Shown here: positions 1 to 64,000 of the stretch, one piece after another
How the letters are laid out: each line of letters starts with the position of its first letter
How positions within the stretch are numbered: position 1 is the stretch's first letter
NCBI GenBank assembly: GCA_016125035.1
Contig: WGMN01000001.1
Span: 322,427-386,426 of the forward strand
Length of the DNA: 64,000 bases
Direction of reading: 5' to 3'
Source of the DNA: Pseudomonadota bacterium
GTDB lineage: Bacteria > Pseudomonadota > Alphaproteobacteria > UBA2136 > UBA6156
The notes under the pieces: generated by a model
Told to the model about the DNA's origin: nothing
Databases searched by the model: none
Seen by the model: only the letters and a program-made list of their open reading frames with translations
Program-made: the position numbers and the translations under genes

Positions 1-414
1 CGGCTGAAGGCGGAAGCCGTTTTTGCCCAGTGTGGGCGGCCGACACTGGCGGATGACTCGGGCCTGTGTGTGGAGGCTTTGGGTGGGCTGCCAGGCGTGG
101 ATACGGCGCATTTTGGCGGCTGGCCGGCCTTGTTGGCGGCCATGGAAAACGTGCCCGCAGGGCAGCGCCAAGGGGCTTTTGTGTGTGTTCTGGCCTTGGT
201 GGGGGCTGGGGCGGAACTGATTTTTTTTGAGGGGCGCTGCGGCGGGGTTATCAGCCCGGCGGCGCGGGGAGAAAACGGCTTTGATTACGACCCGGTTTTT
301 GAGGTGGAGGGGCGAACCTTTGGCGAGATGACGGCGGAGGAGAAAGCCCGGCACTCTCACCGGGCGCTGGCCGCCAAAGAGCTGCTGAAATGGCTGGAAA
401 ACAGCCATGGATAA
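1..414 (+). CDS. rdgB: RdgB/HAM1 non-canonical purine NTP pyrophosphatase, 5'-truncated by window edge
   Basis: Frame 1 is open from nt 1 (RLKAEAVFAQCGRPTLADDSGLCVEALGG...GENGFDYDPVFEVEGRTFGEMTAEEKARHSHRALA): ADDSGL and FGYDP-like motifs of the Ham1 family; overlaps hemW start. Confidence 0.93.
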   Translation, partial: RLKAEAVFAQCGRPTLADDSGLCVEALGGLPGVDTAHFGGWPALLAAMENVPAGQRQGAFVCVLALVGAGAELIFFEGRCGGVISPAARGENGFDYDPVFEVEGRTFGEMTAEEKARHSHRALAAKELLKWLENSHG

Positions 415-1594
415 GGACTTGGCGATTTACGTGCACTGGCCCTGGTGCAAGGCTAAATGCCCGTACTGCGACTTTAACAGCCATGCGCTGGAACAGGCCG
501 AGGGCGGCCTGGAAGAGGCCTATGTGGCTGCCCTGGGCCGGGAACTGGCCGGATGGAAGGAAAAGCTGGGGGGAACACGGCGGGTGACCAGCGTGTTTTT
601 TGGCGGGGGTACCCCCAGCCTGATGGGGGTGGATTCGGTGGCGCGGGTGCTTAATTTCTGTGCAGACCTGGGGGGCGATTTAACGGGGGCGGAGATTACG
701 GTTGAAGCAAACCCCACCAGTGCTTCTAAAACCCTTTTTAAGGGGCTTGCAGAGGCTGGGGTGAACAGGTTCAGCGTTGGCGTGCAGGGACTGCGCGAGG
801 AATGGCTGGAATTTCTGGGAAGAAAGCATGCCGTGCACGAAGCTTTGCAGACTTTGGAAGACGCCATGGAAGCCTGCGGCAACGTGAATGCGGACGTGAT
901 TTACGGCTTGCCCGGGCAACAGCTGGAAGATTGGACTCAGCAGCTTGAAAAGCTTGGAAAAATGGGGCTTACGCACCTTTCAGCCTACCAGCTGACCATT
1001 GAGAAAAATACGCGTTTTTTCAGTGATGTGCGCCGCGGGCTGTGGACGCCGGTGGACAGCGACACCGAAGCCGACTTTTTTGCCGCCACTCAAGCCACTT
1101 TGGCGGGCTTAGGCTATGAAAACTATGAGATTTCTAATTTTTCTAAGCCGGGCAAGGCCTGTGCCCACAACCTGCATGTATGGCGCTACGGCGACTACCT
1201 GGGAGTGGGCGCCGGGGCCCACGGCCGGGTGACGTTGCCCGACGGCCACCTGGTGGCGACGGCGGTGGTGCGGCAGCCGCAGGGCTATTTGACCCGGATG
1301 GGAGAGGCCGGGGAAGCGCTGGCGGTGGAGAAACGGCTGGATGCCGCAGAAGCCATGCAGGAGGCTGTTTTCAGCGGTTTGAGGCTGGCAGCGGGAATTG
1401 ACACGGCAGCGCTACGGAAACGCTTTGGAAAGGGTGTATGGGGGCTTGCCGTGGATGACGTGGAACTGGCCCGTTTGGAAGAGGGGGGACTGTTGCGGCA
1501 AACGGGTACGATTTTGGCATTGAGCGAAAATGGCTGGCCGAAGTTGGATGGAATCCTACGGAGGATCCTTCCCCGCCTGGGGGAGGCGGTTTGA
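407..1594 (+). CDS. hemW: Radical SAM heme chaperone HemW (coproporphyrinogen III oxidase-like)
   Basis: IYVHWPWCKAKCPYCDFNSH (CX3CX2C radical SAM), FFGGGTPSL, SVGVQ, DVIYGLPGQ; overlaps rdgB by 8 nt. Confidence 0.95.
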   Translation: MDKDLAIYVHWPWCKAKCPYCDFNSHALEQAEGGLEEAYVAALGRELAGWKEKLGGTRRVTSVFFGGGTPSLMGVDSVARVLNFCADLGGDLTGAEITVEANPTSASKTLFKGLAEAGVNRFSVGVQGLREEWLEFLGRKHAVHEALQTLEDAMEACGNVNADVIYGLPGQQLEDWTQQLEKLGKMGLTHLSAYQLTIEKNTRFFSDVRRGLWTPVDSDTEADFFAATQATLAGLGYENYEISNFSKPGKACAHNLHVWRYGDYLGVGAGAHGRVTLPDGHLVATAVVRQPQGYLTRMGEAGEALAVEKRLDAAEAMQEAVFSGLRLAAGIDTAALRKRFGKGVWGLAVDDVELARLEEGGLLRQTGTILALSENGWPKLDGILRRILPRLGEAV

Positions 1595-2894
1595 AAATTG
1601 AATACGAAAATTGACCCTGTGTGCCTTAAATGTGACGCGTTGTGGCGCGGTTTGCCGGGAAAGGGCGGAAAGCTGCGGGTACCCCTGCCTGCTTTTTAAT
1701 CAATTGTGCAGTGCAACACGGTGTTTTGGGTAAGCTTATGAAAAGACGCGAATAATATTTGCGTAAATGTTTACTTATTTTTTATTCCGCAGAAATGCTG
1801 GGGGTGTTTATCACGTGGAAAGGGGTGTGAAACGGCTTTCCACTGAAAAAAGGGGCAAAATCAGCTGTGATTTAAGCGCCAAAACGACTGTTGTGCGCCT
1901 GTTGGGTGGCGTTGAGGCCCCCCTTCTCCACACGGTGGAATTGTGGAACGCGATGGAGAAAGCTTGGCCGATGGAAGGGCTGGATGTCAAGGAAAACCGC
2001 GGGAAACAGGGGAGGTTTCACAGAAACATGAAACTTGCTCCACGGTGTTTCACGAAAATGGGCTTATCTTGTTGAAAATACACAGGATATGGGCAAATAA
2101 CCAGGTTTGGGGGCCCGGCGGCAAAACGCGGCAAGGGGCGGCGAAGGAGGGGCAAACGCCGGCAGCCACCCCCTGCCCCGGCGGCGAGAGCTGGCAAAAC
2201 CGGCCGCATACACGGCAAAAGGCGGCAGAAACCCGCCAGTTGTGGGTGAATACATATTTATGGCGCAGATGTTGTGGTGGGGTGGAAAAGAGAACTGTGA
2301 GGCGGATTATGCGAACCCGCCCTGCCCCGGCGAAGGTATGTGGGATCGGAGCACGCGGGTGGGTGATGAGAGGAATGGACGCCCCCTGCCCTACGCGGCA
2401 CCCGCCCGTGGGGGGGGGAGCCCTGCATACATACCGGCCCCCGGGAGCGGTTTGACCGGGCGCCCTGTTAAGGCTGTTTGGCTTACCTCCTGCAAGGCCC
2501 AACAACGGGTTTAAACGGGCGGGGAGGTTTTGTGGCCCTTTTTGGGGCCCCCTGCCCTATCTCTTGGCGAGGCAGGTGTGGGGAAACAGCGGGTGGTACG
2601 TCTGCCGGGACAGGTGCCAGTGGCCAACAGGAGTGCGCCCATAAAGGTTTGTGTATACCCAGCGACGGGCGAAGGGTGGCTGGTTAGGGTGCTGGCGGGG
2701 TTAAGCGTAGATTCGGCTGAATATTTCGGCGTTAAGGTCAACAGTCGGAAAGGTACCTTCCAGATAGGCCAGATCGCCCTGGCCTGGGACAAGCCGGGCT
2801 TGAGGCCCTGCGGTACCCTGCTGGAGTTGTGGTTAGTGGCCGCCGAAGGCCTACCGGCCCGCTCTGGCCCCCTCTGCTTGACCACGACAAACCC

Positions 2895-2926
2895 GCCCCG
2901 CACTTATGCACGGGGCGGTTTTGGTT
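2895..2926. terminator. Hairpin between hemW-side intergenic region and BON-domain gene, possibly bidirectional
   Basis: ccgccccgcacttatgcacggggcgg followed by tttt. Confidence 0.55.
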
Positions 2927-2930
2927 CTGG

Positions 2931-3617
2931 CTAGTGGGCCAGCGGATCGTCGGGGAGGGCCGGGGCGTCGCGGGTTTGGCCCATGCTGGTGAGGCCTTTG
3001 CCGGGCTCGATGGTGTTGGGGCGGGCGCCTTCTTCAGGTGGGAGGATCACCAAATAATCATGCACTTGCTGCACGCCCTTGGTGGTGCGCAGGATGTGCA
3101 GGACGTGGGTGTGCTCCACCGCCGTCTCGCAGCTGCCGATGGCGTAGACGTGGTTGTTGACCACCGTGACCAGGTAATTGAGCGGGTAGACCCCCTTGGT
3201 GCCGATGAGGCGGGGTTGGATCTGCGCGGCGATCCAGGCGTCTTTGGCGCGTTGGCCGGTGGAGTATTCGGCGCCCACGAAGAGCTCGTTATACACCTTC
3301 TTCACGCCCTGGGTGGCCTTGACCACGCCAATAACCTTCTCGCCGTCGGCCTGGGTGGGCACCACGCCGGTGACCAGGACGTCATTGTAATATACGTCGA
3401 TGCCGATATCGGTGAGGTAATTATATTCAGTTTCAGCCAGATAGCCCTTGATGCGGGTTTTGATGCCGGCGTCTATCGCCACCTGGGCGGAAGGTCTGTC
3501 CTGCAGGCCCACGTAGCCCGCCGTGGCCGCCGCACCCAGCACCAGCGGCGCCCCGCAGGCGGTAAGCACCAAAAGGGGGAAGAGGGTCGCGAGGTAGCGG
3601 GGTAGCGGGGAAGGCAT
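2931..3617 (-). CDS. BON-domain lipoprotein (OsmY-like)
   Basis: Lipobox LTACG; two BON-like repeats (ATQGVKKVYNELFVG, TTKGVQQVHDYLVI). Confidence 0.85.
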   Translation of the reverse strand: MPSPLPRYLATLFPLLVLTACGAPLVLGAAATAGYVGLQDRPSAQVAIDAGIKTRIKGYLAETEYNYLTDIGIDVYYNDVLVTGVVPTQADGEKVIGVVKATQGVKKVYNELFVGAEYSTGQRAKDAWIAAQIQPRLIGTKGVYPLNYLVTVVNNHVYAIGSCETAVEHTHVLHILRTTKGVQQVHDYLVILPPEEGARPNTIEPGKGLTSMGQTRDAPALPDDPLAH

Positions 3618-3654
3618 GGCGGGGCTTTCTTTTGCAGGGCAGGATAGCAGGGTG

Positions 3655-4050
3655 CTAGCGGGCGTCAATGCGGGGCAGATGTTCGACAAAGGGCCAGTGA
3701 GGGAAAAGCAGCACCAGCTCCAGCCGCACCGTGCGGCTGGGGTGCCGTGCCGCCAGCGCCCGGGCCTGGCGGGTAAGCCGTTGTTTTTGCGCAGGAGTGA
3801 GCGCCAGGTGGGCACGGGCGCGGCTGGTGCGGCATTTGACCTCTACCAGGGCAAGGACGGGGCCTTTGGTAAGCAGAAGGTCAGTTTGCGCCAGCGCCCG
3901 CAGCGGCCGCGGGGCAGGGCGGTAGCCTTTGAGCAGGAGGGCGGTGAGGGCGAGGAACTCGGCCACCTGGCCCTTGCGGTGAGGGTGCACCGCGCGCCAC
4001 CAGGCGGCGCGCTTGCGCCGGGCAGGGGAGGGCGGTAGGGTAGGAGCCAT
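3655..4050 (-). CDS. YraN family protein (UPF0102)
   Basis: KGQVAEFLALTALLLKGYRPAPRPLRALAQTDLLLTKGPVLALVEVKCR; nuclease-like ...D...EVK core typical of YraN. Confidence 0.85.
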   Translation of the reverse strand: MAPTLPPSPARRKRAAWWRAVHPHRKGQVAEFLALTALLLKGYRPAPRPLRALAQTDLLLTKGPVLALVEVKCRTSRARAHLALTPAQKQRLTRQARALAARHPSRTVRLELVLLFPHWPFVEHLPRIDAR

Positions 4051-5659
4051 GACAAAAACAATAGCGCATTTTGGCCTGGGTGTGGCGCTTGCCACGTTGA
4101 TGACAGCAGCAGGTTACGCCCAGGAGGTAAGCACCACCGCGGTACCGGTAACCCTGGGAGGTGCCCAGGTGGAGCTGGCCAGCGGGCGCTGGTTTAAGGC
4201 CGCGGACATGTACGCCCGCCTGGTGAATGCGCAAGATGATGTGAGCCGCGCGCAGGCACGTTACGGCCTGGCGATCGCGCTGAGCCAGCTGGGCCAGGAA
4301 GAAAAAGCCCTGCGCACGCTGGACGGCACGTTGGCCAACGACAGCCCGCTGGGCCAGGCCGTGGCCGAGTTGCGGGGGCGCCTGTTGCTGCAACTGGCAG
4401 ACAAGGCCCTGGCGCGGGAGGGCTACGCGGCGGCAACGCCGTGGCTGGAGCAATATGACCGGTTGACCGTGCACCCCGACAAGGCCCGTTATGCCCGCAT
4501 TAAAGGCGCGGGCGAAGTGGTGGACACCAGCGCCGGGCCCAGCCTGGTGCTGCGGGTGGGGGTTCTGCTGCCCCTGAGCGGTGACTTGCAGCCGGTGGGG
4601 GATGATATTCTGCGTGGTATCCAGTTGGGGCTGAAAGCCTTTGACGGCCGCCGCGGCACGCGCCTTGAGCTGCTGCCGGTAAACGCCGACGACGCGGTGA
4701 GCGCCAAGGCTGCCGCCAGCGACCTGCTGGCGCAAAAGGTGGATGTGGTGATCGGCCCGCTGACCAGCACCGCGGTGGAAGCCGCAGAGGGGATCTTGCG
4801 CCCGGCGGGGGTGCCGCTGCTGGTGTTGTCATCGGACCGGGTGGTGCTGGGGCAGGGGGCTTATGCGTTGAACTACCTGCCCGCCGAGCAGGCCCGCGCG
4901 GTGGCGCGGCTGGCGGTGGCCAAGGGCAAGCGCCGGGCCGCCGGGTTGATACCCAGCACGCCTTACGGCTATGAGGTTTTTGACGCCTTCCAGGACGAAA
5001 TGCGCAAGCGCGGCGGCACCATTGTGGGCAGCGCCTTTTACAACCCGGGCAATACCGACATTGGGGCGAGCATAAGAACCCTGGTGGATACGGTGAGCGG
5101 CACCAGCAACGTTTACGCCCGGGGTTTTGACACGCTGTTTTTGCCCGCGCCGGGCGGCACCCTGCCGCTGGTGGTAAGCCAGTTGAGTTACTACGATGTT
5201 GATAAGGTGGATGAAAATGGCGATAAGGCGCTGCTGCTGGGCACCGCCCTGTGGCAAGACCCGCGCGTGCTGAATGCCAGCGCCAGCGCGGTGCGCGGCG
5301 GGTTGTTTGCGGTGCCCAAGCAGGATGATGCGTTTGAGGCGAGCTTCCAGCAGGCCTTTGGCGCCAAGCCGCACCCGCTGGCGTTGCTGGGCTACGACGC
5401 CATGCGCGTGCTGGCCGACATTGCCGCCGAAAAACAGCGCACGGGGGACGACTTTACGCACCTGTTGCTGCGGCCGGAGGGTTTTTACGGCAACGGCGGC
5501 TATTTGCTGTTTGCCAAGGACGGCGTGACCGAGCGCGGCTTGAACATTGTGAAGGTGGGCGAGCAGTTTGAGGTGGAAAAGGCCGCGCTGGACATGGCGC
5601 CGCTGGCGGTGCCGGAGAACCTGATGCCGCGCGGCGGCGGCGGCGGGGGCTGGTGGTAA
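4049..5659 (+). CDS. Penicillin-binding protein activator / LpoA-like periplasmic binding-fold protein
   Basis: Signal peptide, TPR-like N-terminus, then RVGVLLPLSGDLQPVGDDILRGIQLGLKAF and VVIGPLTSTAVEAA. Confidence 0.85.
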   Translation: MTKTIAHFGLGVALATLMTAAGYAQEVSTTAVPVTLGGAQVELASGRWFKAADMYARLVNAQDDVSRAQARYGLAIALSQLGQEEKALRTLDGTLANDSPLGQAVAELRGRLLLQLADKALAREGYAAATPWLEQYDRLTVHPDKARYARIKGAGEVVDTSAGPSLVLRVGVLLPLSGDLQPVGDDILRGIQLGLKAFDGRRGTRLELLPVNADDAVSAKAAASDLLAQKVDVVIGPLTSTAVEAAEGILRPAGVPLLVLSSDRVVLGQGAYALNYLPAEQARAVARLAVAKGKRRAAGLIPSTPYGYEVFDAFQDEMRKRGGTIVGSAFYNPGNTDIGASIRTLVDTVSGTSNVYARGFDTLFLPAPGGTLPLVVSQLSYYDVDKVDENGDKALLLGTALWQDPRVLNASASAVRGGLFAVPKQDDAFEASFQQAFGAKPHPLALLGYDAMRVLADIAAEKQRTGDDFTHLLLRPEGFYGNGGYLLFAKDGVTERGLNIVKVGEQFEVEKAALDMAPLAVPENLMPRGGGGGGWW

Positions 5660-5677
5660 GTTGCACGGGAAACGACA

Positions 5678-5706
5678 ACGGCGGCCTTGCTGGCCGCCGT
5701 TTTTTA
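5678..5706 (+). terminator. Rho-independent terminator of LpoA-like gene
   Basis: acggcggccttgctggccgccgttttttt-type hairpin plus T tract. Confidence 0.85.
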
Positions 5707-5783
5707 GGCGGAGAGGGCGAGGAGGCGCGCTAGAGGACCCGCCTCCGCCCTCCGGGCCTCCAGCGGGCAGGCTCTGTTACCTT

Positions 5784-6815
5784 CTACGCCGAGAGGGCCA
5801 ACAAGGCTCTTTGCAGCACGAAGTTTCCCTCCAGCAGGCCGGAGCGGGCGGTGGTGAGGGTTTCCACTGCGTAGTCGGCCAACCCAGCCAGGCGGGCGGC
5901 GGGGTAGTGGTTGATCTGGCGGAGGAAATCGGCCTGGGCGGGTTTGGGGGCGCGGGATTTGCCGGTTTGCAGGAGGATCTCCGACTCCGATTTGCCTTCG
6001 GCTTTAAGGGCTTGCGCAGTTTTAAGGGTGGTGAGGTGGCGCAGGGCCAGGGTGAAAGCCGCAGAGAGATCCTCGCCCTGTTGGAGCAGGTGCTGGAGCA
6101 GTTTATCGGTTTGCGCGGTGTTGCGCGCGCCCACCGCCTCGGCCAGGCGGAAGGCGTCGGCGGGGATGGCGCCGGCGACGGATTCCAGCACGTGGGCCTC
6201 GGTGATGGGGTCTTCCGTGCCGGCGTAGAGCAGTAGCTTTTCCACCTCGCGGCGGGCGATATCCCTATCTGCCCCCAGGCTGGCGGTGAGGAGCTGGAGG
6301 GCCGAGGGCTCGATGCGTTGCCCGGCGGCTTCTATTTCATTTTTGAGGAAGGGGGTGAGATCGCGTGCGGCATCGGCAAAAAAACGCACGGAGAGGGCCT
6401 GAGGGTGTGCCTCGGCCGCCTTGACCAGCGCCGAGGACTTTTCCAACAGTTTGGGCACCGGCAGGACGATGGTGACCGCCGACAGCGGCAGCGAGAGGGT
6501 GGTTTTGACCGCGTCGGTAAGGGCAGTGACGGTGGCGGCGGACTCATCGCCCGAAATGCCCGAGAAGCTGATGAGCCGGTGCGGGCTGGTGAAGCTGAGG
6601 GTTTGCGCGGAGTCGGCCAGGCGCGACGGGTTGGTGGCGAGGTCATTGAGTGTGAGCTTTTCCGCCGCAAAAGGGTCGGCCATATCCACCCCGGTGGCGG
6701 CAATGACCGTTTGCGCGGCCTGGCGGATGGCGCCGGCATCCTCCCCCCACAACAGCACCAGCAGCGGCAGGGGGTTGAGCTTTTGGGCCAGCTGGTTGGC
6801 GTAGATGGCGGTCAT
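5784..6815 (-). CDS. holA: DNA polymerase III subunit delta
   Basis: LLWGEDAGAIRQAA, RLISFSGISGDE..., GADRDIARREVEKLLLYAG; adjacent to lptE. Confidence 0.92.
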   Translation of the reverse strand: MTAIYANQLAQKLNPLPLLVLLWGEDAGAIRQAAQTVIAATGVDMADPFAAEKLTLNDLATNPSRLADSAQTLSFTSPHRLISFSGISGDESAATVTALTDAVKTTLSLPLSAVTIVLPVPKLLEKSSALVKAAEAHPQALSVRFFADAARDLTPFLKNEIEAAGQRIEPSALQLLTASLGADRDIARREVEKLLLYAGTEDPITEAHVLESVAGAIPADAFRLAEAVGARNTAQTDKLLQHLLQQGEDLSAAFTLALRHLTTLKTAQALKAEGKSESEILLQTGKSRAPKPAQADFLRQINHYPAARLAGLADYAVETLTTARSGLLEGNFVLQRALLALSA

Positions 6816-6819
6816 AGCG

Positions 6820-6847
6820 TAATCCGTAACCCGTAACCCGTGGCCCG
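6820..6847. repeat. Heptanucleotide tandem repeat TAACCCG (~4 units, degenerate)
   Basis: taatccg-taacccg-taacccg-tggcccg between holA and lptE. Confidence 0.85.
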
Positions 6848-6866
6848 TAAAGGGGAGGGGGGGTTG

Positions 6867-7469
6867 TTAGGGCTTGAAGGGCAGCGGGATGGTCATGGAG
6901 ACCGTGTGCGGGGCGAGGGTGGGCGAGACTTCCGGCTCTACATTTACCGGCTGCAATTGGCGCGTGCGGTAGAACAGCGCGATGCGGCGGGAGAGCTCTT
7001 CCGCCAAAGTGCGCGCGGCGGTGAGGCGGGCGAAGGTTTTGCCGGACTCGGTGCTGTAGGGGGTGTCTTCCACGTTATAGGCCGCAGAGGTGGACATATC
7101 CGCCCGCAGGAGGGGCTTGCCCCCGGCATCCACAATGAACAGCTTGCCGGTGAGGTTGATCTGCGCGCGCTGCAGCGCCGAGGTTTGCTGCATGGCAAGG
7201 GTGGAGGTGGATTCCTCGATGGTGACGTTGGCGGTATCCATGCCGGAGCCCTGGTTGGGGTAGTCGAGCTGGAGCTGCTGCGAGACCACCTGGGCGGGGC
7301 GGCGCTGGCCCACGTTGATGGCGGCTTTTTCCATCTCCACCGTGCCGATCTGGATTTGGGTGGGGGCCTCGGCCGCGCCCTTGCCGGGGGCGTAAAGCGG
7401 GGTGTAGCCGCAGGCGGCAAGGAGAAGGGGTAGCAGGGTCGCGGGGTAGCGGGGTCGCAGGGGGCGCAT
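6867..7469 (-). CDS. lptE: LPS-assembly lipoprotein LptE
   Basis: Lipobox LAACGYTPLYAPG; gene order leuS-lptE-holA; C-terminal features of the alphaproteobacterial family. Confidence 0.88.
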   Translation of the reverse strand: MRPLRPRYPATLLPLLLAACGYTPLYAPGKGAAEAPTQIQIGTVEMEKAAINVGQRRPAQVVSQQLQLDYPNQGSGMDTANVTIEESTSTLAMQQTSALQRAQINLTGKLFIVDAGGKPLLRADMSTSAAYNVEDTPYSTESGKTFARLTAARTLAEELSRRIALFYRTRQLQPVNVEPEVSPTLAPHTVSMTIPLPFKP

Positions 7470-7508
7470 GGAGGGCTCCTTAGGTTTTATTGGGGGCAGG
7501 ATAACGAC

Positions 7509-7543
7509 AAAACGCCGCGGGGGGAAGCCCGCGGCGTTTTTTC
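7509..7543 (-). terminator. Terminator of membrane protein gene 7566..7994
   Basis: aacgccgcgggcttccccccgcggcgtttt read on minus strand. Confidence 0.8.
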
Positions 7544-7565
7544 GATTTTCCAGCCCGCACTGCCG

Positions 7566-7994
7566 TTAGAGCGGGCGGGACAGGACCTGGAACATCATGC
7601 TGCAGAAAAGGCCGAACAGCGCGGGAACCAGGAAGTAGGGCAGGAGCGTGAGGCCAAGCCAGTGGTTGGTCTCGCCATTGGTGAGTGAGGCCACGCAGGC
7701 GAGCGAGCCGAAGAACCCAATGACGAGGGGCACGCCCTTGAGCAGGTGGAGTGCGGCATCGCCCATGCAGAAGCAGTTCAAGGCCACGCCGACCCAGAAC
7801 AGCATGCCGTAGATGGGCAGATATTCGCGGGCCTGCGGTGCAATTTCCCAGCCCTGGTAGATGGCCACCGCACAGATGGTGAAACCCACGGCCCCGGCGA
7901 CGACAGCCAGGGTACGAAAGGCGAGGAAGAGCCAGTAGACGGGCGTCCGGCCTTTGGGTTCTTGCGGCTGAGAGGTGGTTTCGACGTTGGTCAT
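7566..7994 (-). CDS. Small integral membrane protein, unknown function
   Basis: Start MTNVETTSQ preceded by GGAGGTCGCC; several hydrophobic segments. Confidence 0.75.
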   Translation of the reverse strand: MTNVETTSQPQEPKGRTPVYWLFLAFRTLAVVAGAVGFTICAVAIYQGWEIAPQAREYLPIYGMLFWVGVALNCFCMGDAALHLLKGVPLVIGFFGSLACVASLTNGETNHWLGLTLLPYFLVPALFGLFCSMMFQVLSRPL

Positions 7995-8112
7995 GGCGAC
8001 CTCCGGTTGCGCAGGTTTGTGGGGGCTTTGGCCCCCTTGAACAAACATGCTGATGTGACGGTAGGGCCTTATCTTGGGGTTTGGGGGTGATTTTGCAAGG
8101 GGTTGGGGAAAC

Positions 8113-8149
8113 GGCAAAACGCCGCGGGGGATGCCCGCGGCGTTTTGTC
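8113..8149 (-). terminator. Terminator of small ORF 8168..8359
   Basis: aaaacgccgcgggcatcccccgcggcgtttt, near copy of the hairpin at 7509-7543. Confidence 0.8.
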
Positions 8150-8167
8150 GGTGAGGCTCTCCTGGAA

Positions 8168-8359
8168 TCAGGGGCCTGTGATGAGATTCAGCGCGGCAGC
8201 CGTTACGACGATGCCGAGGAGGACTTTTCTTCCCGTTTCGTCGAACGGAACACCGAAGACAGTCATTGCCACGAAGGCAGCCGCCAGGATGAGGACGGCA
8301 ACCACCGAAACCAGGTTATTCACCCGGCGCAACATCGGGTATTTCGCTGCAGCAAACAT
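8168..8359 (-). CDS. 63-aa small membrane protein
   Basis: MFAAAKYPMLRRVNNLVSVVAVLILAAAFVAMTVFG...; own terminator downstream. Confidence 0.65.
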   Translation of the reverse strand: MFAAAKYPMLRRVNNLVSVVAVLILAAAFVAMTVFGVPFDETGRKVLLGIVVTAAALNLITGP

Positions 8360-8456
8360 TTTCAGCCCCTTTTGTGAAGCACGTTAATGGGAACGCCCCG
8401 GCATAAACGTGCTGATGGATCCAATTAACGCTTATTTTGGGGCGCAACAGCCGGAT

Positions 8457-11093
<2,637 letters not shown>

Positions 11094-11117
11094 GGTTGCG
11101 GACAATAAGCGGTTGAA

Positions 11118-11156
11118 TGCAAAAAGGGAAGGGCCGCCTTGCGGCGGCCCTTCCTT
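11118..11156 (-). terminator. Terminator downstream of gene 11165..11722
   Basis: minus strand gggccgccgcaaggcggcccttcccttttt. Confidence 0.8.
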
Positions 11157-11164
11157 TACGATCC

Positions 11165-11722
11165 TTAACCGATGAGGGCTTTGGCGCGTGTTCCCAGTTT
11201 CGCATAAACGGGTTCCGGCTCCCACGCGATTTGCTCAACAATATTCAAGCTCACCGCCTGCGCCAGCATACTATGCAAGAAAACGGGAGTGACCTTGGTC
11301 TGTTCTTGCAACTCAGCAAGCGGCACCGGGCGTTCGGCCTGGTTTATGAGACCGAGAAGTTGGCCCACAAAAGGCCTGTTCTTCCACTCTACATCATCGT
11401 GTATTTGAAGAAAGTGTACGTGGCCAAGCAGGGTACGGTGAAGGTCTCCCATGCGGGCGGCGACCTCAGGCTGAAACATACTTACATAGGCGGTAACCTG
11501 ACGTAAAAGGTTGTACCAGCCTTCCAGCACCGTCACATCATTGCGGCGATGGGACGTTGTTTGCCAGAGCCATGCCCCAAACGCTTCACACACAAGAACA
11601 GCCTCATTCTGGGTAACGGGCGGTTCGGGCGATTCACCCCGATGAAGGAAAGTGCTGAGAATTTCACGGGCTTGATCCAAAGTGGCAAAACCGCGAGTGA
11701 TAGGTTCCAGTGCGCTTGACAT
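11165..11722 (-). CDS. Uncharacterised protein, 185 aa, possible C-terminal winged-helix-like region
   Basis: ORF with RBS-like gaggtg before MSSALEP; own terminator; no family recognised. Confidence 0.7.
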   Translation of the reverse strand: MSSALEPITRGFATLDQAREILSTFLHRGESPEPPVTQNEAVLVCEAFGAWLWQTTSHRRNDVTVLEGWYNLLRQVTAYVSMFQPEVAARMGDLHRTLLGHVHFLQIHDDVEWKNRPFVGQLLGLINQAERPVPLAELQEQTKVTPVFLHSMLAQAVSLNIVEQIAWEPEPVYAKLGTRAKALIG

Positions 11723-11806
11723 GCGGACACCTCGGTTGGCCCTACGGGCGGGAAAAGAGATACTTAGGGGCTGTATACCGCGTAGCAGCGAACGGCGCAA
11801 GCAGAC

Positions 11807-12334
11807 CTATTTATCGGCCATGGTTTGCACCTTGAGGGCGCGGGCCTTGGTGAGGATGGTGTCTTCCAGCGCGCGGGCGGTGGCGGGCGAGACTTCCGCA
11901 TTGGCCCAGGACGAGCCGGAGCGCGTTTGCTTGAACAGCGTGACCTTGACCGCGTTGGACGACAGGGACTTGCCCAAAATGAGCACGTTGGCGCGCACAC
12001 GCTCATTGGGCGCGGCGGGCGAGGAGTACCAATCGGTGACGATGACGCCGCCGTTGCTATCTGCCTGGGTGATGGGCATGAAGGCCACGCTCTCCAGCGC
12101 CGCGCGCCAGAGGTAGATGTTCACCCCGATGGTGCCGCCGGACTCGCCGCCCTTGCCCTTTTTGTTGAAGGCGTCGAGCAGGTTGCCGGATTCTCCCGAC
12201 AGGAGGCCGGGGCCTTTGGGCATGTCGGTGGGGTTGATTTCGGCCGGTTTGGTGTCGCCATGGAAGGCGCCGCAAGCGGCCAGCGTGCTGGTGGCGGCAA
12301 GGACGGTGGCAAGGCACAGGAGGCGTGAGTTCAT
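11807..12334 (-). CDS. DUF3576 domain lipoprotein
   Basis: Lipobox LAACG; IGVNIYLWRAALESVAFMPITQADSNGGVIVTDWYSSPAAPNERVRANV; located upstream of leuS as often seen in alphaproteobacteria. Confidence 0.88.
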   Translation of the reverse strand: MNSRLLCLATVLAATSTLAACGAFHGDTKPAEINPTDMPKGPGLLSGESGNLLDAFNKKGKGGESGGTIGVNIYLWRAALESVAFMPITQADSNGGVIVTDWYSSPAAPNERVRANVLILGKSLSSNAVKVTLFKQTRSGSSWANAEVSPATARALEDTILTKARALKVQTMADK

Positions 12335-12394
12335 GGTTTTCCCTTTTTCCCTCTGGAGTAGGGCGGAGTTTAGGGGAAGGGGGGCAGGTGTCAA

Positions 12395-12426
12395 ACAAAA
12401 AGGAGCGGCCCGTGGGCCGCCCCTTG
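12395..12426 (-). terminator. Terminator of porin gene
   Basis: minus strand ggggcggcccacgggccgctcctttttg. Confidence 0.8.
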
Positions 12427-12446
12427 GTAGTAGAACTAAGCCAGGC

Positions 12447-13550
12447 TTAGAACTTGACGCGCATGTTGACGCCGTAGAGGTCGATCGACTCGGTCGGAGT
12501 ACCGGTCACATCGGCATCGAGGTTGCGGTACAGAGCGGCGACGGACACGCCGTTGCCCATGTTGTACTGCGCGCCCAGACCGACGGCCTTGACCTTGTCG
12601 CTGTTAAGCGTGGCGGAACCGAAGTGGTTGCTTTGACCGTAGTCGGCAGCAACTTCGTAGGCATCCCAGGCGTAACCAACCTTGGCGTACCAGCCTTCGG
12701 CCTCATCCGCACCGGCGGTCTTGTGGTCGAGAGCTTGGCCAGAGTAAGCCACGGTAGCAGCCAGACCGGAGGTGTGCGCAACGCTCACGCTCGCGGTGTA
12801 TTGGCGGGTGAGTTGGTTGGTGGCAACGGTGGTCGCGCTGTTGACGAATTGGACGCCAGCCGCACCCTTGATTTTGAAGTCGCCGTAGGCGCCATCGTAG
12901 AAGGCAGCCAGTTCGGAGTCGCCACCTTGGGCCACGCTCGCACGGCCTTGGAAGCCGGCGTAGATCGGGCTGTCGTAGCGCACGCTGTCAGCGCGGTTCT
13001 GACCAACGGTGGTGGTCAGGCTGTTGGCGGTGAGAGCAGTGGTGGGGTGAGCACCAGCAGAGCTGCGGAATTGCAGACCGCCGCCGATACGGGCGTAGTC
13101 GGCGCTCATCACGTCTTGGGCGCCGGCGAGGTCTTGGGTCAGAGCGCCGTCGATGGCGGTGCTTTGTTGGCCCAGGTACACACCACCGAAGGCGCCGGAC
13201 AGGCCCACGCGGGCTTGACGTTCAGCGAAGCTGGGGGTGTTGCTGCCAGGAGTGGCGGCAGTGCTGTTGAAGGTGCCGGTGCTGCTTTGCACGAAACCGT
13301 TGGACGGGTTGGAGGCCATTTCGCCTTCAAACAGAACAGAAGCGGTCAGGCCGTTGTCCAGCGCTTGGGCGCCCTTGAACCCGAAACGGGTGGAAGACAG
13401 CGCGTTGTCGATGACCACGGTGTCGGTATTGCTACCATCGTCGAAACCGAACAGGCCCTTGTTAACCTGGCCGTACAGTTCCACGTCCACCGCGGACGCG
13501 TGAGCGGCCACGAAGGCGAGCGCCGTCGTTGCCAGAAGGGTCTTTTTCAT
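12447..13550 (-). CDS. Gram-negative porin
   Basis: Signal peptide MKKTLLATTALAFVAAHASA, VDVELYGQVNKGLFGFDD, C-terminal ...YGVNMRVKF ending in aromatic residue. Confidence 0.9.
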   Translation of the reverse strand: MKKTLLATTALAFVAAHASAVDVELYGQVNKGLFGFDDGSNTDTVVIDNALSSTRFGFKGAQALDNGLTASVLFEGEMASNPSNGFVQSSTGTFNSTAATPGSNTPSFAERQARVGLSGAFGGVYLGQQSTAIDGALTQDLAGAQDVMSADYARIGGGLQFRSSAGAHPTTALTANSLTTTVGQNRADSVRYDSPIYAGFQGRASVAQGGDSELAAFYDGAYGDFKIKGAAGVQFVNSATTVATNQLTRQYTASVSVAHTSGLAATVAYSGQALDHKTAGADEAEGWYAKVGYAWDAYEVAADYGQSNHFGSATLNSDKVKAVGLGAQYNMGNGVSVAALYRNLDADVTGTPTESIDLYGVNMRVKF

Positions 13551-13935
13551 GGGTGTATTCCCTACTCTATTATTTCTCTTTGTCCGCGTTGGCTGGTTGG
13601 CCGGTGTGCGGGTGGAGGGAAACTTGCGCTTCTCTTACCCGAACCGTCAAGCCACCTTGCGGTTCCGCCTCAAGGGACTGTGGCAAACCAACACTATTAC
13701 GGCTGCCTTACCTTGATGACGCTGCGCGGATGGTGGCTTTTGGGTGGTTTTGTGTCAAGCGGCATGGGGCTGCCCACCTTGAAATATATGCACAGAAGAC
13801 ACACTTGCTGTATACGGCGCGGCTTTTCAGGTTGGGGAACCCCTCTTTTGTGTGTAAGTGGGTGTTTATGGATAAGGGTAGGTATTTGACTTACTTAGGG
13901 CCCGCTGGAAGTTGCCTGTAAGTGTGTACACGAAG

Positions 13936-13972
13936 CAAAAAGATGCGCCGCTGCAACGGCGGCGCATCCTGG
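13936..13972 (-). terminator. Terminator downstream of parB
   Basis: minus strand gatgcgccgccgttgcagcggcgcatcttttt. Confidence 0.85.
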
Positions 13973-13989
13973 GCGGGGTTAAAGGCTTG

Positions 13990-15030
13990 TTAGAGCTCGA
14001 TTCTGCCTGTTTCTTGGGCAACCACGCCACCTTGAGCGCTGCCCAGACGCTTGAGCAGTGAGGACAGTTCTTCAAGGTTATCAAAGAAAATACGCACTGA
14101 ACCGCCGCTCTTGGTGTCTTTTTGGCGGATGGCCACCTTGAGGCCCACGCGCTCTTGCATCAGCTGTTCCAGCGCGGAGATCTTGGGATCGGACGGGCGC
14201 CGGCCGCGGGAGGGCTGGTTGGGACGCACCAGGTTGCGCACCAGGTCTTCCGTCTCGCGCACGGACAGTTGATTTTTGATGACTTTGTTGGCAGCGCGCA
14301 GTTGCAGCTCTGGGTCTTCCCCCAAAGAGAGGAGGGCGCGGGCGTGGCCCATGGTGAGCAGGTTGGTGTTGACGCATTCCTTGATCTTCTCCGGCAGGGC
14401 CAGCAGGCGCAGCAGGTTGGTGATGTGGCTGCGCGACTTGCCGGTGACGCGGGCCATGTCTTCATGCGTGTAGTTGAATTCGCCCACCAGGCGCTCGTAG
14501 CCGGCGGCTTCTTCCAGCGGATTGAGATCGGCGCGCTGGACGTTCTCGACCAGTGCGACTTCCAGCGCTTTGCCGTCATCCAGCTCGCGGATGATGACCG
14601 GAACCTCTGTCAGCCCGGCCATTTTGGAGGCGCGCCAGCGGCGTTCGCCGCCGATGATCTCATACTGGCCCTGCATTTTGCCCGGGCGCACCAGGATGGG
14701 TTGGATGACGCCTTGCGCCTTGATGCTGGAGGACAGCGCGGCCAGGGCATCGTCGTCGAACCGGCGGCGCGGCTGCACGGTGGAGGGGATGAGCGCGGCC
14801 AGCGGAAGCATGCTTTCTGCCTTAAGAGGTGTACCGGAGGGAACAGAGGGAGACACAGCGGCGGCGGCGGTATCATCCAGCAGCGCCCCCAGACCACGGC
14901 CCAGGCCACGGTGCGCGGATTTAGGCGCCTGGGGCAACTGCACCGAGGCCAGGGCGGGGGATTTTTCCTCCACCGGGAGGGGTTGCGTGGGTTGGCTGGC
15001 CTGCAGGTTGGTGGTGGGGGTTTGTGACAT
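13990..15030 (-). CDS. parB: Chromosome partitioning protein ParB
   Basis: RGLGRGLGALLDD, IQPILVRPG...YEIIGGERRWRAS, VENVQRADLNPLEEA, MGHARALL. Confidence 0.97.
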   Translation of the reverse strand: MSQTPTTNLQASQPTQPLPVEEKSPALASVQLPQAPKSAHRGLGRGLGALLDDTAAAAVSPSVPSGTPLKAESMLPLAALIPSTVQPRRRFDDDALAALSSSIKAQGVIQPILVRPGKMQGQYEIIGGERRWRASKMAGLTEVPVIIRELDDGKALEVALVENVQRADLNPLEEAAGYERLVGEFNYTHEDMARVTGKSRSHITNLLRLLALPEKIKECVNTNLLTMGHARALLSLGEDPELQLRAANKVIKNQLSVRETEDLVRNLVRPNQPSRGRRPSDPKISALEQLMQERVGLKVAIRQKDTKSGGSVRIFFDNLEELSSLLKRLGSAQGGVVAQETGRIEL

Positions 15031-15069
15031 GGGAGGTTCTTTCTTGTTGGGTCTTTTAAGGGAGTAAAC

Positions 15070-15885
15070 TTAGGCGGCCACCTGCGGGGCAGGGGCCTCT
15101 GGCCGGGTGAGCGCCGGCTGGGTGAGGCGTTGCATCAGCTCGGCCGCCAGACGGATATAGGCTTGGCTGCCCGGCGATTTGACATCGTAGATAAGGCCGG
15201 GCTCGCCGTGGCTGGGAGCCTCGGACAGGCGGACATTACGCGGGATGATGGTACTGAATACTTTATCGCCCAGGTGCGCGCGGACATCTTCCACCACCTG
15301 GTGGGAGAGGTTGTTGCGCTTGTCGTACATGGTGAGCAGCACGCCCAGCACTTCCAGCCGGGGGTTGAGATTTTTGCGGACGATATCGAAGGTTTTGAAC
15401 AGCTGGCTGATACCTTCCATGGCAAAGAACTCGCATTGCAGGGGGATGAGGATATCGGTGGCCGCAACCAGCGCGTTGATGGTGAGCATACCCAAGGACG
15501 GCGGGCAGTCGATAAAGACGTAGTCGTATTGCTCGCCCATTGTCGACAGGGCCTCCTTCAGGCGGCCTTCACGCGCCATGATGGGCACCAGCTCGACCTC
15601 TGCCCCCGACAGGTGAATGGTGGAGGGGACGATGGAAAGGTTGGGCACCTGGGTGGGCACGGTGGACTCTGCCAGGCTGGATTCTCCCATAATAAGAGAA
15701 TAGGTGCTGTGGGCGAGGGCGCGCTTGTCGATGCCAAAGCCGGTGGTGGTGTTGCCCTGGGGGTCGAAATCCACCACCAGGACGCGGTTGCCGCAAGCGG
15801 CGAGGGCGGTGGCAAGGTTAATGGCGGTGGTGGTTTTGCCCACGCCGCCTTTTTGGTTGCTGAGCGCGATGATACGGGTTGGCAC
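15070..15885 (-). CDS. parA: Chromosome partitioning ATPase ParA (Soj), GTG start
   Basis: IIALSNQKGGVGKTTTAINLATALA (deviant Walker A), DFDPQGN, DCPPSLGMLT; adjacent to parB. Confidence 0.97.
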   Translation of the reverse strand: MPTRIIALSNQKGGVGKTTTAINLATALAACGNRVLVVDFDPQGNTTTGFGIDKRALAHSTYSLIMGESSLAESTVPTQVPNLSIVPSTIHLSGAEVELVPIMAREGRLKEALSTMGEQYDYVFIDCPPSLGMLTINALVAATDILIPLQCEFFAMEGISQLFKTFDIVRKNLNPRLEVLGVLLTMYDKRNNLSHQVVEDVRAHLGDKVFSTIIPRNVRLSEAPSHGEPGLIYDVKSPGSQAYIRLAAELMQRLTQPALTRPEAPAPQVAA

Positions 15886-16009
15886 GATGAAGAATTTCCC
15901 CCTGGTTTTTGCTCTTGTTTGCACCGGCTGGTGCTTAAGGAATAGGCGTTTCCCGTGGAACTGGCAAGAGCGTTTCATCCCCGGGGTAGGACAGGGGTAA
16001 CGCGACCAC

Positions 16010-16603
16010 TTATATGGGGCGAACCTGTACAACCCAACCTTCGCCGGGAACTATACTCGGCCAGCGCTCGGTTGTCAGGTGGAACAGTGTTTCACAAGCC
16101 TTTAATTCTACGTCGAATGCCTTGCCTTTGAGCAACAACCATTGGCCGCCCGGAGCGAGCAGCGGGGAGGTGAGGGAGAGGATGGCGGAGAGCTCGGCCC
16201 AGGCCCGGCAGGTGATGGTATCGTACTGATTTTTTACATTCTTGATGTCATCATTAAGCACCTTAACGTGGGTGAGACCAAGCTGGTGGGCCACGGTTTG
16301 CAGGAAGGCCGCCTTGCGCTGATCGCGCTCTACCAGAGTATAGGAATGCTGGGGCGCGAGGATGGCGAGGATGAGGCCTGGCAGGCCGGCGCCGGAGCCG
16401 ACATCCAACACCCGCTGAGGGGCTTGTGGAATGTGTGGAACGAGTTGGGCGGAATCGTCGATATGGCGTTGTTGGAGCTGTGAAACGGTGGCGGGTGCCA
16501 CCAGGTTTATTTTAGAGTTCCATTGGCGCAGTAAAGTTGCGTACCGACTGAGCATTTCGGACTGGCTTGCCGACGGCGTGGGCAGAGGGAGGGGGTTGGG
16601 CAT
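16010..16603 (-). CDS. rsmG: 16S rRNA (guanine527-N7) methyltransferase RsmG/GidB
   Basis: VLDVGSGAGLPGLILAI, LVERDQRKAAFL; between mnmG and parA. Confidence 0.95.
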   Translation of the reverse strand: MPNPLPLPTPSASQSEMLSRYATLLRQWNSKINLVAPATVSQLQQRHIDDSAQLVPHIPQAPQRVLDVGSGAGLPGLILAILAPQHSYTLVERDQRKAAFLQTVAHQLGLTHVKVLNDDIKNVKNQYDTITCRAWAELSAILSLTSPLLAPGGQWLLLKGKAFDVELKACETLFHLTTERWPSIVPGEGWVVQVRPI

Positions 16604-16620
16604 GGGATTTTTATCTCCCG

Positions 16621-18498
16621 TTAGAGGGAGGTTTGGGCCTTGCGCAGGTGCAACCAGAGTGCTTGCAGCGCGGCCGGCGTGACACCCGAAATACGGCCGG
16701 CAGCCGCCAAAGTTGGGGGTTGGTGGGTGGCGAGTTTTTGGCGGACTTCTATGGAAAGGCCGCGGATTTCTGCGAAATTTGTGGAAAGGGGTATCTCCAG
16801 CGCCTCGTCTTCGCGCAGGCGGGTGGCGTCGGCCTGTTGGCGCTGAAGGTAGCCGTCGTAATGGGCTTCGATTTCCAATTGCTCGAGCGCATTGGCGGAA
16901 AACTGGGACAAATAAGGTAAGTATGTTTTTACTTGCGGTAGTGTGAGTTGAGGTCTTTTAAGGGTGTCGAACAGGCTTAAACTGCCCGGCATGCCACCTG
17001 CCTGGCTGGTGATAAACTGCCCCAGAGGAGATGAACTTTTGACCATGGTGCCGCGCGCGTAGGCAAAGAGGTCGGCAACTTCTTTTTGACGGCGCTGGAA
17101 AACCCCGGCACGGCGCGCGCTTATGAAACCAAGCTGAGTTCCACGCGGAGTGAGGCGGAGGTCGGCATTATCTGCCCGGAGCAGCAGGCGGTACTCTGCC
17201 CGGCTGGTGAACATGCGATAAGGTTCCGCAGTTCCACGGGTGACCAGGTCGTCGATGAGCACACCTATATAAGCCTCGGCCCTATCAAGAATGAACGGCG
17301 GCTTGCCCGCAGCCGCCAGCGCCGCATTAAGGCCGGCCATGAGCCCCTGGGCGGCCGCCTCCTCATAACCCGTGGTGCCGTTGATCTGGCCCGCCAGGTA
17401 GAGGCCGGGGATCTTTTTGGTTTCCAGCGTGTGTTTGAGCTCGGTCGGGTCGACGTAGTCATATTCAATGGCGTAGCCGGGGCGCAGGATCTCGGCCTTT
17501 TCCAGCCCCGGGATGGTGGCGAGAATGGCGTGCTGGACGTCGATGGGCAGGCTGGTGGAGATGCCGTTGGGGTAGACCTCGATGGAATCGGTGCCTTCCG
17601 GCTCGAGGAAGATCTGGTGGCCTTCTTTTTCCGCAAAGCGCACCACTTTATCTTCCACGCTGGGGCAGTAGCGCGGGCCGGTGCCCTTGATTTGCCCTGA
17701 ATACATGGGGCTGCGGCCCAGATTTGCGCGGATAACCGCGTGGGTTTGCGCGTTGGTATAGGTGACGTGGCAAGGCATTTGCGGCTGGTGGATGGCTTCG
17801 GTGAGGAAGCTGAAGGGCAGGGGCGGAGTGTCGCCGGGTTGAACTTCCAGCCGGGAGTAGTCGATGGAATGTGTATTCAGGCGGGGTGGGGTGCCGGTTT
17901 TAAGGCGGCCGAGGCGGAAGTTGAGGGCGTGCAGACGCTCGGCAAGTTTCACGGAGGCGGCTTCGCCGGCCCGGCCGGCCGTGTGTTGTTTATCGCCAAT
18001 GTGTACGAGCCCGCGCAAGAATGTGCCCGTTGTGATTACAACGGCTTGGGTGGCAAAACGCCAGCCGCTGCCGCAGACCACCACGCGGGCGCGGCCGGTT
18101 TCATCCAGTTCCACGTCGGTGACCTCTGACTGGCGGATAGTGAGATTTGGCGTGTGAAACAGCTCTTTTTGCACTTCCTCGCGGTAGCGTTTACGGTCGG
18201 CCTGCGCGCGGGGGCCGCGCACCGCCGGGCCCTTGGAAGCGTTAAGCATGCGGAATTGGATACCGGCGGCATCGGTGACACGGGCCATCAGCCCGTCGAG
18301 TGCGTCGATCTCGCGCACCAGGTGGCCCTTGGCCAGGCCGCCGATGGCAGGGTTGCAGGACATCTGGCCGATGGTGTCTAAGTTCCCCGTTAACAACAAG
18401 GTGTTAGCCCCCAAGCGCGCACTGGCCGCCGCAGCCTCGGACCCGGCGTGGCCGCCGCCGACCACGATGACATCATAACTGGCGGTAATATCTTGCAT
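16621..18498 (-). CDS. mnmG: tRNA uridine-5-carboxymethylaminomethyl modification enzyme MnmG/GidA
   Basis: [57 protein letters not shown]. Confidence 0.98.
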
Positions 18499-18890
18499 TT
18501 TTTGGCTCGGGCGTAGGGTTGGTTGGCGGGTGTTTGCTTATGCTTTATGCAGATAGGCCTTATAGGTAGGGTTCGTCAAGGGTGGCCTTACAGGCACGTG
18601 AAGGCGTGAAACGGCTCAGGCGGGCGTTTGAGGGGCCAGGTTGGGAGCAGAGGCGGCGCAGGGAAGCGCATACACGCGCGGGGGAGGGGTGGTGAAGGTC
18701 ATTTATCTTATCAAAGGGTTCTGTTGTAAGTAGGGGTTCACTTTCTGTGGCGGCTTGGGGGCGTGCACAAGGTTTAAGCAGGTTGCGGATTTAAGAGGTA
18801 TACATTAAGGTAGGGAAAGAAAACCGCCCTACGGGGCATTGGACCATTTTGCGGGCGCCTGCCCGATGCCGCCCCGGGAGGGCCTTGACC

Positions 18891-19640
18891 ATGGATGCAC
18901 GCGAAAAAGCCCTGGCCGCGAGGCAGGCGCAAAAACTGGAAGAGCTACGCATGGAGACCCGCGTGGCGATGCAGATTTACCTGCGGCGGGGCCTGACCCT
19001 GGAGCAGGCGGCCACGCGCACGGCGCTGATTTACCTGCAAAGGTGGAGCAAGGCGGTGGGTACGGACGTGGCGTGGGAGAAATTCCGCGACCACGTGGTC
19101 CTTTATGAGTGGTGTGAGGAAGGGCCTTTTAAGGTGCCGCCGCCGTTGCCGGGGTTGGGCGTGCCGCGGATGCGTTTGCGCGGCGAGTCGTCGGGAACCT
19201 GGGATGCCTTCATCGTCAACCACGTCATCCGTGCGGCACTCGAGTACGACAAACCACCGGTGAGCATAAACACACTGACGAAGAACGTTGGCCAAAGGGC
19301 GGGGCTTCACTATTCCTCGGTGGATAACATTCTGCGTGGTTTCACCACCAAGGAAGAATGGGCCTACCTAAGGGCTACCTTTGCGGACAGGGTCGTGCAC
19401 GAAGAAACGGAGTGGGCGGCTTTGCTCTGGCCGTTGGGTGCCCCCCTTCTCGCGGAAACACTCCCCCCAAAAAGTTGGTCCAGCTTCTGCCGAGTGGTGG
19501 GGGAGAGAGTGGGTATTATCCGCCAAACAGTTGATATATCTGCTCGAAGCCACGCCACCAGAGAGCAACTGGAGGCGATCTGGGCGGTTTACCCGGGGGT
19601 GCTGAAGGGGCGGCGCGAGGCGAAGGCGGCGGGGGAGTGA
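18891..19640 (+). CDS. Uncharacterised protein (249 aa)
   Basis: Long ORF from MDAREKALAARQ, purine-rich RBS upstream (gggagg); no family recognised. Confidence 0.6.
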   Translation: MDAREKALAARQAQKLEELRMETRVAMQIYLRRGLTLEQAATRTALIYLQRWSKAVGTDVAWEKFRDHVVLYEWCEEGPFKVPPPLPGLGVPRMRLRGESSGTWDAFIVNHVIRAALEYDKPPVSINTLTKNVGQRAGLHYSSVDNILRGFTTKEEWAYLRATFADRVVHEETEWAALLWPLGAPLLAETLPPKSWSSFCRVVGERVGIIRQTVDISARSHATREQLEAIWAVYPGVLKGRREAKAAGE

Positions 19641-19673
19641 GTTCCTCCGCCGCTTCGGCGTTTTTGGGGTGGT

Positions 19674-19948
19674 TAAAGCTGTTTAACTCATTATTGATAG
19701 ATGTGCAGGAGGCCGAAAAAGCTTTTGGAGCCGGTGAGGAGGCCACCGTGTGGCGGGCCCACACCAGGCCGAGGAGACGGTTCCAAAAGCTTTTTCGGCC
19801 CCTGCCCTGCGGGTGGCTCAGCCAAACGATGCCCGGATTCGGTTTCGTCGGGCTGGAAATGGCCCCGCATTTCGGCGCCCGCCAAAACACAAACCGGAGC
19901 ACCGTTTGGCTGGCCACACATCTATCAATAATGAGTTAAACAGCTTTA
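19674..19948. mobile_element. 275-bp MITE-like element with perfect 32-bp terminal inverted repeats and nested internal inverted repeats
   Basis: taaagctgtttaactcattattgatagatgtg (19674-19705) is the exact reverse complement of 19917-19948; internal IR ggccgaaaaagcttttggagcc / ggttccaaaagctttttcggcc. Confidence 0.85.
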
Positions 19949-21337
19949 GCGGCGGGGTTTGGCGTGGCGTGGGGTGGTGGTGGGTTGGGTGAGGCCCTGG
20001 AAGAGGAGGAGGGTGCCGGTGGCGATGAGCAGGGGGAGCAGGGCGAGCGGGCCGGTGTAGAGGTTGAGGTAAGCGCCGGCGGCGTAGGTGGCGAGGCTGG
20101 CGGCCAGGCTGTAGAAGGCGGCGGGTTCGGTGGGTTTCCAGGAGAAGAAGAGGCATAGGGCCAGCGGGGTGAGGCACTGGGTGACGCCCAGGGTGGTGAG
20201 GCCGAGGGTGACGACATCCACCGGCAGCAAGGCAATACCCACGGCAGCGGCCATGAGGCCGAGCATGACCCACCGGGTGGCGCCCACCATCTGCGCGGGG
20301 CTAAGCCAGCCCTGCTCGACGCCAATATCACTGACCGTGTTCATGGCCGCGCCGAACAGCGTGGTGGCGATGGTGGACATCACCGCCGCCATGAAAACCA
20401 GAACGATGAGCGGAGTAAGGGCGGCTGGCAGCAATTGCAGCAGCACCACGGAGAGGTTCGAGGCGTCGGGGGCAAGGCCGTGGGCCTTGATATACCAGCC
20501 TGCCATAATAAAAGGGGTGGTCATGCAGGGCACCAGCAGGGCCGTGTAGAGCATGCCCTTGCGCGCCTGGGCGCCGTCATGGCTGGAGAAGATACGCTGC
20601 CAGACATCCGGCGCCACCATGGTGCTGAGAATATTCAACATGAAGAGATTGAACCAGGTGAGGCCGTGGGAGGGAAACTCTGCCCGGGCCTGGCTTAAGG
20701 GGGGCAGCCAGTGGGGGAAATCGGGGATGAGGAACGAGAACAGCAGGGCGGCCATGATGAGGAAGAACACGGAAAGCGCGAGGTCATTCCGGATGGTGGC
20801 AAGGAAACCGCCCATAACCAGAAACGCGTAAGTCACCAGCAGAATGGCGCCCACGCAAAGCGCGGGCGGTAAGTGCGTGAAGGCGCCCAGCACCTGCCCC
20901 CCCACCACCAGTTGGATACTCATCCACATGAGGAAGAACAAAGCCATAACCACCCCCACCATGGCCCCGACACGCGGAGAGTAGGTGCGGGCAAAGGCGT
21001 TGCCTATCATGTACGACTTGGTTTGGGCGGCCCTTTGGCGCAGGCGGGGCGCCGCCCAGGCGAGGAGAAAAAAGGCGAAGCTGGCCGACACCGCATAGGC
21101 AAGGCCGCCACCCAGGCCTTCGTCGAACGCCAGGCCGGTGGTGAAGCCGAACTGGGTGGCGTCGAACCAGCCCATGGTGATGCCGATGGCCACCCACAGG
21201 CCGGGGATGGCGCGGTTGCCGATGAGGAAGTTCTCGCGCATTTCCGCCTTGTTGTGGCCGGTGTGGGTACGCCAGCCGATGAACAGCACCGCCGCGAAGA
21301 AGGCGAGGATGAGAGGGAGCAGCAGGGGGTTTGTCAT
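19946..21337 (-). CDS. Sodium:solute symporter family transporter
   Basis: Multi-TM; ENFLIGNRAIPGLWVAIGITMGWFDATQFGF..., MFMAAVMSTIATTLFGAAMNTVSDI-type SSF motif. Confidence 0.85.
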   Translation of the reverse strand: MTNPLLLPLILAFFAAVLFIGWRTHTGHNKAEMRENFLIGNRAIPGLWVAIGITMGWFDATQFGFTTGLAFDEGLGGGLAYAVSASFAFFLLAWAAPRLRQRAAQTKSYMIGNAFARTYSPRVGAMVGVVMALFFLMWMSIQLVVGGQVLGAFTHLPPALCVGAILLVTYAFLVMGGFLATIRNDLALSVFFLIMAALLFSFLIPDFPHWLPPLSQARAEFPSHGLTWFNLFMLNILSTMVAPDVWQRIFSSHDGAQARKGMLYTALLVPCMTTPFIMAGWYIKAHGLAPDASNLSVVLLQLLPAALTPLIVLVFMAAVMSTIATTLFGAAMNTVSDIGVEQGWLSPAQMVGATRWVMLGLMAAAVGIALLPVDVVTLGLTTLGVTQCLTPLALCLFFSWKPTEPAAFYSLAASLATYAAGAYLNLYTGPLALLPLLIATGTLLLFQGLTQPTTTPRHAKPRR

Positions 21338-21435
21338 GCGCCAGTATAGTTTGGGGCTAAGACTTTGCAAAGGTTGAAAATGCCGAACGGCGGAGCTGGG
21401 AGGCTCCGCCGTTGGCGATGGTATGGGGCTGCCGG

Positions 21436-21852
21436 TTATTGGGCAGCAGAGGTCTTTGCGCTGACGGAGAAGACTCCGGCGGGCATGGCGGGCGTCTCGC
21501 GGCGGCCGACCCTGACATAGTACTGCCCGTAGATGGCCGCATAGCGGAGCCTGGCATCCCATTCGGTGAGCGTGCCGGCCTTAACGCAATCGGCGAGGGC
21601 GTACTGCAGGGCGTCGACCTGGCGCTCGGCTTCGCGCAGGGCCGGGCCTTCCTCAGCCGTGCCGCGCAGGTGCGCGGCGCGGTCGATGGCGGCGACGGCC
21701 GCGGCGCCCATGTCGACGTCTTCCACCTGAGAGGTGGTGGCGGGAGCTTTGAGCGTGCAGCTGCGGGAGGCGCCGGCCGGCGGTGTGGTTTGCGCGAAGG
21801 CCGTGGTGGCAAGGGCGAGGGTGAACGCAAAGACAGCAAAAAGGAGCTTCAT
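21436..21852 (-). CDS. Secreted protein of unknown function
   Basis: Signal peptide MKLLFAVFAFTLALATTAFAQ; 138 aa. Confidence 0.65.
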   Translation of the reverse strand: MKLLFAVFAFTLALATTAFAQTTPPAGASRSCTLKAPATTSQVEDVDMGAAAVAAIDRAAHLRGTAEEGPALREAERQVDALQYALADCVKAGTLTEWDARLRYAAIYGQYYVRVGRRETPAMPAGVFSVSAKTSAAQ

Positions 21853-21975
21853 GGCGGTGTCATCCTTATTAAGGAGGGCAAAACGGAACGGCGCGGGGCC
21901 GTTATGTTTGGCCCCGGAGCGGATTACTGTGGGAAAAGCGTGGGCTTTGCGGTGTGGGATGTCAAGGGGTTAGCG

Positions 21976-23574
21976 TTAGAGAGTCCAGCGGGCCTCGTAG
22001 CGTTCCGGCAGGTCATTCTCGATGAGGATGACGTCGCCCGCGACGCCGTTGGCGGCCAGCCACTGGCGGGCCTGCGCCAGGCCGGGCAGGGGGATGACCG
22101 AGGCGCCGGCGGTGGTGGCAGCGGCGACAAAGGTGGGGATGCGTTGGGGGGCGAGGGCCAGGATGACATCGGCGTGGGTGGCGGCGAGGGTGCCAAGCTT
22201 GGTGTGCTCTTCGTCATGCTTGGCGCCGAGTTCCACCATGCCCGGCGTGACCAAGATGCGGCGGCGCGGGGTTTTGCCGCTGGTGGCGATGAGGGAGAGA
22301 ATTTCCAGCGCGGAGGTGAAGCCGGTGGGGTTGGCGTTGTAGCTATCATCAATGATGGTGGTGCCGCCCTCGGTTTTAACGGTGAGGCGGTGGGGGGCGG
22401 CAGGAACCTGTGCCATGGCGGCGGCAAGTTGCTTTTTGGGCAGGCCGAGTTCCACCGCCACGGCAAAGGCCACCGCCAGGTTGCCCGCCTGGTGCATGCC
22501 AAAGAGCGGGGTTTGGAAGGAGGTCTTCTCGCCGTTATGAGTGAGGGTGAGCTTAAGGCCCTGGGCGGTTTGCTCGGCCGTGGTGAGGTGGGTATCGCCG
22601 GGGCGCAGGTCTGTTAGCGTGCGGCCGACCAGGCGGTAGCCGGTGGGGTTGGCGGCGACGCGGGGCTTCCATTGTTCGGGCGGGATGGCATCTATGTTGA
22701 TGACGCATTTGCCGCCCTGGGCGTGGGCGGCCTCGGCGATCTCGAATTTGGCGCGGGCGACGGTTTCCAGGGATTTGAAGCGCTCATAATGGGCTTCGCC
22801 CACCGCAGTGATGCAGGAGATGGCGGGCGGGGCGAGTTTGCACAGGCGGGCGATGCTGCCCGGGCCGTAGGCGCCCATCTCGGCCAGGAAATAGGTGTGC
22901 TGGGGTTGGAGGTTCTCGCGCAGCACGCGGGCGATGCCGAGTGGCGTGTTGACGCTGCCGGGGGTCATTAACGTGGGGGCGTGGGCGGAAAGCAGGTGGT
23001 TGAGGATGAACTTGGTGCTGGTCTTGCCGAACGAGCCGGTGAGCCCGATGGTGGTGGGCGCCAGGCGGGTGAGGATGATGGAGGCCTCTTTGAGGAAGCG
23101 GCGATTTTGCAGCTTTTGAATGGGCATGAGCACCCAGTTGGCCACCGCCAGGTAAACCGGCAGGATCTGGATGAAGGCGATGGTAAGCAGCAGCTGTGCC
23201 GGTGCGGGGAGGGTAACCCACATGAACACCGCGAGACCGCAGCAGGCGAAGAGGATGGCCAACAGCCAGATCTTTTTGGCGCGGGGGGTGAGGTTGAGCG
23301 GTTTTTTGCCGCCTTTGGTGGGGTTGGGCTCTTTATACGTGCGCAGGCCCAGCCACATGGCGGCGATGAGCGGCGCGGTGAGCGGCTGCATGAAGGCAAA
23401 GGGCAGCGCGATGAGGAGGCCCAGGGTGGCCCAGCGGTCAAACGCCCGCTTCTCGGCCCACCAGGTGAGCAGGCGGCGGGCGGTGTATTCCTCTTGCTGG
23501 AAGGGTTGCAGGTAGGTGCGCAGGCGCAGGGTGGTGAAAGCCAGCAGGGCAAGGACGAAGAGGAACGTTATCAT
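21976..23574 (-). CDS. Mur ligase family protein (MurF-like) with N-terminal transmembrane domain
   Basis: TTIGLTGSFGKTSTKFILNHLL, NTPLGIARVL, EMGAYGPGSIARL, IIDDSYNANPTGF; ~4 N-terminal hydrophobic helices. Confidence 0.88.
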   Translation of the reverse strand: MITFLFVLALLAFTTLRLRTYLQPFQQEEYTARRLLTWWAEKRAFDRWATLGLLIALPFAFMQPLTAPLIAAMWLGLRTYKEPNPTKGGKKPLNLTPRAKKIWLLAILFACCGLAVFMWVTLPAPAQLLLTIAFIQILPVYLAVANWVLMPIQKLQNRRFLKEASIILTRLAPTTIGLTGSFGKTSTKFILNHLLSAHAPTLMTPGSVNTPLGIARVLRENLQPQHTYFLAEMGAYGPGSIARLCKLAPPAISCITAVGEAHYERFKSLETVARAKFEIAEAAHAQGGKCVINIDAIPPEQWKPRVAANPTGYRLVGRTLTDLRPGDTHLTTAEQTAQGLKLTLTHNGEKTSFQTPLFGMHQAGNLAVAFAVAVELGLPKKQLAAAMAQVPAAPHRLTVKTEGGTTIIDDSYNANPTGFTSALEILSLIATSGKTPRRRILVTPGMVELGAKHDEEHTKLGTLAATHADVILALAPQRIPTFVAAATTAGASVIPLPGLAQARQWLAANGVAGDVILIENDLPERYEARWTL

Positions 23575-23644
23575 CCTCCTTTTATACAGGCAGAGTGGGG
23601 GGTTTGTCTTCAAGCCTATGGAGTTGAAGATTTGCTGCGCGTGC

Positions 23645-23705
23645 CATCCTCCTTTTTGGGGCCCCTGCGCCAAAAACTCGGCGCTGCGCAAAAAGGAAGA
23701 CGCCC
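23645..23705. repeat. Palindromic element (cctttttg...caaaaagg) upstream of MurF-like gene
   Basis: tcctttttggggcccctgcgccaaaaactcggcgctgcgcaaaaagga. Confidence 0.55.
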
Positions 23706-23751
23706 CCAAATAGCCAGGCTTCGCCACGCTTCAGGGCTTTGCCGCCCGGCC

Positions 23752-24546
23752 TTACTTAAGGCGTTGTTGCAGGAAGGCGCGCAGGTGTTTTTCTGCCAGC
23801 GTGCGGCCACCCTGGAGCAGCGAGTAGTGGGTTTGGTGCGGCAGCATGACCAGTTGCGCGCGGGGGAAGAGGTGCTTGAAGCGGTGGGCCACCGAGGGCG
23901 GAGTTTCGGTATCGGCCTCGCCATACACCAGCAGCACCGGGCTTTGGATGTGGCGGCACAGCGCGGTGACGTTATCGTTAACCACGCGGATGAAGGTGGG
24001 CTTCATCTCTGCCGAGACCGAGAGGTAGTCACGGCTGCCGAAGCGGCGACGCAGGGCGTTAAGCGTGCCCTCGCCGAGGAAGGGTTTGATGAGGTGGGCG
24101 AACTTCATCAGCAGGCGGATGTACTTGCGGCGCGCGGCCTCTTTGACCGTAAGCGCGCGCGGCACACCAGCGCCAGCCAGGCTGGCCAGCGCGGTGACCA
24201 TTTGCGGATTGGTGAATGCCGTATGCACCGCCACGCGAAAGCCCAGGCTGTGGCCGATGAGTACGGTGGGGCAGGGCGGCAGCGTGGCCAGCCAGGCGGT
24301 GAGCAGCGCGGCGTAATCCGCCGGGGCGTAGGCCGACGGCGGGGGCGGCGCCTCGCCATGGCCGGGGAGATCGACCAGCCAGGACTCGCCGCCGATATCG
24401 ATAAGGCTGTTAGCCAGCGGGCGGAAACTCTCGCGGCTTTGGCCCCAGCCGTGCAACCACACCAGGCGGATGGGCCCGGTGGCATCGGTGATGGGTTCGA
24501 CGCGCAACAGGGCGCCGGTATATTCAAAGCGTGCGGCTTGAGGCAT
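23752..24546 (-). CDS. Alpha/beta hydrolase
   Basis: RLVWLHGWGQSRESF, DLPGHGEAP, VLIGHSLGFRVAV (GHSLG), C-terminal Asp/His region. Confidence 0.88.
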   Translation of the reverse strand: MPQAARFEYTGALLRVEPITDATGPIRLVWLHGWGQSRESFRPLANSLIDIGGESWLVDLPGHGEAPPPPSAYAPADYAALLTAWLATLPPCPTVLIGHSLGFRVAVHTAFTNPQMVTALASLAGAGVPRALTVKEAARRKYIRLLMKFAHLIKPFLGEGTLNALRRRFGSRDYLSVSAEMKPTFIRVVNDNVTALCRHIQSPVLLVYGEADTETPPSVAHRFKHLFPRAQLVMLPHQTHYSLLQGGRTLAEKHLRAFLQQRLK

Positions 24547-24551
24547 ATTGA

Positions 24552-24580
24552 GTGATTAGTAATTAGTTATTAGTAATTAG
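24552..24580. repeat. Heptanucleotide tandem repeat TAATTAG (~4 units) in a divergent intergenic region
   Basis: tgattag-taattag-ttattag-taattag. Confidence 0.85.
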
Positions 24581-24606
24581 TCAAAGGGCAATGGAGGAGG
24601 GAAACG

Positions 24607-25818
24607 ATGGGCGAAAAACTGAAGGTTGCGGTGCTGGTGGGCGGGCTCTCTGCCGAGCATGATGTGAGCGTGTGCACCGGGCTTGAGGTTTTGCAGGCGC
24701 TGGACCCCGATAAATACGATGCCTTCCCCGTTTATGTGGGCCTGGACAACCAGTGGTGGGTGGGCGACAAGCTGCGCGATATTAAAACCTACATACCCGA
24801 CTTGGCCGCCAAGCGTGAGTTGACGCGCGTGAGCCTGAACGTGGGCGACGCCCGCAGCGGTGGCAGCTGCGTGCTGCGCGAAGTGGGTGCGCCGTTTTGG
24901 CGCAAGGGCAAGAGCTTTGCGGTGGACGTGGTATTGCCCGCCCTGCACGGCACCTGGGGAGAAGATGGCACTTTGCAAGGAGCCTTGACCGCCGTGGACG
25001 TGGCCTACACCGGGGGAGACACCGGCGCGATGGCCGCAGCGATGAACAAAAGCTGGACGATGATGCTGGCCAGCCTGGGCGGCGTGCCGGTGGTGCCGAG
25101 CCTGCTGGTGCGGCGCGGTGAAAACGTGGACATGAAGGAAGTGGCCAAGAAGCTGGGAAAATTCCCCCTGTTTGTGAAGCCGAACTTTTTGGGCAGCAGC
25201 ATTGGCGCCCGCGTGGTGAAGGACGAAGACGAGCTGCAGGCCGGGCTGGCGGATGTGTTCCGCCTGGATACCATGGCGTTGATCCAGAAATGCGTGCCCA
25301 ACCTGGTGGAGTACAATCTTGCGGTACGGCGCCTGCCTAACGGCGAGATTGTGACCAGTGCCATTGAGAGGCCGTTGCGCAAAGGCGAGATTTTGAGCTT
25401 TGCTGATAAATACGCCGGCAGTGGGGCCAACAAGCTGGGGAATAAAGTGAAGCCCGGTGCCGTTGAGGGTGGGGGCATGGCCTTTATGGACCGGGTGCTG
25501 AACCCGCCGGAGTTGAGCAAGAAAGACGATGGGCAAATACGTGCCTGGGCGCACGAAGTGTTTGATGTGTTGAACATGGCCGGCACGCCGCGGCTGGACT
25601 TTATGTGCGATGGCAAGACCGGGGAAATCTGGTTTAATGAAATCAACCCGATACCGGGCGGTATCTCTTACTTTTTGTGGGAGGCGGCCGAGCCGCGGCT
25701 GGGCTTTAGCGAACTGCTGGAGGGGATGATCGACGAGGCCCTGCGCCGCGCCAAGACCCGCGGACGCACGGTGGACCCGGTGGGCAGTGGGAGTGCGATT
25801 TTTCATAAGCGGGGGTAA
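24607..25818 (+). CDS. D-alanine--D-alanine ligase family (ATP-grasp)
   Basis: VLVGGLSAEHDVSVCTG, PALHGTWGEDGTLQG, FVKPNFLGSSIGARVVKDEDEL, FNEINPIPG. Confidence 0.9.
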   Translation: MGEKLKVAVLVGGLSAEHDVSVCTGLEVLQALDPDKYDAFPVYVGLDNQWWVGDKLRDIKTYIPDLAAKRELTRVSLNVGDARSGGSCVLREVGAPFWRKGKSFAVDVVLPALHGTWGEDGTLQGALTAVDVAYTGGDTGAMAAAMNKSWTMMLASLGGVPVVPSLLVRRGENVDMKEVAKKLGKFPLFVKPNFLGSSIGARVVKDEDELQAGLADVFRLDTMALIQKCVPNLVEYNLAVRRLPNGEIVTSAIERPLRKGEILSFADKYAGSGANKLGNKVKPGAVEGGGMAFMDRVLNPPELSKKDDGQIRAWAHEVFDVLNMAGTPRLDFMCDGKTGEIWFNEINPIPGGISYFLWEAAEPRLGFSELLEGMIDEALRRAKTRGRTVDPVGSGSAIFHKRG

Positions 25819-25823
25819 GGCCG

Positions 25824-25879
25824 TAACCCGTAACCCGTAACCCGTAACCCGTAACCCGTAACCCGTAACCCGTAACCCG
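25824..25879. repeat. TAACCCG x8 perfect heptanucleotide array
   Basis: Eight consecutive taacccg units; two inverted units (cgggttacgggttacg) at 25935-25950. Confidence 0.97.
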
Positions 25880-25954
25880 TGGAAGGGTTGGGGTGGGTTG
25901 GAGATGTCAAGTTATAGCTGTTATCTTTCCCCCACGGGTTACGGGTTACGATTT

Positions 25955-27256
25955 TTAGAAGTAGCGCAGCATGATGTAGATGTGGCTGATGGCCAGCGAC
26001 AGCGCCGTGAACGGCACGCCGACCTTAAGGAACTCTACAAAGCCAATGCTGAGTTTGTGACGGCTGGCCAGCCCGGCCACCACCAGGTTGGCTGAAGCCC
26101 CCACCAGCGAGCCGTTGCCGCCCAGGCAGGCGCCGGCGGCAAGCGCCCACCACAAAGGCTCGATGGCCTGGTCGCCACCGAAGGTGGGGGCCATGGTGTG
26201 GACGATGGGGATCATGGTGGCGACGAAGGGGATGTTATCGACAATGGCGGAGAGCACCGCGCTGCCCCACAAAATGACCATGGCGGTGGCGTGCATGTTG
26301 GGCCCGGTGAGCGCCAGCATGTGTTGGGCAAGGATGGTGATGGCGCCGGTGGCCACCAGCCCGTGCACCAGCACGAACAGGCCGACGAAGAATAACAGGG
26401 TGACCCACTCCGCCTCGGCCACAGCGGTTTGCACGCGGTGGTGCTGGGCCTCGGAGCTATGGTTGTAGGTGGAGAGCAGCAGCAACAGCACCGCGCCGCC
26501 CATGGCGATGGAGGCGGGTTCCAGCCCATGCAGCGCGTGGGTGAGAAAGGCCGCCATGACAATGGCCAGCACAATAAGGCAGTGGGTGAGCAGGATGGGG
26601 TTTTTCAGCTCGGCGGCGGCGGTGCTGTTCATGATCGCTTTGCGGGCGGCAGCGGTGGCATGAAAGTCTTTGCGGTAAACCACCAGCAACAATGCCAGGG
26701 TGACCACCAGGATGATGAGCGAGAGCGGGGCAAGGTTATCCAGGAACGCATTGAACGGCAGGTGGGCGGCAGAGCCTATCATGATATTGGGAGGGTCACC
26801 CACCAAGGTGGCGGTGCCGCCGATGTTGGAGGTGAGGATGATGGTGATGAGGAACGGCCAGGGGCGGACCTTAAGGCGCTCGGTAAGGGCAAAGGCCATG
26901 GGGGTGAGCATCATCACCGTGGTGACGTTATCGAGCATGGCCGAGCACAGTGCGGTGACCGTGCCGAACATCAGCATCAGCCCCGCCGGGTGCGCCTTGA
27001 CCAGGTGTGCAGACTTAAGCGCGACGTATTGGAACAGGCCGGTCTCTTTAGTAACGGTGACGATGACCATCATGCCCAGCAGCAGGCCGATGGTGTTGAA
27101 ATCGATAGCCTCGATGGCCTCATGCTGGGTGAGTACGCCAAAGACGATAAGCAGCCCGGCGCCGAGCATGGCGATGAGCGCGCGGTTGAGCCTCTCTGAT
27201 AAAATGAGGGCGTAGGAGGCGAGGAAGATGCTGGTGGCGAGGGCGAGGGAGTTCAT
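25955..27256 (-). CDS. ArsB/NhaD-family ion transporter
   Basis: Multi-TM; TSNIGGTATLVGDPPNIMIGSAA, AIVDNIPFVATMIPI, ACLGGNGSLVGASANLVV. Confidence 0.9.
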   Translation of the reverse strand: MNSLALATSIFLASYALILSERLNRALIAMLGAGLLIVFGVLTQHEAIEAIDFNTIGLLLGMMVIVTVTKETGLFQYVALKSAHLVKAHPAGLMLMFGTVTALCSAMLDNVTTVMMLTPMAFALTERLKVRPWPFLITIILTSNIGGTATLVGDPPNIMIGSAAHLPFNAFLDNLAPLSLIILVVTLALLLVVYRKDFHATAAARKAIMNSTAAAELKNPILLTHCLIVLAIVMAAFLTHALHGLEPASIAMGGAVLLLLLSTYNHSSEAQHHRVQTAVAEAEWVTLLFFVGLFVLVHGLVATGAITILAQHMLALTGPNMHATAMVILWGSAVLSAIVDNIPFVATMIPIVHTMAPTFGGDQAIEPLWWALAAGACLGGNGSLVGASANLVVAGLASRHKLSIGFVEFLKVGVPFTALSLAISHIYIMLRYF

Positions 27257-27391
27257 GCCCGGCATTGTGCGGGGCGGGAGTGGGGGCGGCAAGCAACCAC
27301 GTGGCGGTTGGGCGACAGACTGTGGCGCAAAAGCGGTGGGTTAGCCCACATGGGAGGTGTGCGCCGGAGTGGGCGCGCTTAAGATGGCCGC

Positions 27392-27604
27392 ATGAGTGTT
27401 TCCAATTGCAGCGCCGCCGGAGCGGACGCCACCACCCAAGCCATTACCGGCGCGGTGCAGCGCAAAGACAAAACCACCGGCGAGACCGTGCCCGCGACCG
27501 TGCGGCCCAACGGTGCAGACCCCGACAGCGTGCAGACCGTGCAAGGCACGGCAAGTTTGAACAGCGCCGCCCTGGCGGCGTTGCTGAGCTTTAACAGCAA
27601 CTAA
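27392..27604 (+). CDS. Hypothetical 70-aa protein
   Basis: Open frame between convergent and divergent neighbours; weak evidence only. Confidence 0.35.
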   Translation: MSVSNCSAAGADATTQAITGAVQRKDKTTGETVPATVRPNGADPDSVQTVQGTASLNSAALAALLSFNSN

Positions 27605-27617
27605 ACAGATTGGGCGC

Positions 27618-28292
27618 TTAGCGCCAGGCGAGGCCGGCGGCGAGCAGGGGACCGCCTTCTCCCTTTTGCACCAGCACGGCGAGGCCGTCTTCCGCGAAAG
27701 GCTGGATGGGCAGGACAGTGGAGGAGGGATCGGGGTAGGCGACCACGCGGCGGACAATGTTGCTGTGGTTGAGTGTGCGGTCGGCGTTCTCGCCACGGGT
27801 GACCTGGGTTTGGCCGGTGCGCTGGAGGTACATGAGCCAGACGGTGGCGCCTTCAGGTACTTCATCTGGCAGGGTGATGAGGCCAGTGCCCAGGGTGATG
27901 GTGACCGGAGCAACGGCGGGGGCGTTCTCCACGGCCTCCAGCACGTTGCGGTAGTCGGACCCGGTGACCGACTTTTGGCCCTGGATGACCATTTGCGGGG
28001 TGAAGGCGTTGGACAGGCCAAGGGGAAACTTGTAGGCCTCCTGCCGGTCGGTGAAGGAGGGGGAGGCGTAGGGGTCGGTCCAGCCGAACTGGTCCCAGTA
28101 GGTGACGTGCTCGGACAAGGCAATGTTGCCGGGCTGGGTGGCCAGCGCGGCAAGCAGGGCGTCGGCAGGCGGGCAGGAGGAGCAGCCCTCGGAGGTGAAG
28201 AGCTCTACCACCACGGGGTTGGCGGCACTGTGGGTTTGCGCCTGGGCGGTGGCGCAAAGCAACAGGGCACAAAGGGTGAGGGGGGTGCGCAT
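27618..28292 (-). CDS. DUF1223 secreted thioredoxin-fold-like protein
   Basis: Signal peptide; VVELFTSEGCSSCPPADALLAALA, HVTYWDQFGWTDPY, TPQMVIQG. Confidence 0.88.
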   Translation of the reverse strand: MRTPLTLCALLLCATAQAQTHSAANPVVVELFTSEGCSSCPPADALLAALATQPGNIALSEHVTYWDQFGWTDPYASPSFTDRQEAYKFPLGLSNAFTPQMVIQGQKSVTGSDYRNVLEAVENAPAVAPVTITLGTGLITLPDEVPEGATVWLMYLQRTGQTQVTRGENADRTLNHSNIVRRVVAYPDPSSTVLPIQPFAEDGLAVLVQKGEGGPLLAAGLAWR

Positions 28293-28446
28293 TCGGGTAG
28301 TTTAGCGGCGGTGGCAGGGCGGGGCCAGTGATTATGGGCTTGTTGGGGTGGGGGGTGTGGTTTTGGGGTGCGGGGGGAAGGTTTGGGGCCGGAGGGTGAT
28401 GGGTATGTCCGGAGGGAAAAATTAGGCGTTTGTATTCTTGTAAGGT

Positions 28447-28862
28447 TTTTAGACTACTTACCTTGATAGAGAGGAAAGACCAATATAGATTCTCTAAGGG
28501 AGGCCTCTCGTACAGGTGAGTGGACGAATTGGTGTGTTTTCTTTCTCGATGCGTTAGCCGAACAGGCCGTAAGAAACTTGAAAATGTCGGAAGAAATTCA
28601 AGCCCTTTACAGAGAGATGGAAGAACGGTTCAGAGAGGTGCTTGCTTCACAATGGAGCCATAAAGCGTTGGATTTTGTTTTCACGAACCCTATTTTTAGA
28701 AATAGTAAGTTCACAGGTAGTAGTGGAATTCCTTCAGCTACAGCGGCTAGGTTTACTCGAGTCTTGGTCGAGAAAGAGCTTTTAACTGTTCAAGAGGTGG
28801 CGTCGGGACAACGCTCAGCATCTTTTAGGTTTGAGCCCCTTATGAAGATAGTCCGCGTGTAA
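28447..28862 (+). pseudogene. Fic-family protein C-terminal remnant, frameshifted
   Basis: IERKDQYR in one frame, then TGEWTNWCVFFLDALAEQAVRNLKMSEEIQALYREMEE...NPIFRNSKFTGSSGIPSATAARFTRVLVEKELL in the next; matches the C-terminal region of Fic proteins; no Fic core upstream. Confidence 0.75.
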
Positions 28863-30689
28863 TTAGTCCCCGAGTTTGAGGGCGGCGAGGAAGGCTTCTT
28901 GGGGGATCTCGACGTTGCCCATGGACTTCATGCGCTTTTTGCCCTTCTTTTGCTTGTCGAGGAGCTTGCGCTTGCGGGAGACGTCGCCGCCGTAGCATTT
29001 GGCGGTGACGTCTTTGCGCACCGGCTTGACGGTTTCACGTGCGATGATCTTGCCGCCGATGGCGGCTTGCAGGGCCACTTCGAAGAGCTGCCTGGGGATG
29101 AGCTCCTTCATTTTAGAGAGCAGGGCGCGGCCACGTTGCTCGGCAAAGGCGCGGTGGACCACCATGGTGAAGGCGTCGACCGGCTCGGCGTTGATGAGGA
29201 TGTTGACCTTGACCAGGTCGCCGCCCTCGAAGCCGTCGGCCTGGTAATCGAAGCTGGCGTAGCCGCGGGTGAGGGATTTGAGCCTGTCGTTAAAATCCAG
29301 CACCACCTCGTTGAGCGGCAAGCGGTAGGAGAGCATGGCGCGATTTCCCTGCCATTGCAGGCCGGTTTGCACGCCGCGTTTCTCCTGGCACAAAGTGATG
29401 ACGGATCCCAAGTACTCCTCGGGCACCAGGATGGTGGCCTTGATGTAGGGTTCCAGCATTTCGGCGATCTGCGAAGGGTCGGGCAGGTCGGCCGGTTTTT
29501 CCACGTCGATGAGTTCGCCAGTGGTGCGGCGCACCTGGTAGACCACGTTGGGGGCGGTGGTGACCAGGTCGAGGTCGTACTCGCGTTCCAGGCGGGTTTG
29601 GATGATGTCCATATGCAGCAGGCCCAAGAACCCGCAGCGGAAACCGTGGCCGAGCGCAGGCGAGTGCTCGGAGATATAAGTGAACGAGGTATCGTTGACG
29701 CGGAGTTTGGCCAGCGCGTCCTTGAGTTTTTCATAGTCATCGCCCTCGGTGGGGTAGAGGCCGCAGAAAACCATCGGCTGGACGGTTTTAAAGCCGGGCA
29801 GGGCTTTGATGAGGCCCTGGGAGGCGGCGGTGTGGTCGGCAATGGTATCGCCAACCTGGGCGTCGGCGACTTCCTTCATGGCGCAGGTGAAGACGCCGAC
29901 CTCGCCCGCATAGAGGGTTTCTACATTGCGGAAGCGTTGGGCTTCTTGCGGGTGGAGCACGCCGACCCTATCCACAATGTACGTGCGGTCGGCGTTCATC
30001 AGCTTGATTTTGCTGCCGCGGGTGAGCGTGCCGTTGTACAGGCGGATGAGCACAACGACGCCGAGGTAGTTATCGTACCAGGCATCTACCAGCAGGCCCT
30101 TGGTGGGGGCGGTGGCATCGCCGGTGGGGGCGGGGATTTTGTGGACGATGGCCTCGAGGATATCGGTGATGCCAAGGCCGGTTTTGGCACTGGCGGCGAT
30201 GGCGTCATCTGCCGGCAGGCCGACGAGTTCCTCGATTTGCTTTTTGACCTTCTCCGGCTCGGCTGAGGGGAGGTCTATCTTGTTGAGAACGGGAATGATT
30301 TCCAGGTTGTTATCTATTGCGGTGTAGACGTTGGCGAGGGTTTGGGCCTCTACCCCCTGGGCGGCGTCGACCACCAGGAGCGCGCCTTCGCATGCCGCCA
30401 GCGAACGCGAGACCTCGTAGGCAAAATCCACGTGGCCGGGGGTATCGATAAAGTTCATCTGGTAGGTGGTGCCATCCTTGGCCTTGTAGTGCATGCGGGT
30501 GGCGTTGGCTTTGATGGTAATGCCGCGCTCACGCTCGATTTCCATGGTATCCATCATTTGGTCTTTGGCGGTGCGTTTATCGATCGCGCCGGTGAACTCC
30601 AGCAGCCTGTCGGCCAGTGTGGATTTGCCGTGATCGATGTGCGCAATGATGCTGAAGTTGCGGATATGAGTGAGTTTTTGCGCGGACAT
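28863..30689 (-). CDS. lepA: Elongation factor 4 (LepA)
   Basis: [47 protein letters not shown], LepA C-terminal domain. Confidence 0.98.
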
Positions 30690-31251
30690 AGAGGGCTTGT
30701 AGCAGAGATTTTGGGCAAAATGAAGGGCCGCCCGCGTGTGCGGGCGGCCATCGGCAATGAGATTCGCCGTTAAACCGCGGCGATAAGATAGCGAAACACC
30801 GCCTTATGCCACTCCTCGAAGGTTATGTTATACAGCCTTCTTGCAGGGCAAACGTCATGTTCTCGAAGAACTCGCGCGGCATGTGGGGGTTCCCTCCCAG
30901 GGAAGGTCTAGGGTTTTCTATGAATAAACGCAAAACGAGAGGCGCGGGATTTACGCCGGTTGGGCGCCCTTGGCAAGCGGAAACCGCCACCCCCAGGGGC
31001 GGCGGTGCCGGTATCGCGCGATGCACCCCGCGCGGTCTGTCGACTGACCTTGGGGTGGGGCAGGGCAAGCCCTTGCCACAAAAGGGAAAAAAGGTCGGTC
31101 TGCCTTGGCCACGGACTCCTCCCCAATGGTTGGACGACCCCCAGCACGCGCACACAAGATTGGCCAACGGGTGTACGCGGGCAGGGGGGGCATCGCAACC
31201 CCCGTGGGGAAAGATTTGGCGGCGGTGCGGATTTTCTGCTACACCAGAGCC

Positions 31252-32763
31252 ATGGTTGCACAGGTGCAGACGCTGGCATTGCAAGGACTTAACGGGGTGC
31301 CCGTGCAAGTTGAGGTGCAGGTGAGTGGGGGATTGCAAGGGATCAGCATTATCGGACTGCCGAGCGGCGCGGTGCGCGAAAGCCGTGACCGCGTGCATGG
31401 GGCCTTCCACAGCTTAGGTGTGAGTTTGCCGGACAAGAAGATTGTGGTGAACCTCTCTCCCGCCGACCTGGCCAAGGACGGCAGCCATTATGATCTGCCG
31501 ATTGCATTGGCAATGCTGGCGGCCTTTGGCGTGATACCCGCCGACAGTGTGGATGGCATGGTGGTGATGGGTGAGCTGGGGCTGGATGGCAGTGTGCGCC
31601 CGGTGCCGGGGTGTTTGCCCGCAGCCTTGCATGCCAGCGCCAAAGGCGCGCGGATGACGGTGGTGCCAGAGGCCAACGCAGGCGAGGCCGCCTGGGCGGC
31701 CGAAGACGGGCGCATGGGTGTGCTGGGTGTAGGCAATTTAGGGCAGTTGATACGGCATTTGCGCGGCGATGAGCTGCTGGCCACGGCAACGCCAGGGCGG
31801 CAGGCGGTGGCCGACGCCAAGGGCTTGGATTTGGCGGATATTCGCGGTCAGGAAGGGGCCAAGCGCGCGGCGGAGATTGCCGCGGCAGGTGGGCACCACC
31901 TGTTGATGAGTGGGCCGCCGGGCAGCGGCAAGAGCATGCTGGCGGCGCGTCTGCCGGGGTTACTGCCGCCGCTGAGTGCCGCCGAAGCGCTGGAGGTGAG
32001 CATGATCCACAGCGTGGCCGGTGTGCTGGGGCCGGAAGGGCTGATTACCCAGCGGCCGCTGCGTGACCCGCACCACAGTGCCAGCAGTGTGGCGCTGACC
32101 GGCGGCGGGCTGAAAGCCAAGCCCGGCGAGATGAGTTTGGCGCACCGGGGCGTGTTGTTTTTGGACGAGCTGCCGGAATTTCCCCGCGCGGTGCTGGAGA
32201 CGTTGCGCCAGCCGCTGGAGAGCGGGGCGATTACCATCAGCCGTGCCAACAGCCATGTGACTTACCCGGCACGCTTCCAGCTTATAGCGGCGATGAACCC
32301 TTGCGCCTGCGGCTACCTGGGCGACGTGAAGAAGGGCTGCAAGCGTCAGCCCGGATGCGCGGCGGACTACCAGAACCGGCTTTCCGGCCCGTTGCTGGAC
32401 CGCTTTGACCTGCGCATTGCCGTGCCGGCGGTGAAGGCCAGCGACCTGAGTTTGCCGGCAGCCAAGGAAGGCAGTGCCGAGGTGGCAGCGCGGGTGGCAG
32501 CTGCCCGCGGGCGGCAGGCAGCACGGTTTGGCAAGGCCGGGCCGGTGTGCAATGCCGAGCTGGGGGGCAAGCTGCTGGATGAATTCTGCCCGCTGGACGC
32601 AGAAAGCCGCAATGTGGTGAATGCCGCCGCCGAAAGGTTAGGCCTGAGCGCGCGCGGCTACCACCGCGTGATACGGGTGGCACGCACCATTGCCGACTTG
32701 GCCGGTGAGGAAAACATCCGCAAGCCACATCTGGCCGAGGCGTTGGCTTACAGAGGTTTGTGA
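31252..32763 (+). CDS. YifB/ComM family Mg-chelatase-like AAA ATPase
   Basis: GLPSGAVRESRDRVHGAFHS, GPPGSGKSMLAARLPGLLPPL, RDPHHSASSVALTGGG, NPCACGYLG. Confidence 0.95.
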   Translation: MVAQVQTLALQGLNGVPVQVEVQVSGGLQGISIIGLPSGAVRESRDRVHGAFHSLGVSLPDKKIVVNLSPADLAKDGSHYDLPIALAMLAAFGVIPADSVDGMVVMGELGLDGSVRPVPGCLPAALHASAKGARMTVVPEANAGEAAWAAEDGRMGVLGVGNLGQLIRHLRGDELLATATPGRQAVADAKGLDLADIRGQEGAKRAAEIAAAGGHHLLMSGPPGSGKSMLAARLPGLLPPLSAAEALEVSMIHSVAGVLGPEGLITQRPLRDPHHSASSVALTGGGLKAKPGEMSLAHRGVLFLDELPEFPRAVLETLRQPLESGAITISRANSHVTYPARFQLIAAMNPCACGYLGDVKKGCKRQPGCAADYQNRLSGPLLDRFDLRIAVPAVKASDLSLPAAKEGSAEVAARVAAARGRQAARFGKAGPVCNAELGGKLLDEFCPLDAESRNVVNAAAERLGLSARGYHRVIRVARTIADLAGEENIRKPHLAEALAYRGL

Positions 32764-32777
32764 GGTAGGCTTTGGAC

Positions 32778-33266
32778 ATGAAACGGATTGCCCCCCTGTG
32801 CCTTGCCATGACCCTGCTGGCGGGCGTGAGCTTGGCGCAGGATGATGCGCCCAACCCGGGCAAGGCCTTCCCCCACTATGGCAGCCTGAAGAAGACCGAG
32901 GTGAACGTGCGCAGCGGGCCAGGCAACCAGTACCCTATTTTGTGGATATACCAGCGCGAAGGTTACCCGGTGCAACTGTTGGCGCGCTACGACAACTACT
33001 ACAAGCTGCGCGACGCAGAGGGCGAAGAAGGCTGGGCTTATGTGGGCATGGTCTCGGCGCGTCTGACCGGGCTGGTGGGCGGCAAGACGCCGGTGCCTTT
33101 GCACCGCTACGCCGAGCCGGACTCGGTGGTGGTGGCGCGGTTGGCGCCGGGAGTGGTGGTGGAAATGGGTGACTGTGAGAATGACCGCGCGGCGCCGGTG
33201 TGCGAAGTGCGCGTGCAGGGCTACAAGGGTTGGGTGGCGAAGAAGAGCCTATTGATGGTGGACTAG
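32778..33266 (+). CDS. SH3-domain secreted protein
   Basis: Signal peptide; NVRSGPGNQYPILWIYQREGYPVQLLARYDNYYKLRDAEGEEGWAYVGM. Confidence 0.85.
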   Translation: MKRIAPLCLAMTLLAGVSLAQDDAPNPGKAFPHYGSLKKTEVNVRSGPGNQYPILWIYQREGYPVQLLARYDNYYKLRDAEGEEGWAYVGMVSARLTGLVGGKTPVPLHRYAEPDSVVVARLAPGVVVEMGDCENDRAAPVCEVRVQGYKGWVAKKSLLMVD

Positions 33267-33267
33267 G

Positions 33268-34320
33268 CTAGGCGCGCCAGGTGCGCACGGCTTCCACCAG
33301 TTTTTCCACGTTAGGGATGAGGGTTTGCGGCGTGAGGCCGTGGCCGAGGTTGACCACATAACCTGGGTTGGTGGCGGCGGTGTTAAGCATGGCGGTAAGA
33401 GAGGCAAGCATGGGGGCGGGGTCTTCCTGCGTGAGCAGCAGAGGGTCGAGGTTGCCTTGCAGGGCCACGTGCGGCTGGAGCTTTTGGCTGGCCCAGGAGA
33501 GATCGACCTCGGTGGCAAGGGAAAGGGCGGCGAAGGGGTTTTGCGGTTGCTCGGCCAGAGCAAGAAGTTGCGGTTGAGATGCCCCACGCGGGAAAGCAAT
33601 GATGGGAGTTTGCGGGTGTTGAAGGCGAACCGCCGCGGCCAGGGCGGTGAGCGGCTGATGCACGGCCTGTTGCCAGAGCGGGGGGGGGCAGGCCAGAGCC
33701 CAGCTCTCGAAGATTTGCACGGCGTTGGCGCCGGCACTAATTTGGCCGCCGAGGTAAGATGCGCAAGCTTGAGTGAGGATGGAGAGGAGCTGGGTAAAGC
33801 TTTGAGGATGCGCGGCAGCAAAAGCTAGGGTGTTGGCGATGCCGAGCGACGGTTTTTCATCCAGCATGTAACAGGCGAGGGTGAAGGGCCCGCCACAAAA
33901 GCCGATGACCGCTTTATCTTCCGGCAAGGCGGCGCGGGTTTGTTTGACCGTTTGGAAGACCGGGGCAAGGGCGTTGGGAATATCTGCCAGGTGGGCTTGC
34001 AGGCCGGCAAGCTGGTGTGGGCTGTTGAAGGGGGTAACGCGGGGGCCATGGCCTTCGGTGAACGTAACGGGGTGACCGAGGACGTGGGGGATGGTGAGAA
34101 TGTCGGCGAAGATAATGGCAGCGTCGAGCTTAAAGCGTGACAGCGGCTGGAGGGTGACCTCGGTGGCGGCGGCAGGGTTGAGACAAAACTCCATGAAATT
34201 GGGAAAGTTGGCGCGGACCTTGCGGTACTCGGGCAGGTAGCGGCCGGCTTGGCGCATAAGCCAGACAGGCGGTCTTGCAAGGGGTTGGCGATCTAGGGCT
34301 TGGACAAGGAGAGGCGACAT
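33268..34320 (-). CDS. hemE: Uroporphyrinogen decarboxylase
   Basis: PPVWLMRQAGRYLPEYRKVR, FADILTIPHVLG, GFCGGPFTLACYMLD, LQGNLDP, NLGHG. Confidence 0.97.
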   Translation of the reverse strand: MSPLLVQALDRQPLARPPVWLMRQAGRYLPEYRKVRANFPNFMEFCLNPAAATEVTLQPLSRFKLDAAIIFADILTIPHVLGHPVTFTEGHGPRVTPFNSPHQLAGLQAHLADIPNALAPVFQTVKQTRAALPEDKAVIGFCGGPFTLACYMLDEKPSLGIANTLAFAAAHPQSFTQLLSILTQACASYLGGQISAGANAVQIFESWALACPPPLWQQAVHQPLTALAAAVRLQHPQTPIIAFPRGASQPQLLALAEQPQNPFAALSLATEVDLSWASQKLQPHVALQGNLDPLLLTQEDPAPMLASLTAMLNTAATNPGYVVNLGHGLTPQTLIPNVEKLVEAVRTWRA

Positions 34321-34329
34321 GGGGGGCAC

Positions 34330-34592
34330 CCTAACCGATTATCCCCTCTCCCTTAAAATATATTCTTAATAAGATTTGAAAAATGAAAGAAGTGATTGGG
34401 CTGTGGGATGTGGGGGTAAGTTTGGAAAAGTGAATAAAGGGAACTGTTTAGGGAAGGATAGGGAGGTGGGAAGGGTTGGGGGAAAGTGTTGGTAGAAGAA
34501 GAGAGAGAGCCTGTGGGTGTGGAGAGGGGGAAAAGGGTGGATAACCTGAGACAGGTTATCCATGCTTTTATCCCAGAGATGAACTTTTCCCC
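34330..34592. promoter_or_regulatory. Candidate oriC-like region (AT-rich tract, extreme G skew, inverted DnaA-box-like motifs)
   Basis: ttaaaatatattcttaataag; ggtggataa (34536-34544) and ttatccatg (34556-34564) in perfect inverted repeat ggataacctg-aga-caggttatcc; ttatcccag; flanked by hemE. Confidence 0.45.
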
Positions 34593-34593
34593 T

Positions 34594-35133
34594 TTAAATG
34601 CGGCGGCGCAGGTAGGCGTAGGTAGCGCCGGTTCCACCGTGCTCGGGCAAGGCGGTATGGAAAGCCATGACTTTAGGGTGCCCTGCCAGCCAGGTGGCGA
34701 TTTGGAACTTGATGACGCCCATGTTGCGCTGGGGGCCATAGCCCTGGCCCTTGCCGTGGATGATGAGGGCACAGTGGTGATCTTGCGCGGCGGCGGCGTG
34801 GAGGAAGTCGACGAATTCCAGCCAGGCGTCACCTTCTCCCAGGCCGTGGAGATCGACCACCGCGGTGGGGTGGATCTTGCCTGAGGCAAGGTCCTTCAAC
34901 AGGCGTTTTTCGAGGTTGGGGGCGAGGCCTGAGATGCATTCGGCGGTGTTGGAAAGAATGGGGATGGGGGGGTTATCGTTCCACCCCACCACAGCACGTT
35001 GCTGGATGAGTTTTGAAGGAGCTTTGGGAACCGCAGGAGTGGGGGTGGTGGGCTTGCCTTTGCTGCCAAGCGGTTTGACGCTGGCGATTTCGGCCAGCCA
35101 GGCGTTATCGTCTGGCGGATTCTTTGGGCTCAT
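34594..35133 (-). CDS. Smr domain protein
   Basis: VVDLHGLGEGDAWLEFVDFL...HHCALIIHGKGQG...ALPEHGGTGATYAYLRR. Confidence 0.88.
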   Translation of the reverse strand: MSPKNPPDDNAWLAEIASVKPLGSKGKPTTPTPAVPKAPSKLIQQRAVVGWNDNPPIPILSNTAECISGLAPNLEKRLLKDLASGKIHPTAVVDLHGLGEGDAWLEFVDFLHAAAAQDHHCALIIHGKGQGYGPQRNMGVIKFQIATWLAGHPKVMAFHTALPEHGGTGATYAYLRRRI

Positions 35134-35905
35134 CGGGGAAGACCTCGCTGGCGGTGGGTAGCCATTTTTGGAAAGCCTTGACCCATGGGTGGCTGAGTGC
35201 CGCAGCGTGTGGTGTGGTGATGCCTGCGGCAACCACGGTGGAAAGGAGCTGGTAGGTGCTTTTTGACAATTGCGGCTTGACCTGGGGAAGGAAGGTGATG
35301 GCAGCGTCATCATTGGTATTAAGCAGGGCTTTGAAATGTAAGTTGATGAGCGAAGTTTGGTTGGGTTGCAGTTTAAGGCCGGCGGCGGAGTAGTGTTTGA
35401 CCGACTCCCAATTTTTTTGCGTGGCGGCGCGGCGGGCGAAGTGCAGGGTGACCACCGGGCCAAGGATTGGATGGCGCAGGAAGGCCTCGGCCTGGCTGGG
35501 GGAGAGTTGGTCGGTTTGCAGGCGCATGAGGGTGATGAGCGGCCCGGCCATGGGGTGGTTGGTGGGGAGTTTTTGCGCGGCCTTGGTGGCGGCTTTGGTG
35601 TTGCCGAGGTAGAGCGCGGTGTAACCTTCCACCAGTTGGCCCCACACACTATGGTGTTGGTGGCCGGTAAGTGCGGCGCGCAGAACATGCGGCAGGTTGG
35701 CCAGCCAGCCGATGAAACGCCCGGCATAAAACACCATGACGATGGCGATGAGCATGAAGGTGATGGCTACCGGCGCGGTGGTGGAAAAGGTGGTTTTATC
35801 CCACGTGAGGCTGACGTAGACCGGCTCGGCACCCGTGCGGGCGAGCAGCAGGAGCATGGCCACCAGGGCTACCAGGATAGCCAAGGCGCGCAGGGCAGGG
35901 GTCAT
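35105..35905 (-). CDS. HemY N-terminal domain protein (inner membrane, TPR-like)
   Basis: Two N-terminal TM segments, tetratricopeptide-like remainder; within hem gene cluster. Confidence 0.7.
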   Translation of the reverse strand: MTPALRALAILVALVAMLLLLARTGAEPVYVSLTWDKTTFSTTAPVAITFMLIAIVMVFYAGRFIGWLANLPHVLRAALTGHQHHSVWGQLVEGYTALYLGNTKAATKAAQKLPTNHPMAGPLITLMRLQTDQLSPSQAEAFLRHPILGPVVTLHFARRAATQKNWESVKHYSAAGLKLQPNQTSLINLHFKALLNTNDDAAITFLPQVKPQLSKSTYQLLSTVVAAGITTPHAAALSHPWVKAFQKWLPTASEVFPDEPKESARR

Positions 35906-36711
35906 TCCGCGCCATCCTTTTCCAGCAGGAAGGTGTTGACGTAGGTGGTGACCAGGTTGTTAAGGCGGCCGCTTTGCGCGATGTAGGTTTCCACCGCGTT
36001 GCGCAGGTTATCGAGGCGGCCATCTGCCGACAAGGGTTTGCTGGTGAGGGCCTGGCGGGCATCCACCACCGCGCCGCGGGCGATTTGCTGCTGCACGGTG
36101 AGGAGGGAGGTGCTCCAGTTGTTTTGGGTTTCTGGCGAGCGGATGGTGATGATTTTCTCGAGTTGTTGGCGGAACCAGGATTTGGAGGCCTCGGCGCTGG
36201 CGGCGTCGACCGGCAGGTCTTGTGGTGGGGCGAGGGTGAGGGCTTGGTTAACCTCTACCATGAGGTAGCTGATGGTGGCCGGCCCCTCACGCGGGGTGGC
36301 CGAGCGCAGCGCGGCGGCGGCCTTGGCTACCGCAGGTTGGCCGGTGGCATCGGCAAGGTTGGCGGCGCTGTTGGCAAGCTGGTGGGGCAGGATGCCGCCT
36401 TGCGGCCAGCTGGAGAGAAGCAAGGCCAGGGTGGTGCCAAGTTGGGCTGAGGTTTTGTCGAATTCTGCCGGGCGCGGCTGTGGAGTGGGGGTGGTGATCT
36501 GCACCGTAGTAGTGGGCGAGGAGGAATCTTCCTCCACCAGGGGTTGGGCTTCCTCTAACACGTTGATGCTGCTTGAGCTTTGGGCCAGAGGCTCGCCCGC
36601 GCCGAGGCTTTGGAAGCCGGGAAGGGTGTTGGGGTATTCGCGCGTCCAGAGCAGGAAGCCGATGGCGATAATGAAGCAGGAGAAGAGAGTAAAGAGGAGG
36701 AAGCGGCGCAT
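35902..36711 (-). CDS. Mitofilin-like/COG4223 inner membrane protein
   Basis: Single N-terminal TM, Q/A-rich remainder; located between hemD and hemY as in alphaproteobacteria. Confidence 0.6.
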   Translation of the reverse strand: MRRFLLFTLFSCFIIAIGFLLWTREYPNTLPGFQSLGAGEPLAQSSSSINVLEEAQPLVEEDSSSPTTTVQITTPTPQPRPAEFDKTSAQLGTTLALLLSSWPQGGILPHQLANSAANLADATGQPAVAKAAAALRSATPREGPATISYLMVEVNQALTLAPPQDLPVDAASAEASKSWFRQQLEKIITIRSPETQNNWSTSLLTVQQQIARGAVVDARQALTSKPLSADGRLDNLRNAVETYIAQSGRLNNLVTTYVNTFLLEKDGAE

Positions 36712-37391
36712 TAGGCGAGTTCTTTCTTCAAGCGGGACACCACGCCCGCCAGCGAGGCGGAGGAGGCGGTGACAACCTTGGGCCAGGTGCCCTTGGCGGC
36801 CTTGGCCACCGCGCCGCTGATGGCAACGGCAGTGCCGGCGGGAGGTATGTTGGCCTCTTTCAATAACTTTGCCAAGTGCTTCGCGCTCTCTACCGAGAAC
36901 AGCAGGGTGTGGGTGGGGGGGTGTTGGCGCAGTTGGTTGGCTTGCAGCAGGGGGATGTGTTGGGCGGGTTGGGTTTTATAAGTAAGCAGCGGCACCACGC
37001 GGTGCCCGGCCTGGGCGAGTGTTTTGTGCCAGGTGAAGGCTGCTTTGTCGCCGTGCGCATGGATGAACATTTGCGGTTTGAGGCGCTTTTTGGTGAGGCT
37101 TTGAGCCAGGCTCTCGGCGTCGGACGTGCCGATGATGATAACCGGGAAGCCCATACTTTCGGCTGCTTGGGCGGTGTGTTCTCCCACACAGCAGGTGGGC
37201 AGCTTTGGCAAGGCGGGGTGGATGCCGAAGGCGCTGGTGAAGATGAGACCTCCGGCGCCGGAGGGCACGGTGATGGCCAGCGGTTGAGGATGGCTGAGCG
37301 GCACGGTAACAGCCTGGGCGGAAAGGCCAGCTTTGGCGATGGCGGCGAGCGTGCGCTCGAGGTGGGGGTGGGGGCGGGCGATGAGGATCAT
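36711..37391 (-). CDS. hemD: Uroporphyrinogen-III synthase
   Basis: MILIARPHPHLERTLAAIAKAGL, GLIFTSAFGI, C-terminal LLFSVESAKHLAKLL; context. Confidence 0.8.
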   Translation of the reverse strand: MILIARPHPHLERTLAAIAKAGLSAQAVTVPLSHPQPLAITVPSGAGGLIFTSAFGIHPALPKLPTCCVGEHTAQAAESMGFPVIIIGTSDAESLAQSLTKKRLKPQMFIHAHGDKAAFTWHKTLAQAGHRVVPLLTYKTQPAQHIPLLQANQLRQHPPTHTLLFSVESAKHLAKLLKEANIPPAGTAVAISGAVAKAAKGTWPKVVTASSASLAGVVSRLKKELA

Positions 37392-37463
37392 CGGTTGTAA
37401 GGGTAGCGGATTTTTATGAATTGGGACAGTATGCGCCACATGACGGGGTTTTATGGCTATAAA

Positions 37464-38831
37464 ATGGGGGATACGGTGGTTGCGCTGGCTACAGCGCCTT
37501 TACCTGCCGGGGTGGCGGTGGTGAGAATTTCTGGTCCGCAGGCGTTTGAGGTGGCGAAAATGATGATGCCCGCGGTTTTGCAGGCCGCGCCGCGCGAGCT
37601 GGTGTGGGGGCGTGTTGTTGATGGCGAGGTGGCGCTGGATGAAGGGTTGGCGGTGCGTTTTGAGGGGCCGGCCAGTTTTACGGGTGAGGATGTGGTGGAA
37701 TTCCATACCCATGGCGGGCGGGCGGTGGTGCAGGCGGTGTTGGATGCGGTGCTGGCTTTTGAAGGAGTGCGCATGGCGCTGCCGGGTGAGTTTACGCGCC
37801 GCGCGGTATTGAACGGCAAGATGGATTTGACCGCTGCCGAAGGGTTGGCGGATCTGGTGGCGGCGGAAACGGATATTCAGCGGCGGCAGGCGTTGCGGCA
37901 ACTGGATGGTGCGCTGGGTGAGCGCTTTGAAGGCTGGCGCACGGCGGTGTTGAACGTGCTGGCGCAGGTGGAAGCGGCGATTGACTTCCCCGATGAAGAA
38001 CTGGATGTGCTGGGTGACCCGGCGTTGAGTGAAAAAATCCGCGATGTTTTGAAGGATTTGCAGCAAGCGGTGGGTGAACAGGCGGGGGTGCGTGTGCGCG
38101 AAGGAATAACGCTGGCGATTGTGGGGCGGCCCAATGCCGGCAAGAGCACGTTGTTGAATTTGTTGAGCGGGCGCGAGGTGGCGATTGTATCGCCGTTGGC
38201 GGGCACTACGCGTGATGTGGTGACGAGCGTGCTGGACATTGGGGGATTTCCGGTGACGTTGGCGGATACCGCAGGGCTGCGGTTGACCGACGATGTGATT
38301 GAGGCTGAGGGTGTGCGGCGGGCGCGGATGCAGGCCGAGCGGGCGGATATTCTGGTGGCGGTGGTGGACGGAGAGGAAGGTGGAGAAATACCCGAAGATG
38401 TTGCTGAGTTGCTGGTGCCGGGGCGTAGCCTGGTGGTGGTGAGCAAGGCGGACTTGGTGGACGATGAGTTTGCAAACAGTGTGGAAATTGAGGGAGAAAA
38501 ATACCCATTGGTGGCGGCGAATTTGACGGACAGGGCGGCGTTGGGCCGCGTAAGTGCGGCATTGGGTAAACTGGTGAAAGCTGTGGCCGGGGGGGCCAGC
38601 GAAGCGGCGCTGTTGACGCGCGAGCGGCATCGTGCGGCGGTGGAAGATGCGATTGGCGGATTGGGCAACGCGTTGATTATGATAGGGAAGGCGAGTGGCG
38701 AGGGTACGGTGGCGGAGCTGGTGGCGCAGGACTTGCGTGAGGCTGCGGCGGCGATTGGCACGGTGACCGGGCGCACCAGCAGTGAGGATGTGCTGGACGT
38801 GGTGTTCTCAACCTTTTGTGTGGGGAAGTAA
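37464..38831 (+). CDS. mnmE: tRNA modification GTPase MnmE/TrmE
   Basis: GDTVVALATAPLPAGVAVVRISGP, GRPNAGKSTLLNLLSGREVAIVSPLAGTTRDV, C-terminal FCVGK. Confidence 0.98.
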   Translation: MGDTVVALATAPLPAGVAVVRISGPQAFEVAKMMMPAVLQAAPRELVWGRVVDGEVALDEGLAVRFEGPASFTGEDVVEFHTHGGRAVVQAVLDAVLAFEGVRMALPGEFTRRAVLNGKMDLTAAEGLADLVAAETDIQRRQALRQLDGALGERFEGWRTAVLNVLAQVEAAIDFPDEELDVLGDPALSEKIRDVLKDLQQAVGEQAGVRVREGITLAIVGRPNAGKSTLLNLLSGREVAIVSPLAGTTRDVVTSVLDIGGFPVTLADTAGLRLTDDVIEAEGVRRARMQAERADILVAVVDGEEGGEIPEDVAELLVPGRSLVVVSKADLVDDEFANSVEIEGEKYPLVAANLTDRAALGRVSAALGKLVKAVAGGASEAALLTRERHRAAVEDAIGGLGNALIMIGKASGEGTVAELVAQDLREAAAAIGTVTGRTSSEDVLDVVFSTFCVGK

Positions 38832-38834
38832 CGC

Positions 38835-39179
38835 ATGGAATTTAGTGTGTGGCTTGATAAGTTGAAGCTTGCCTGGGGTGAAGGCCAGACCAATTTGGTA
38901 TCTGAACTGTTTGCGAACTGCGATGCATATTGGGAGAGCCCGTGGGAGCGAATTGCACCGCAAAATATTGAAGAAGTGTGGGCGGAGCTTGAGGGGAAGA
39001 AAGCTAAGAAGTTGGAGTTTAAGGTCCTCTCTCACGTCGGGGAATGTGCGACAGTAAGTTGGGAGTTTGTGAACCACATTGGGAGGGAGTCGGCCGGTGT
39101 TTTGTGGCTACGCTTTGACGAAAAACAGCAGTGCCGGGAACTACGGATGTGGTGGATGCCGAGGGAAGTAAGCCTATGA
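38835..39179 (+). CDS. Hypothetical 114-aa protein
   Basis: Compact ORF between mnmE and polA, overlapping polA start by 4 nt. Confidence 0.6.
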   Translation: MEFSVWLDKLKLAWGEGQTNLVSELFANCDAYWESPWERIAPQNIEEVWAELEGKKAKKLEFKVLSHVGECATVSWEFVNHIGRESAGVLWLRFDEKQQCRELRMWWMPREVSL

Positions 39180-42100
39180 AGCATTTGGTGATTGTGGATG
39201 GGATGGGGTTTTTATTCAGGGCCTACCATGCCATTAGGAGTGGTTTGACGCGCAAGGATGGTTTGCCGACCAACGCGCTTTACGGTTTTGCGCAGATGCT
39301 GGTGAAGGTGGTGGATGACCTGCAGCCGGATGAATGTGTGGTGGCGCTGGATAGTAAAGGCCCGAACTGGCGGCACAAGTTGTATGGCGACTACAAGGCC
39401 AACCGGCCGCCGCCGGAGCCGGCGATGGCGGCGCAGCTGCCGCTGGTGGAGCCGCTGGTGAAGGCCTTTGGTTTGCCGGTGATGCGCATGGATGGCATGG
39501 AAGCCGATGATATTATTGCGACCCTGGTGGCCCAGCACAGTGCCGACAAGGTGACGATCGTGACCAGCGACAAGGACCTGTTGCAGCTGGTGGACGACAA
39601 GGTGCAGCTGTTGGATACGTTGAAGGACAAGTGGTCGGGGCCCGAGCAAGCGGTTGAAAAGTTTGGGGTGGGACCGGAGCTGGTGCTGGAGGTGCAGGCG
39701 CTGATGGGTGACAGCAGCGATAACATCCCCGGTGTGCCGGGGGTGGGGCCGAAAACCGCGGCGGAATTGGTGCAGCGGTTTGGAAAGTTGGAGGACATTT
39801 ATGCGCGGATTGGCGAGCTGGAGAAGGAAAACCTGCGCCAAAAATTGCTGGATTTTAAAGACCAGGCATTTTTGAGCCGGAATTTGGCGAAACTGGATAA
39901 TGCGGTGGCGTTGCCTGAGGTGGATATTGGCTTCCACCCTGCTTTGCACCGGGCGGCGGATTATTTGCGCGAGGAGCTGGAATTTACCAGTTTGGCGGCG
40001 CGGTTGGAGCGGCGAAAAGGGGAAGGGGGCGTTGATAAGATTCAGGAAAAAGCGGCGGTGTGGCGGCAAAACGCTGCGGAAAGCGGCAAAACGCTGCCGA
40101 ACGCGGCAAGTGCGGCGGGTAAGGTGGCGGGCGAGGGGCCCCAGGCGGCCGGGTGGGGTGAGTACGAGAGTGTGCTGACCACCGAGCGTTGGCAGGCGTG
40201 GTTGAAGGAGGCAAGAGAAGTGGGGGTGGTGGCCTTTGACACCGAGACCACCAGCCTGGACCCTTACGCGGCGCGCCTGGTGGGGGTGAGTTTGGCGACG
40301 CGCGCCGGGCATGCGTGTTATGTGCCGGTAAAGGAACGAGGAACGAGGAACGAGGAACGAGGGCAGGGGGATTTGTTTGCGGGAGGTGTTGAGGAGGTGC
40401 GGGGGCCGCATGGGGTGGAAGGGTTGGAGGTGCTGGCCGACCTGCGTGCGTTGCTGGCCGACCCGGCGGTGAAGAAGGTGGGGCACAACCTGAAGTACGA
40501 CTGGCTGGTGGTGGCGCGTGCGCTGGGCGTGACGCCGGGTGACACCGGCAAGGCGTTGCAGGAGATGGTGGTGAACTTTGAGGACACCATGCTGATGAGT
40601 GCGTGTCTGGACGGGGGGCGTTGGGCGCATGGCATGGACGATCTGGTGGCGCGGCACCTGGGCCACGCGATGATCAAATATGAAGAGGTGTGCGGCAAGG
40701 GCAAGACGCAGGTGACCTTTGACGCGGTGCCGCTGGACACCGCCACGGCTTATGCGGCGGAGGATGCCGATGCGACTTGGCGGTTGTGGGAAAAGTTCCG
40801 TGACCCGTTATCTGTAACCCGTAACCCGTTGGAGGTTGGCCAAGGCAGAGGGGAAAATTTACCGGCGGGTGACGGGTTACGGGTTACGGGTTACGGCCCG
40901 GGCTTTGTTTACGCGGAGATTGAGCGGGCGCTGTTGCCGGTGATTGTGGCGATGGAGGCGCGCGGGGTGATGGTGGATGTGCCGGCGTTGAAAGGGTTGA
41001 GTGCGGACTTTGCCAAGCGCATGGCGGAGTTTGAGGCGCAGATATGGAAGCTGGCGGGCCACGAATTTAACGTGCAGAGCACCCAGCAGCTGGCGGTGGT
41101 GCTGTTTGACGAAATGGGGTTGGGGACGGAGAAGCAGAAGAAGAGCCGCAGCACGGCGGTGGGGGTGCTTGAGGATTTGGGCGGTGAAGGGGAAGGGTTT
41201 GCCTCCAGTGCCATCCTTGACGCCGGGGCCCCTACCCCGTCGCCTGCGGCTGTCGGCAAAGTGGAGCCCACAAGTGGGCAATCTGATATGGAACCTGCGG
41301 TTCGGGGTGCGTTGATGGCGAAGGTGGTGCTGGGTTACCGCCAGCTGGCGAAGTTGCGTAGCACTTATACCGAGACCCTGATGGAGGAAGTGAGCCCGCT
41401 GACCGGCCGGGTGCACACCACCTACCAGCAGATGGGGGCGGCGACGGGGAGGTTCAGTTCCAACGACCCGAACCTGCAGAATATCCCCATCCGCACCGAG
41501 GAAGGGCGCAAGATACGGCACGCGTTTATTCCGCAGCCGGGATGGGTGATGGTGAGTGCGGATTACAGCCAGATCGAGCTGCGGCTGCTGGCGCACTTTA
41601 GTGACTGTGCCGAGTTGAAGAAGGCCTTTAACGAAGGGTTGGATGTGCACAGCTATACCGCGCACCTTATTTACGGCGTGGGCATGGATGAGGTGACGCG
41701 CGACCAGCGGCGGGTGGCGAAGGTGATTAACTTTGGCCTGGTTTACGGCATGGGCGCGCGCAGCATGGCGGGGAACATCGGCAGCAGTGTGAGTGAGGCG
41801 CAGGCGTGGATCGATGCGTACTTTAAACGCTACCAGGGCGTGCGCGAGTATATGGATGCCAACAAGAAAAAAGCGCGCGAGCTTGGCTACGTGGAGACGC
41901 TGTGCGGGCGGCGCGTATGGTTGCCGGAGATTGCCAGCAGCAATGGCGGGCTGCGGGCGGGGGCGGAGCGGGCGGCCATTAACGCACCGTTGCAGGGGAG
42001 CAATGCGGACGTGATCAAGCTTGCCATGCCGCAGGTGGAAGAACGGGTGGCGGGGTTGCGGGGTGGCGGGGTGGCGGGGGTGCCTGCGGCGCGGCTGTTG

Positions 42101-42256
42101 ATGCAGGTGCATGATGAACTGGTGTTGGAGTGTGCGCCGGAGGTGGTGGATGCGGTGAAGGCCATGTTGCCCGAGGTGATGGGCGGCGTGGTGAAGCTGA
42201 GTGTGCCGCTGGCGGTGGAGGTGGGCAGTGGGGGGAACTGGGAGGATGCGCATTGA
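39176..42256 (+). CDS. polA: DNA polymerase I with repeat-derived insertions
   Basis: 5'-nuclease, 3'-5' exonuclease (VVAFDTETTSLDPYAARLVGVSLA) and polymerase (RRVAKVINFGLVYGMGARSMA, LLMQVHDELVLE) domains. Confidence 0.98.
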   Translation: MKHLVIVDGMGFLFRAYHAIRSGLTRKDGLPTNALYGFAQMLVKVVDDLQPDECVVALDSKGPNWRHKLYGDYKANRPPPEPAMAAQLPLVEPLVKAFGLPVMRMDGMEADDIIATLVAQHSADKVTIVTSDKDLLQLVDDKVQLLDTLKDKWSGPEQAVEKFGVGPELVLEVQALMGDSSDNIPGVPGVGPKTAAELVQRFGKLEDIYARIGELEKENLRQKLLDFKDQAFLSRNLAKLDNAVALPEVDIGFHPALHRAADYLREELEFTSLAARLERRKGEGGVDKIQEKAAVWRQNAAESGKTLPNAASAAGKVAGEGPQAAGWGEYESVLTTERWQAWLKEAREVGVVAFDTETTSLDPYAARLVGVSLATRAGHACYVPVKERGTRNEERGQGDLFAGGVEEVRGPHGVEGLEVLADLRALLADPAVKKVGHNLKYDWLVVARALGVTPGDTGKALQEMVVNFEDTMLMSACLDGGRWAHGMDDLVARHLGHAMIKYEEVCGKGKTQVTFDAVPLDTATAYAAEDADATWRLWEKFRDPLSVTRNPLEVGQGRGENLPAGDGLRVTGYGPGFVYAEIERALLPVIVAMEARGVMVDVPALKGLSADFAKRMAEFEAQIWKLAGHEFNVQSTQQLAVVLFDEMGLGTEKQKKSRSTAVGVLEDLGGEGEGFASSAILDAGAPTPSPAAVGKVEPTSGQSDMEPAVRGALMAKVVLGYRQLAKLRSTYTETLMEEVSPLTGRVHTTYQQMGAATGRFSSNDPNLQNIPIRTEEGRKIRHAFIPQPGWVMVSADYSQIELRLLAHFSDCAELKKAFNEGLDVHSYTAHLIYGVGMDEVTRDQRRVAKVINFGLVYGMGARSMAGNIGSSVSEAQAWIDAYFKRYQGVREYMDANKKKARELGYVETLCGRRVWLPEIASSNGGLRAGAERAAINAPLQGSNADVIKLAMPQVEERVAGLRGGGVAGVPAARLLMQVHDELVLECAPEVVDAVKAMLPEVMGGVVKLSVPLAVEVGSGGNWEDAH
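40334..40361. repeat. GAACGAG x4 heptanucleotide array inside polA
   Basis: four exact units; translated KERGTRNEERG. Confidence 0.95.
40804..40897. repeat. Inverted pair of TAACCCG/CGGGTTA heptanucleotide arrays inside polA
   Basis: cccgttatctgtaacccgtaacccg (40804-40828) and gacgggttacgggttacgggttacgg (40871-40896). Confidence 0.9.
42045..42076. repeat. GGGTNGCG octanucleotide x4 inside polA
   Basis: gggtggcg-gggttgcg-gggtggcg-gggtggcg. Confidence 0.85.
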
Positions 42257-42296
42257 AACGTGAATGCCGGGCCTGGGGCCCGGCATCCGTTAGCGC

Positions 42297-42530
42297 TTAG
42301 CGGTAGCGGCGGTGGTGTGTGGGAGCTGGTTCTTCCCGGAAAAAATCCCAGACGAAGCGACCGATAAACACCGTGAAGGACGCGGCCAGCACGACGGCGA
42401 AAACCGCACCGCCGGTGGAAGCCGTGATCCCTTCGTTAAGAAACTGTAAAACAGCAACTTTTCCGACGACGATGGTGAAAACACCAAAAATGATGGTGAG
42501 CACCAGAGCCGCGAAGTTGTCCGAGCTCAT
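42297..42530 (-). CDS. Small membrane protein (77 aa)
   Basis: Two hydrophobic segments; RBS-like gggaggctcgc before ATG. Confidence 0.65.
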   Translation of the reverse strand: MSSDNFAALVLTIIFGVFTIVVGKVAVLQFLNEGITASTGGAVFAVVLAASFTVFIGRFVWDFFREEPAPTHHRRYR

Positions 42531-42769
42531 GCGAGCCTCCCTTTCTTAAATGTAAATGGAGATGTTGTATCGAGACTTAAATATGGGGCGTGGAGGCTGT
42601 ATGGCAAGGGGTGGGATACTAATATTTTGCGCCCACAGGCTTGACGGCGGGGTGGGGAGAGGCTATTTGATAAGCAGGAACGGCGGTTTTGCAGGTTCCC
42701 TTCCAGCCCAAAACAGCGGGACGGCAGCAGGCCGGACAACGTAAAAGCATAACAGGTATCTCTTCCACC

Positions 42770-44224
42770 ATGAATGACACCAACGGGCGCGGTCGCCGCG
42801 TTTTCAGGCCCCAGGGCACCACCATGAGCGTGAAGCCCGAAGGCCCTGGCACGTTGCGCATGCGCCCCAGCGAAGACGTTGCGCCGCGCGAGGAAGCACC
42901 GCGCGAGGTTTATAAGCCCGCGCCCAAGCCGGTGCGCGCGCCGGTGGACGATGTGCCCGTGACGGTGGGCAACATTAGCCAGCTAAAAGACTTGCGCAGG
43001 CTTTCCAACGAAGAGCTGTTTACCCTGGCGGAAGAGATTGGTGTGAAGGACCCCGCGAGTTTGCGGCGGCATGAGATGATGTTCCGCGTGGTGGAGCGTT
43101 TGCCCAAAGGCACCGAAGTGCGCGGCGAAGGCGTGCTGGACATTGTGCCGGATGGTTTTGGCTTTTTGCGCGCCCAGGAGAATAATTACACTGCCTGGCC
43201 GGAAGATATTTATGTGAGCCCGAGTTTGATTCGGCGGTTGGGTTTGCGCAACGGCGACAGCATTGCCGGTTTGGTGCGCCACCCCAACCCCGGTGAGCGC
43301 TACTTTGCGCTGGTGAGCATTGAGACCTTGAACGGCTTGAAGCCCGAGGAGTTGCGTCACCGCCCGAGCTTTGACAAGCTGACCCCGCTTTACCCCAGCG
43401 AAAAGTTTGTGCTGGAAGATGCCAACAGCAAGGACCGCACCGGCCAGGTGATCGACCTGGTGGCGCCGATTGGCAAAGGCCAGCGCTGCATGCTGGTGGC
43501 CCCGCCCAAGGCCGGGAAGACCATGATGATGAAGGCGATCGCCCACGCCATTGAGGAAAAACACCCTGAAGTGACGTTGATCGTGTTGTTGATCGATGAG
43601 CGGCCGGAAGAAGTGACCGACATGCAGCGCAGCGTGAAGGGCGAAGTGGTGAGCAGCACCTTTGACGAGCCCGCCAGTCGCCACGTGCAGGTGAGCGAGA
43701 TGGTGATCGAGAAGGCCAAGCGTTTGGTTGAGATGGGCAAGGATGTGGTGATTTTGCTCGACAGCCTGACCCGGTTGGCACGCGCCTATAACACCGTGGT
43801 GCCGAGCAGCGGGAAAGTGCTGACCGGCGGGGTGGATGCCAACGCGTTGCAAAAGCCCAAGCGCTTTTTTGGTGCGGCGCGGAAGATTGAAGAGGGTGGC
43901 AGCCTGACGATTATTGCCACCGCGTGGATCGATACCGGCAGCCGCATGGATGAAGTTATCTTTGAAGAATTTAAGGGCACAGGCAACAGCGAGCTGTGGC
44001 TTGACCGCAAGCTGGTGGAAAAGCGTACCTACCCGGCGATCGACATTGCCAAGAGCGGCACGCGCCACGAGGAAATGCTGTTTGCCGAGGAGGAGTTGCA
44101 GAAGGTATGGATCTTGCGGCGTATTTTGCAGCCGATGGGGATTGTGGAGAGCATGGAGTTCCTTAACGACAAGATGAAGCGGGCGAAGACCAATGCGGAA
44201 TTCTTCCGGTTTATGAACCAGTAA
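42770..44224 (+). CDS. rho: Transcription termination factor Rho
   Basis: [75 protein letters not shown]. Confidence 0.98.
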
Positions 44225-44250
44225 AAAAGGGGGCTTAGGCCCTTTTTTGT
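44223..44250 (+). terminator. Terminator downstream of rho
   Basis: aaaaaagggggcttaggccctttttt. Confidence 0.85.
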
Positions 44251-44286
44251 TTGCTGGGAATGGGTGGTTTGGGTATAGTTTGATTT

Positions 44287-45138
44287 ATGAACAATATTCT
44301 TTCCCTGCATCACCAGACCTTCGAGAGTATTCGTCAGATTGGGGATGGCGGGCGGGAGTTTTGGTCGGCACGACAGCTTGCCGTTGCCTTGGAATACGTT
44401 GATTTCCGTAACTTTTTGGGCGTTGTGGACAAGGCGAAGGTGGCTTGTTCACAAAGTGGGTCAGTGGTCGCTGACCATTTCGTTGACGTCAACGAAATGG
44501 TCACCATTGGTTCAGGGGGACAGCGAGAGGTGTCGGACATACGTTTGTCTCGGTACGCTTGCTATTTGATTGTCCAAAACGGCGACCCCACCAAGCCTGT
44601 GATTGCCAACGGGCAGACCTATTTTGCTGTGCAGACTCGGCGGCAGGAGCTTGCCGACGAAGAAGACTTTTTACAGACATTGAATGAAGACCAACTGCGG
44701 GTGGTATTGCGCCACCAGTTGAAACAGCACAACAAGCAACTTGTTGAGGCCGCTCAACAGGCGGGTGTGATCACTGGGGCTGAATTTGCCATTTTTCAGA
44801 ACCATGGTTATCAGGGACTGTATGGGGGGTTGGATGCCAAAGGCATCCACGAAAAAAAGGGGTTGAAGGCGAACCAAACCATTCTTGACCACATGGGGAG
44901 TACGGAACTGGCGGCGAACCTCTTCCGGGCCACGCAGGCTGAAGACAAACTTCGGCGAGAGCAGATAAAGGGAAAACATAATGCCAACCAAACGCATTAC
45001 GCGGTTGGCAAAAAGGTGCGCCAGACCATTGAGGAAATTGGGGGGACGATGCCCGAAGAACTTCCGACCCCTGCAACAAGCGTAAAAGTTTTAGAAAAGA
45101 CTGTGGGGAAGAAGTTGTCGGATGAGTCTTCGAAGTAA
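44287..45138 (+). CDS. dinD: DNA damage-inducible protein D (DinD) family
   Basis: FESIRQIGDGGREFWSARQLAVALEYVDFRNFLGVVDKAKVAC...LSRYACYLIVQNGDPTKPVIANGQTYFAVQTRRQE. Confidence 0.92.
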   Translation: MNNILSLHHQTFESIRQIGDGGREFWSARQLAVALEYVDFRNFLGVVDKAKVACSQSGSVVADHFVDVNEMVTIGSGGQREVSDIRLSRYACYLIVQNGDPTKPVIANGQTYFAVQTRRQELADEEDFLQTLNEDQLRVVLRHQLKQHNKQLVEAAQQAGVITGAEFAIFQNHGYQGLYGGLDAKGIHEKKGLKANQTILDHMGSTELAANLFRATQAEDKLRREQIKGKHNANQTHYAVGKKVRQTIEEIGGTMPEELPTPATSVKVLEKTVGKKLSDESSK

Positions 45139-46060
45139 AAAACGTCTTGTTATCTGTATGAAGTGGGGGGAGCGGTACCCGGCGGAGTATGTGAACCGTT
45201 TGTGGCGGATGGTGCGGCGGCAGGTGAGCGGTGAGGTGCAGATGGTGTGCTTTACGGACGATGCTAAAGGCGTGGTGAAAGAGGTGGAGTGCAGGCCGTT
45301 GCCTGCGTTTGAGGGGGTGCGGGCGGACTTGGCGGTGAAGCCGTGGCGCAAGTTGAGTTTGTGGAAGGCGGATCTGGGCAAGGACTTGACCGGGCGTGAT
45401 GCGCTGGTGCTGGACTTGGATGTGGTGGTGGTGGGTAGCCTGGATGCGTTCTGGGATTTTGAGCCGGGGAAGTTTGTGGTGTGGGAGAACCCCACCAAGC
45501 CGGGCAGCGGGGGCGGCAACACCAGCGTGTTCCGCTTTAAGGTGGGGAGCCACCCGGAGATCTATGATTACTTCATGGCCGACCCGGTGGGGCTTTACGC
45601 GCGGGAGTTCCGTATTGAGCAGGAGTTTATTTCTGCGGTGTTGGGGGAGCCCGGGGTGCGGGCGCGGTTTATGCGGAAAGAGAAAGGGGGAACGAGGAAC
45701 GAGGAACGAGGTAGCGAGGGGTTGGTCGGCGGACTCGCTGCGCTCTCCTCCCCCGCCGACCAAAAGGAGCCTTCGGTGGTGCTTAGTATGCCTGCGGCGC
45801 GGAAGGCGATGAGATGGGGGCAAGGGGAGCAGCGGTTTTGGCCCAGAGGGTGGTGCTTGAGCTTTAAGGAAGATTTGCTGCCGGGATGGCCGATGCGCTT
45901 TTGGCGTGTGGCGGAGCTGCCCGCGGGGGCGAAGGTGGTGGCCTTCCACGGCAAGCCCGACCCGGACGAGGCGATGGTGGGCAAGTGGCCCGCCAAAGGA
46001 TGGAAGAAGCTTTATAAGTTTGTGTTGCCGGTGGGGTGGATAAGGGAGAACTGGGGATGA
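45122..46060 (+). CDS. Glycosyltransferase-like protein with repeat-derived insertion
   Basis: RLVICMKWGERYPAEYVNRLWRMVRR...VLDLDVVVVGSLD...; overlaps dinD and the NUDIX gene. Confidence 0.65.
   Translation: MSLRSKKRLVICMKWGERYPAEYVNRLWRMVRRQVSGEVQMVCFTDDAKGVVKEVECRPLPAFEGVRADLAVKPWRKLSLWKADLGKDLTGRDALVLDLDVVVVGSLDAFWDFEPGKFVVWENPTKPGSGGGNTSVFRFKVGSHPEIYDYFMADPVGLYAREFRIEQEFISAVLGEPGVRARFMRKEKGGTRNEERGSEGLVGGLAALSSPADQKEPSVVLSMPAARKAMRWGQGEQRFWPRGWCLSFKEDLLPGWPMRFWRVAELPAGAKVVAFHGKPDPDEAMVGKWPAKGWKKLYKFVLPVGWIRENWG
45690..45763. repeat. GAACGAG x3 followed by a translated palindrome (ttggtcggcgg...ccgccgaccaa)
   Basis: 45690-45710 heptamers; 45722-45732 and 45753-45763 are perfect 11-bp inverted arms. 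Confidence 0.9.
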
Positions 46061-46575
46061 AGCTTTTGCTGACGTTGAACCCGGAAGGGGTGAGCGAGAA
46101 AGAGGTGGATGGTTACGGCCGCCGCACGGCTGCACGGGCGGTGGTTGTGGACGGTGAGGGCAAGCTGGCGCTGCTGCATGTGGCGCGCCATGGCTATTAC
46201 AAGTTGCCCGGCGGCGGGGTTGATGAGGGAGAGGATGTTGCCGAGGCCTTGCGGCGCGAGTGCCTGGAAGAGATAGGTTGTGAGGTTGAGGTGAAGGGTG
46301 AGGTGGGGATGGTGGTGGAATGGCGCAAGATGTTTGAGCTGCACCAGACCTCATTCTGTTTTTGGGCCAAGGTGAAGGGGGAGAAGGGCAAGCCCGCCTT
46401 TACGGACAGTGAGCTGGCAAACGGGTTTGAGATGGTGTGGGTGGAGGCGGACAAAGTGCTGCCCTTGATGGAAAAGCTAAGCCCGGCGAACCAGGAAGGC
46501 CGGATTTATATTGTGCCCAGGGATATCTGCCTGTTGAAAGAGGCTTTGCCTTTGCCGGGAGAGGGGCGCGGTTAA
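46057..46575 (+). CDS. NUDIX hydrolase
   Basis: GGGVDEGEDVAEALRRECLEEIGCE (Nudix box GX5EX7REUXEEXGU). Confidence 0.93.
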   Translation: MKLLLTLNPEGVSEKEVDGYGRRTAARAVVVDGEGKLALLHVARHGYYKLPGGGVDEGEDVAEALRRECLEEIGCEVEVKGEVGMVVEWRKMFELHQTSFCFWAKVKGEKGKPAFTDSELANGFEMVWVEADKVLPLMEKLSPANQEGRIYIVPRDICLLKEALPLPGEGRG

Positions 46576-46659
46576 GGATTGCGTACAAGAAGGAGAGTGG
46601 GTAGGGTGGGGGCAAGGTAATGCTGTACTGGCCCTTGGGCCCTTTTGTGGAGGCCACTT

Positions 46660-47337
46660 ATGTTTGAAAGTGCCATATACTCCCACTACGGCTCCTCTAA
46701 CTGGTGGATGCCGTTTACCCGCGATGGGAATAGGAAGAGCATCAGCGCCGACGCGGAAGCTTTAAAATTGTTTACTGCCGGCGTTGCTTCTCATAACGGT
46801 GGCTGGGAATGCCGGTCGGGCCGCTTCTGGATGCGAACCGTGATGTCTGAACAGGGCCAGGCCACCCTGGCGTGGATGTCGGTGAGCAAACCTTTTGAGC
46901 CTGAAGCCGTGGACTTTTTGATGGCGGAAAGCGAGGAAGAACTTGAGGCAAGGAGCAAGGAGTTCGTCTGGAGGACGGCGGCCCAGCTTGTGGCACAGGT
47001 GTTGTGCCCGTGGTGGGAGCTTAATATGGATGGTGCGAAGACCGATATGATGACCGTGAAGAACCTCGTCCAGGAGGTTTTGCGCATGCGCGAGGTTGTT
47101 CCATGGGCACGGTTGCACTACTCCATTGAGCCCGATGAGCTGGACAAAGAAGCTGGTGGAGTTAGGCAGCCGTCTGACCCCCTAAGGCTTTACCTGTTCG
47201 ACGGAAGCTTTATCCGGCTGACGGAAAAGGGCCCCCAGCAGCCGGGGCGAGAAAAAGAAGCCGACGCGGAGCTGCTGATGGTGCGCAGCACGGAGCATGA
47301 TCTGCGTAAGATGGAAGTTACCACGCCCATCCAGTAA
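46660..47337 (+). CDS. Hypothetical protein (225 aa)
   Basis: Complete ORF followed by a strong terminator. Confidence 0.65.
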   Translation: MFESAIYSHYGSSNWWMPFTRDGNRKSISADAEALKLFTAGVASHNGGWECRSGRFWMRTVMSEQGQATLAWMSVSKPFEPEAVDFLMAESEEELEARSKEFVWRTAAQLVAQVLCPWWELNMDGAKTDMMTVKNLVQEVLRMREVVPWARLHYSIEPDELDKEAGGVRQPSDPLRLYLFDGSFIRLTEKGPQQPGREKEADAELLMVRSTEHDLRKMEVTTPIQ

Positions 47338-47358
47338 CGAACGAACGGCGAAGTAAAA

Positions 47359-47386
47359 AACGGCGGGGGATGACATGCCCCCGCCG
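47359..47386. terminator. Terminator hairpin between convergent genes
   Basis: cggcgggggatgacatgcccccgccg, T/A tracts both sides. Confidence 0.7.
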
Positions 47387-47399
47387 CTTGCGTTTTTGG

Positions 47400-47750
47400 T
47401 TAGGCGATTTTGGTGCCGAGGTCTTGGCCGCCCAAGATGTGCAGGTGGAGGTGTGGGACTTCGCCGTGGGAATCGGGGCCGTCGTTGATGATGACGCGGT
47501 AGCCGGATTTTAAGATGCCGGCGGCCTCCGCGACCTTGGGGGCGGCGAGCAGGAGCTGGCCGAGGGTTTGCTGCTGCGCGGGCGTGGCGTTGCGCAGCCA
47601 GGTGATATGCGTTTTAGGGATGAGCACCACGTGGACCTTGGCGTGGGGGTTGATGTCTTTAAACGCCAGCACGGTGTCGTCTTCATACACCTTGGTGCAG
47701 GGAATTTCGCCGCGGAGGATCTTGCCGAAGATGGTGGGGTTGTCGCTCAT
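47400..47750 (-). CDS. HIT family (HinT-like) protein
   Basis: TIFGKILRGEIPCTKVYEDDTVLAFKDINPHAKVHVVLIPKTHI...GEVPHLHLHILGG. Confidence 0.96.
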   Translation of the reverse strand: MSDNPTIFGKILRGEIPCTKVYEDDTVLAFKDINPHAKVHVVLIPKTHITWLRNATPAQQQTLGQLLLAAPKVAEAAGILKSGYRVIINDGPDSHGEVPHLHLHILGGQDLGTKIA

Positions 47751-47808
47751 GGGGCGAGTTTAACACGTTGAGGGGGGATGTTGAAGAAAGGGCCTGCAAA
47801 AGGAGAGC

Positions 47809-47883
47809 TTGTCCCGGACAGGGGACGGGTGCCCCGGAAAACGTGAAGGACGTTTTCCGACCCATCCGCCTTCCGGGATGACA
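47809..47883. repeat. Palindromic repeat (TGTCATCCCGGAA...-type)
   Basis: cttgtcccgga...ggaaaacgt-gaagg-acgttttcc...ttccgggatgaca. Confidence 0.75.
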
Positions 47884-47916
47884 GCCGCGCCAGCTTTGGC
47901 CCGGATTTTAACGCTA

Positions 47917-49173
47917 TTAGTCTTTGAGACTGGTGTTGGAGAGTTTGGCGACCGCTTGCTCGCCGACATTTTCCTTCGGCACCAGGGCGTAGAGTTTGCC
48001 CGAGGCGTTTTGGCTGCCGGCGCGCTGGCCCGCCAGTGGGCCCTGCCCGAAGTAGATATCGCCGCGTGCGGCGCCCTTGATGGCACTGCCGACATCCTGC
48101 GCGAACATGATGCGTTGCCAGGGAGTATCATCGAACGTGTTGGTGGTGGAGAGGAACAGTGGCAGGCCCAGCGGGATGCGGGATTTATCCACCGCCAGCG
48201 AGCGGCCGGCGGTAAGCGCCACGCCGAAGGCGCCGGGGGACTCGCTTGGTGTTTCCTTAAAGAAAATAAAGCTGGGGTTGGAGAAGAGCACCTCCTGCGC
48301 GTCTTCAGGTTTGGCGGCCTTGAGCCAGGCGCGGATCTTATCGGCGGTGATGGTGCCGGAGAGCGCGCCCATATCCTTGAGCACCTTGCCGATGGCGACG
48401 TAAGGGTGGCCATTTTTGCCGGCGAAGCCGACGTGGGCGGTGGTGCCGTTATCCAGCTCTACCGCGCCGGAGCCCTGGATGTGGAGGAAGTAGGCATCGA
48501 CAGGGTCCTTCAACCACAGCAGCACTTTGTAGTGCGCGAGGTTGCCGATGATATCGCGCCGCGTGGGGTAGGGGTTGAGGCATTGCCCGTTGGGTTTGAG
48601 CTGGCCGGTCTGGCCGTTGCAGATGGTGAGATCGGCAGGGCGGGCCAGCAGCGGGGTTTGGTAAGCGCCGTGCCGGGTGCGCGAGCCTTGCAGCACAGGT
48701 TTGTAGTAGCCGGTGAACTTGCCTTCTTCCGCTGTGTTGCCCAGGCGCAGGCGGGCAAGGCGGCTGGTGAGGTAGGCGTTGAGGTTTTGCGGGCGCTGGG
48801 CGAGGCCTTGCGCGCAGATGGCCTGCCACTGCCCGGCGGTGCCGAAGGTCTTGTTGCCGCCCAGTTGCCGGCCCGCCGGCATGGCCTGGAATTTTTGGCA
48901 GCTGGCGGCGAAGGCGTTGTAGAGGGCGATCTCGTTTTCGCCGAAGGGGGGGTAGTCCCAGGCGTTGTGCTCGGCCTCGGCAAAGGGAGAGGCGAACAGC
49001 GTGGCCAGCGCAAGCGCCAGTGCGAGGCAAAAAGAGTGTAGCAGGGGGTGGTTGGGGCGCGTGATGGGGTTGGATATAGCGCAGTGCGCGGCGTGTGGGG
49101 AGGGGAAAGTAAGCAACGCTTTAATGCTTTGGTTGTGATGGGGTTTTGGGCGGCATGCCCAAAGTTTGTGCAA
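47917..49173 (-). CDS. mltA: Membrane-bound lytic murein transglycosylase A (start uncertain)
   Basis: GKFTGYYKPVLQGSRTRHGAYQTPLLARP, FLHIQGSGAVEL, ALTAGRSLAVDKSRIPLG, FAQDVGSAIKGAARGDIYFG. Confidence 0.93.
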   Translation of the reverse strand: MHKLWACRPKPHHNQSIKALLTFPSPHAAHCAISNPITRPNHPLLHSFCLALALALATLFASPFAEAEHNAWDYPPFGENEIALYNAFAASCQKFQAMPAGRQLGGNKTFGTAGQWQAICAQGLAQRPQNLNAYLTSRLARLRLGNTAEEGKFTGYYKPVLQGSRTRHGAYQTPLLARPADLTICNGQTGQLKPNGQCLNPYPTRRDIIGNLAHYKVLLWLKDPVDAYFLHIQGSGAVELDNGTTAHVGFAGKNGHPYVAIGKVLKDMGALSGTITADKIRAWLKAAKPEDAQEVLFSNPSFIFFKETPSESPGAFGVALTAGRSLAVDKSRIPLGLPLFLSTTNTFDDTPWQRIMFAQDVGSAIKGAARGDIYFGQGPLAGQRAGSQNASGKLYALVPKENVGEQAVAKLSNTSLKD

Positions 49174-49220
49174 GGGGCGTGCCAGAAGGGCACGGTGGGG
49201 GCTTGGTTAGGCTTTTAAGG

Positions 49221-49274
49221 TTTGCCGCCAATGCCATGGTCGGACTCGCTGCGCTCTCCTCCCCTGGCGGCAAA
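49221..49274. repeat. Palindromic repeat sharing its loop with the 45722-45763 element
   Basis: tttgccgcca...ggactcgctgcgctctcctcccc...tggcggcaaa. Confidence 0.75.
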
Positions 49275-49342
49275 AACGCATGCACCCTTTTTACAGGCTA
49301 GGCTGCGCCACGCTCTGTGCATGGATTGCAGGGGGAGGATGT

Positions 49343-50356
49343 TTAGACAGCCATCTCTTCCAGCGGCCAGCGGGGGCGCACGGCGCTGCCCAGGCCGCCG
49401 GTGGAAAGGTGGGCGGCGTGGCGCAGGCCGGCGGCGTAGGCGATCATCACCGCGTTATCGGTGCACAGAGAGAGAGGAGGGGCGGTGAAGGTGGCGCCGT
49501 GCTGCGCGGCGACCTGCTGCAAGGCGCTGCGGATGGCGGCGTTGGCGGCCACCCCGCCGGCCACCACCAGCTGGGTGGCGGCGGTTTGTTGCAGGGCCAG
49601 GCCGGTTTTGCGTGCCAGGCTTTGTGCCACGGTGGTTTGGAAGGCGGAGGCGATAGAGGGGTTATGGGTTATGGGTTGTGGGTTGTGGGTGAGGAGGTCC
49701 TTCACTGCGGTTTTGAGACCTGAGAAGGAGAAGTTGAGGGAGGTATCATGCAGCGGGGAGGGGAGTTTGATGCCCTGGGGGTTGCCGGTGGCGGCGAGTT
49801 TTTCCACCTGTGGCCCTGCCGGGTGGGGCAGGCCGAGGAGCTTGCCGACTTTGTCGAAGCATTCGCCCACCGCGTCATCCAGCGTGGTGCCGAGCTGGGT
49901 GTAGCGGCCCACCCCTTCCACCATGATGAGCTGGGTGTGGCCGCCGGTGACGAGGAGCAGCAGGTAGGGGAAAGTGAGTTGCGTGTTGGCGAAATGCGGA
50001 GAGAGGGCGTGGCCCTCGATATGGTTGGTGGCGAGGAAGGGTTTGCCGTTGGCCAGGGCCAGGGTTTTGGCAAAGGTGGTGCCGATGACCAGTGCGGTGG
50101 TGAGGCCGGGGCCTGTTGTGGCGGCGAAGGCGGTGATATCCGCCCAGGAAAGGCCGGATTCGGCCAGCGTTTGCGCGGCGAGTTCGGGCAGGCGCTCCAG
50201 GTGCGCGCGGGAGGCGATCTCTGGCACTACGCCGCCGTAGGGGGCGTGTTCCGGCAGTTGGGAGTAGACGCGTTGGGCCAGCGTGCGGCGCGCGGGCACG
50301 TCCACGATGGCGGTGGCGGTTTCATCGCAGGAGGTTTCGATTGCGAAGATGCGCAT
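49343..50356 (-). CDS. tsaD: tRNA N6-adenosine threonylcarbamoyltransferase TsaD, with a repeat-derived insertion
   Basis: IETSCDETATAIVD, VPEIASRAHLERLPEL, HIEGHAL, LLVTGGHTQL. Confidence 0.97.
   Translation of the reverse strand: MRIFAIETSCDETATAIVDVPARRTLAQRVYSQLPEHAPYGGVVPEIASRAHLERLPELAAQTLAESGLSWADITAFAATTGPGLTTALVIGTTFAKTLALANGKPFLATNHIEGHALSPHFANTQLTFPYLLLLVTGGHTQLIMVEGVGRYTQLGTTLDDAVGECFDKVGKLLGLPHPAGPQVEKLAATGNPQGIKLPSPLHDTSLNFSFSGLKTAVKDLLTHNPQPITHNPSIASAFQTTVAQSLARKTGLALQQTAATQLVVAGGVAANAAIRSALQQVAAQHGATFTAPPLSLCTDNAVMIAYAAGLRHAAHLSTGGLGSAVRPRWPLEEMAV
49662..49689. repeat. TTATGGG/TTGTGGG heptanucleotide x4 inside tsaD
   Basis: ttatggg-ttatggg-ttgtggg-ttgtggg; translated THNPQPITHNP. 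Confidence 0.9.
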
Positions 50357-50470
50357 GGGGTTGGTTTATCAAGGGGTTGGGGGCTTGGCAAGGGAAACGA
50401 ACGGAGGTATGAAGAGGTAAGTGTGCCCGGATGGGCGAGGTGACATCTTTAAACACATGCCAAGGAGGCA

Positions 50471-50695
50471 TTGATGCGCACGGTTTTGACGCCGAACCAG
50501 CAAAAGTGGCTGTTTAACGGGCTGGTTGCCAGCCTTAAGCATTTTGCTGACTGGGGGGCCAGTGAAATTGCTGGTGCCGTAGCCAGTGTGAGCAAACAAG
50601 CCCACGAAATGTGGGGAAATGAAACGCCACCGGAAACAGATTATGTGGTTGAGAACTACGGGCAGTTTTTGCTGCGCGCGCATTTTGCGCACTGA
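50471..50695 (+). CDS. Hypothetical 74-aa protein
   Basis: MRTVLTPNQQKWLFNGLVASLKHFADWG; RBS-like aaggagg upstream; hairpin at 50705-50734. Confidence 0.6.
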   Translation: MMRTVLTPNQQKWLFNGLVASLKHFADWGASEIAGAVASVSKQAHEMWGNETPPETDYVVENYGQFLLRAHFAH

Positions 50696-51555
50696 GTGTT
50701 GCGAGAAGGGGGAGCTGTCAAGCAGCCCCCTTCTTCATTTTTTTGGCAGTGGGGGCAGAAGAAGGTGCTGCGCTGGGCCTGGGTTATTTTTTGGATGGGG
50801 GTGGCGCAGGTGAGGCAGGGTTTGCCGGTGCGGCCGTAGGCGTGGAAGGAGTGCTGGAAGTAGCCGAGCTGGCCGTTGGAGTGGGCGAAATCGCGTAAGG
50901 ACGAGCCGCCCGCGGCGATGGCTTCGGTGAGGGTTTGGTGGATGCAGGTGACCAGCGTTTGGCATTGTTTGAGGGTGAGTTTGTGGGCCGGGGTTTGTGG
51001 GTGGATGTGCGCGCGGAAGAGACTTTCTGACGCGTAGATGTTGCCGACGCCAACCACCAGGTGGCTGTCCATGAGGGCCACCTTGATGGGGGTTTTGCGG
51101 GTGCGCAGCTGGGTGTGCAGGTAGCTGGCGGTGAACTGCGGGCCGAGGGGTTCCGGCCCCAGTGCGGTGAGGAGAGGGTGAGTGGTGAGCGCGCCTTCCT
51201 TCAGGTGCAGGAAGAGGCCGAAGCGGCGGGCATCGTTCAACGTGATGGTGCCTTTGGGGGTGGTGAGGATGATGTGGTCGTGTTTGCCCGGCGGGGTGGC
51301 ATGGGCGGCGGGAAGAATGGTGAGGCGGCCGGACATGCCGAGGTGGATGAGCAGCGTAGTGCCGTTGGAGAGGTGGGCGAGGATGTATTTGGCGCGGCGT
51401 TCCAGTTTGGTGACGGTGAGGTTGATGAGGGGTTTGGCGGGCGGGGTGGGGGCGCGCAGTTTGGGCGCGCGGATTTGCACCTGCGTGATTTTTTGGTGCA
51501 GGAGATAGGGCGTGAGGCCGCGCAGGGTGGTTTCGACTTCGGGGAGTTCCGGCAT
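50656..51555 (-). CDS. mutM: Formamidopyrimidine-DNA glycosylase MutM (Fpg)
   Basis: MPELPEVETTLRGL start, VGVGNIYASESLFRA, zinc finger CLTCATP...FFCPHCQ. Confidence 0.97.
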   Translation of the reverse strand: MPELPEVETTLRGLTPYLLHQKITQVQIRAPKLRAPTPPAKPLINLTVTKLERRAKYILAHLSNGTTLLIHLGMSGRLTILPAAHATPPGKHDHIILTTPKGTITLNDARRFGLFLHLKEGALTTHPLLTALGPEPLGPQFTASYLHTQLRTRKTPIKVALMDSHLVVGVGNIYASESLFRAHIHPQTPAHKLTLKQCQTLVTCIHQTLTEAIAAGGSSLRDFAHSNGQLGYFQHSFHAYGRTGKPCLTCATPIQKITQAQRSTFFCPHCQKNEEGGCLTAPPSRNTQCAKCARSKNCP

Positions 51556-51619
51556 AGAAGAGGTATAGCACACTTTGTTTTGCCGCTGAGCGTTTTTGGG
51601 ATTTACCGGCTGCGGCCAT

Positions 51620-51698
51620 CTTTTGATTTTTCCGTCAAAAAAGTGTCCTCACGTACACATGTACGCTGCGGTACTTTTTGTGTCGGAAAAACCAAAAG
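51620..51698. repeat. Large palindromic repeat between mutM and mtgA
   Basis: cttttgatttttccgtcaaaaaagt...cgtacacatgtacg...actttttgtgtcggaaaaaccaaaag. Confidence 0.75.
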
Positions 51699-51790
51699 CT
51701 GTCTCGCCCCGATAAATCCTGGGGGGAAACTACACGTTTCCCCTCCACCCCTTCCTCGGGTGCTTTATGAGGAAGGTTTGGTGGCGGGCG

Positions 51791-52504
51791 TTACTTCTTC
51801 AGGCAGGGGAGGGGGCCGAGCTTGGCGGCGCGGGCCTGGATGAGGCCGGCGCGTTGGCGCACGTAAGGCCCCGGGTGCGAGGCAGACCAGCGCAGTGGAC
51901 TGGGCAGCGTGGCCGCCAGCAGGGCTGCCTGGCGCGCGGTGAGGTTGCGTGCGGAGGTGTGGAAGTGGTGCTGCGCCGCGGCCTGGATGCCGTAGACGCC
52001 AGGGCCCCATTCCGCCACGTTGAGGTAGACCTCGAGGATGCGGCGTTTGCCCCAGGCGGATTCGATGCCGTAGGTGAGGGGGATTTCCAGCGCCTTGCGG
52101 AAGGGGTCGGAGTTGGGCCACAGCCACACGTTTTTGGCGGTTTGCTGGCTGATGGTGCTGCCGCCGCGCAGGTTGCCGGTTTGCATCCAGTCGTCGTAGG
52201 CGATTTGCACGGCGTGCCAGTCGATGCCGGAGTGGGTGCAGAAGTTGCCGTCTTCCGCCGCCACCACCGCGCGCGGCACGCTGGGGTTGATAGCTGAGAG
52301 CGGCACCCAGGTTTTGTGGAAGCCCTGGCCCTGGAACAGGCGGATGACCATCAGCGGGGTAATGGGCACCGGCACAAAGCGGTAGGCCAGCCCCAGTGTG
52401 AGCACCAGCAACAGCAGCGCCAGCCCGATGTGCAGCGCGGTGCGCCCCAGGTTATGCCTTAGAAAGGCTTGAACACGGCGAGTGCGACGATGAGGATGAG
52501 GCAC
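51791..52504 (-). CDS. mtgA: Monofunctional biosynthetic peptidoglycan transglycosylase
   Basis: AINPSVPRAVVAAEDGNFCTHSGID, GGSTISQQTAKNVWLW, KRRILEVYLNVAEWGPGVYGIQAAAQHHF. Confidence 0.95.
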   Translation of the reverse strand: MPHPHRRTRRVQAFLRHNLGRTALHIGLALLLLVLTLGLAYRFVPVPITPLMVIRLFQGQGFHKTWVPLSAINPSVPRAVVAAEDGNFCTHSGIDWHAVQIAYDDWMQTGNLRGGSTISQQTAKNVWLWPNSDPFRKALEIPLTYGIESAWGKRRILEVYLNVAEWGPGVYGIQAAAQHHFHTSARNLTARQAALLAATLPSPLRWSASHPGPYVRQRAGLIQARAAKLGPLPCLKK

Positions 52505-52881
52505 AGGGTTGGGACTTCGTTATACATGCGGAAGTAGCGGCCGGTGTGTTGGTTTTTGCCGGCGGCGAGGGTGCGGCGGTGGTATTCCAGCGAAACATTA
52601 TAAGCGGTGAGGATGAGCACCAGGCCCAGTTTGGCGTGCAGCCACCCGGCGTGGGCAAGGTAAGGTTGGTTGGCCAGCAGCGACAGCCCGAACACCCAGG
52701 TGGCCACCCCGGCGGGGAAGGTAATATAAAGGCTGAGTTTGCGCGCCATGATGTGCAGGGTGGGCGCGGCCTTGGGGGCTTCCACCATATAAACAAACAG
52801 CCGCGGCAGGTAGAACAGCCCGGCAAACCAGCAGACGACGGCGATGAGGTGCAGTGTTTTGAGGGTTAAATAGAGGTCCAT
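52459..52881 (-). CDS. hemJ: Protoporphyrinogen oxidase HemJ
   Basis: LKTLHLIAVVCWFAGLFYLPRLFVYMVEA...LVLILTAYNVSLEYHRRTLA...RMYNEVPTL. Confidence 0.92.
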   Translation of the reverse strand: MDLYLTLKTLHLIAVVCWFAGLFYLPRLFVYMVEAPKAAPTLHIMARKLSLYITFPAGVATWVFGLSLLANQPYLAHAGWLHAKLGLVLILTAYNVSLEYHRRTLAAGKNQHTGRYFRMYNEVPTLCLILIVALAVFKPF

Positions 52882-52982
52882 GGCCGCATGCTAGCACAGC
52901 GGGGGTTGTGGCCAAGGTTAAATCAGCGTATGAAAGCGCCCAATGAAATTGTGGTTTTAACCCCCACTGAAGGTCTCTACCA

Positions 52983-53912
52983 ATGACGCGTACTTTCCGC
53001 ATTGCCAGCCGTAACAGCAAAATGGCGATGTTTCAGACCAACCAGGTTATCCGGTTGTTAAAAGGGATTTTCCCGGCGCATGAATTTGAGGTTGTGCAGG
53101 TTGTCAGTGACGGTTGTTATGAGCGTTTCAAGGGGGATATTCAACAAATTGGCGGTAAAGGCGCTTTTGTGAAGGCTTTGGAAATGCACCTTCTGGACGC
53201 TAAGGCTGATTTTGCCGTGCATTGCCTGAAAGATGTTCCCGGCGATGTTGATTTGCCCGAAGGCCTGGTTATGCCTTGTGTGTTGCCGCGGGAAGATATG
53301 CGCGATGCTGTGGTATGCCGTGAAGGAGAAAGCTTTGTTAGTTTGAAGCCGGGTGCCAAAGTGGGTACCAGCAGTGTGCGCAGGGCCGCGCAATTGCGTA
53401 TGAATTTCCCTCATCTGGAGATTTTACCGTTGCGGGGAAATGTGGATACGCGTGTTGGCAAAATTGATAACGGTGAGGTGGATGCCGCCGTGCTGGCGTT
53501 GAGCGGGTTGCGCCGGATCGGGTTGGAGCACCGTGTGTGCGAAGTGTTTGAGCCGGATGTGATGTTGCCGGCGATTGGCCAGGGTGTGGTGTGTGTGGAG
53601 TGCCGAGGCGATGACACAGACGTGTTGGAGATGTTGGCCAAGATTAACCATGCCGACAGCTTTACCTGCATTACCGCAGAGCGGGCGATGTTGAAAATGT
53701 TGCAAGGTGGTTGCCACACCCCCATTGCCGGCTACTGCGAGGTGACGGCGGGGCGCAATTTGCGGCTTATCGCCATGGTTTCGAGCCTGGATGGCAAGAC
53801 AGTGCTTCGCGCCAGGGACAAGATGCCTTACACTGACGCCGTAACCCTGGGCGAGGCCGTTGCCAAGGATTTGCTGGGCCAAGGCGCCGGCAAGCTGCTG
53901 GGCCACGCCTGA
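52983..53912 (+). CDS. hemC: Hydroxymethylbilane synthase
   Basis: FRIASRNSKMAMFQTNQVI, HCLKDVP, VGTSSVRRAAQL, PLRGNVDTRVGKID, LQGGCHTPIAGY. Confidence 0.96.
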   Translation: MTRTFRIASRNSKMAMFQTNQVIRLLKGIFPAHEFEVVQVVSDGCYERFKGDIQQIGGKGAFVKALEMHLLDAKADFAVHCLKDVPGDVDLPEGLVMPCVLPREDMRDAVVCREGESFVSLKPGAKVGTSSVRRAAQLRMNFPHLEILPLRGNVDTRVGKIDNGEVDAAVLALSGLRRIGLEHRVCEVFEPDVMLPAIGQGVVCVECRGDDTDVLEMLAKINHADSFTCITAERAMLKMLQGGCHTPIAGYCEVTAGRNLRLIAMVSSLDGKTVLRARDKMPYTDAVTLGEAVAKDLLGQGAGKLLGHA

Positions 53913-53926
53913 TAACGGAGGCCTTT

Positions 53927-54562
53927 ATGGGCGTTGTGCAGATTGTGGTGCTGGTGGTGGTTGTGGCCCTGGTGGCCAGCCGCTTTTTTGCCTACAAGCT
54001 GCCGCGCGACCCGCGCCCCCGTGCGGCGCGCAAGGGTGATTTTGCGCGGATGTTTAAGCGCCACATACCCAGCGAGCCCAAAACAGACACCGAGGCGGTG
54101 GAGCAGGCGCAAAAGGACAAAAAAGCCAAGAAAAAGCAGCCTCCTGTAGTGAAGGTGAGCGCCAAGGAGTTGGCGGCGATGGGGGGCATGGAGAAGATAA
54201 AAGCCCTAGAGCCAGGGTTTAGCGAAAAGAAGTTTGTTGAGCGGGCGCGGGCTTTGCATGCCCAGTTTACGCGCCTGTGGAATGCGCGCGATGAGGCGGG
54301 CATGGCCGAGATTTGTGCCCCGCGTGTGGTGGATGCATTGGTGGGGGAGTGGGAGAGCGGTTTTAAAAAAATGACCACCGACAAGCCGGAGGAGGTGCGT
54401 GTGGGCCAAGCCCGCGTGACTGGCCGCACTGCTTTTGTGGAGGCGGTTTTTGGCACCAAGCGTGGTGGGCGCAAGGTGCGCGAGGTTTGGCTTTTGGCGC
54501 GCGCGTTGGGGGGAGATGATGCGCAGTGGGAAATCCAACAAACCAAGGAGGAGCGGGCATGA
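53927..54562 (+). CDS. Tim44-like domain protein
   Basis: N-terminal TM followed by PGFSEKKFVERARALHAQFTRLWNARDEAGM; genomic context. Confidence 0.78.
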   Translation: MGVVQIVVLVVVVALVASRFFAYKLPRDPRPRAARKGDFARMFKRHIPSEPKTDTEAVEQAQKDKKAKKKQPPVVKVSAKELAAMGGMEKIKALEPGFSEKKFVERARALHAQFTRLWNARDEAGMAEICAPRVVDALVGEWESGFKKMTTDKPEEVRVGQARVTGRTAFVEAVFGTKRGGRKVREVWLLARALGGDDAQWEIQQTKEERA

Positions 54563-55560
54563 GTTTGAAATGGGGTGTGGTGGGAGGAGGTGCCTGGGGC
54601 ACCGCGTTGGCCAACACGCTGGCGCATGCCGGCAACGATGTGATGGTGTGGGACCGTGACCCGCTGGTGGTGGATGATGTCAACAGCTTCCACCAGAACC
54701 GCAAGCGCTACCCCGACCTGGCGGTGCACGACAAGTTGCGCGCCACCGACAGCCTGGAAGAGCTGGCCGAGCACAGCACCCACCTGCTGGTGGCGGTGCC
54801 CAGTGAAGTGAACGTGGTGATGGCCACGCAGGTGAGCCCCTACCTGACCGGTGAGCACAAGTTGGTGGTGGCGGCCAAGGGCTTCCGTGAGAGTGACGGG
54901 GCATTGATGACCGAGGTGTGGCGCGAGGCCGCGCCACAGGTGCAGAAAATAGCGGTGGTGACCGGGCCGACCTTTGCTCGTGAGTTGATGGAAAAGAAAG
55001 TGACCGCCATGCTGGTGGCCAGCCCTGACGCCGCCCTGCGCGCAGAGGTGGCTGACAGCTTTGAGACGGAGTGGGTGCGTATTTACGAAAACAGCGACAT
55101 GGTGGGGGCACAGGTGGGCGGCGCGGTGAAGAACGTGCTGGCGATCGGCGCGGGTATTTTGGACGGGCTGGAGATGGGTTACAACGCGCGCGCCGCGATG
55201 TTGACGCGCGGCCTTGGTGAAATGGCGCGTTTTGTGCAGGCGTTGGGGGGCAAGAGCGGCACCGTGTGGGGTTTGGCGGGGATGGGTGACTTGTTGTTGA
55301 CCGCGACCTCGACCCTTTCGCGCAATTACCGTTTTGGCCAGCTGGTGGGCAAGGGGGTGCCGGTGCACGAGGCCAAGTTGCGTGTGGGCACCGTGGAAGG
55401 CATTTTGGCGGCGCGCATTATGACCGTGCAGGCACAGGCCCATGGGCTTGATTTAGCGATTGTCTCGGCCGTGGATGGTATTCTACACTGTGATGTGACG
55501 CCCTTGCAGGCGATTGAATACCTGATGCAACGGCCAAGGACCGTGGAGTTTGATGGTTAA
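54559..55560 (+). CDS. gpsA: Glycerol-3-phosphate dehydrogenase [NAD(P)+]
   Basis: WGVVGGGAWGTALANTLAHAGNDV, VVTGPTFARELMEKKVTA, VGGAVKNVLAIGAGILDGL, GLAGMGDLLLTATSTLSRNYRFG. Confidence 0.97.
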   Translation: MSLKWGVVGGGAWGTALANTLAHAGNDVMVWDRDPLVVDDVNSFHQNRKRYPDLAVHDKLRATDSLEELAEHSTHLLVAVPSEVNVVMATQVSPYLTGEHKLVVAAKGFRESDGALMTEVWREAAPQVQKIAVVTGPTFARELMEKKVTAMLVASPDAALRAEVADSFETEWVRIYENSDMVGAQVGGAVKNVLAIGAGILDGLEMGYNARAAMLTRGLGEMARFVQALGGKSGTVWGLAGMGDLLLTATSTLSRNYRFGQLVGKGVPVHEAKLRVGTVEGILAARIMTVQAQAHGLDLAIVSAVDGILHCDVTPLQAIEYLMQRPRTVEFDG

Positions 55561-56584
55561 GCAACCAAAGGCCTACCTGAGGGCCGCTGCGCTGGCGGTG
55601 GCCTGGCTGATGCTGTGCGGTGCGGCGGCGGAGAGCTTTTGGCCGGACTTCAGCCCCCTGCCGCAGGACCAGCTTTTGCCGTTGAGTGTGGAAGCGGTGG
55701 CGCATGACCGCGCCGACATTGACCAGGTGATGGTGGTTGTGCAGATGGGGCATGGCGACGATAACCCGCGCTGGCTGATGAGCCAGACCCACATGCCGGT
55801 GTTGTTTGATAAACTGATGACCCTGCCGCAAAAGCCGATGCCGGAAGATGAGATTTGGCCCAAGCTTGATGCACCGACGAAAAGCTACCGCGGCCTGACC
55901 GTGTTGATGAAGCGGGTGGACGGCAAGCGTTTTGCGCCGATGAAGGTTTTTGAAGGTAAGGTGACCAACCTGCAAGGCGAGATGGTGGGGCCGGACTTTG
56001 GCCGCCGCCTGGAGTACTGGCTGTTTGGCACTGCCCGCGTGCGCCGCGACCAGATGCTGGGAGTGAGCGTGTTGCCGGTGCTGAGCTTTGAGCAATGCCG
56101 CCTGCTGGGCCAGAAGATTGTGCAGACCAGCCCGCGCCAGTGCCTGCTGCCCAACAACAACCTGCTGTTGGAGGTGGACGAAAAGCCGACGTTGGCTTCG
56201 GCGCGTATTACCAGCTTTGACCAGTGTTTGCAGAAGGGAGAGGCGCTGATCTATACCTTTCCGCGCCGTTGCGTGGCCGCTGGGGGGCGGGTGTTTACCG
56301 AGCCGCCGCAGGTTTATGACAATGTGCTGACCCCGGTGGCGACGCCGTTGGCCCCTAACGCCGAGGCCAGTGTGAGCGCCACCATGGGTGGGTTGCGCGC
56401 GGTGAGCGGCAGCACCCCGCCCGTGGCGCCGGCGGTGGTGAGTGCGACGGTGGTAAGTGACAGCGCCGTAGTTTCTGTTACCGGCCCGCTGAGTGATGCC
56501 GAGTTGCAAAACATTATGCCTGCGGCGGGGCCTGCGCCCAAACGCAGCCGCAGTGTGTGGAAGTATGAGTGGGCGGATTTTTAG
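55550..56584 (+). CDS. Secreted protein with two cysteine-pair repeats
   Basis: Signal peptide; repeats SFEQCRLLGQKIVQTSPRQC and SFDQCLQKGEALIYTFPRRC. Confidence 0.75.
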   Translation: MMVKQPKAYLRAAALAVAWLMLCGAAAESFWPDFSPLPQDQLLPLSVEAVAHDRADIDQVMVVVQMGHGDDNPRWLMSQTHMPVLFDKLMTLPQKPMPEDEIWPKLDAPTKSYRGLTVLMKRVDGKRFAPMKVFEGKVTNLQGEMVGPDFGRRLEYWLFGTARVRRDQMLGVSVLPVLSFEQCRLLGQKIVQTSPRQCLLPNNNLLLEVDEKPTLASARITSFDQCLQKGEALIYTFPRRCVAAGGRVFTEPPQVYDNVLTPVATPLAPNAEASVSATMGGLRAVSGSTPPVAPAVVSATVVSDSAVVSVTGPLSDAELQNIMPAAGPAPKRSRSVWKYEWADF

Positions 56585-56593
56585 GGGCGTGTC

Positions 56594-57028
56594 ATGGCCT
56601 ATTGGTTGATGAAGAGTGAGCCCTCGGTTTTTAGCTGGGACGACTTGGTGAAGGCCAGGAGCACCAAGTGGGATGGTGTGCGCAATTATGCCGCGCGCAA
56701 CAACCTGGAAGCGATGAAGGTGGGGGACTTGGCGTTGTTCTACCACTCTAACGAAGGCAAGGCGGTGGTGGGGGTGATGGAGATTGCCAAGACCGCCGAA
56801 CCCGACATGACGGTGGAAAAAGATGAGCTGGCCAAGGACGGCAGCAACCCCTGGCGGGTGGTGACGGTGAAGCCTTTGAAGGCTTTGAAGGCACCTGTGA
56901 CGCTGGAGATGGTGAAGGGCGACAAGAGGCTGAAAGAGATGGCGCTGGTGAAATTGCAGCGGCTGAGTGTGCAGCAGGTGACGGCCGCGGAGTGGAAAGT
57001 GGTGTTGGCCCTGGGCGGGGGCGAATAA
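56594..57028 (+). CDS. EVE-domain protein
   Basis: MAYWLMKSEPSVFSWDDLVKARSTKWDGVRNYAARNNLEAMKVGDLALFYHSNEGKAVVG. Confidence 0.95.
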   Translation: MAYWLMKSEPSVFSWDDLVKARSTKWDGVRNYAARNNLEAMKVGDLALFYHSNEGKAVVGVMEIAKTAEPDMTVEKDELAKDGSNPWRVVTVKPLKALKAPVTLEMVKGDKRLKEMALVKLQRLSVQQVTAAEWKVVLALGGGE

Positions 57029-57053
57029 AAAAACCGGGCGGGGCCCGGTTTTT
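57027..57053. terminator. Terminator between convergent EVE and Bax-inhibitor genes
   Basis: aaaaaaaccgggcggggcccggtttttt. Confidence 0.85.
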
Positions 57054-57067
57054 TAGGGGGTTGCGCG

Positions 57068-57766
57068 TTAGCGGCGCTGGCCCATCAACGACAGCAGGCT
57101 GATGAAGATGTTGATGAAGTTGATGTACAGGCTGGTGGCCTGGAGGATGGCCAGGCGCGAGCGCAGCAGTTCATCACGGCCGTACATGGCGAAGGTATCG
57201 CGGATGGTGTTGACCTCCCACGCGGTAAGCCCGGCGAACAGCGGGATGGCGATGAGGTTGATGACGGTGTTCATCGGGCCCACGGAGACGCCGAACAGGC
57301 TGACCAGCATGGTGACGATGGAGATGCCGACCAGGCCCCACACCCCCATGATGAGGAAGGTGCCCCAGGCCGCCAGGCTGCGCTTGGTGAAGTAGCCGTA
57401 AAGCGCGGTGCCGCCGAACATGATGGCCGCGACGCCAAAGGCGGTGGCGATGCTGCTGCCGGTATAGATGACCGCCAGCGGAGAGAGGGCAAAGCCCATG
57501 AGCGCGCTGAAGCCCGCGAACACCGCCAGGCCCGCCGCCGGTTGCAGCGAAAAGACGATGCGTTGCAGCGTGAAGGCCAGCACCAGCACGGCGATGAACC
57601 AGATGAGGTTGCCGCGCATGGCGACCTCTAGCAGCGTGGCATTGGTGGTGGTGAGCCAGGCGACGATGCCGGAGATGCCGACGCCGCCGGCCATGTAGCC
57701 GAAGGTTTGGTTGAGGTGAGAACTGAGCGCCTGCTCTTGCGATGAGACGCGGGTTGCGGTGGGCAT
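57068..57766 (-). CDS. Bax inhibitor-1/YccA family membrane protein
   Basis: Seven TM segments; LNQTFGYMAGGVGISGIVAW, YTGSSIATAFGVAAIMFGGTALYGYFTKRSL, ATSLYINFINIFISLL. Confidence 0.95.
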   Translation of the reverse strand: MPTATRVSSQEQALSSHLNQTFGYMAGGVGISGIVAWLTTTNATLLEVAMRGNLIWFIAVLVLAFTLQRIVFSLQPAAGLAVFAGFSALMGFALSPLAVIYTGSSIATAFGVAAIMFGGTALYGYFTKRSLAAWGTFLIMGVWGLVGISIVTMLVSLFGVSVGPMNTVINLIAIPLFAGLTAWEVNTIRDTFAMYGRDELLRSRLAILQATSLYINFINIFISLLSLMGQRR

Positions 57767-57900
57767 GTGGGTTTCCTCCCTTGTATTTCAGGTATTCTAG
57801 CACTTTATGGCGGTGAGTGCCAGTACTCCTGTCATCCCCATGATACGGGGGGGAGGGGGGGCGTCAAGCGAAACCGGACGGGGGAGACAGATGTGCGTAA

Positions 57901-57928
57901 GCCCCGTCACGCAAGTGACGGGGCTTAG
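57901..57928 (-). terminator. Terminator downstream of small ORF 57941..58087
   Basis: agccccgtcacgcaagtgacggggct. Confidence 0.65.
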
Positions 57929-57940
57929 CGGGGCCACCTG

Positions 57941-58087
57941 TTAGTTGGTGGCGGTGGCAGGGGTGGCGTAGACGACCAGTTGGCCGAGCTGCTGATCGTG
58001 CCAGCGTAGGGCCATCTGCAGAGTGCCAAAGGCGGCTACGGCCACAAAAACGAAAAACGCGATTGCACTTAGATTATTGGTATTCAC
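57941..58087 (-). CDS. 48-aa small membrane protein (GTG start), absent from supplied ORF track
   Basis: (M)NTNNLSAIAFFVFVAVAAFGTLQMALRWHDQQLGQLVVYATPATATN*; AAAGGAG 8 nt upstream; terminator downstream. Confidence 0.6.
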   Translation of the reverse strand: MNTNNLSAIAFFVFVAVAAFGTLQMALRWHDQQLGQLVVYATPATATN

Positions 58088-58235
58088 GGCATTGGCTCCT
58101 TTGGAGAGCCTCCCAGTCTTGGGGGGATTTTACGGCGGCCCGTGTGGCAAGGCAAGGGGGGTTAATGGTTGGTAGTGGGTCAGTTTGGAAATTAGGCTGG
58201 GTGACAGGGATGTTGGGTTTGGGCATACTCCCCCC

Positions 58236-58466
58236 ATGCCAAAAGGCCCAAAAGGACAAAAGAGACCCGCAGATGTGATTAGCGCCGCCATCATGGTGGC
58301 ACGTATTGCTACGGGTGAGGTTGAAGACACCACGCAAGAAAGTAAGGCATACGCCCGTAAGGGGGGCCTAAAGGGGGGCAAGGCGCGTGCCAAGGCCTTG
58401 ACTGCGACACAGCGCAAGGAAATTGCCAAAAAGGCCGCTGCTAGTAGATGGAAAAAGTCTAACTGA
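58236..58466 (+). CDS. Small basic Lys/Ala-rich protein (76 aa), transposon passenger
   Basis: MPKGPKGQKRPADVISAAIMVARIATGEVEDTT...ARKGGLKGGKARAKALTATQRKEIAKKAAASRWKKSN. Confidence 0.7.
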   Translation: MPKGPKGQKRPADVISAAIMVARIATGEVEDTTQESKAYARKGGLKGGKARAKALTATQRKEIAKKAAASRWKKSN

Positions 58467-58751
58467 GATACTACCCACTAGACATGGGCTAGACGCTACC
58501 CATAATATTTAGTACACCACAACACCAACCCCGCCTTGCGGCGGGGTGATGATGGTCCGACCATGGTCGCTTCCTAACCTGCTCAGGGAATAGGGAAGCG
58601 GCCTTTCTGGTTTCTGCCCCTCGCGCGGGTCGGTGGTTTGCGCACGGGGGCCGTCTTTCTTCTTGCCATGGCCATAGCTCCTTTCTGTCTCCAACATATA
58701 CAGTTCAAGAATTGGCGTCAAGGCCAAGTCTCCACAAAAGAGAATTAAAGT

Positions 58752-58803
58752 TTGACAGCCAAGTCTGAACCGTGGTATTTAAGTGACTTAGACATAAAGG
58801 AGG
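58752..58803 (+). promoter_or_regulatory. Sigma70-like promoter and RBS for passenger gene 58811
   Basis: TTGACA (58752-58757), 18-bp spacer, TATTTA (58776-58781); aaaggagg before ATG. Confidence 0.65.
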
Positions 58804-58810
58804 CTTCAAC

Positions 58811-59569
58811 ATGGCTGACGAAACCAAAAAGCAAACCCGGCCCGGTAGCGGTCAGCGGTTCCCGTTCATCTCTCTCCCCAAGGCCCTAGACCGGGCGCGG
58901 GAACTTTATAAGGTCGCAAACGTCCATGAGGTCGCTCTTGCGGCAGCTGTAACGAGTTGGGGTTATGGAGATAAGAGTAGCGGTGGCCTTCAAACCATTG
59001 CTGCGCTTAAGTCCTTTGGGCTTGCTGAAGATTCTGGTAGCGGCGGGGCGCGTAAGATAAAACTAACGGACTCGGCGCTTAAGATTATCCGCGACCCCCG
59101 CGATATTTCCCCAGAGCGTGACGCCCTTATTACGCAGGCGGCCTTGCTTCCCCAACTCCACCGGGAGGTTATAGAAAAGTATAATGGTATGCCCCCTTCG
59201 GATATGGCACTGACCACATACTTGCGGCTTGAAAAAGGTTTGTCGGATGATGCCTCTTTGGACTTTATCAAAGAGTTTACCTCCACTATGTCCATTGCAA
59301 AACTAGAAGATTCTGTTACTATTCAAGACATGGAAACCGCCTCAACTCCGACATACAACCCACCTATTATTCAACCAGTGGCGGGCGGATCTATGCCTTT
59401 TGTGTCTCCTGCCATGGCGATAGACGGTAAAACAGACATCAAGTTTATGGTGACTGGCAATCGCATCCATGTCTCAGCAGTGATGGATAAAGCAGGTGTG
59501 GCACGTCTAAAGAAGATACTAGATGCGAACGAACCCCTATTAGAAGATGAGGCTGAGGGGGGCAAATAG
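58811..59569 (+). CDS. Uncharacterised passenger protein (252 aa)
   Basis: Strong promoter/RBS; ...FPFISLPKALDRARELYKVANVHEVALAAAVTSWGYGDKSSGGLQTIAALKSFGLAEDSG, winged-helix-like N-terminus. Confidence 0.8.
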   Translation: MADETKKQTRPGSGQRFPFISLPKALDRARELYKVANVHEVALAAAVTSWGYGDKSSGGLQTIAALKSFGLAEDSGSGGARKIKLTDSALKIIRDPRDISPERDALITQAALLPQLHREVIEKYNGMPPSDMALTTYLRLEKGLSDDASLDFIKEFTSTMSIAKLEDSVTIQDMETASTPTYNPPIIQPVAGGSMPFVSPAMAIDGKTDIKFMVTGNRIHVSAVMDKAGVARLKKILDANEPLLEDEAEGGK

Positions 59570-59617
59570 CCCCCTTTACTTTGATATGTTTAGTAAAAAA
59601 CAAAATGAACTTTATGC

Positions 59618-59646
59618 TTGACTATCAAGTCATAAGGTCATATTAA
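59618..59646 (+). promoter_or_regulatory. Promoter of transposase gene with operator-like palindrome over -35
   Basis: TTGACT-17 bp-TATTAA; palindrome CTTGA-cta-TCAAG overlaps -35. Confidence 0.55.
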
Positions 59647-59653
59647 TATAGAT

Positions 59654-60484
59654 ATGAACAAGCTGAGCACCCCGGAACGCGCCAAAATCCTAGGGATGAT
59701 GGTAGAGGGTATGGCCATTCGGGCCATTTCCCGCCTGACTGGGGCCAGCAAGAACACCATTGCAAAGCTGTTAGTGGACGCAGGGAACGCCTGCTCAGAC
59801 TATCAGGATAAGACTTTCCGCAACCTACCCTGCAAGCGCGTGCAGGTGGATGAGATTTGGAGTTTTGTTTACGCCAAGCAAAAGAACGTGCCGCAGGGCA
59901 TGAAGGGTATGCCGGGTGTAGGTGATGTGTGGACGTGGACGGCCCTTTGCGCAGATACCAAGCTGGTGCCGTCATGGTATGTGGGCAACCGGGGCGAGGA
60001 TGCAGCTTGCACGTTTGTTGCTGACCTCGCTGGTCGCTTGGCTAACCGCATCCAGCTTACCAGCGATGGGCACCGGGCTTACTTAGAGGCCGTTGCTGGC
60101 GCCTTCCAAAACAACATTGACTACGCGATGCTGGTGAAGCTGTATGGGAATGAAGGTGGAATGACACCAGAACGCAAGTATAGCCCCGCTGAATGCACTG
60201 GCGCCAAAAAGCTGGCCATCACTGGCAACCCTGACAAAAAACACGTTTCCACCAGCTACGTTGAGCGTCAAAACCTCACCATGCGTATGTCGATGCGGCG
60301 GTTCACTCGCCTCACCAACGGCTTTAGCAAGAAAATGGAGAATCACTGCCATGCGCTCTCCATCTACTTTATGTATTACAACTTCGGGCGGGTGCACCAA
60401 ACCTTGCGCGTAACGCCCGCAATGGAGGCTGGTGTGGCTGACCACATATGGTCTCGGGAGGAAATTGTAGCTTTGATTAACTAA
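59654..60484 (+). CDS. IS1-family-like DDE transposase
   Basis: N-terminal HTH (MVEGMAIRAISRLTGASKNTIAKLLVDAG), VQVDEIWSFVYAKQKNV, LTSDGHRAYLEAV, TSYVERQNLTMRMSMRRFTRLTNGFSKK. Confidence 0.88.
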   Translation: MNKLSTPERAKILGMMVEGMAIRAISRLTGASKNTIAKLLVDAGNACSDYQDKTFRNLPCKRVQVDEIWSFVYAKQKNVPQGMKGMPGVGDVWTWTALCADTKLVPSWYVGNRGEDAACTFVADLAGRLANRIQLTSDGHRAYLEAVAGAFQNNIDYAMLVKLYGNEGGMTPERKYSPAECTGAKKLAITGNPDKKHVSTSYVERQNLTMRMSMRRFTRLTNGFSKKMENHCHALSIYFMYYNFGRVHQTLRVTPAMEAGVADHIWSREEIVALIN

Positions 60485-60506
60485 AACCTGTTTTTCCGTG
60501 TATAAT
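60478..60506 (+). promoter_or_regulatory. Putative promoter of antitoxin/toxin pair
   Basis: TTAACT-17 bp-TATAAT (60501-60506). Confidence 0.5.
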
Positions 60507-60530
60507 GTGGCCAACAGGAAACAACCAAAA

Positions 60531-60965
60531 ATGGCCAATGTCTTTGATGTAGCAAAGTATATTTTACTGACCCAAGGGGTCGCCATAACCACGTGGAAGC
60601 TTCAAAAACTTGTGTATTACTCCCAAGCATGGAGTTTAGTTTGGGATGATGCTCCTCTCTTTAATGAGGAAATTCAGGCTTGGGCAAATGGCCCCGTTTG
60701 CCCTGACCTTTATAACGCGCACCGTGGTGAATTCTCTATCTCTCACGAAGGTATAGATGGCGACCCTGATAAGCTCGAAAAGAACCAAATTGACACTATC
60801 AACAAGGTTATTGAGCATTATTCTAAGCTTTCTGCCCACCAGCTTTCTGAACTTACCCACTCTGAGGCTCCATGGATTAACGCCCGTGAGGGATTGGAAC
60901 CGAACGAACGCGGAAACCAAGTTATTGCGCTAGATGCAATGGCTGAGTTCTATGGCGGACTCTAA
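60531..60965 (+). CDS. Panacea-domain (SocA/PanA-like) antitoxin candidate
   Basis: NVFDVAKYILLTQGVAITTWKLQKLVYYSQAWSLVWDDAPLFNEEIQAWANGPVCPDLYNAHRGEF, matching the Panacea consensus. Confidence 0.88.
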   Translation: MANVFDVAKYILLTQGVAITTWKLQKLVYYSQAWSLVWDDAPLFNEEIQAWANGPVCPDLYNAHRGEFSISHEGIDGDPDKLEKNQIDTINKVIEHYSKLSAHQLSELTHSEAPWINAREGLEPNERGNQVIALDAMAEFYGGL

Positions 60966-61485
60966 AGAGTTTCCTGAGTGGAAATGGGAAGGTTACAAGA
61001 AGCCGCCTGAAAAGGTCATACCGCTTCATGAAGTACCTACTAGCCAAAAGATAGCAAAACTTTTCCCTCAGCCAGCTCGCAAAGAACCAAAGCACTTCAC
61101 ACGCACCGCAACAGAGGATTTCCTATGGAACGCGGAATATGCGGACAGGGAAGGTGCTTGGACATGGGGTGAAGAAAGAAATTGGACAGAGGTCTTGTGG
61201 GATGAGGTGCTTCACCCATTTCTAAAGGATTGCGGAACTAAAACTTGGGGAACGTTAGAGCGCGAAACGGCAGGAGGCAGCCAACGCCATAAATCATACG
61301 AACTGAGTGTTATTTGCAAAGAGGCTCAGCGCCGACTCCGTGATATTTCCTTAGATGACCTCCCCCATATTTTTCGCCTAAGACTTAACAACAAACAGCG
61401 GTTTTACGGATATTGTGTTTCTGGTTGTTGGTACGCTCTATGGTGGGATGCAGAACACATGATTTGCCCTTCACCTCGTAAGTAG
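60952..61485 (+). CDS. Partner of Panacea antitoxin: candidate toxin, 177 aa
   Basis: Overlaps antitoxin by 14 nt; C-terminal DLPHIFRLRLNNKQRFYGYCVSGCWYALWWDAEHMICP. Confidence 0.75.
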   Translation: MADSKEFPEWKWEGYKKPPEKVIPLHEVPTSQKIAKLFPQPARKEPKHFTRTATEDFLWNAEYADREGAWTWGEERNWTEVLWDEVLHPFLKDCGTKTWGTLERETAGGSQRHKSYELSVICKEAQRRLRDISLDDLPHIFRLRLNNKQRFYGYCVSGCWYALWWDAEHMICPSPRK

Positions 61486-61508
61486 TTTTTTTCAAACTGA
61501 CCCACTAC

Positions 61509-62900
61509 CTAATGGTTGGCGGGGGTGGCGCCTTGGGATGTGATGAGAGAGCTGATTTCGTTCAGCTTTTCTGTGAGAATGGTGGGGGAGGCGGCTTCTA
61601 CGTTGAGGCGTAGCAGGGGCTCATTACTGCTGGTGCGGATGTTGGCGCGCCAGGTGGGGAAGGAGACCTCCAGGCCGTCGAAGCGGGAGAAGGTGGCGCC
61701 CAGCGGCTGGTAGTGGCTTTGCAGGGTGGTGAGGATTTGGGATGCCGGGGTGGTGGTGCGGAAGTTTATCTCATCGGATGCCGGGGCGCGGGAGGCGTGT
61801 TCGGCCACCAGTTGGGAGAGGGTTTTGTTGGTGCGGCCCATAAGCTCTAACATCAGGAGGGCGGGGAGCATGCCGGTGTCGCAGTAGAAGAAATCGCGGA
61901 AGTAGAAGTGGCCGCTGATCTCCCCGCCGAAGATGGCGTGGTGTTGGCGCATGAGGGGTTTGATGTAGCCGTGGCCGACCTTGGAGATGATGGGGGTGCC
62001 GCCGTTCTCGGTGATGGTTTGCACGGTGTCGCGGTAGAGGCGGGGATCATGCACGACGGTGGATTTTTCTTTGGCGAGGAGGGCCTCTGCCAGGAGGGCG
62101 CAGATGTAATAGTTGTTAATGAACTCGCCGCTCTCATCGTAGAAAAAGCAGCGGTCGAAGTCGCCGTCCCAGGCGATGCCGAGGGCCGCGCCGCTTTGCT
62201 TTACGGCGCGGGCAGTTTCTTCCCGGTTGGTGGGCAGGAGTGGGTTGGGAAGGCCGTTGGGGAAGGTGCCGTCCGGCATAAAATGCAGTTTGGTGGCGGT
62301 GAGTTGGGGCAGGTGGGCGAGCAGGGCTTCCACTGTGGGGCCCGCTGCGCCGTTGCCGGCGTTCAGCACGATGTTGAGGGGTTGGATGGAGGTGGTGTCG
62401 GCGATGGAGGACAGGGTGCTTAAGTAGGCTTGGCGGTGGTTGGCGGTGGCGGGTTGGGGGAAGGTGGCGGGGGTGGGTTCGCCTGCTGCCAGTGCACTGC
62501 GGGTGAAGGCTTCCAGTGCGGGGAGGTCGGCATCATGGCTGAAGGGTTGGCCACCGGCGCGGATGAGCTTGAAGCCGTTGTACTCCGCCGGGTTGTGCGA
62601 GGCGGTGACCATGATGCCGAGGCCATAACCCTGGCTGCCGGCGGCATGGTAGACCTCTTCCGTGCCGCACAGGCCCAGTGAGCTGGGCTTGGCGCCTTCT
62701 GCCGCCAGGCCGGCGGCGGCGGCGGCGAGGAGTTCCGGCGAGGTGAGGCGGCTATCCATACCCAAAACCGCCGTTTTGGCGCCGGTGATGCGCGCCAGGC
62801 CGCGGCCGATATGGTAGGCCATGGCGGGGTTGAGCTCATGCGGCATTTTGCCGCGGATGTCATAAGCTTTGAAAGCGGGGAGTTTGGTGGGAGCAGCCAT
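61509..62900 (-). CDS. Phosphomannomutase/phosphoglucomutase
   Basis: FKAYDIRGKMPHELN, GIMVTASHNPAEYNGFKLI (catalytic Ser), GIAWDGDFDRCFFYDE, FGGEISGHFYFRD. Confidence 0.95.
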   Translation of the reverse strand: MAAPTKLPAFKAYDIRGKMPHELNPAMAYHIGRGLARITGAKTAVLGMDSRLTSPELLAAAAAGLAAEGAKPSSLGLCGTEEVYHAAGSQGYGLGIMVTASHNPAEYNGFKLIRAGGQPFSHDADLPALEAFTRSALAAGEPTPATFPQPATANHRQAYLSTLSSIADTTSIQPLNIVLNAGNGAAGPTVEALLAHLPQLTATKLHFMPDGTFPNGLPNPLLPTNREETARAVKQSGAALGIAWDGDFDRCFFYDESGEFINNYYICALLAEALLAKEKSTVVHDPRLYRDTVQTITENGGTPIISKVGHGYIKPLMRQHHAIFGGEISGHFYFRDFFYCDTGMLPALLMLELMGRTNKTLSQLVAEHASRAPASDEINFRTTTPASQILTTLQSHYQPLGATFSRFDGLEVSFPTWRANIRTSSNEPLLRLNVEAASPTILTEKLNEISSLITSQGATPANH

Positions 62901-62965
62901 GCCCCTTGTTGATAAGGGTTTAAAGGCTTGCGGGCAAGGGGGTTTTGCCGTAAACCGCCCTGCGT

Positions 62966-63041
62966 GCCGACGTAGCTCAGCTGGTAGAGCGGCGCATTCG
63001 TAATGCGTAGGTCGTCTGTTCGAATCAGATCGTCGGCACCA
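62966..63041 (+). tRNA. tRNA-Thr (anticodon CGT), CCA encoded
   Basis: GCCGACG...CGTCGGC acceptor stem, AGCTCAGCTGGTAGAGC D arm, GCGCA-TTCGTAA-TGCGT anticodon arm, TTCGAAT T loop, terminal ACCA. Confidence 0.97.
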
Positions 63042-63058
63042 GGGTTTTTCTCCCCCTC

Positions 63059-63877
63059 CTAGGTAATGTCTCCTGCCGGTTCTGGGGTAGCCGGGTTCTG
63101 GTAGCGGATGTGGTAAGGGTTAAGGCCCAGCTTGTTACAAAAACCTAGCCACATGGCGAGGCTTACATGGTCGAGCATATTATAGTTTTTAAAGGTGGGC
63201 TGTTTGCCAGCAGCTTTGCAGAGATTGACGATTTTGCGGGTGCCCCAATTACGGATGACAAGGTCGCATCGGGCAGCGAAAATAAGGAGATTGGCCCCGG
63301 AAGGGAGGTTGGCCAGGTTATTTTCCTGGTTGTAGGGGGCGATGACGGTGTCGTAACTGGAGGCGGTGGGAAACCCGGCTTCCACCGCCTCTTTTTTTAT
63401 GAAATCACCAAAGATACTTGAATAGATGCCCTCGCCCATGCGATGGCCTGGGGACAGCGCTACCAACCGTGCCGCTTTGTATTTGTTGGCGAAGTAAAAG
63501 CCCGGATAGGTGCCTGCCGAAAAGCAAAAAATGTTGAGTTTGTGGTTGGGGTACTGAAGGAGGATTTTTTGTACGACCTCATCGAGCATTTCCATGGCGC
63601 GGATGCTGTCGTCGGGAGTAAGGCCCGCCAGGGAAAAGGGACCGTTGATGAGAAAAACGTGACCTTGCATGGGAAGGAGGTTGTGAGCGGCCCAGGCTTG
63701 GTGAAGGACGATATCAAAGGTGAGAAAGCCGGGAAAACATAGCCATAATTCGTTTTCGCAGTCGGGACGCAGGACGGCTTTGGTGGTGATGTCCCAATAT
63801 TTGAGATTATAGCTGTTTTTGAACCAGCTTCTGGCGTTTGGTCCGTGGGCGCTGAAATGGTCGAGGAGGCCGAACAT
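63059..63877 (-). CDS. Alpha/beta-hydrolase-like protein of unknown function
   Basis: LWLCFPGFLTFDI, NIFCFSAGTYPGFYFANKY (FSAGT nucleophile-elbow-like), HVSLAMWLG. Confidence 0.6.
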   Translation of the reverse strand: MFGLLDHFSAHGPNARSWFKNSYNLKYWDITTKAVLRPDCENELWLCFPGFLTFDIVLHQAWAAHNLLPMQGHVFLINGPFSLAGLTPDDSIRAMEMLDEVVQKILLQYPNHKLNIFCFSAGTYPGFYFANKYKAARLVALSPGHRMGEGIYSSIFGDFIKKEAVEAGFPTASSYDTVIAPYNQENNLANLPSGANLLIFAARCDLVIRNWGTRKIVNLCKAAGKQPTFKNYNMLDHVSLAMWLGFCNKLGLNPYHIRYQNPATPEPAGDIT

Positions 63878-64000
63878 GCTTGCAAATTTAGAGGTTGGCG
63901 AGGGTTTTGATAACTCCCCCTGAAGAAGATTTTTCCAGTTAGAGGCAAGGTGTGTGGTGGATGGGCAGCTTGCCGGGTTGAGGTGGTGGGAGTTACTTTT

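Follow-up and report, generated by a model that had tools for sequence, protein, structure and literature searches.

The locus described here raises the question of what is encoded beside a Panacea antitoxin gene, how the product might act and what brought the two genes to their present site. PanAT pairs, in which a Panacea (DUF4065) antitoxin is combined with one of many toxins, are already known (Kurata 2022, PMC8832971; Ernits 2023, PMC10440598). In the window, as we call the whole 64,000-nucleotide stretch of alphaproteobacterial DNA that was analyzed, the gene for PanA (positions 60531-60965, forward strand) encodes a stand-alone Panacea antitoxin of 144 residues, which matches PF13274 (SocA_Panacea) with an E value of 1.8e-21 and a score of 77.6 bits, above the curated cut-off of 25.7. 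No other Panacea gene occurs in the whole 1.45-Mb genome. Comparison with SocA of the type VI system SocAB (NF047745) gave 55.8 bits, below the equivalog cut-off of 190, indicating that PanA has a Panacea domain but is not SocA itself. SocB came into consideration as the toxin type because no Panacea family is better named than SocA, and this candidate was dropped on the same score.

The second gene, for PanT (60952-61485, forward strand), encodes a predicted toxin of 177 residues (protein P0001). The open reading frame, the C-terminal sequence quoted for it in the original prediction and the start 14 nucleotides inside the PanA frame (overlap 60952-60965) were all found as described. An alternative in-frame ATG at 60934 would add six residues (MQWLSS) and extend the overlap to 32 nucleotides, and either codon is a candidate start. 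The frame is not a chance one, since homologs with the same motif hold the same Panacea-adjacent position in 52 other loci. The G+C content is 46% for PanA and 48% for PanT, compared with 61% for the window. A promoter-like site is located upstream of the pair (60477-60506, forward strand), where it overlaps the stop codon of a transposase gene. Its TTAACT and TATAAT hexamers, with 10 of 12 consensus bases, are those originally reported, but they are separated by 18 nucleotides rather than 17. Since such sites are no commoner in the region than in shuffled sequence (3 found versus 2.2 expected), a promoter common to both genes at the end of the transposase gene is plausible from the layout only.

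Searches with the PanT protein alone matched one unannotated fecal phage contig, one Rhizobium plasmid and a genome from within the genus; a scan with this single query gave no match among the genome contigs of a many-phyla collection. Alignments used as queries revealed further genomes of the same phylum and, in the case of an alignment of Magnetococcales relatives, 32 loci in that collection. A divergent member led to temperate phages of Salmonella, E. coli and Pseudomonas and to more plasmids. Altogether, about 15 phyla contributed relatives of PanT, as did several phages, in a sample whose loci were all reached through related seeds. Neighboring Panacea genes were called with a Panacea profile built from the loci found, duplicates were removed, and loci cut by a contig end were left out (L044 is a further, truncated locus). 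A Panacea gene adjoined the PanT-like gene in all 53 distinct loci with a visible flank, 52 of them besides the one studied here. It lay directly upstream on the same strand in 52 of the 53, the remaining locus, L028, being convergent. The distance between the two genes, from start to stop, was mostly between −35 and +22 nucleotides. Protein distances within the PanA and PanT sets were strongly correlated (Mantel r = 0.80 for 50 loci; none of 5,000 permutations reached this value), indicating that the pair is inherited and transferred as a unit. An adjacent, usually overlapping pair conserved across species, as expected of a type II toxin-antitoxin system, is thus what the 53 loci and their correlated distances display.

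PanT had been put forward as a possible toxin paired with a Panacea antitoxin, and the universal adjacency, the co-divergence and the antitoxin-first gene order all favor this proposal. Homologs consistently lacking a Panacea neighbor had been named as the contrary outcome; we looked for them, and the 53 loci all have one. The locus resembles PanAT systems in the Panacea gene lying first, beside and overlapping a small toxin-like gene, and in its mobile distribution; antitoxin-first order is typical (PMC8832971). We therefore regard PanT, on these comparative grounds, as very probably the toxin of a Panacea pair. Its family is little studied and, among the loci with a visible flank, always stands beside a Panacea gene. 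It is not recognizable among the experimentally characterized PanT proteins in the main texts of PMC8832971 and PMC10440598, and it may correspond to one of the clusters predicted there, 88 in number and for the most part without annotation.

The domain had been described as unrecognized, which holds for Pfam, where no family covers the PanT protein, but not for other collections or for the predicted fold (see below). PHROG 8366 was matched by all 15 family members compared (best E value, 1.3e-40); P0001 itself matched it with an E value of 0.0078 over residues 139 to 173 alone (35 residues). NCBIfam MAG6450 (NF046006) was matched by 14 of the 15 (best, 1.1e-8) and not by P0001, and two relatives checked singly scored 24.4 and 22.8 bits, below its cut-off of 40. 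By these profile matches of PanT relatives, the family can be equated with PHROG 8366 and is close to MAG6450, both of which are families without an assigned function. The PADLOC profile for NsnC, a component of the Menshen anti-phage system, was also matched by 14 of 15 members (best, 8.6e-9). Since only the final 100 positions of the profile are matched, NsnC would consist of another N-terminal part followed by a PanT-type domain, and thus appears to end in the C-terminal domain of the PanT family. NsnC differs in this extra N-terminal part and in its company, which in Menshen includes DUF262 and OLD-nuclease components (PMC10952713), not Panacea.

The NsnC profile led to two other groups of proteins. 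Weak matches at L056 (1480-2031) and L061 (1480-2098) are remote relatives of the C-terminal domain with no Panacea gene beside them; they are not exceptions to the adjacency described above, because neither matches the family profile at an E value of ≤0.01. The L061 gene has a small DUF2080-like gene directly upstream (weak match; E value of 0.013, below cut-off), which suggests a related toxin paired with another antitoxin. Three further proteins (L049, L050 and L051) match the N-terminal part of NsnC, are encoded immediately after an OLD-like ATPase gene and end in HGK...RIHF...VYIGPKIT instead of WWDxxH; they are possibly AAA-paired effectors.

The part of PanT matched by both PHROG 8366 and NsnC is a C-terminal three-strand core (residues 139 to 173; 61366-61470, forward strand). 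It contains the WWDxxH motif highlighted in the original prediction, whose W164, D166 and H169 proved invariant or nearly so in the core family of 37 loci (W164, 37/37; D166, 36/37; H169, 37/37), as did R150 upstream of the motif (37/37). The divergent branch (13 loci) kept W164 (12/13) and D166 (13/13), whereas R150 and H169 were present in only 4 and 3 of its members, respectively. At the position where most relatives carry a second histidine, P0001 has K114. Conservation suggests that R150 (61399-61401), D166 (61447-61449) and H169 (61456-61458), all on the forward strand, are candidate residues of an RNase active site. Since R150 and H169 are mostly absent from the divergent branch, this assignment may not hold family-wide.

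An AlphaFold2 model of P0001, built with 29 related sequences, had a mean pLDDT of 79.5 overall and mostly 81 to 95 in the blocks covering residues 51 to 177. Its elements are two paired helices, one additional helix and a sheet of three strands. A second member (L043) was modeled with a pLDDT of 87.7. We took as RelE-like a helical pair packed on an antiparallel sheet and searched 350,542 PDB chains with Foldseek. The best 29 matches of the P0001 model were all toxins of the YoeB, HigB, RelE, YafQ or ParE type (best E value, 0.13; probability, 0.54), and 20 of the best 22 matches of the L043 model belonged to the RelE/ParE superfamily (best E value, 0.28). E values ranged from 0.13 to about 1, none being significant singly, and several alignments covered approximately 30 residues. 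The structure prediction proposed earlier for the C-terminal part thus gave a well-modeled domain at residues 51 to 177, whereas its RelE/ParE matches are individually non-significant. Because one small superfamily fills the match lists of two members, a RelE-like fold is nonetheless likely for the modeled domain.

Folds of the RelE/ParE type are already known among toxins of toxin-antitoxin systems. PanT resembles YoeB, HigB, YafQ and RelE in being matched to them in the fold searches and in having a histidine after the predicted C-terminal sheet. No significant sequence-profile similarity to the superfamily was found by profile-profile comparison or in Pfam: PanT compared with sets of YoeB and HigB gave probabilities of 1 to 2%, near background, versus 95% for YoeB compared with HigB. 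In these weak profile alignments R150 nevertheless stands in register with the arginine conserved in YoeB and in HigB. Sequence searches of the PDB with the protein and two profiles gave chance matches only, and no solved structure was matched; Rv1546 aligned with PanT over 30 residues at an E value of 0.19. The differences are also clear. Members of the PanT family have about 135 to 200 residues, compared with about 85 to 100 for RelE/ParE toxins, and PanT, unlike those toxins, has an N-terminal basic tail and inserts one more helix between its paired helices and its sheet. The WWDxxH signature is likewise a feature of PanT and not of RelE/ParE proteins.

RelE/ParE folds also include gyrase inhibitors. 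PanT could accordingly be a genuine Panacea-controlled toxin of this fold that cuts no RNA and instead binds and poisons DNA gyrase, in the manner of ParE, or some other protein. We consider this improbable, although ParE2 entries occur among the fold matches, ParE-like PanT proteins have been reported (PMC8832971) and the divergent branch is still paired with Panacea despite mostly lacking R150 and H169. YoeB and HigB rank above ParE in both fold searches, and the near invariance of R150, D166 and H169 in 37 core loci from many phyla is typical of an active site. About equally improbable is a toxin-antitoxin module whose toxin has an activity unrelated to RelE, the fold likeness then being a chance effect of a small three-strand sheet. 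The non-significant E values, the many alignments that cover the sheet alone and the failure to match any solved structure by sequence all agree with such an effect, which would not readily account for the near-exclusive presence of one superfamily among the best of 350,542 chains for two separate members. RNA cleavage is thus the activity that we favor for PanT, by a modest margin over its being something other than an RNase.

Phage defense or regulation could also be the task of the pair: Panacea would respond to a trigger, and its partner would be an effector whose simple overexpression causes no toxicity. Panacea has been proposed as a sensor (PMC10440598), the C-terminal domain is common to PanT and NsnC of Menshen, and temperate phages carry a Panacea gene with a gene of the PanT family. 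P22-like phages (L104, L105 and L107) hold such a pair, with a divergent PanT, between the injection-protein gene and mnt/arc/ant, a placement consistent with, though no proof of, prophage-borne defense. (The Panacea frame of phiv205-1, L104, is split.) Two overlapping genes, antitoxin first, with no further conserved partners form an ordinary toxin-antitoxin layout, however, and direct neutralization of a toxin by a stand-alone Panacea protein has been demonstrated in another system (PMC10440598). This makes the sensor-effector arrangement the least probable of the three alternatives to a Panacea-neutralized, RNA-cutting PanT.

How the pair reached its site became clear from a search for repeats, which revealed a complete IS1-type element of 3,339 bp (58171-61509) that contains both PanA and PanT and that had gone unmentioned in the original prediction. 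The left terminal inverted repeat, GGTAGTGGGTCAGTTTGGAA (58171-58190/91, forward strand), matches the right one (61489/90-61509, reverse strand) at 19 of 20 nucleotides. An 8-bp target-site duplication, TAATGGTT, flanks the element, its left copy (58163-58170) being an exact match to the right copy (61510-61517), which lies directly outside the terminal repeat. The 16-nucleotide core of the repeats occurs twice in the genome, at the two element ends; its absence elsewhere, together with the perfect flanking repeat, indicates that the 3,339-bp element is complete. The insertion falls at the stop codon of a phosphomannomutase gene (61509-62900) and changes TAA to TAG, the protein being otherwise intact. 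The genes on either side, encoding a Bax-inhibitor-like protein and the phosphomannomutase, are 3,742 bp apart here and 271 to 870 bp apart in four related genomes. A tRNA gene was sought as an integration site and not found.

Besides the pair, the element encodes three products on the forward strand. The single-ORF transposase of the IS1 family (276 residues; 59654-60484) matches PF03400 with an E value of 2.2e-5, above cut-off, and NF033558 with an E value of 4e-17, below cut-off, the latter pointing to a divergent IS1 subgroup. A frame for 252 residues (58811-59569) has no Pfam or NCBIfam family. A small basic element-associated ORF (58236-58466; about 76 residues from ATG) is 59% identical over 66 residues (E value of 2e-19) to an ORF annotated as histone H1 in a sister element of Mesorhizobium loti. 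The features of a transporter IS are thereby all present, namely, an IS1-type transposase, inverted repeats, a short duplication and passenger genes between the ends. PanA and PanT are cargo of this IS1-type element.

Sister elements share ends of the form GGTAGTG(GG/TC)TCAGTTTGAAA and have transposases about 57 to 65% identical to the one in the window. The element of the same genus (L129:3605-5886; 2,282 bp; duplication, AACTTTTT) ends right after the transposase gene and lacks the Panacea pair, indicating that the pair fills the stretch between the transposase gene and the right end. Plasmids of Mesorhizobium loti (L132:1796-5165; 3,370 bp), Acidiphilium (L133:2267-4900; 2,634 bp) and Hoeflea (L134:1555-5778; 4,224 bp) carry elements that have ends of this type and are flanked by 8-bp duplications; in Methylocapsa (L135:1776-4900; 3,125 bp) the ends are present and there is no duplication. 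The cargo of the Mesorhizobium, Methylocapsa and Hoeflea elements comprises a gene for an HTH and M78-protease protein with a small partner, the M78 match being below cut-off in Methylocapsa. The Hoeflea element has a second overlapping pair (60 and 201 residues), whose 201-residue protein has no Pfam match and looks like an ADP-ribosyltransferase. The Acidiphilium element carries an SDH-type protease; RES/Xre genes near it were rejected as cargo, as nearly all of that stretch lies beyond the right end (4900). M78/ImmA-type proteins act as antitoxins in RosmerTA systems (PMC10440598), and by analogy the HTH-M78 pairs of the sister elements may be toxin-antitoxin-like; the second Hoeflea pair may be so as well.

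Taken together, the best explanation of the locus is a type II toxin-antitoxin system, carried by an IS1-type element, in which a RelE-like, RNA-cutting PanT is neutralized by its Panacea partner; we assign this reading as a whole a probability of about 0.6. PanA would be made first from a shared transcript, and the 14-nucleotide overlap would couple translation so that PanT is made beside PanA. PanA would then bind PanT directly and keep it inactive. Upon loss or alteration of PanA, free PanT would act and growth would stop: the domain spanning about residues 55 to 177, with its fold like those of RelE, YoeB and HigB, would most likely cut RNA and thereby halt translation, R150, D166 and H169 being the best candidates for its active site. 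A sizable share of predicted PanT proteins were non-toxic in E. coli in published tests (PMC8832971), which counts against this mechanism. The 3.3-kb element would have inserted next to the phosphomannomutase gene with the pair as its cargo, and the pair may serve the element as addiction or defense cargo, with a possible role in phage defense or in retention of the element. The shared C-terminal domain of NsnC and the carriage of such pairs by temperate phages are in keeping with this reading.

Insertion sequences with passenger genes are known (PMC9330008), and toxin-antitoxin pairs, often of the RelE/ParE type, are passengers of Tn3-family transposons (Lima-Mendez 2020, PMC7157771). The pair described here is likewise carried by a transposable element, but the vehicle is of the IS1 type, with a single transposase, a length of 2.3 to 4.2 kb and no recognized resolvase, and the antitoxin is Panacea. 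As far as tested, the fold and the residue-level hypothesis for the PanT family, its link to NsnC and the occurrence of a Panacea pair as IS1-type cargo are new. More tentatively, toxin-antitoxin pairs with Panacea and the tail of NsnC might draw on one and the same RelE-like effector domain, and the IS1-type elements might form a shuttle family with a common backbone and exchangeable toxin-antitoxin or defense cargo.

For a family without a curated function, these results offer a testable mechanism, that of a RelE-like RNase with three named residues. The family reaches about 15 phyla as well as P22-like and Pseudomonas phages, and through NsnC it is linked to an anti-phage system already described. 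Carriage of a Panacea pair by an IS1-type element parallels that of toxin-antitoxin pairs by Tn3 transposons, and it supplies one definite way in which Panacea systems could spread and exchange partners as often as has been reported.
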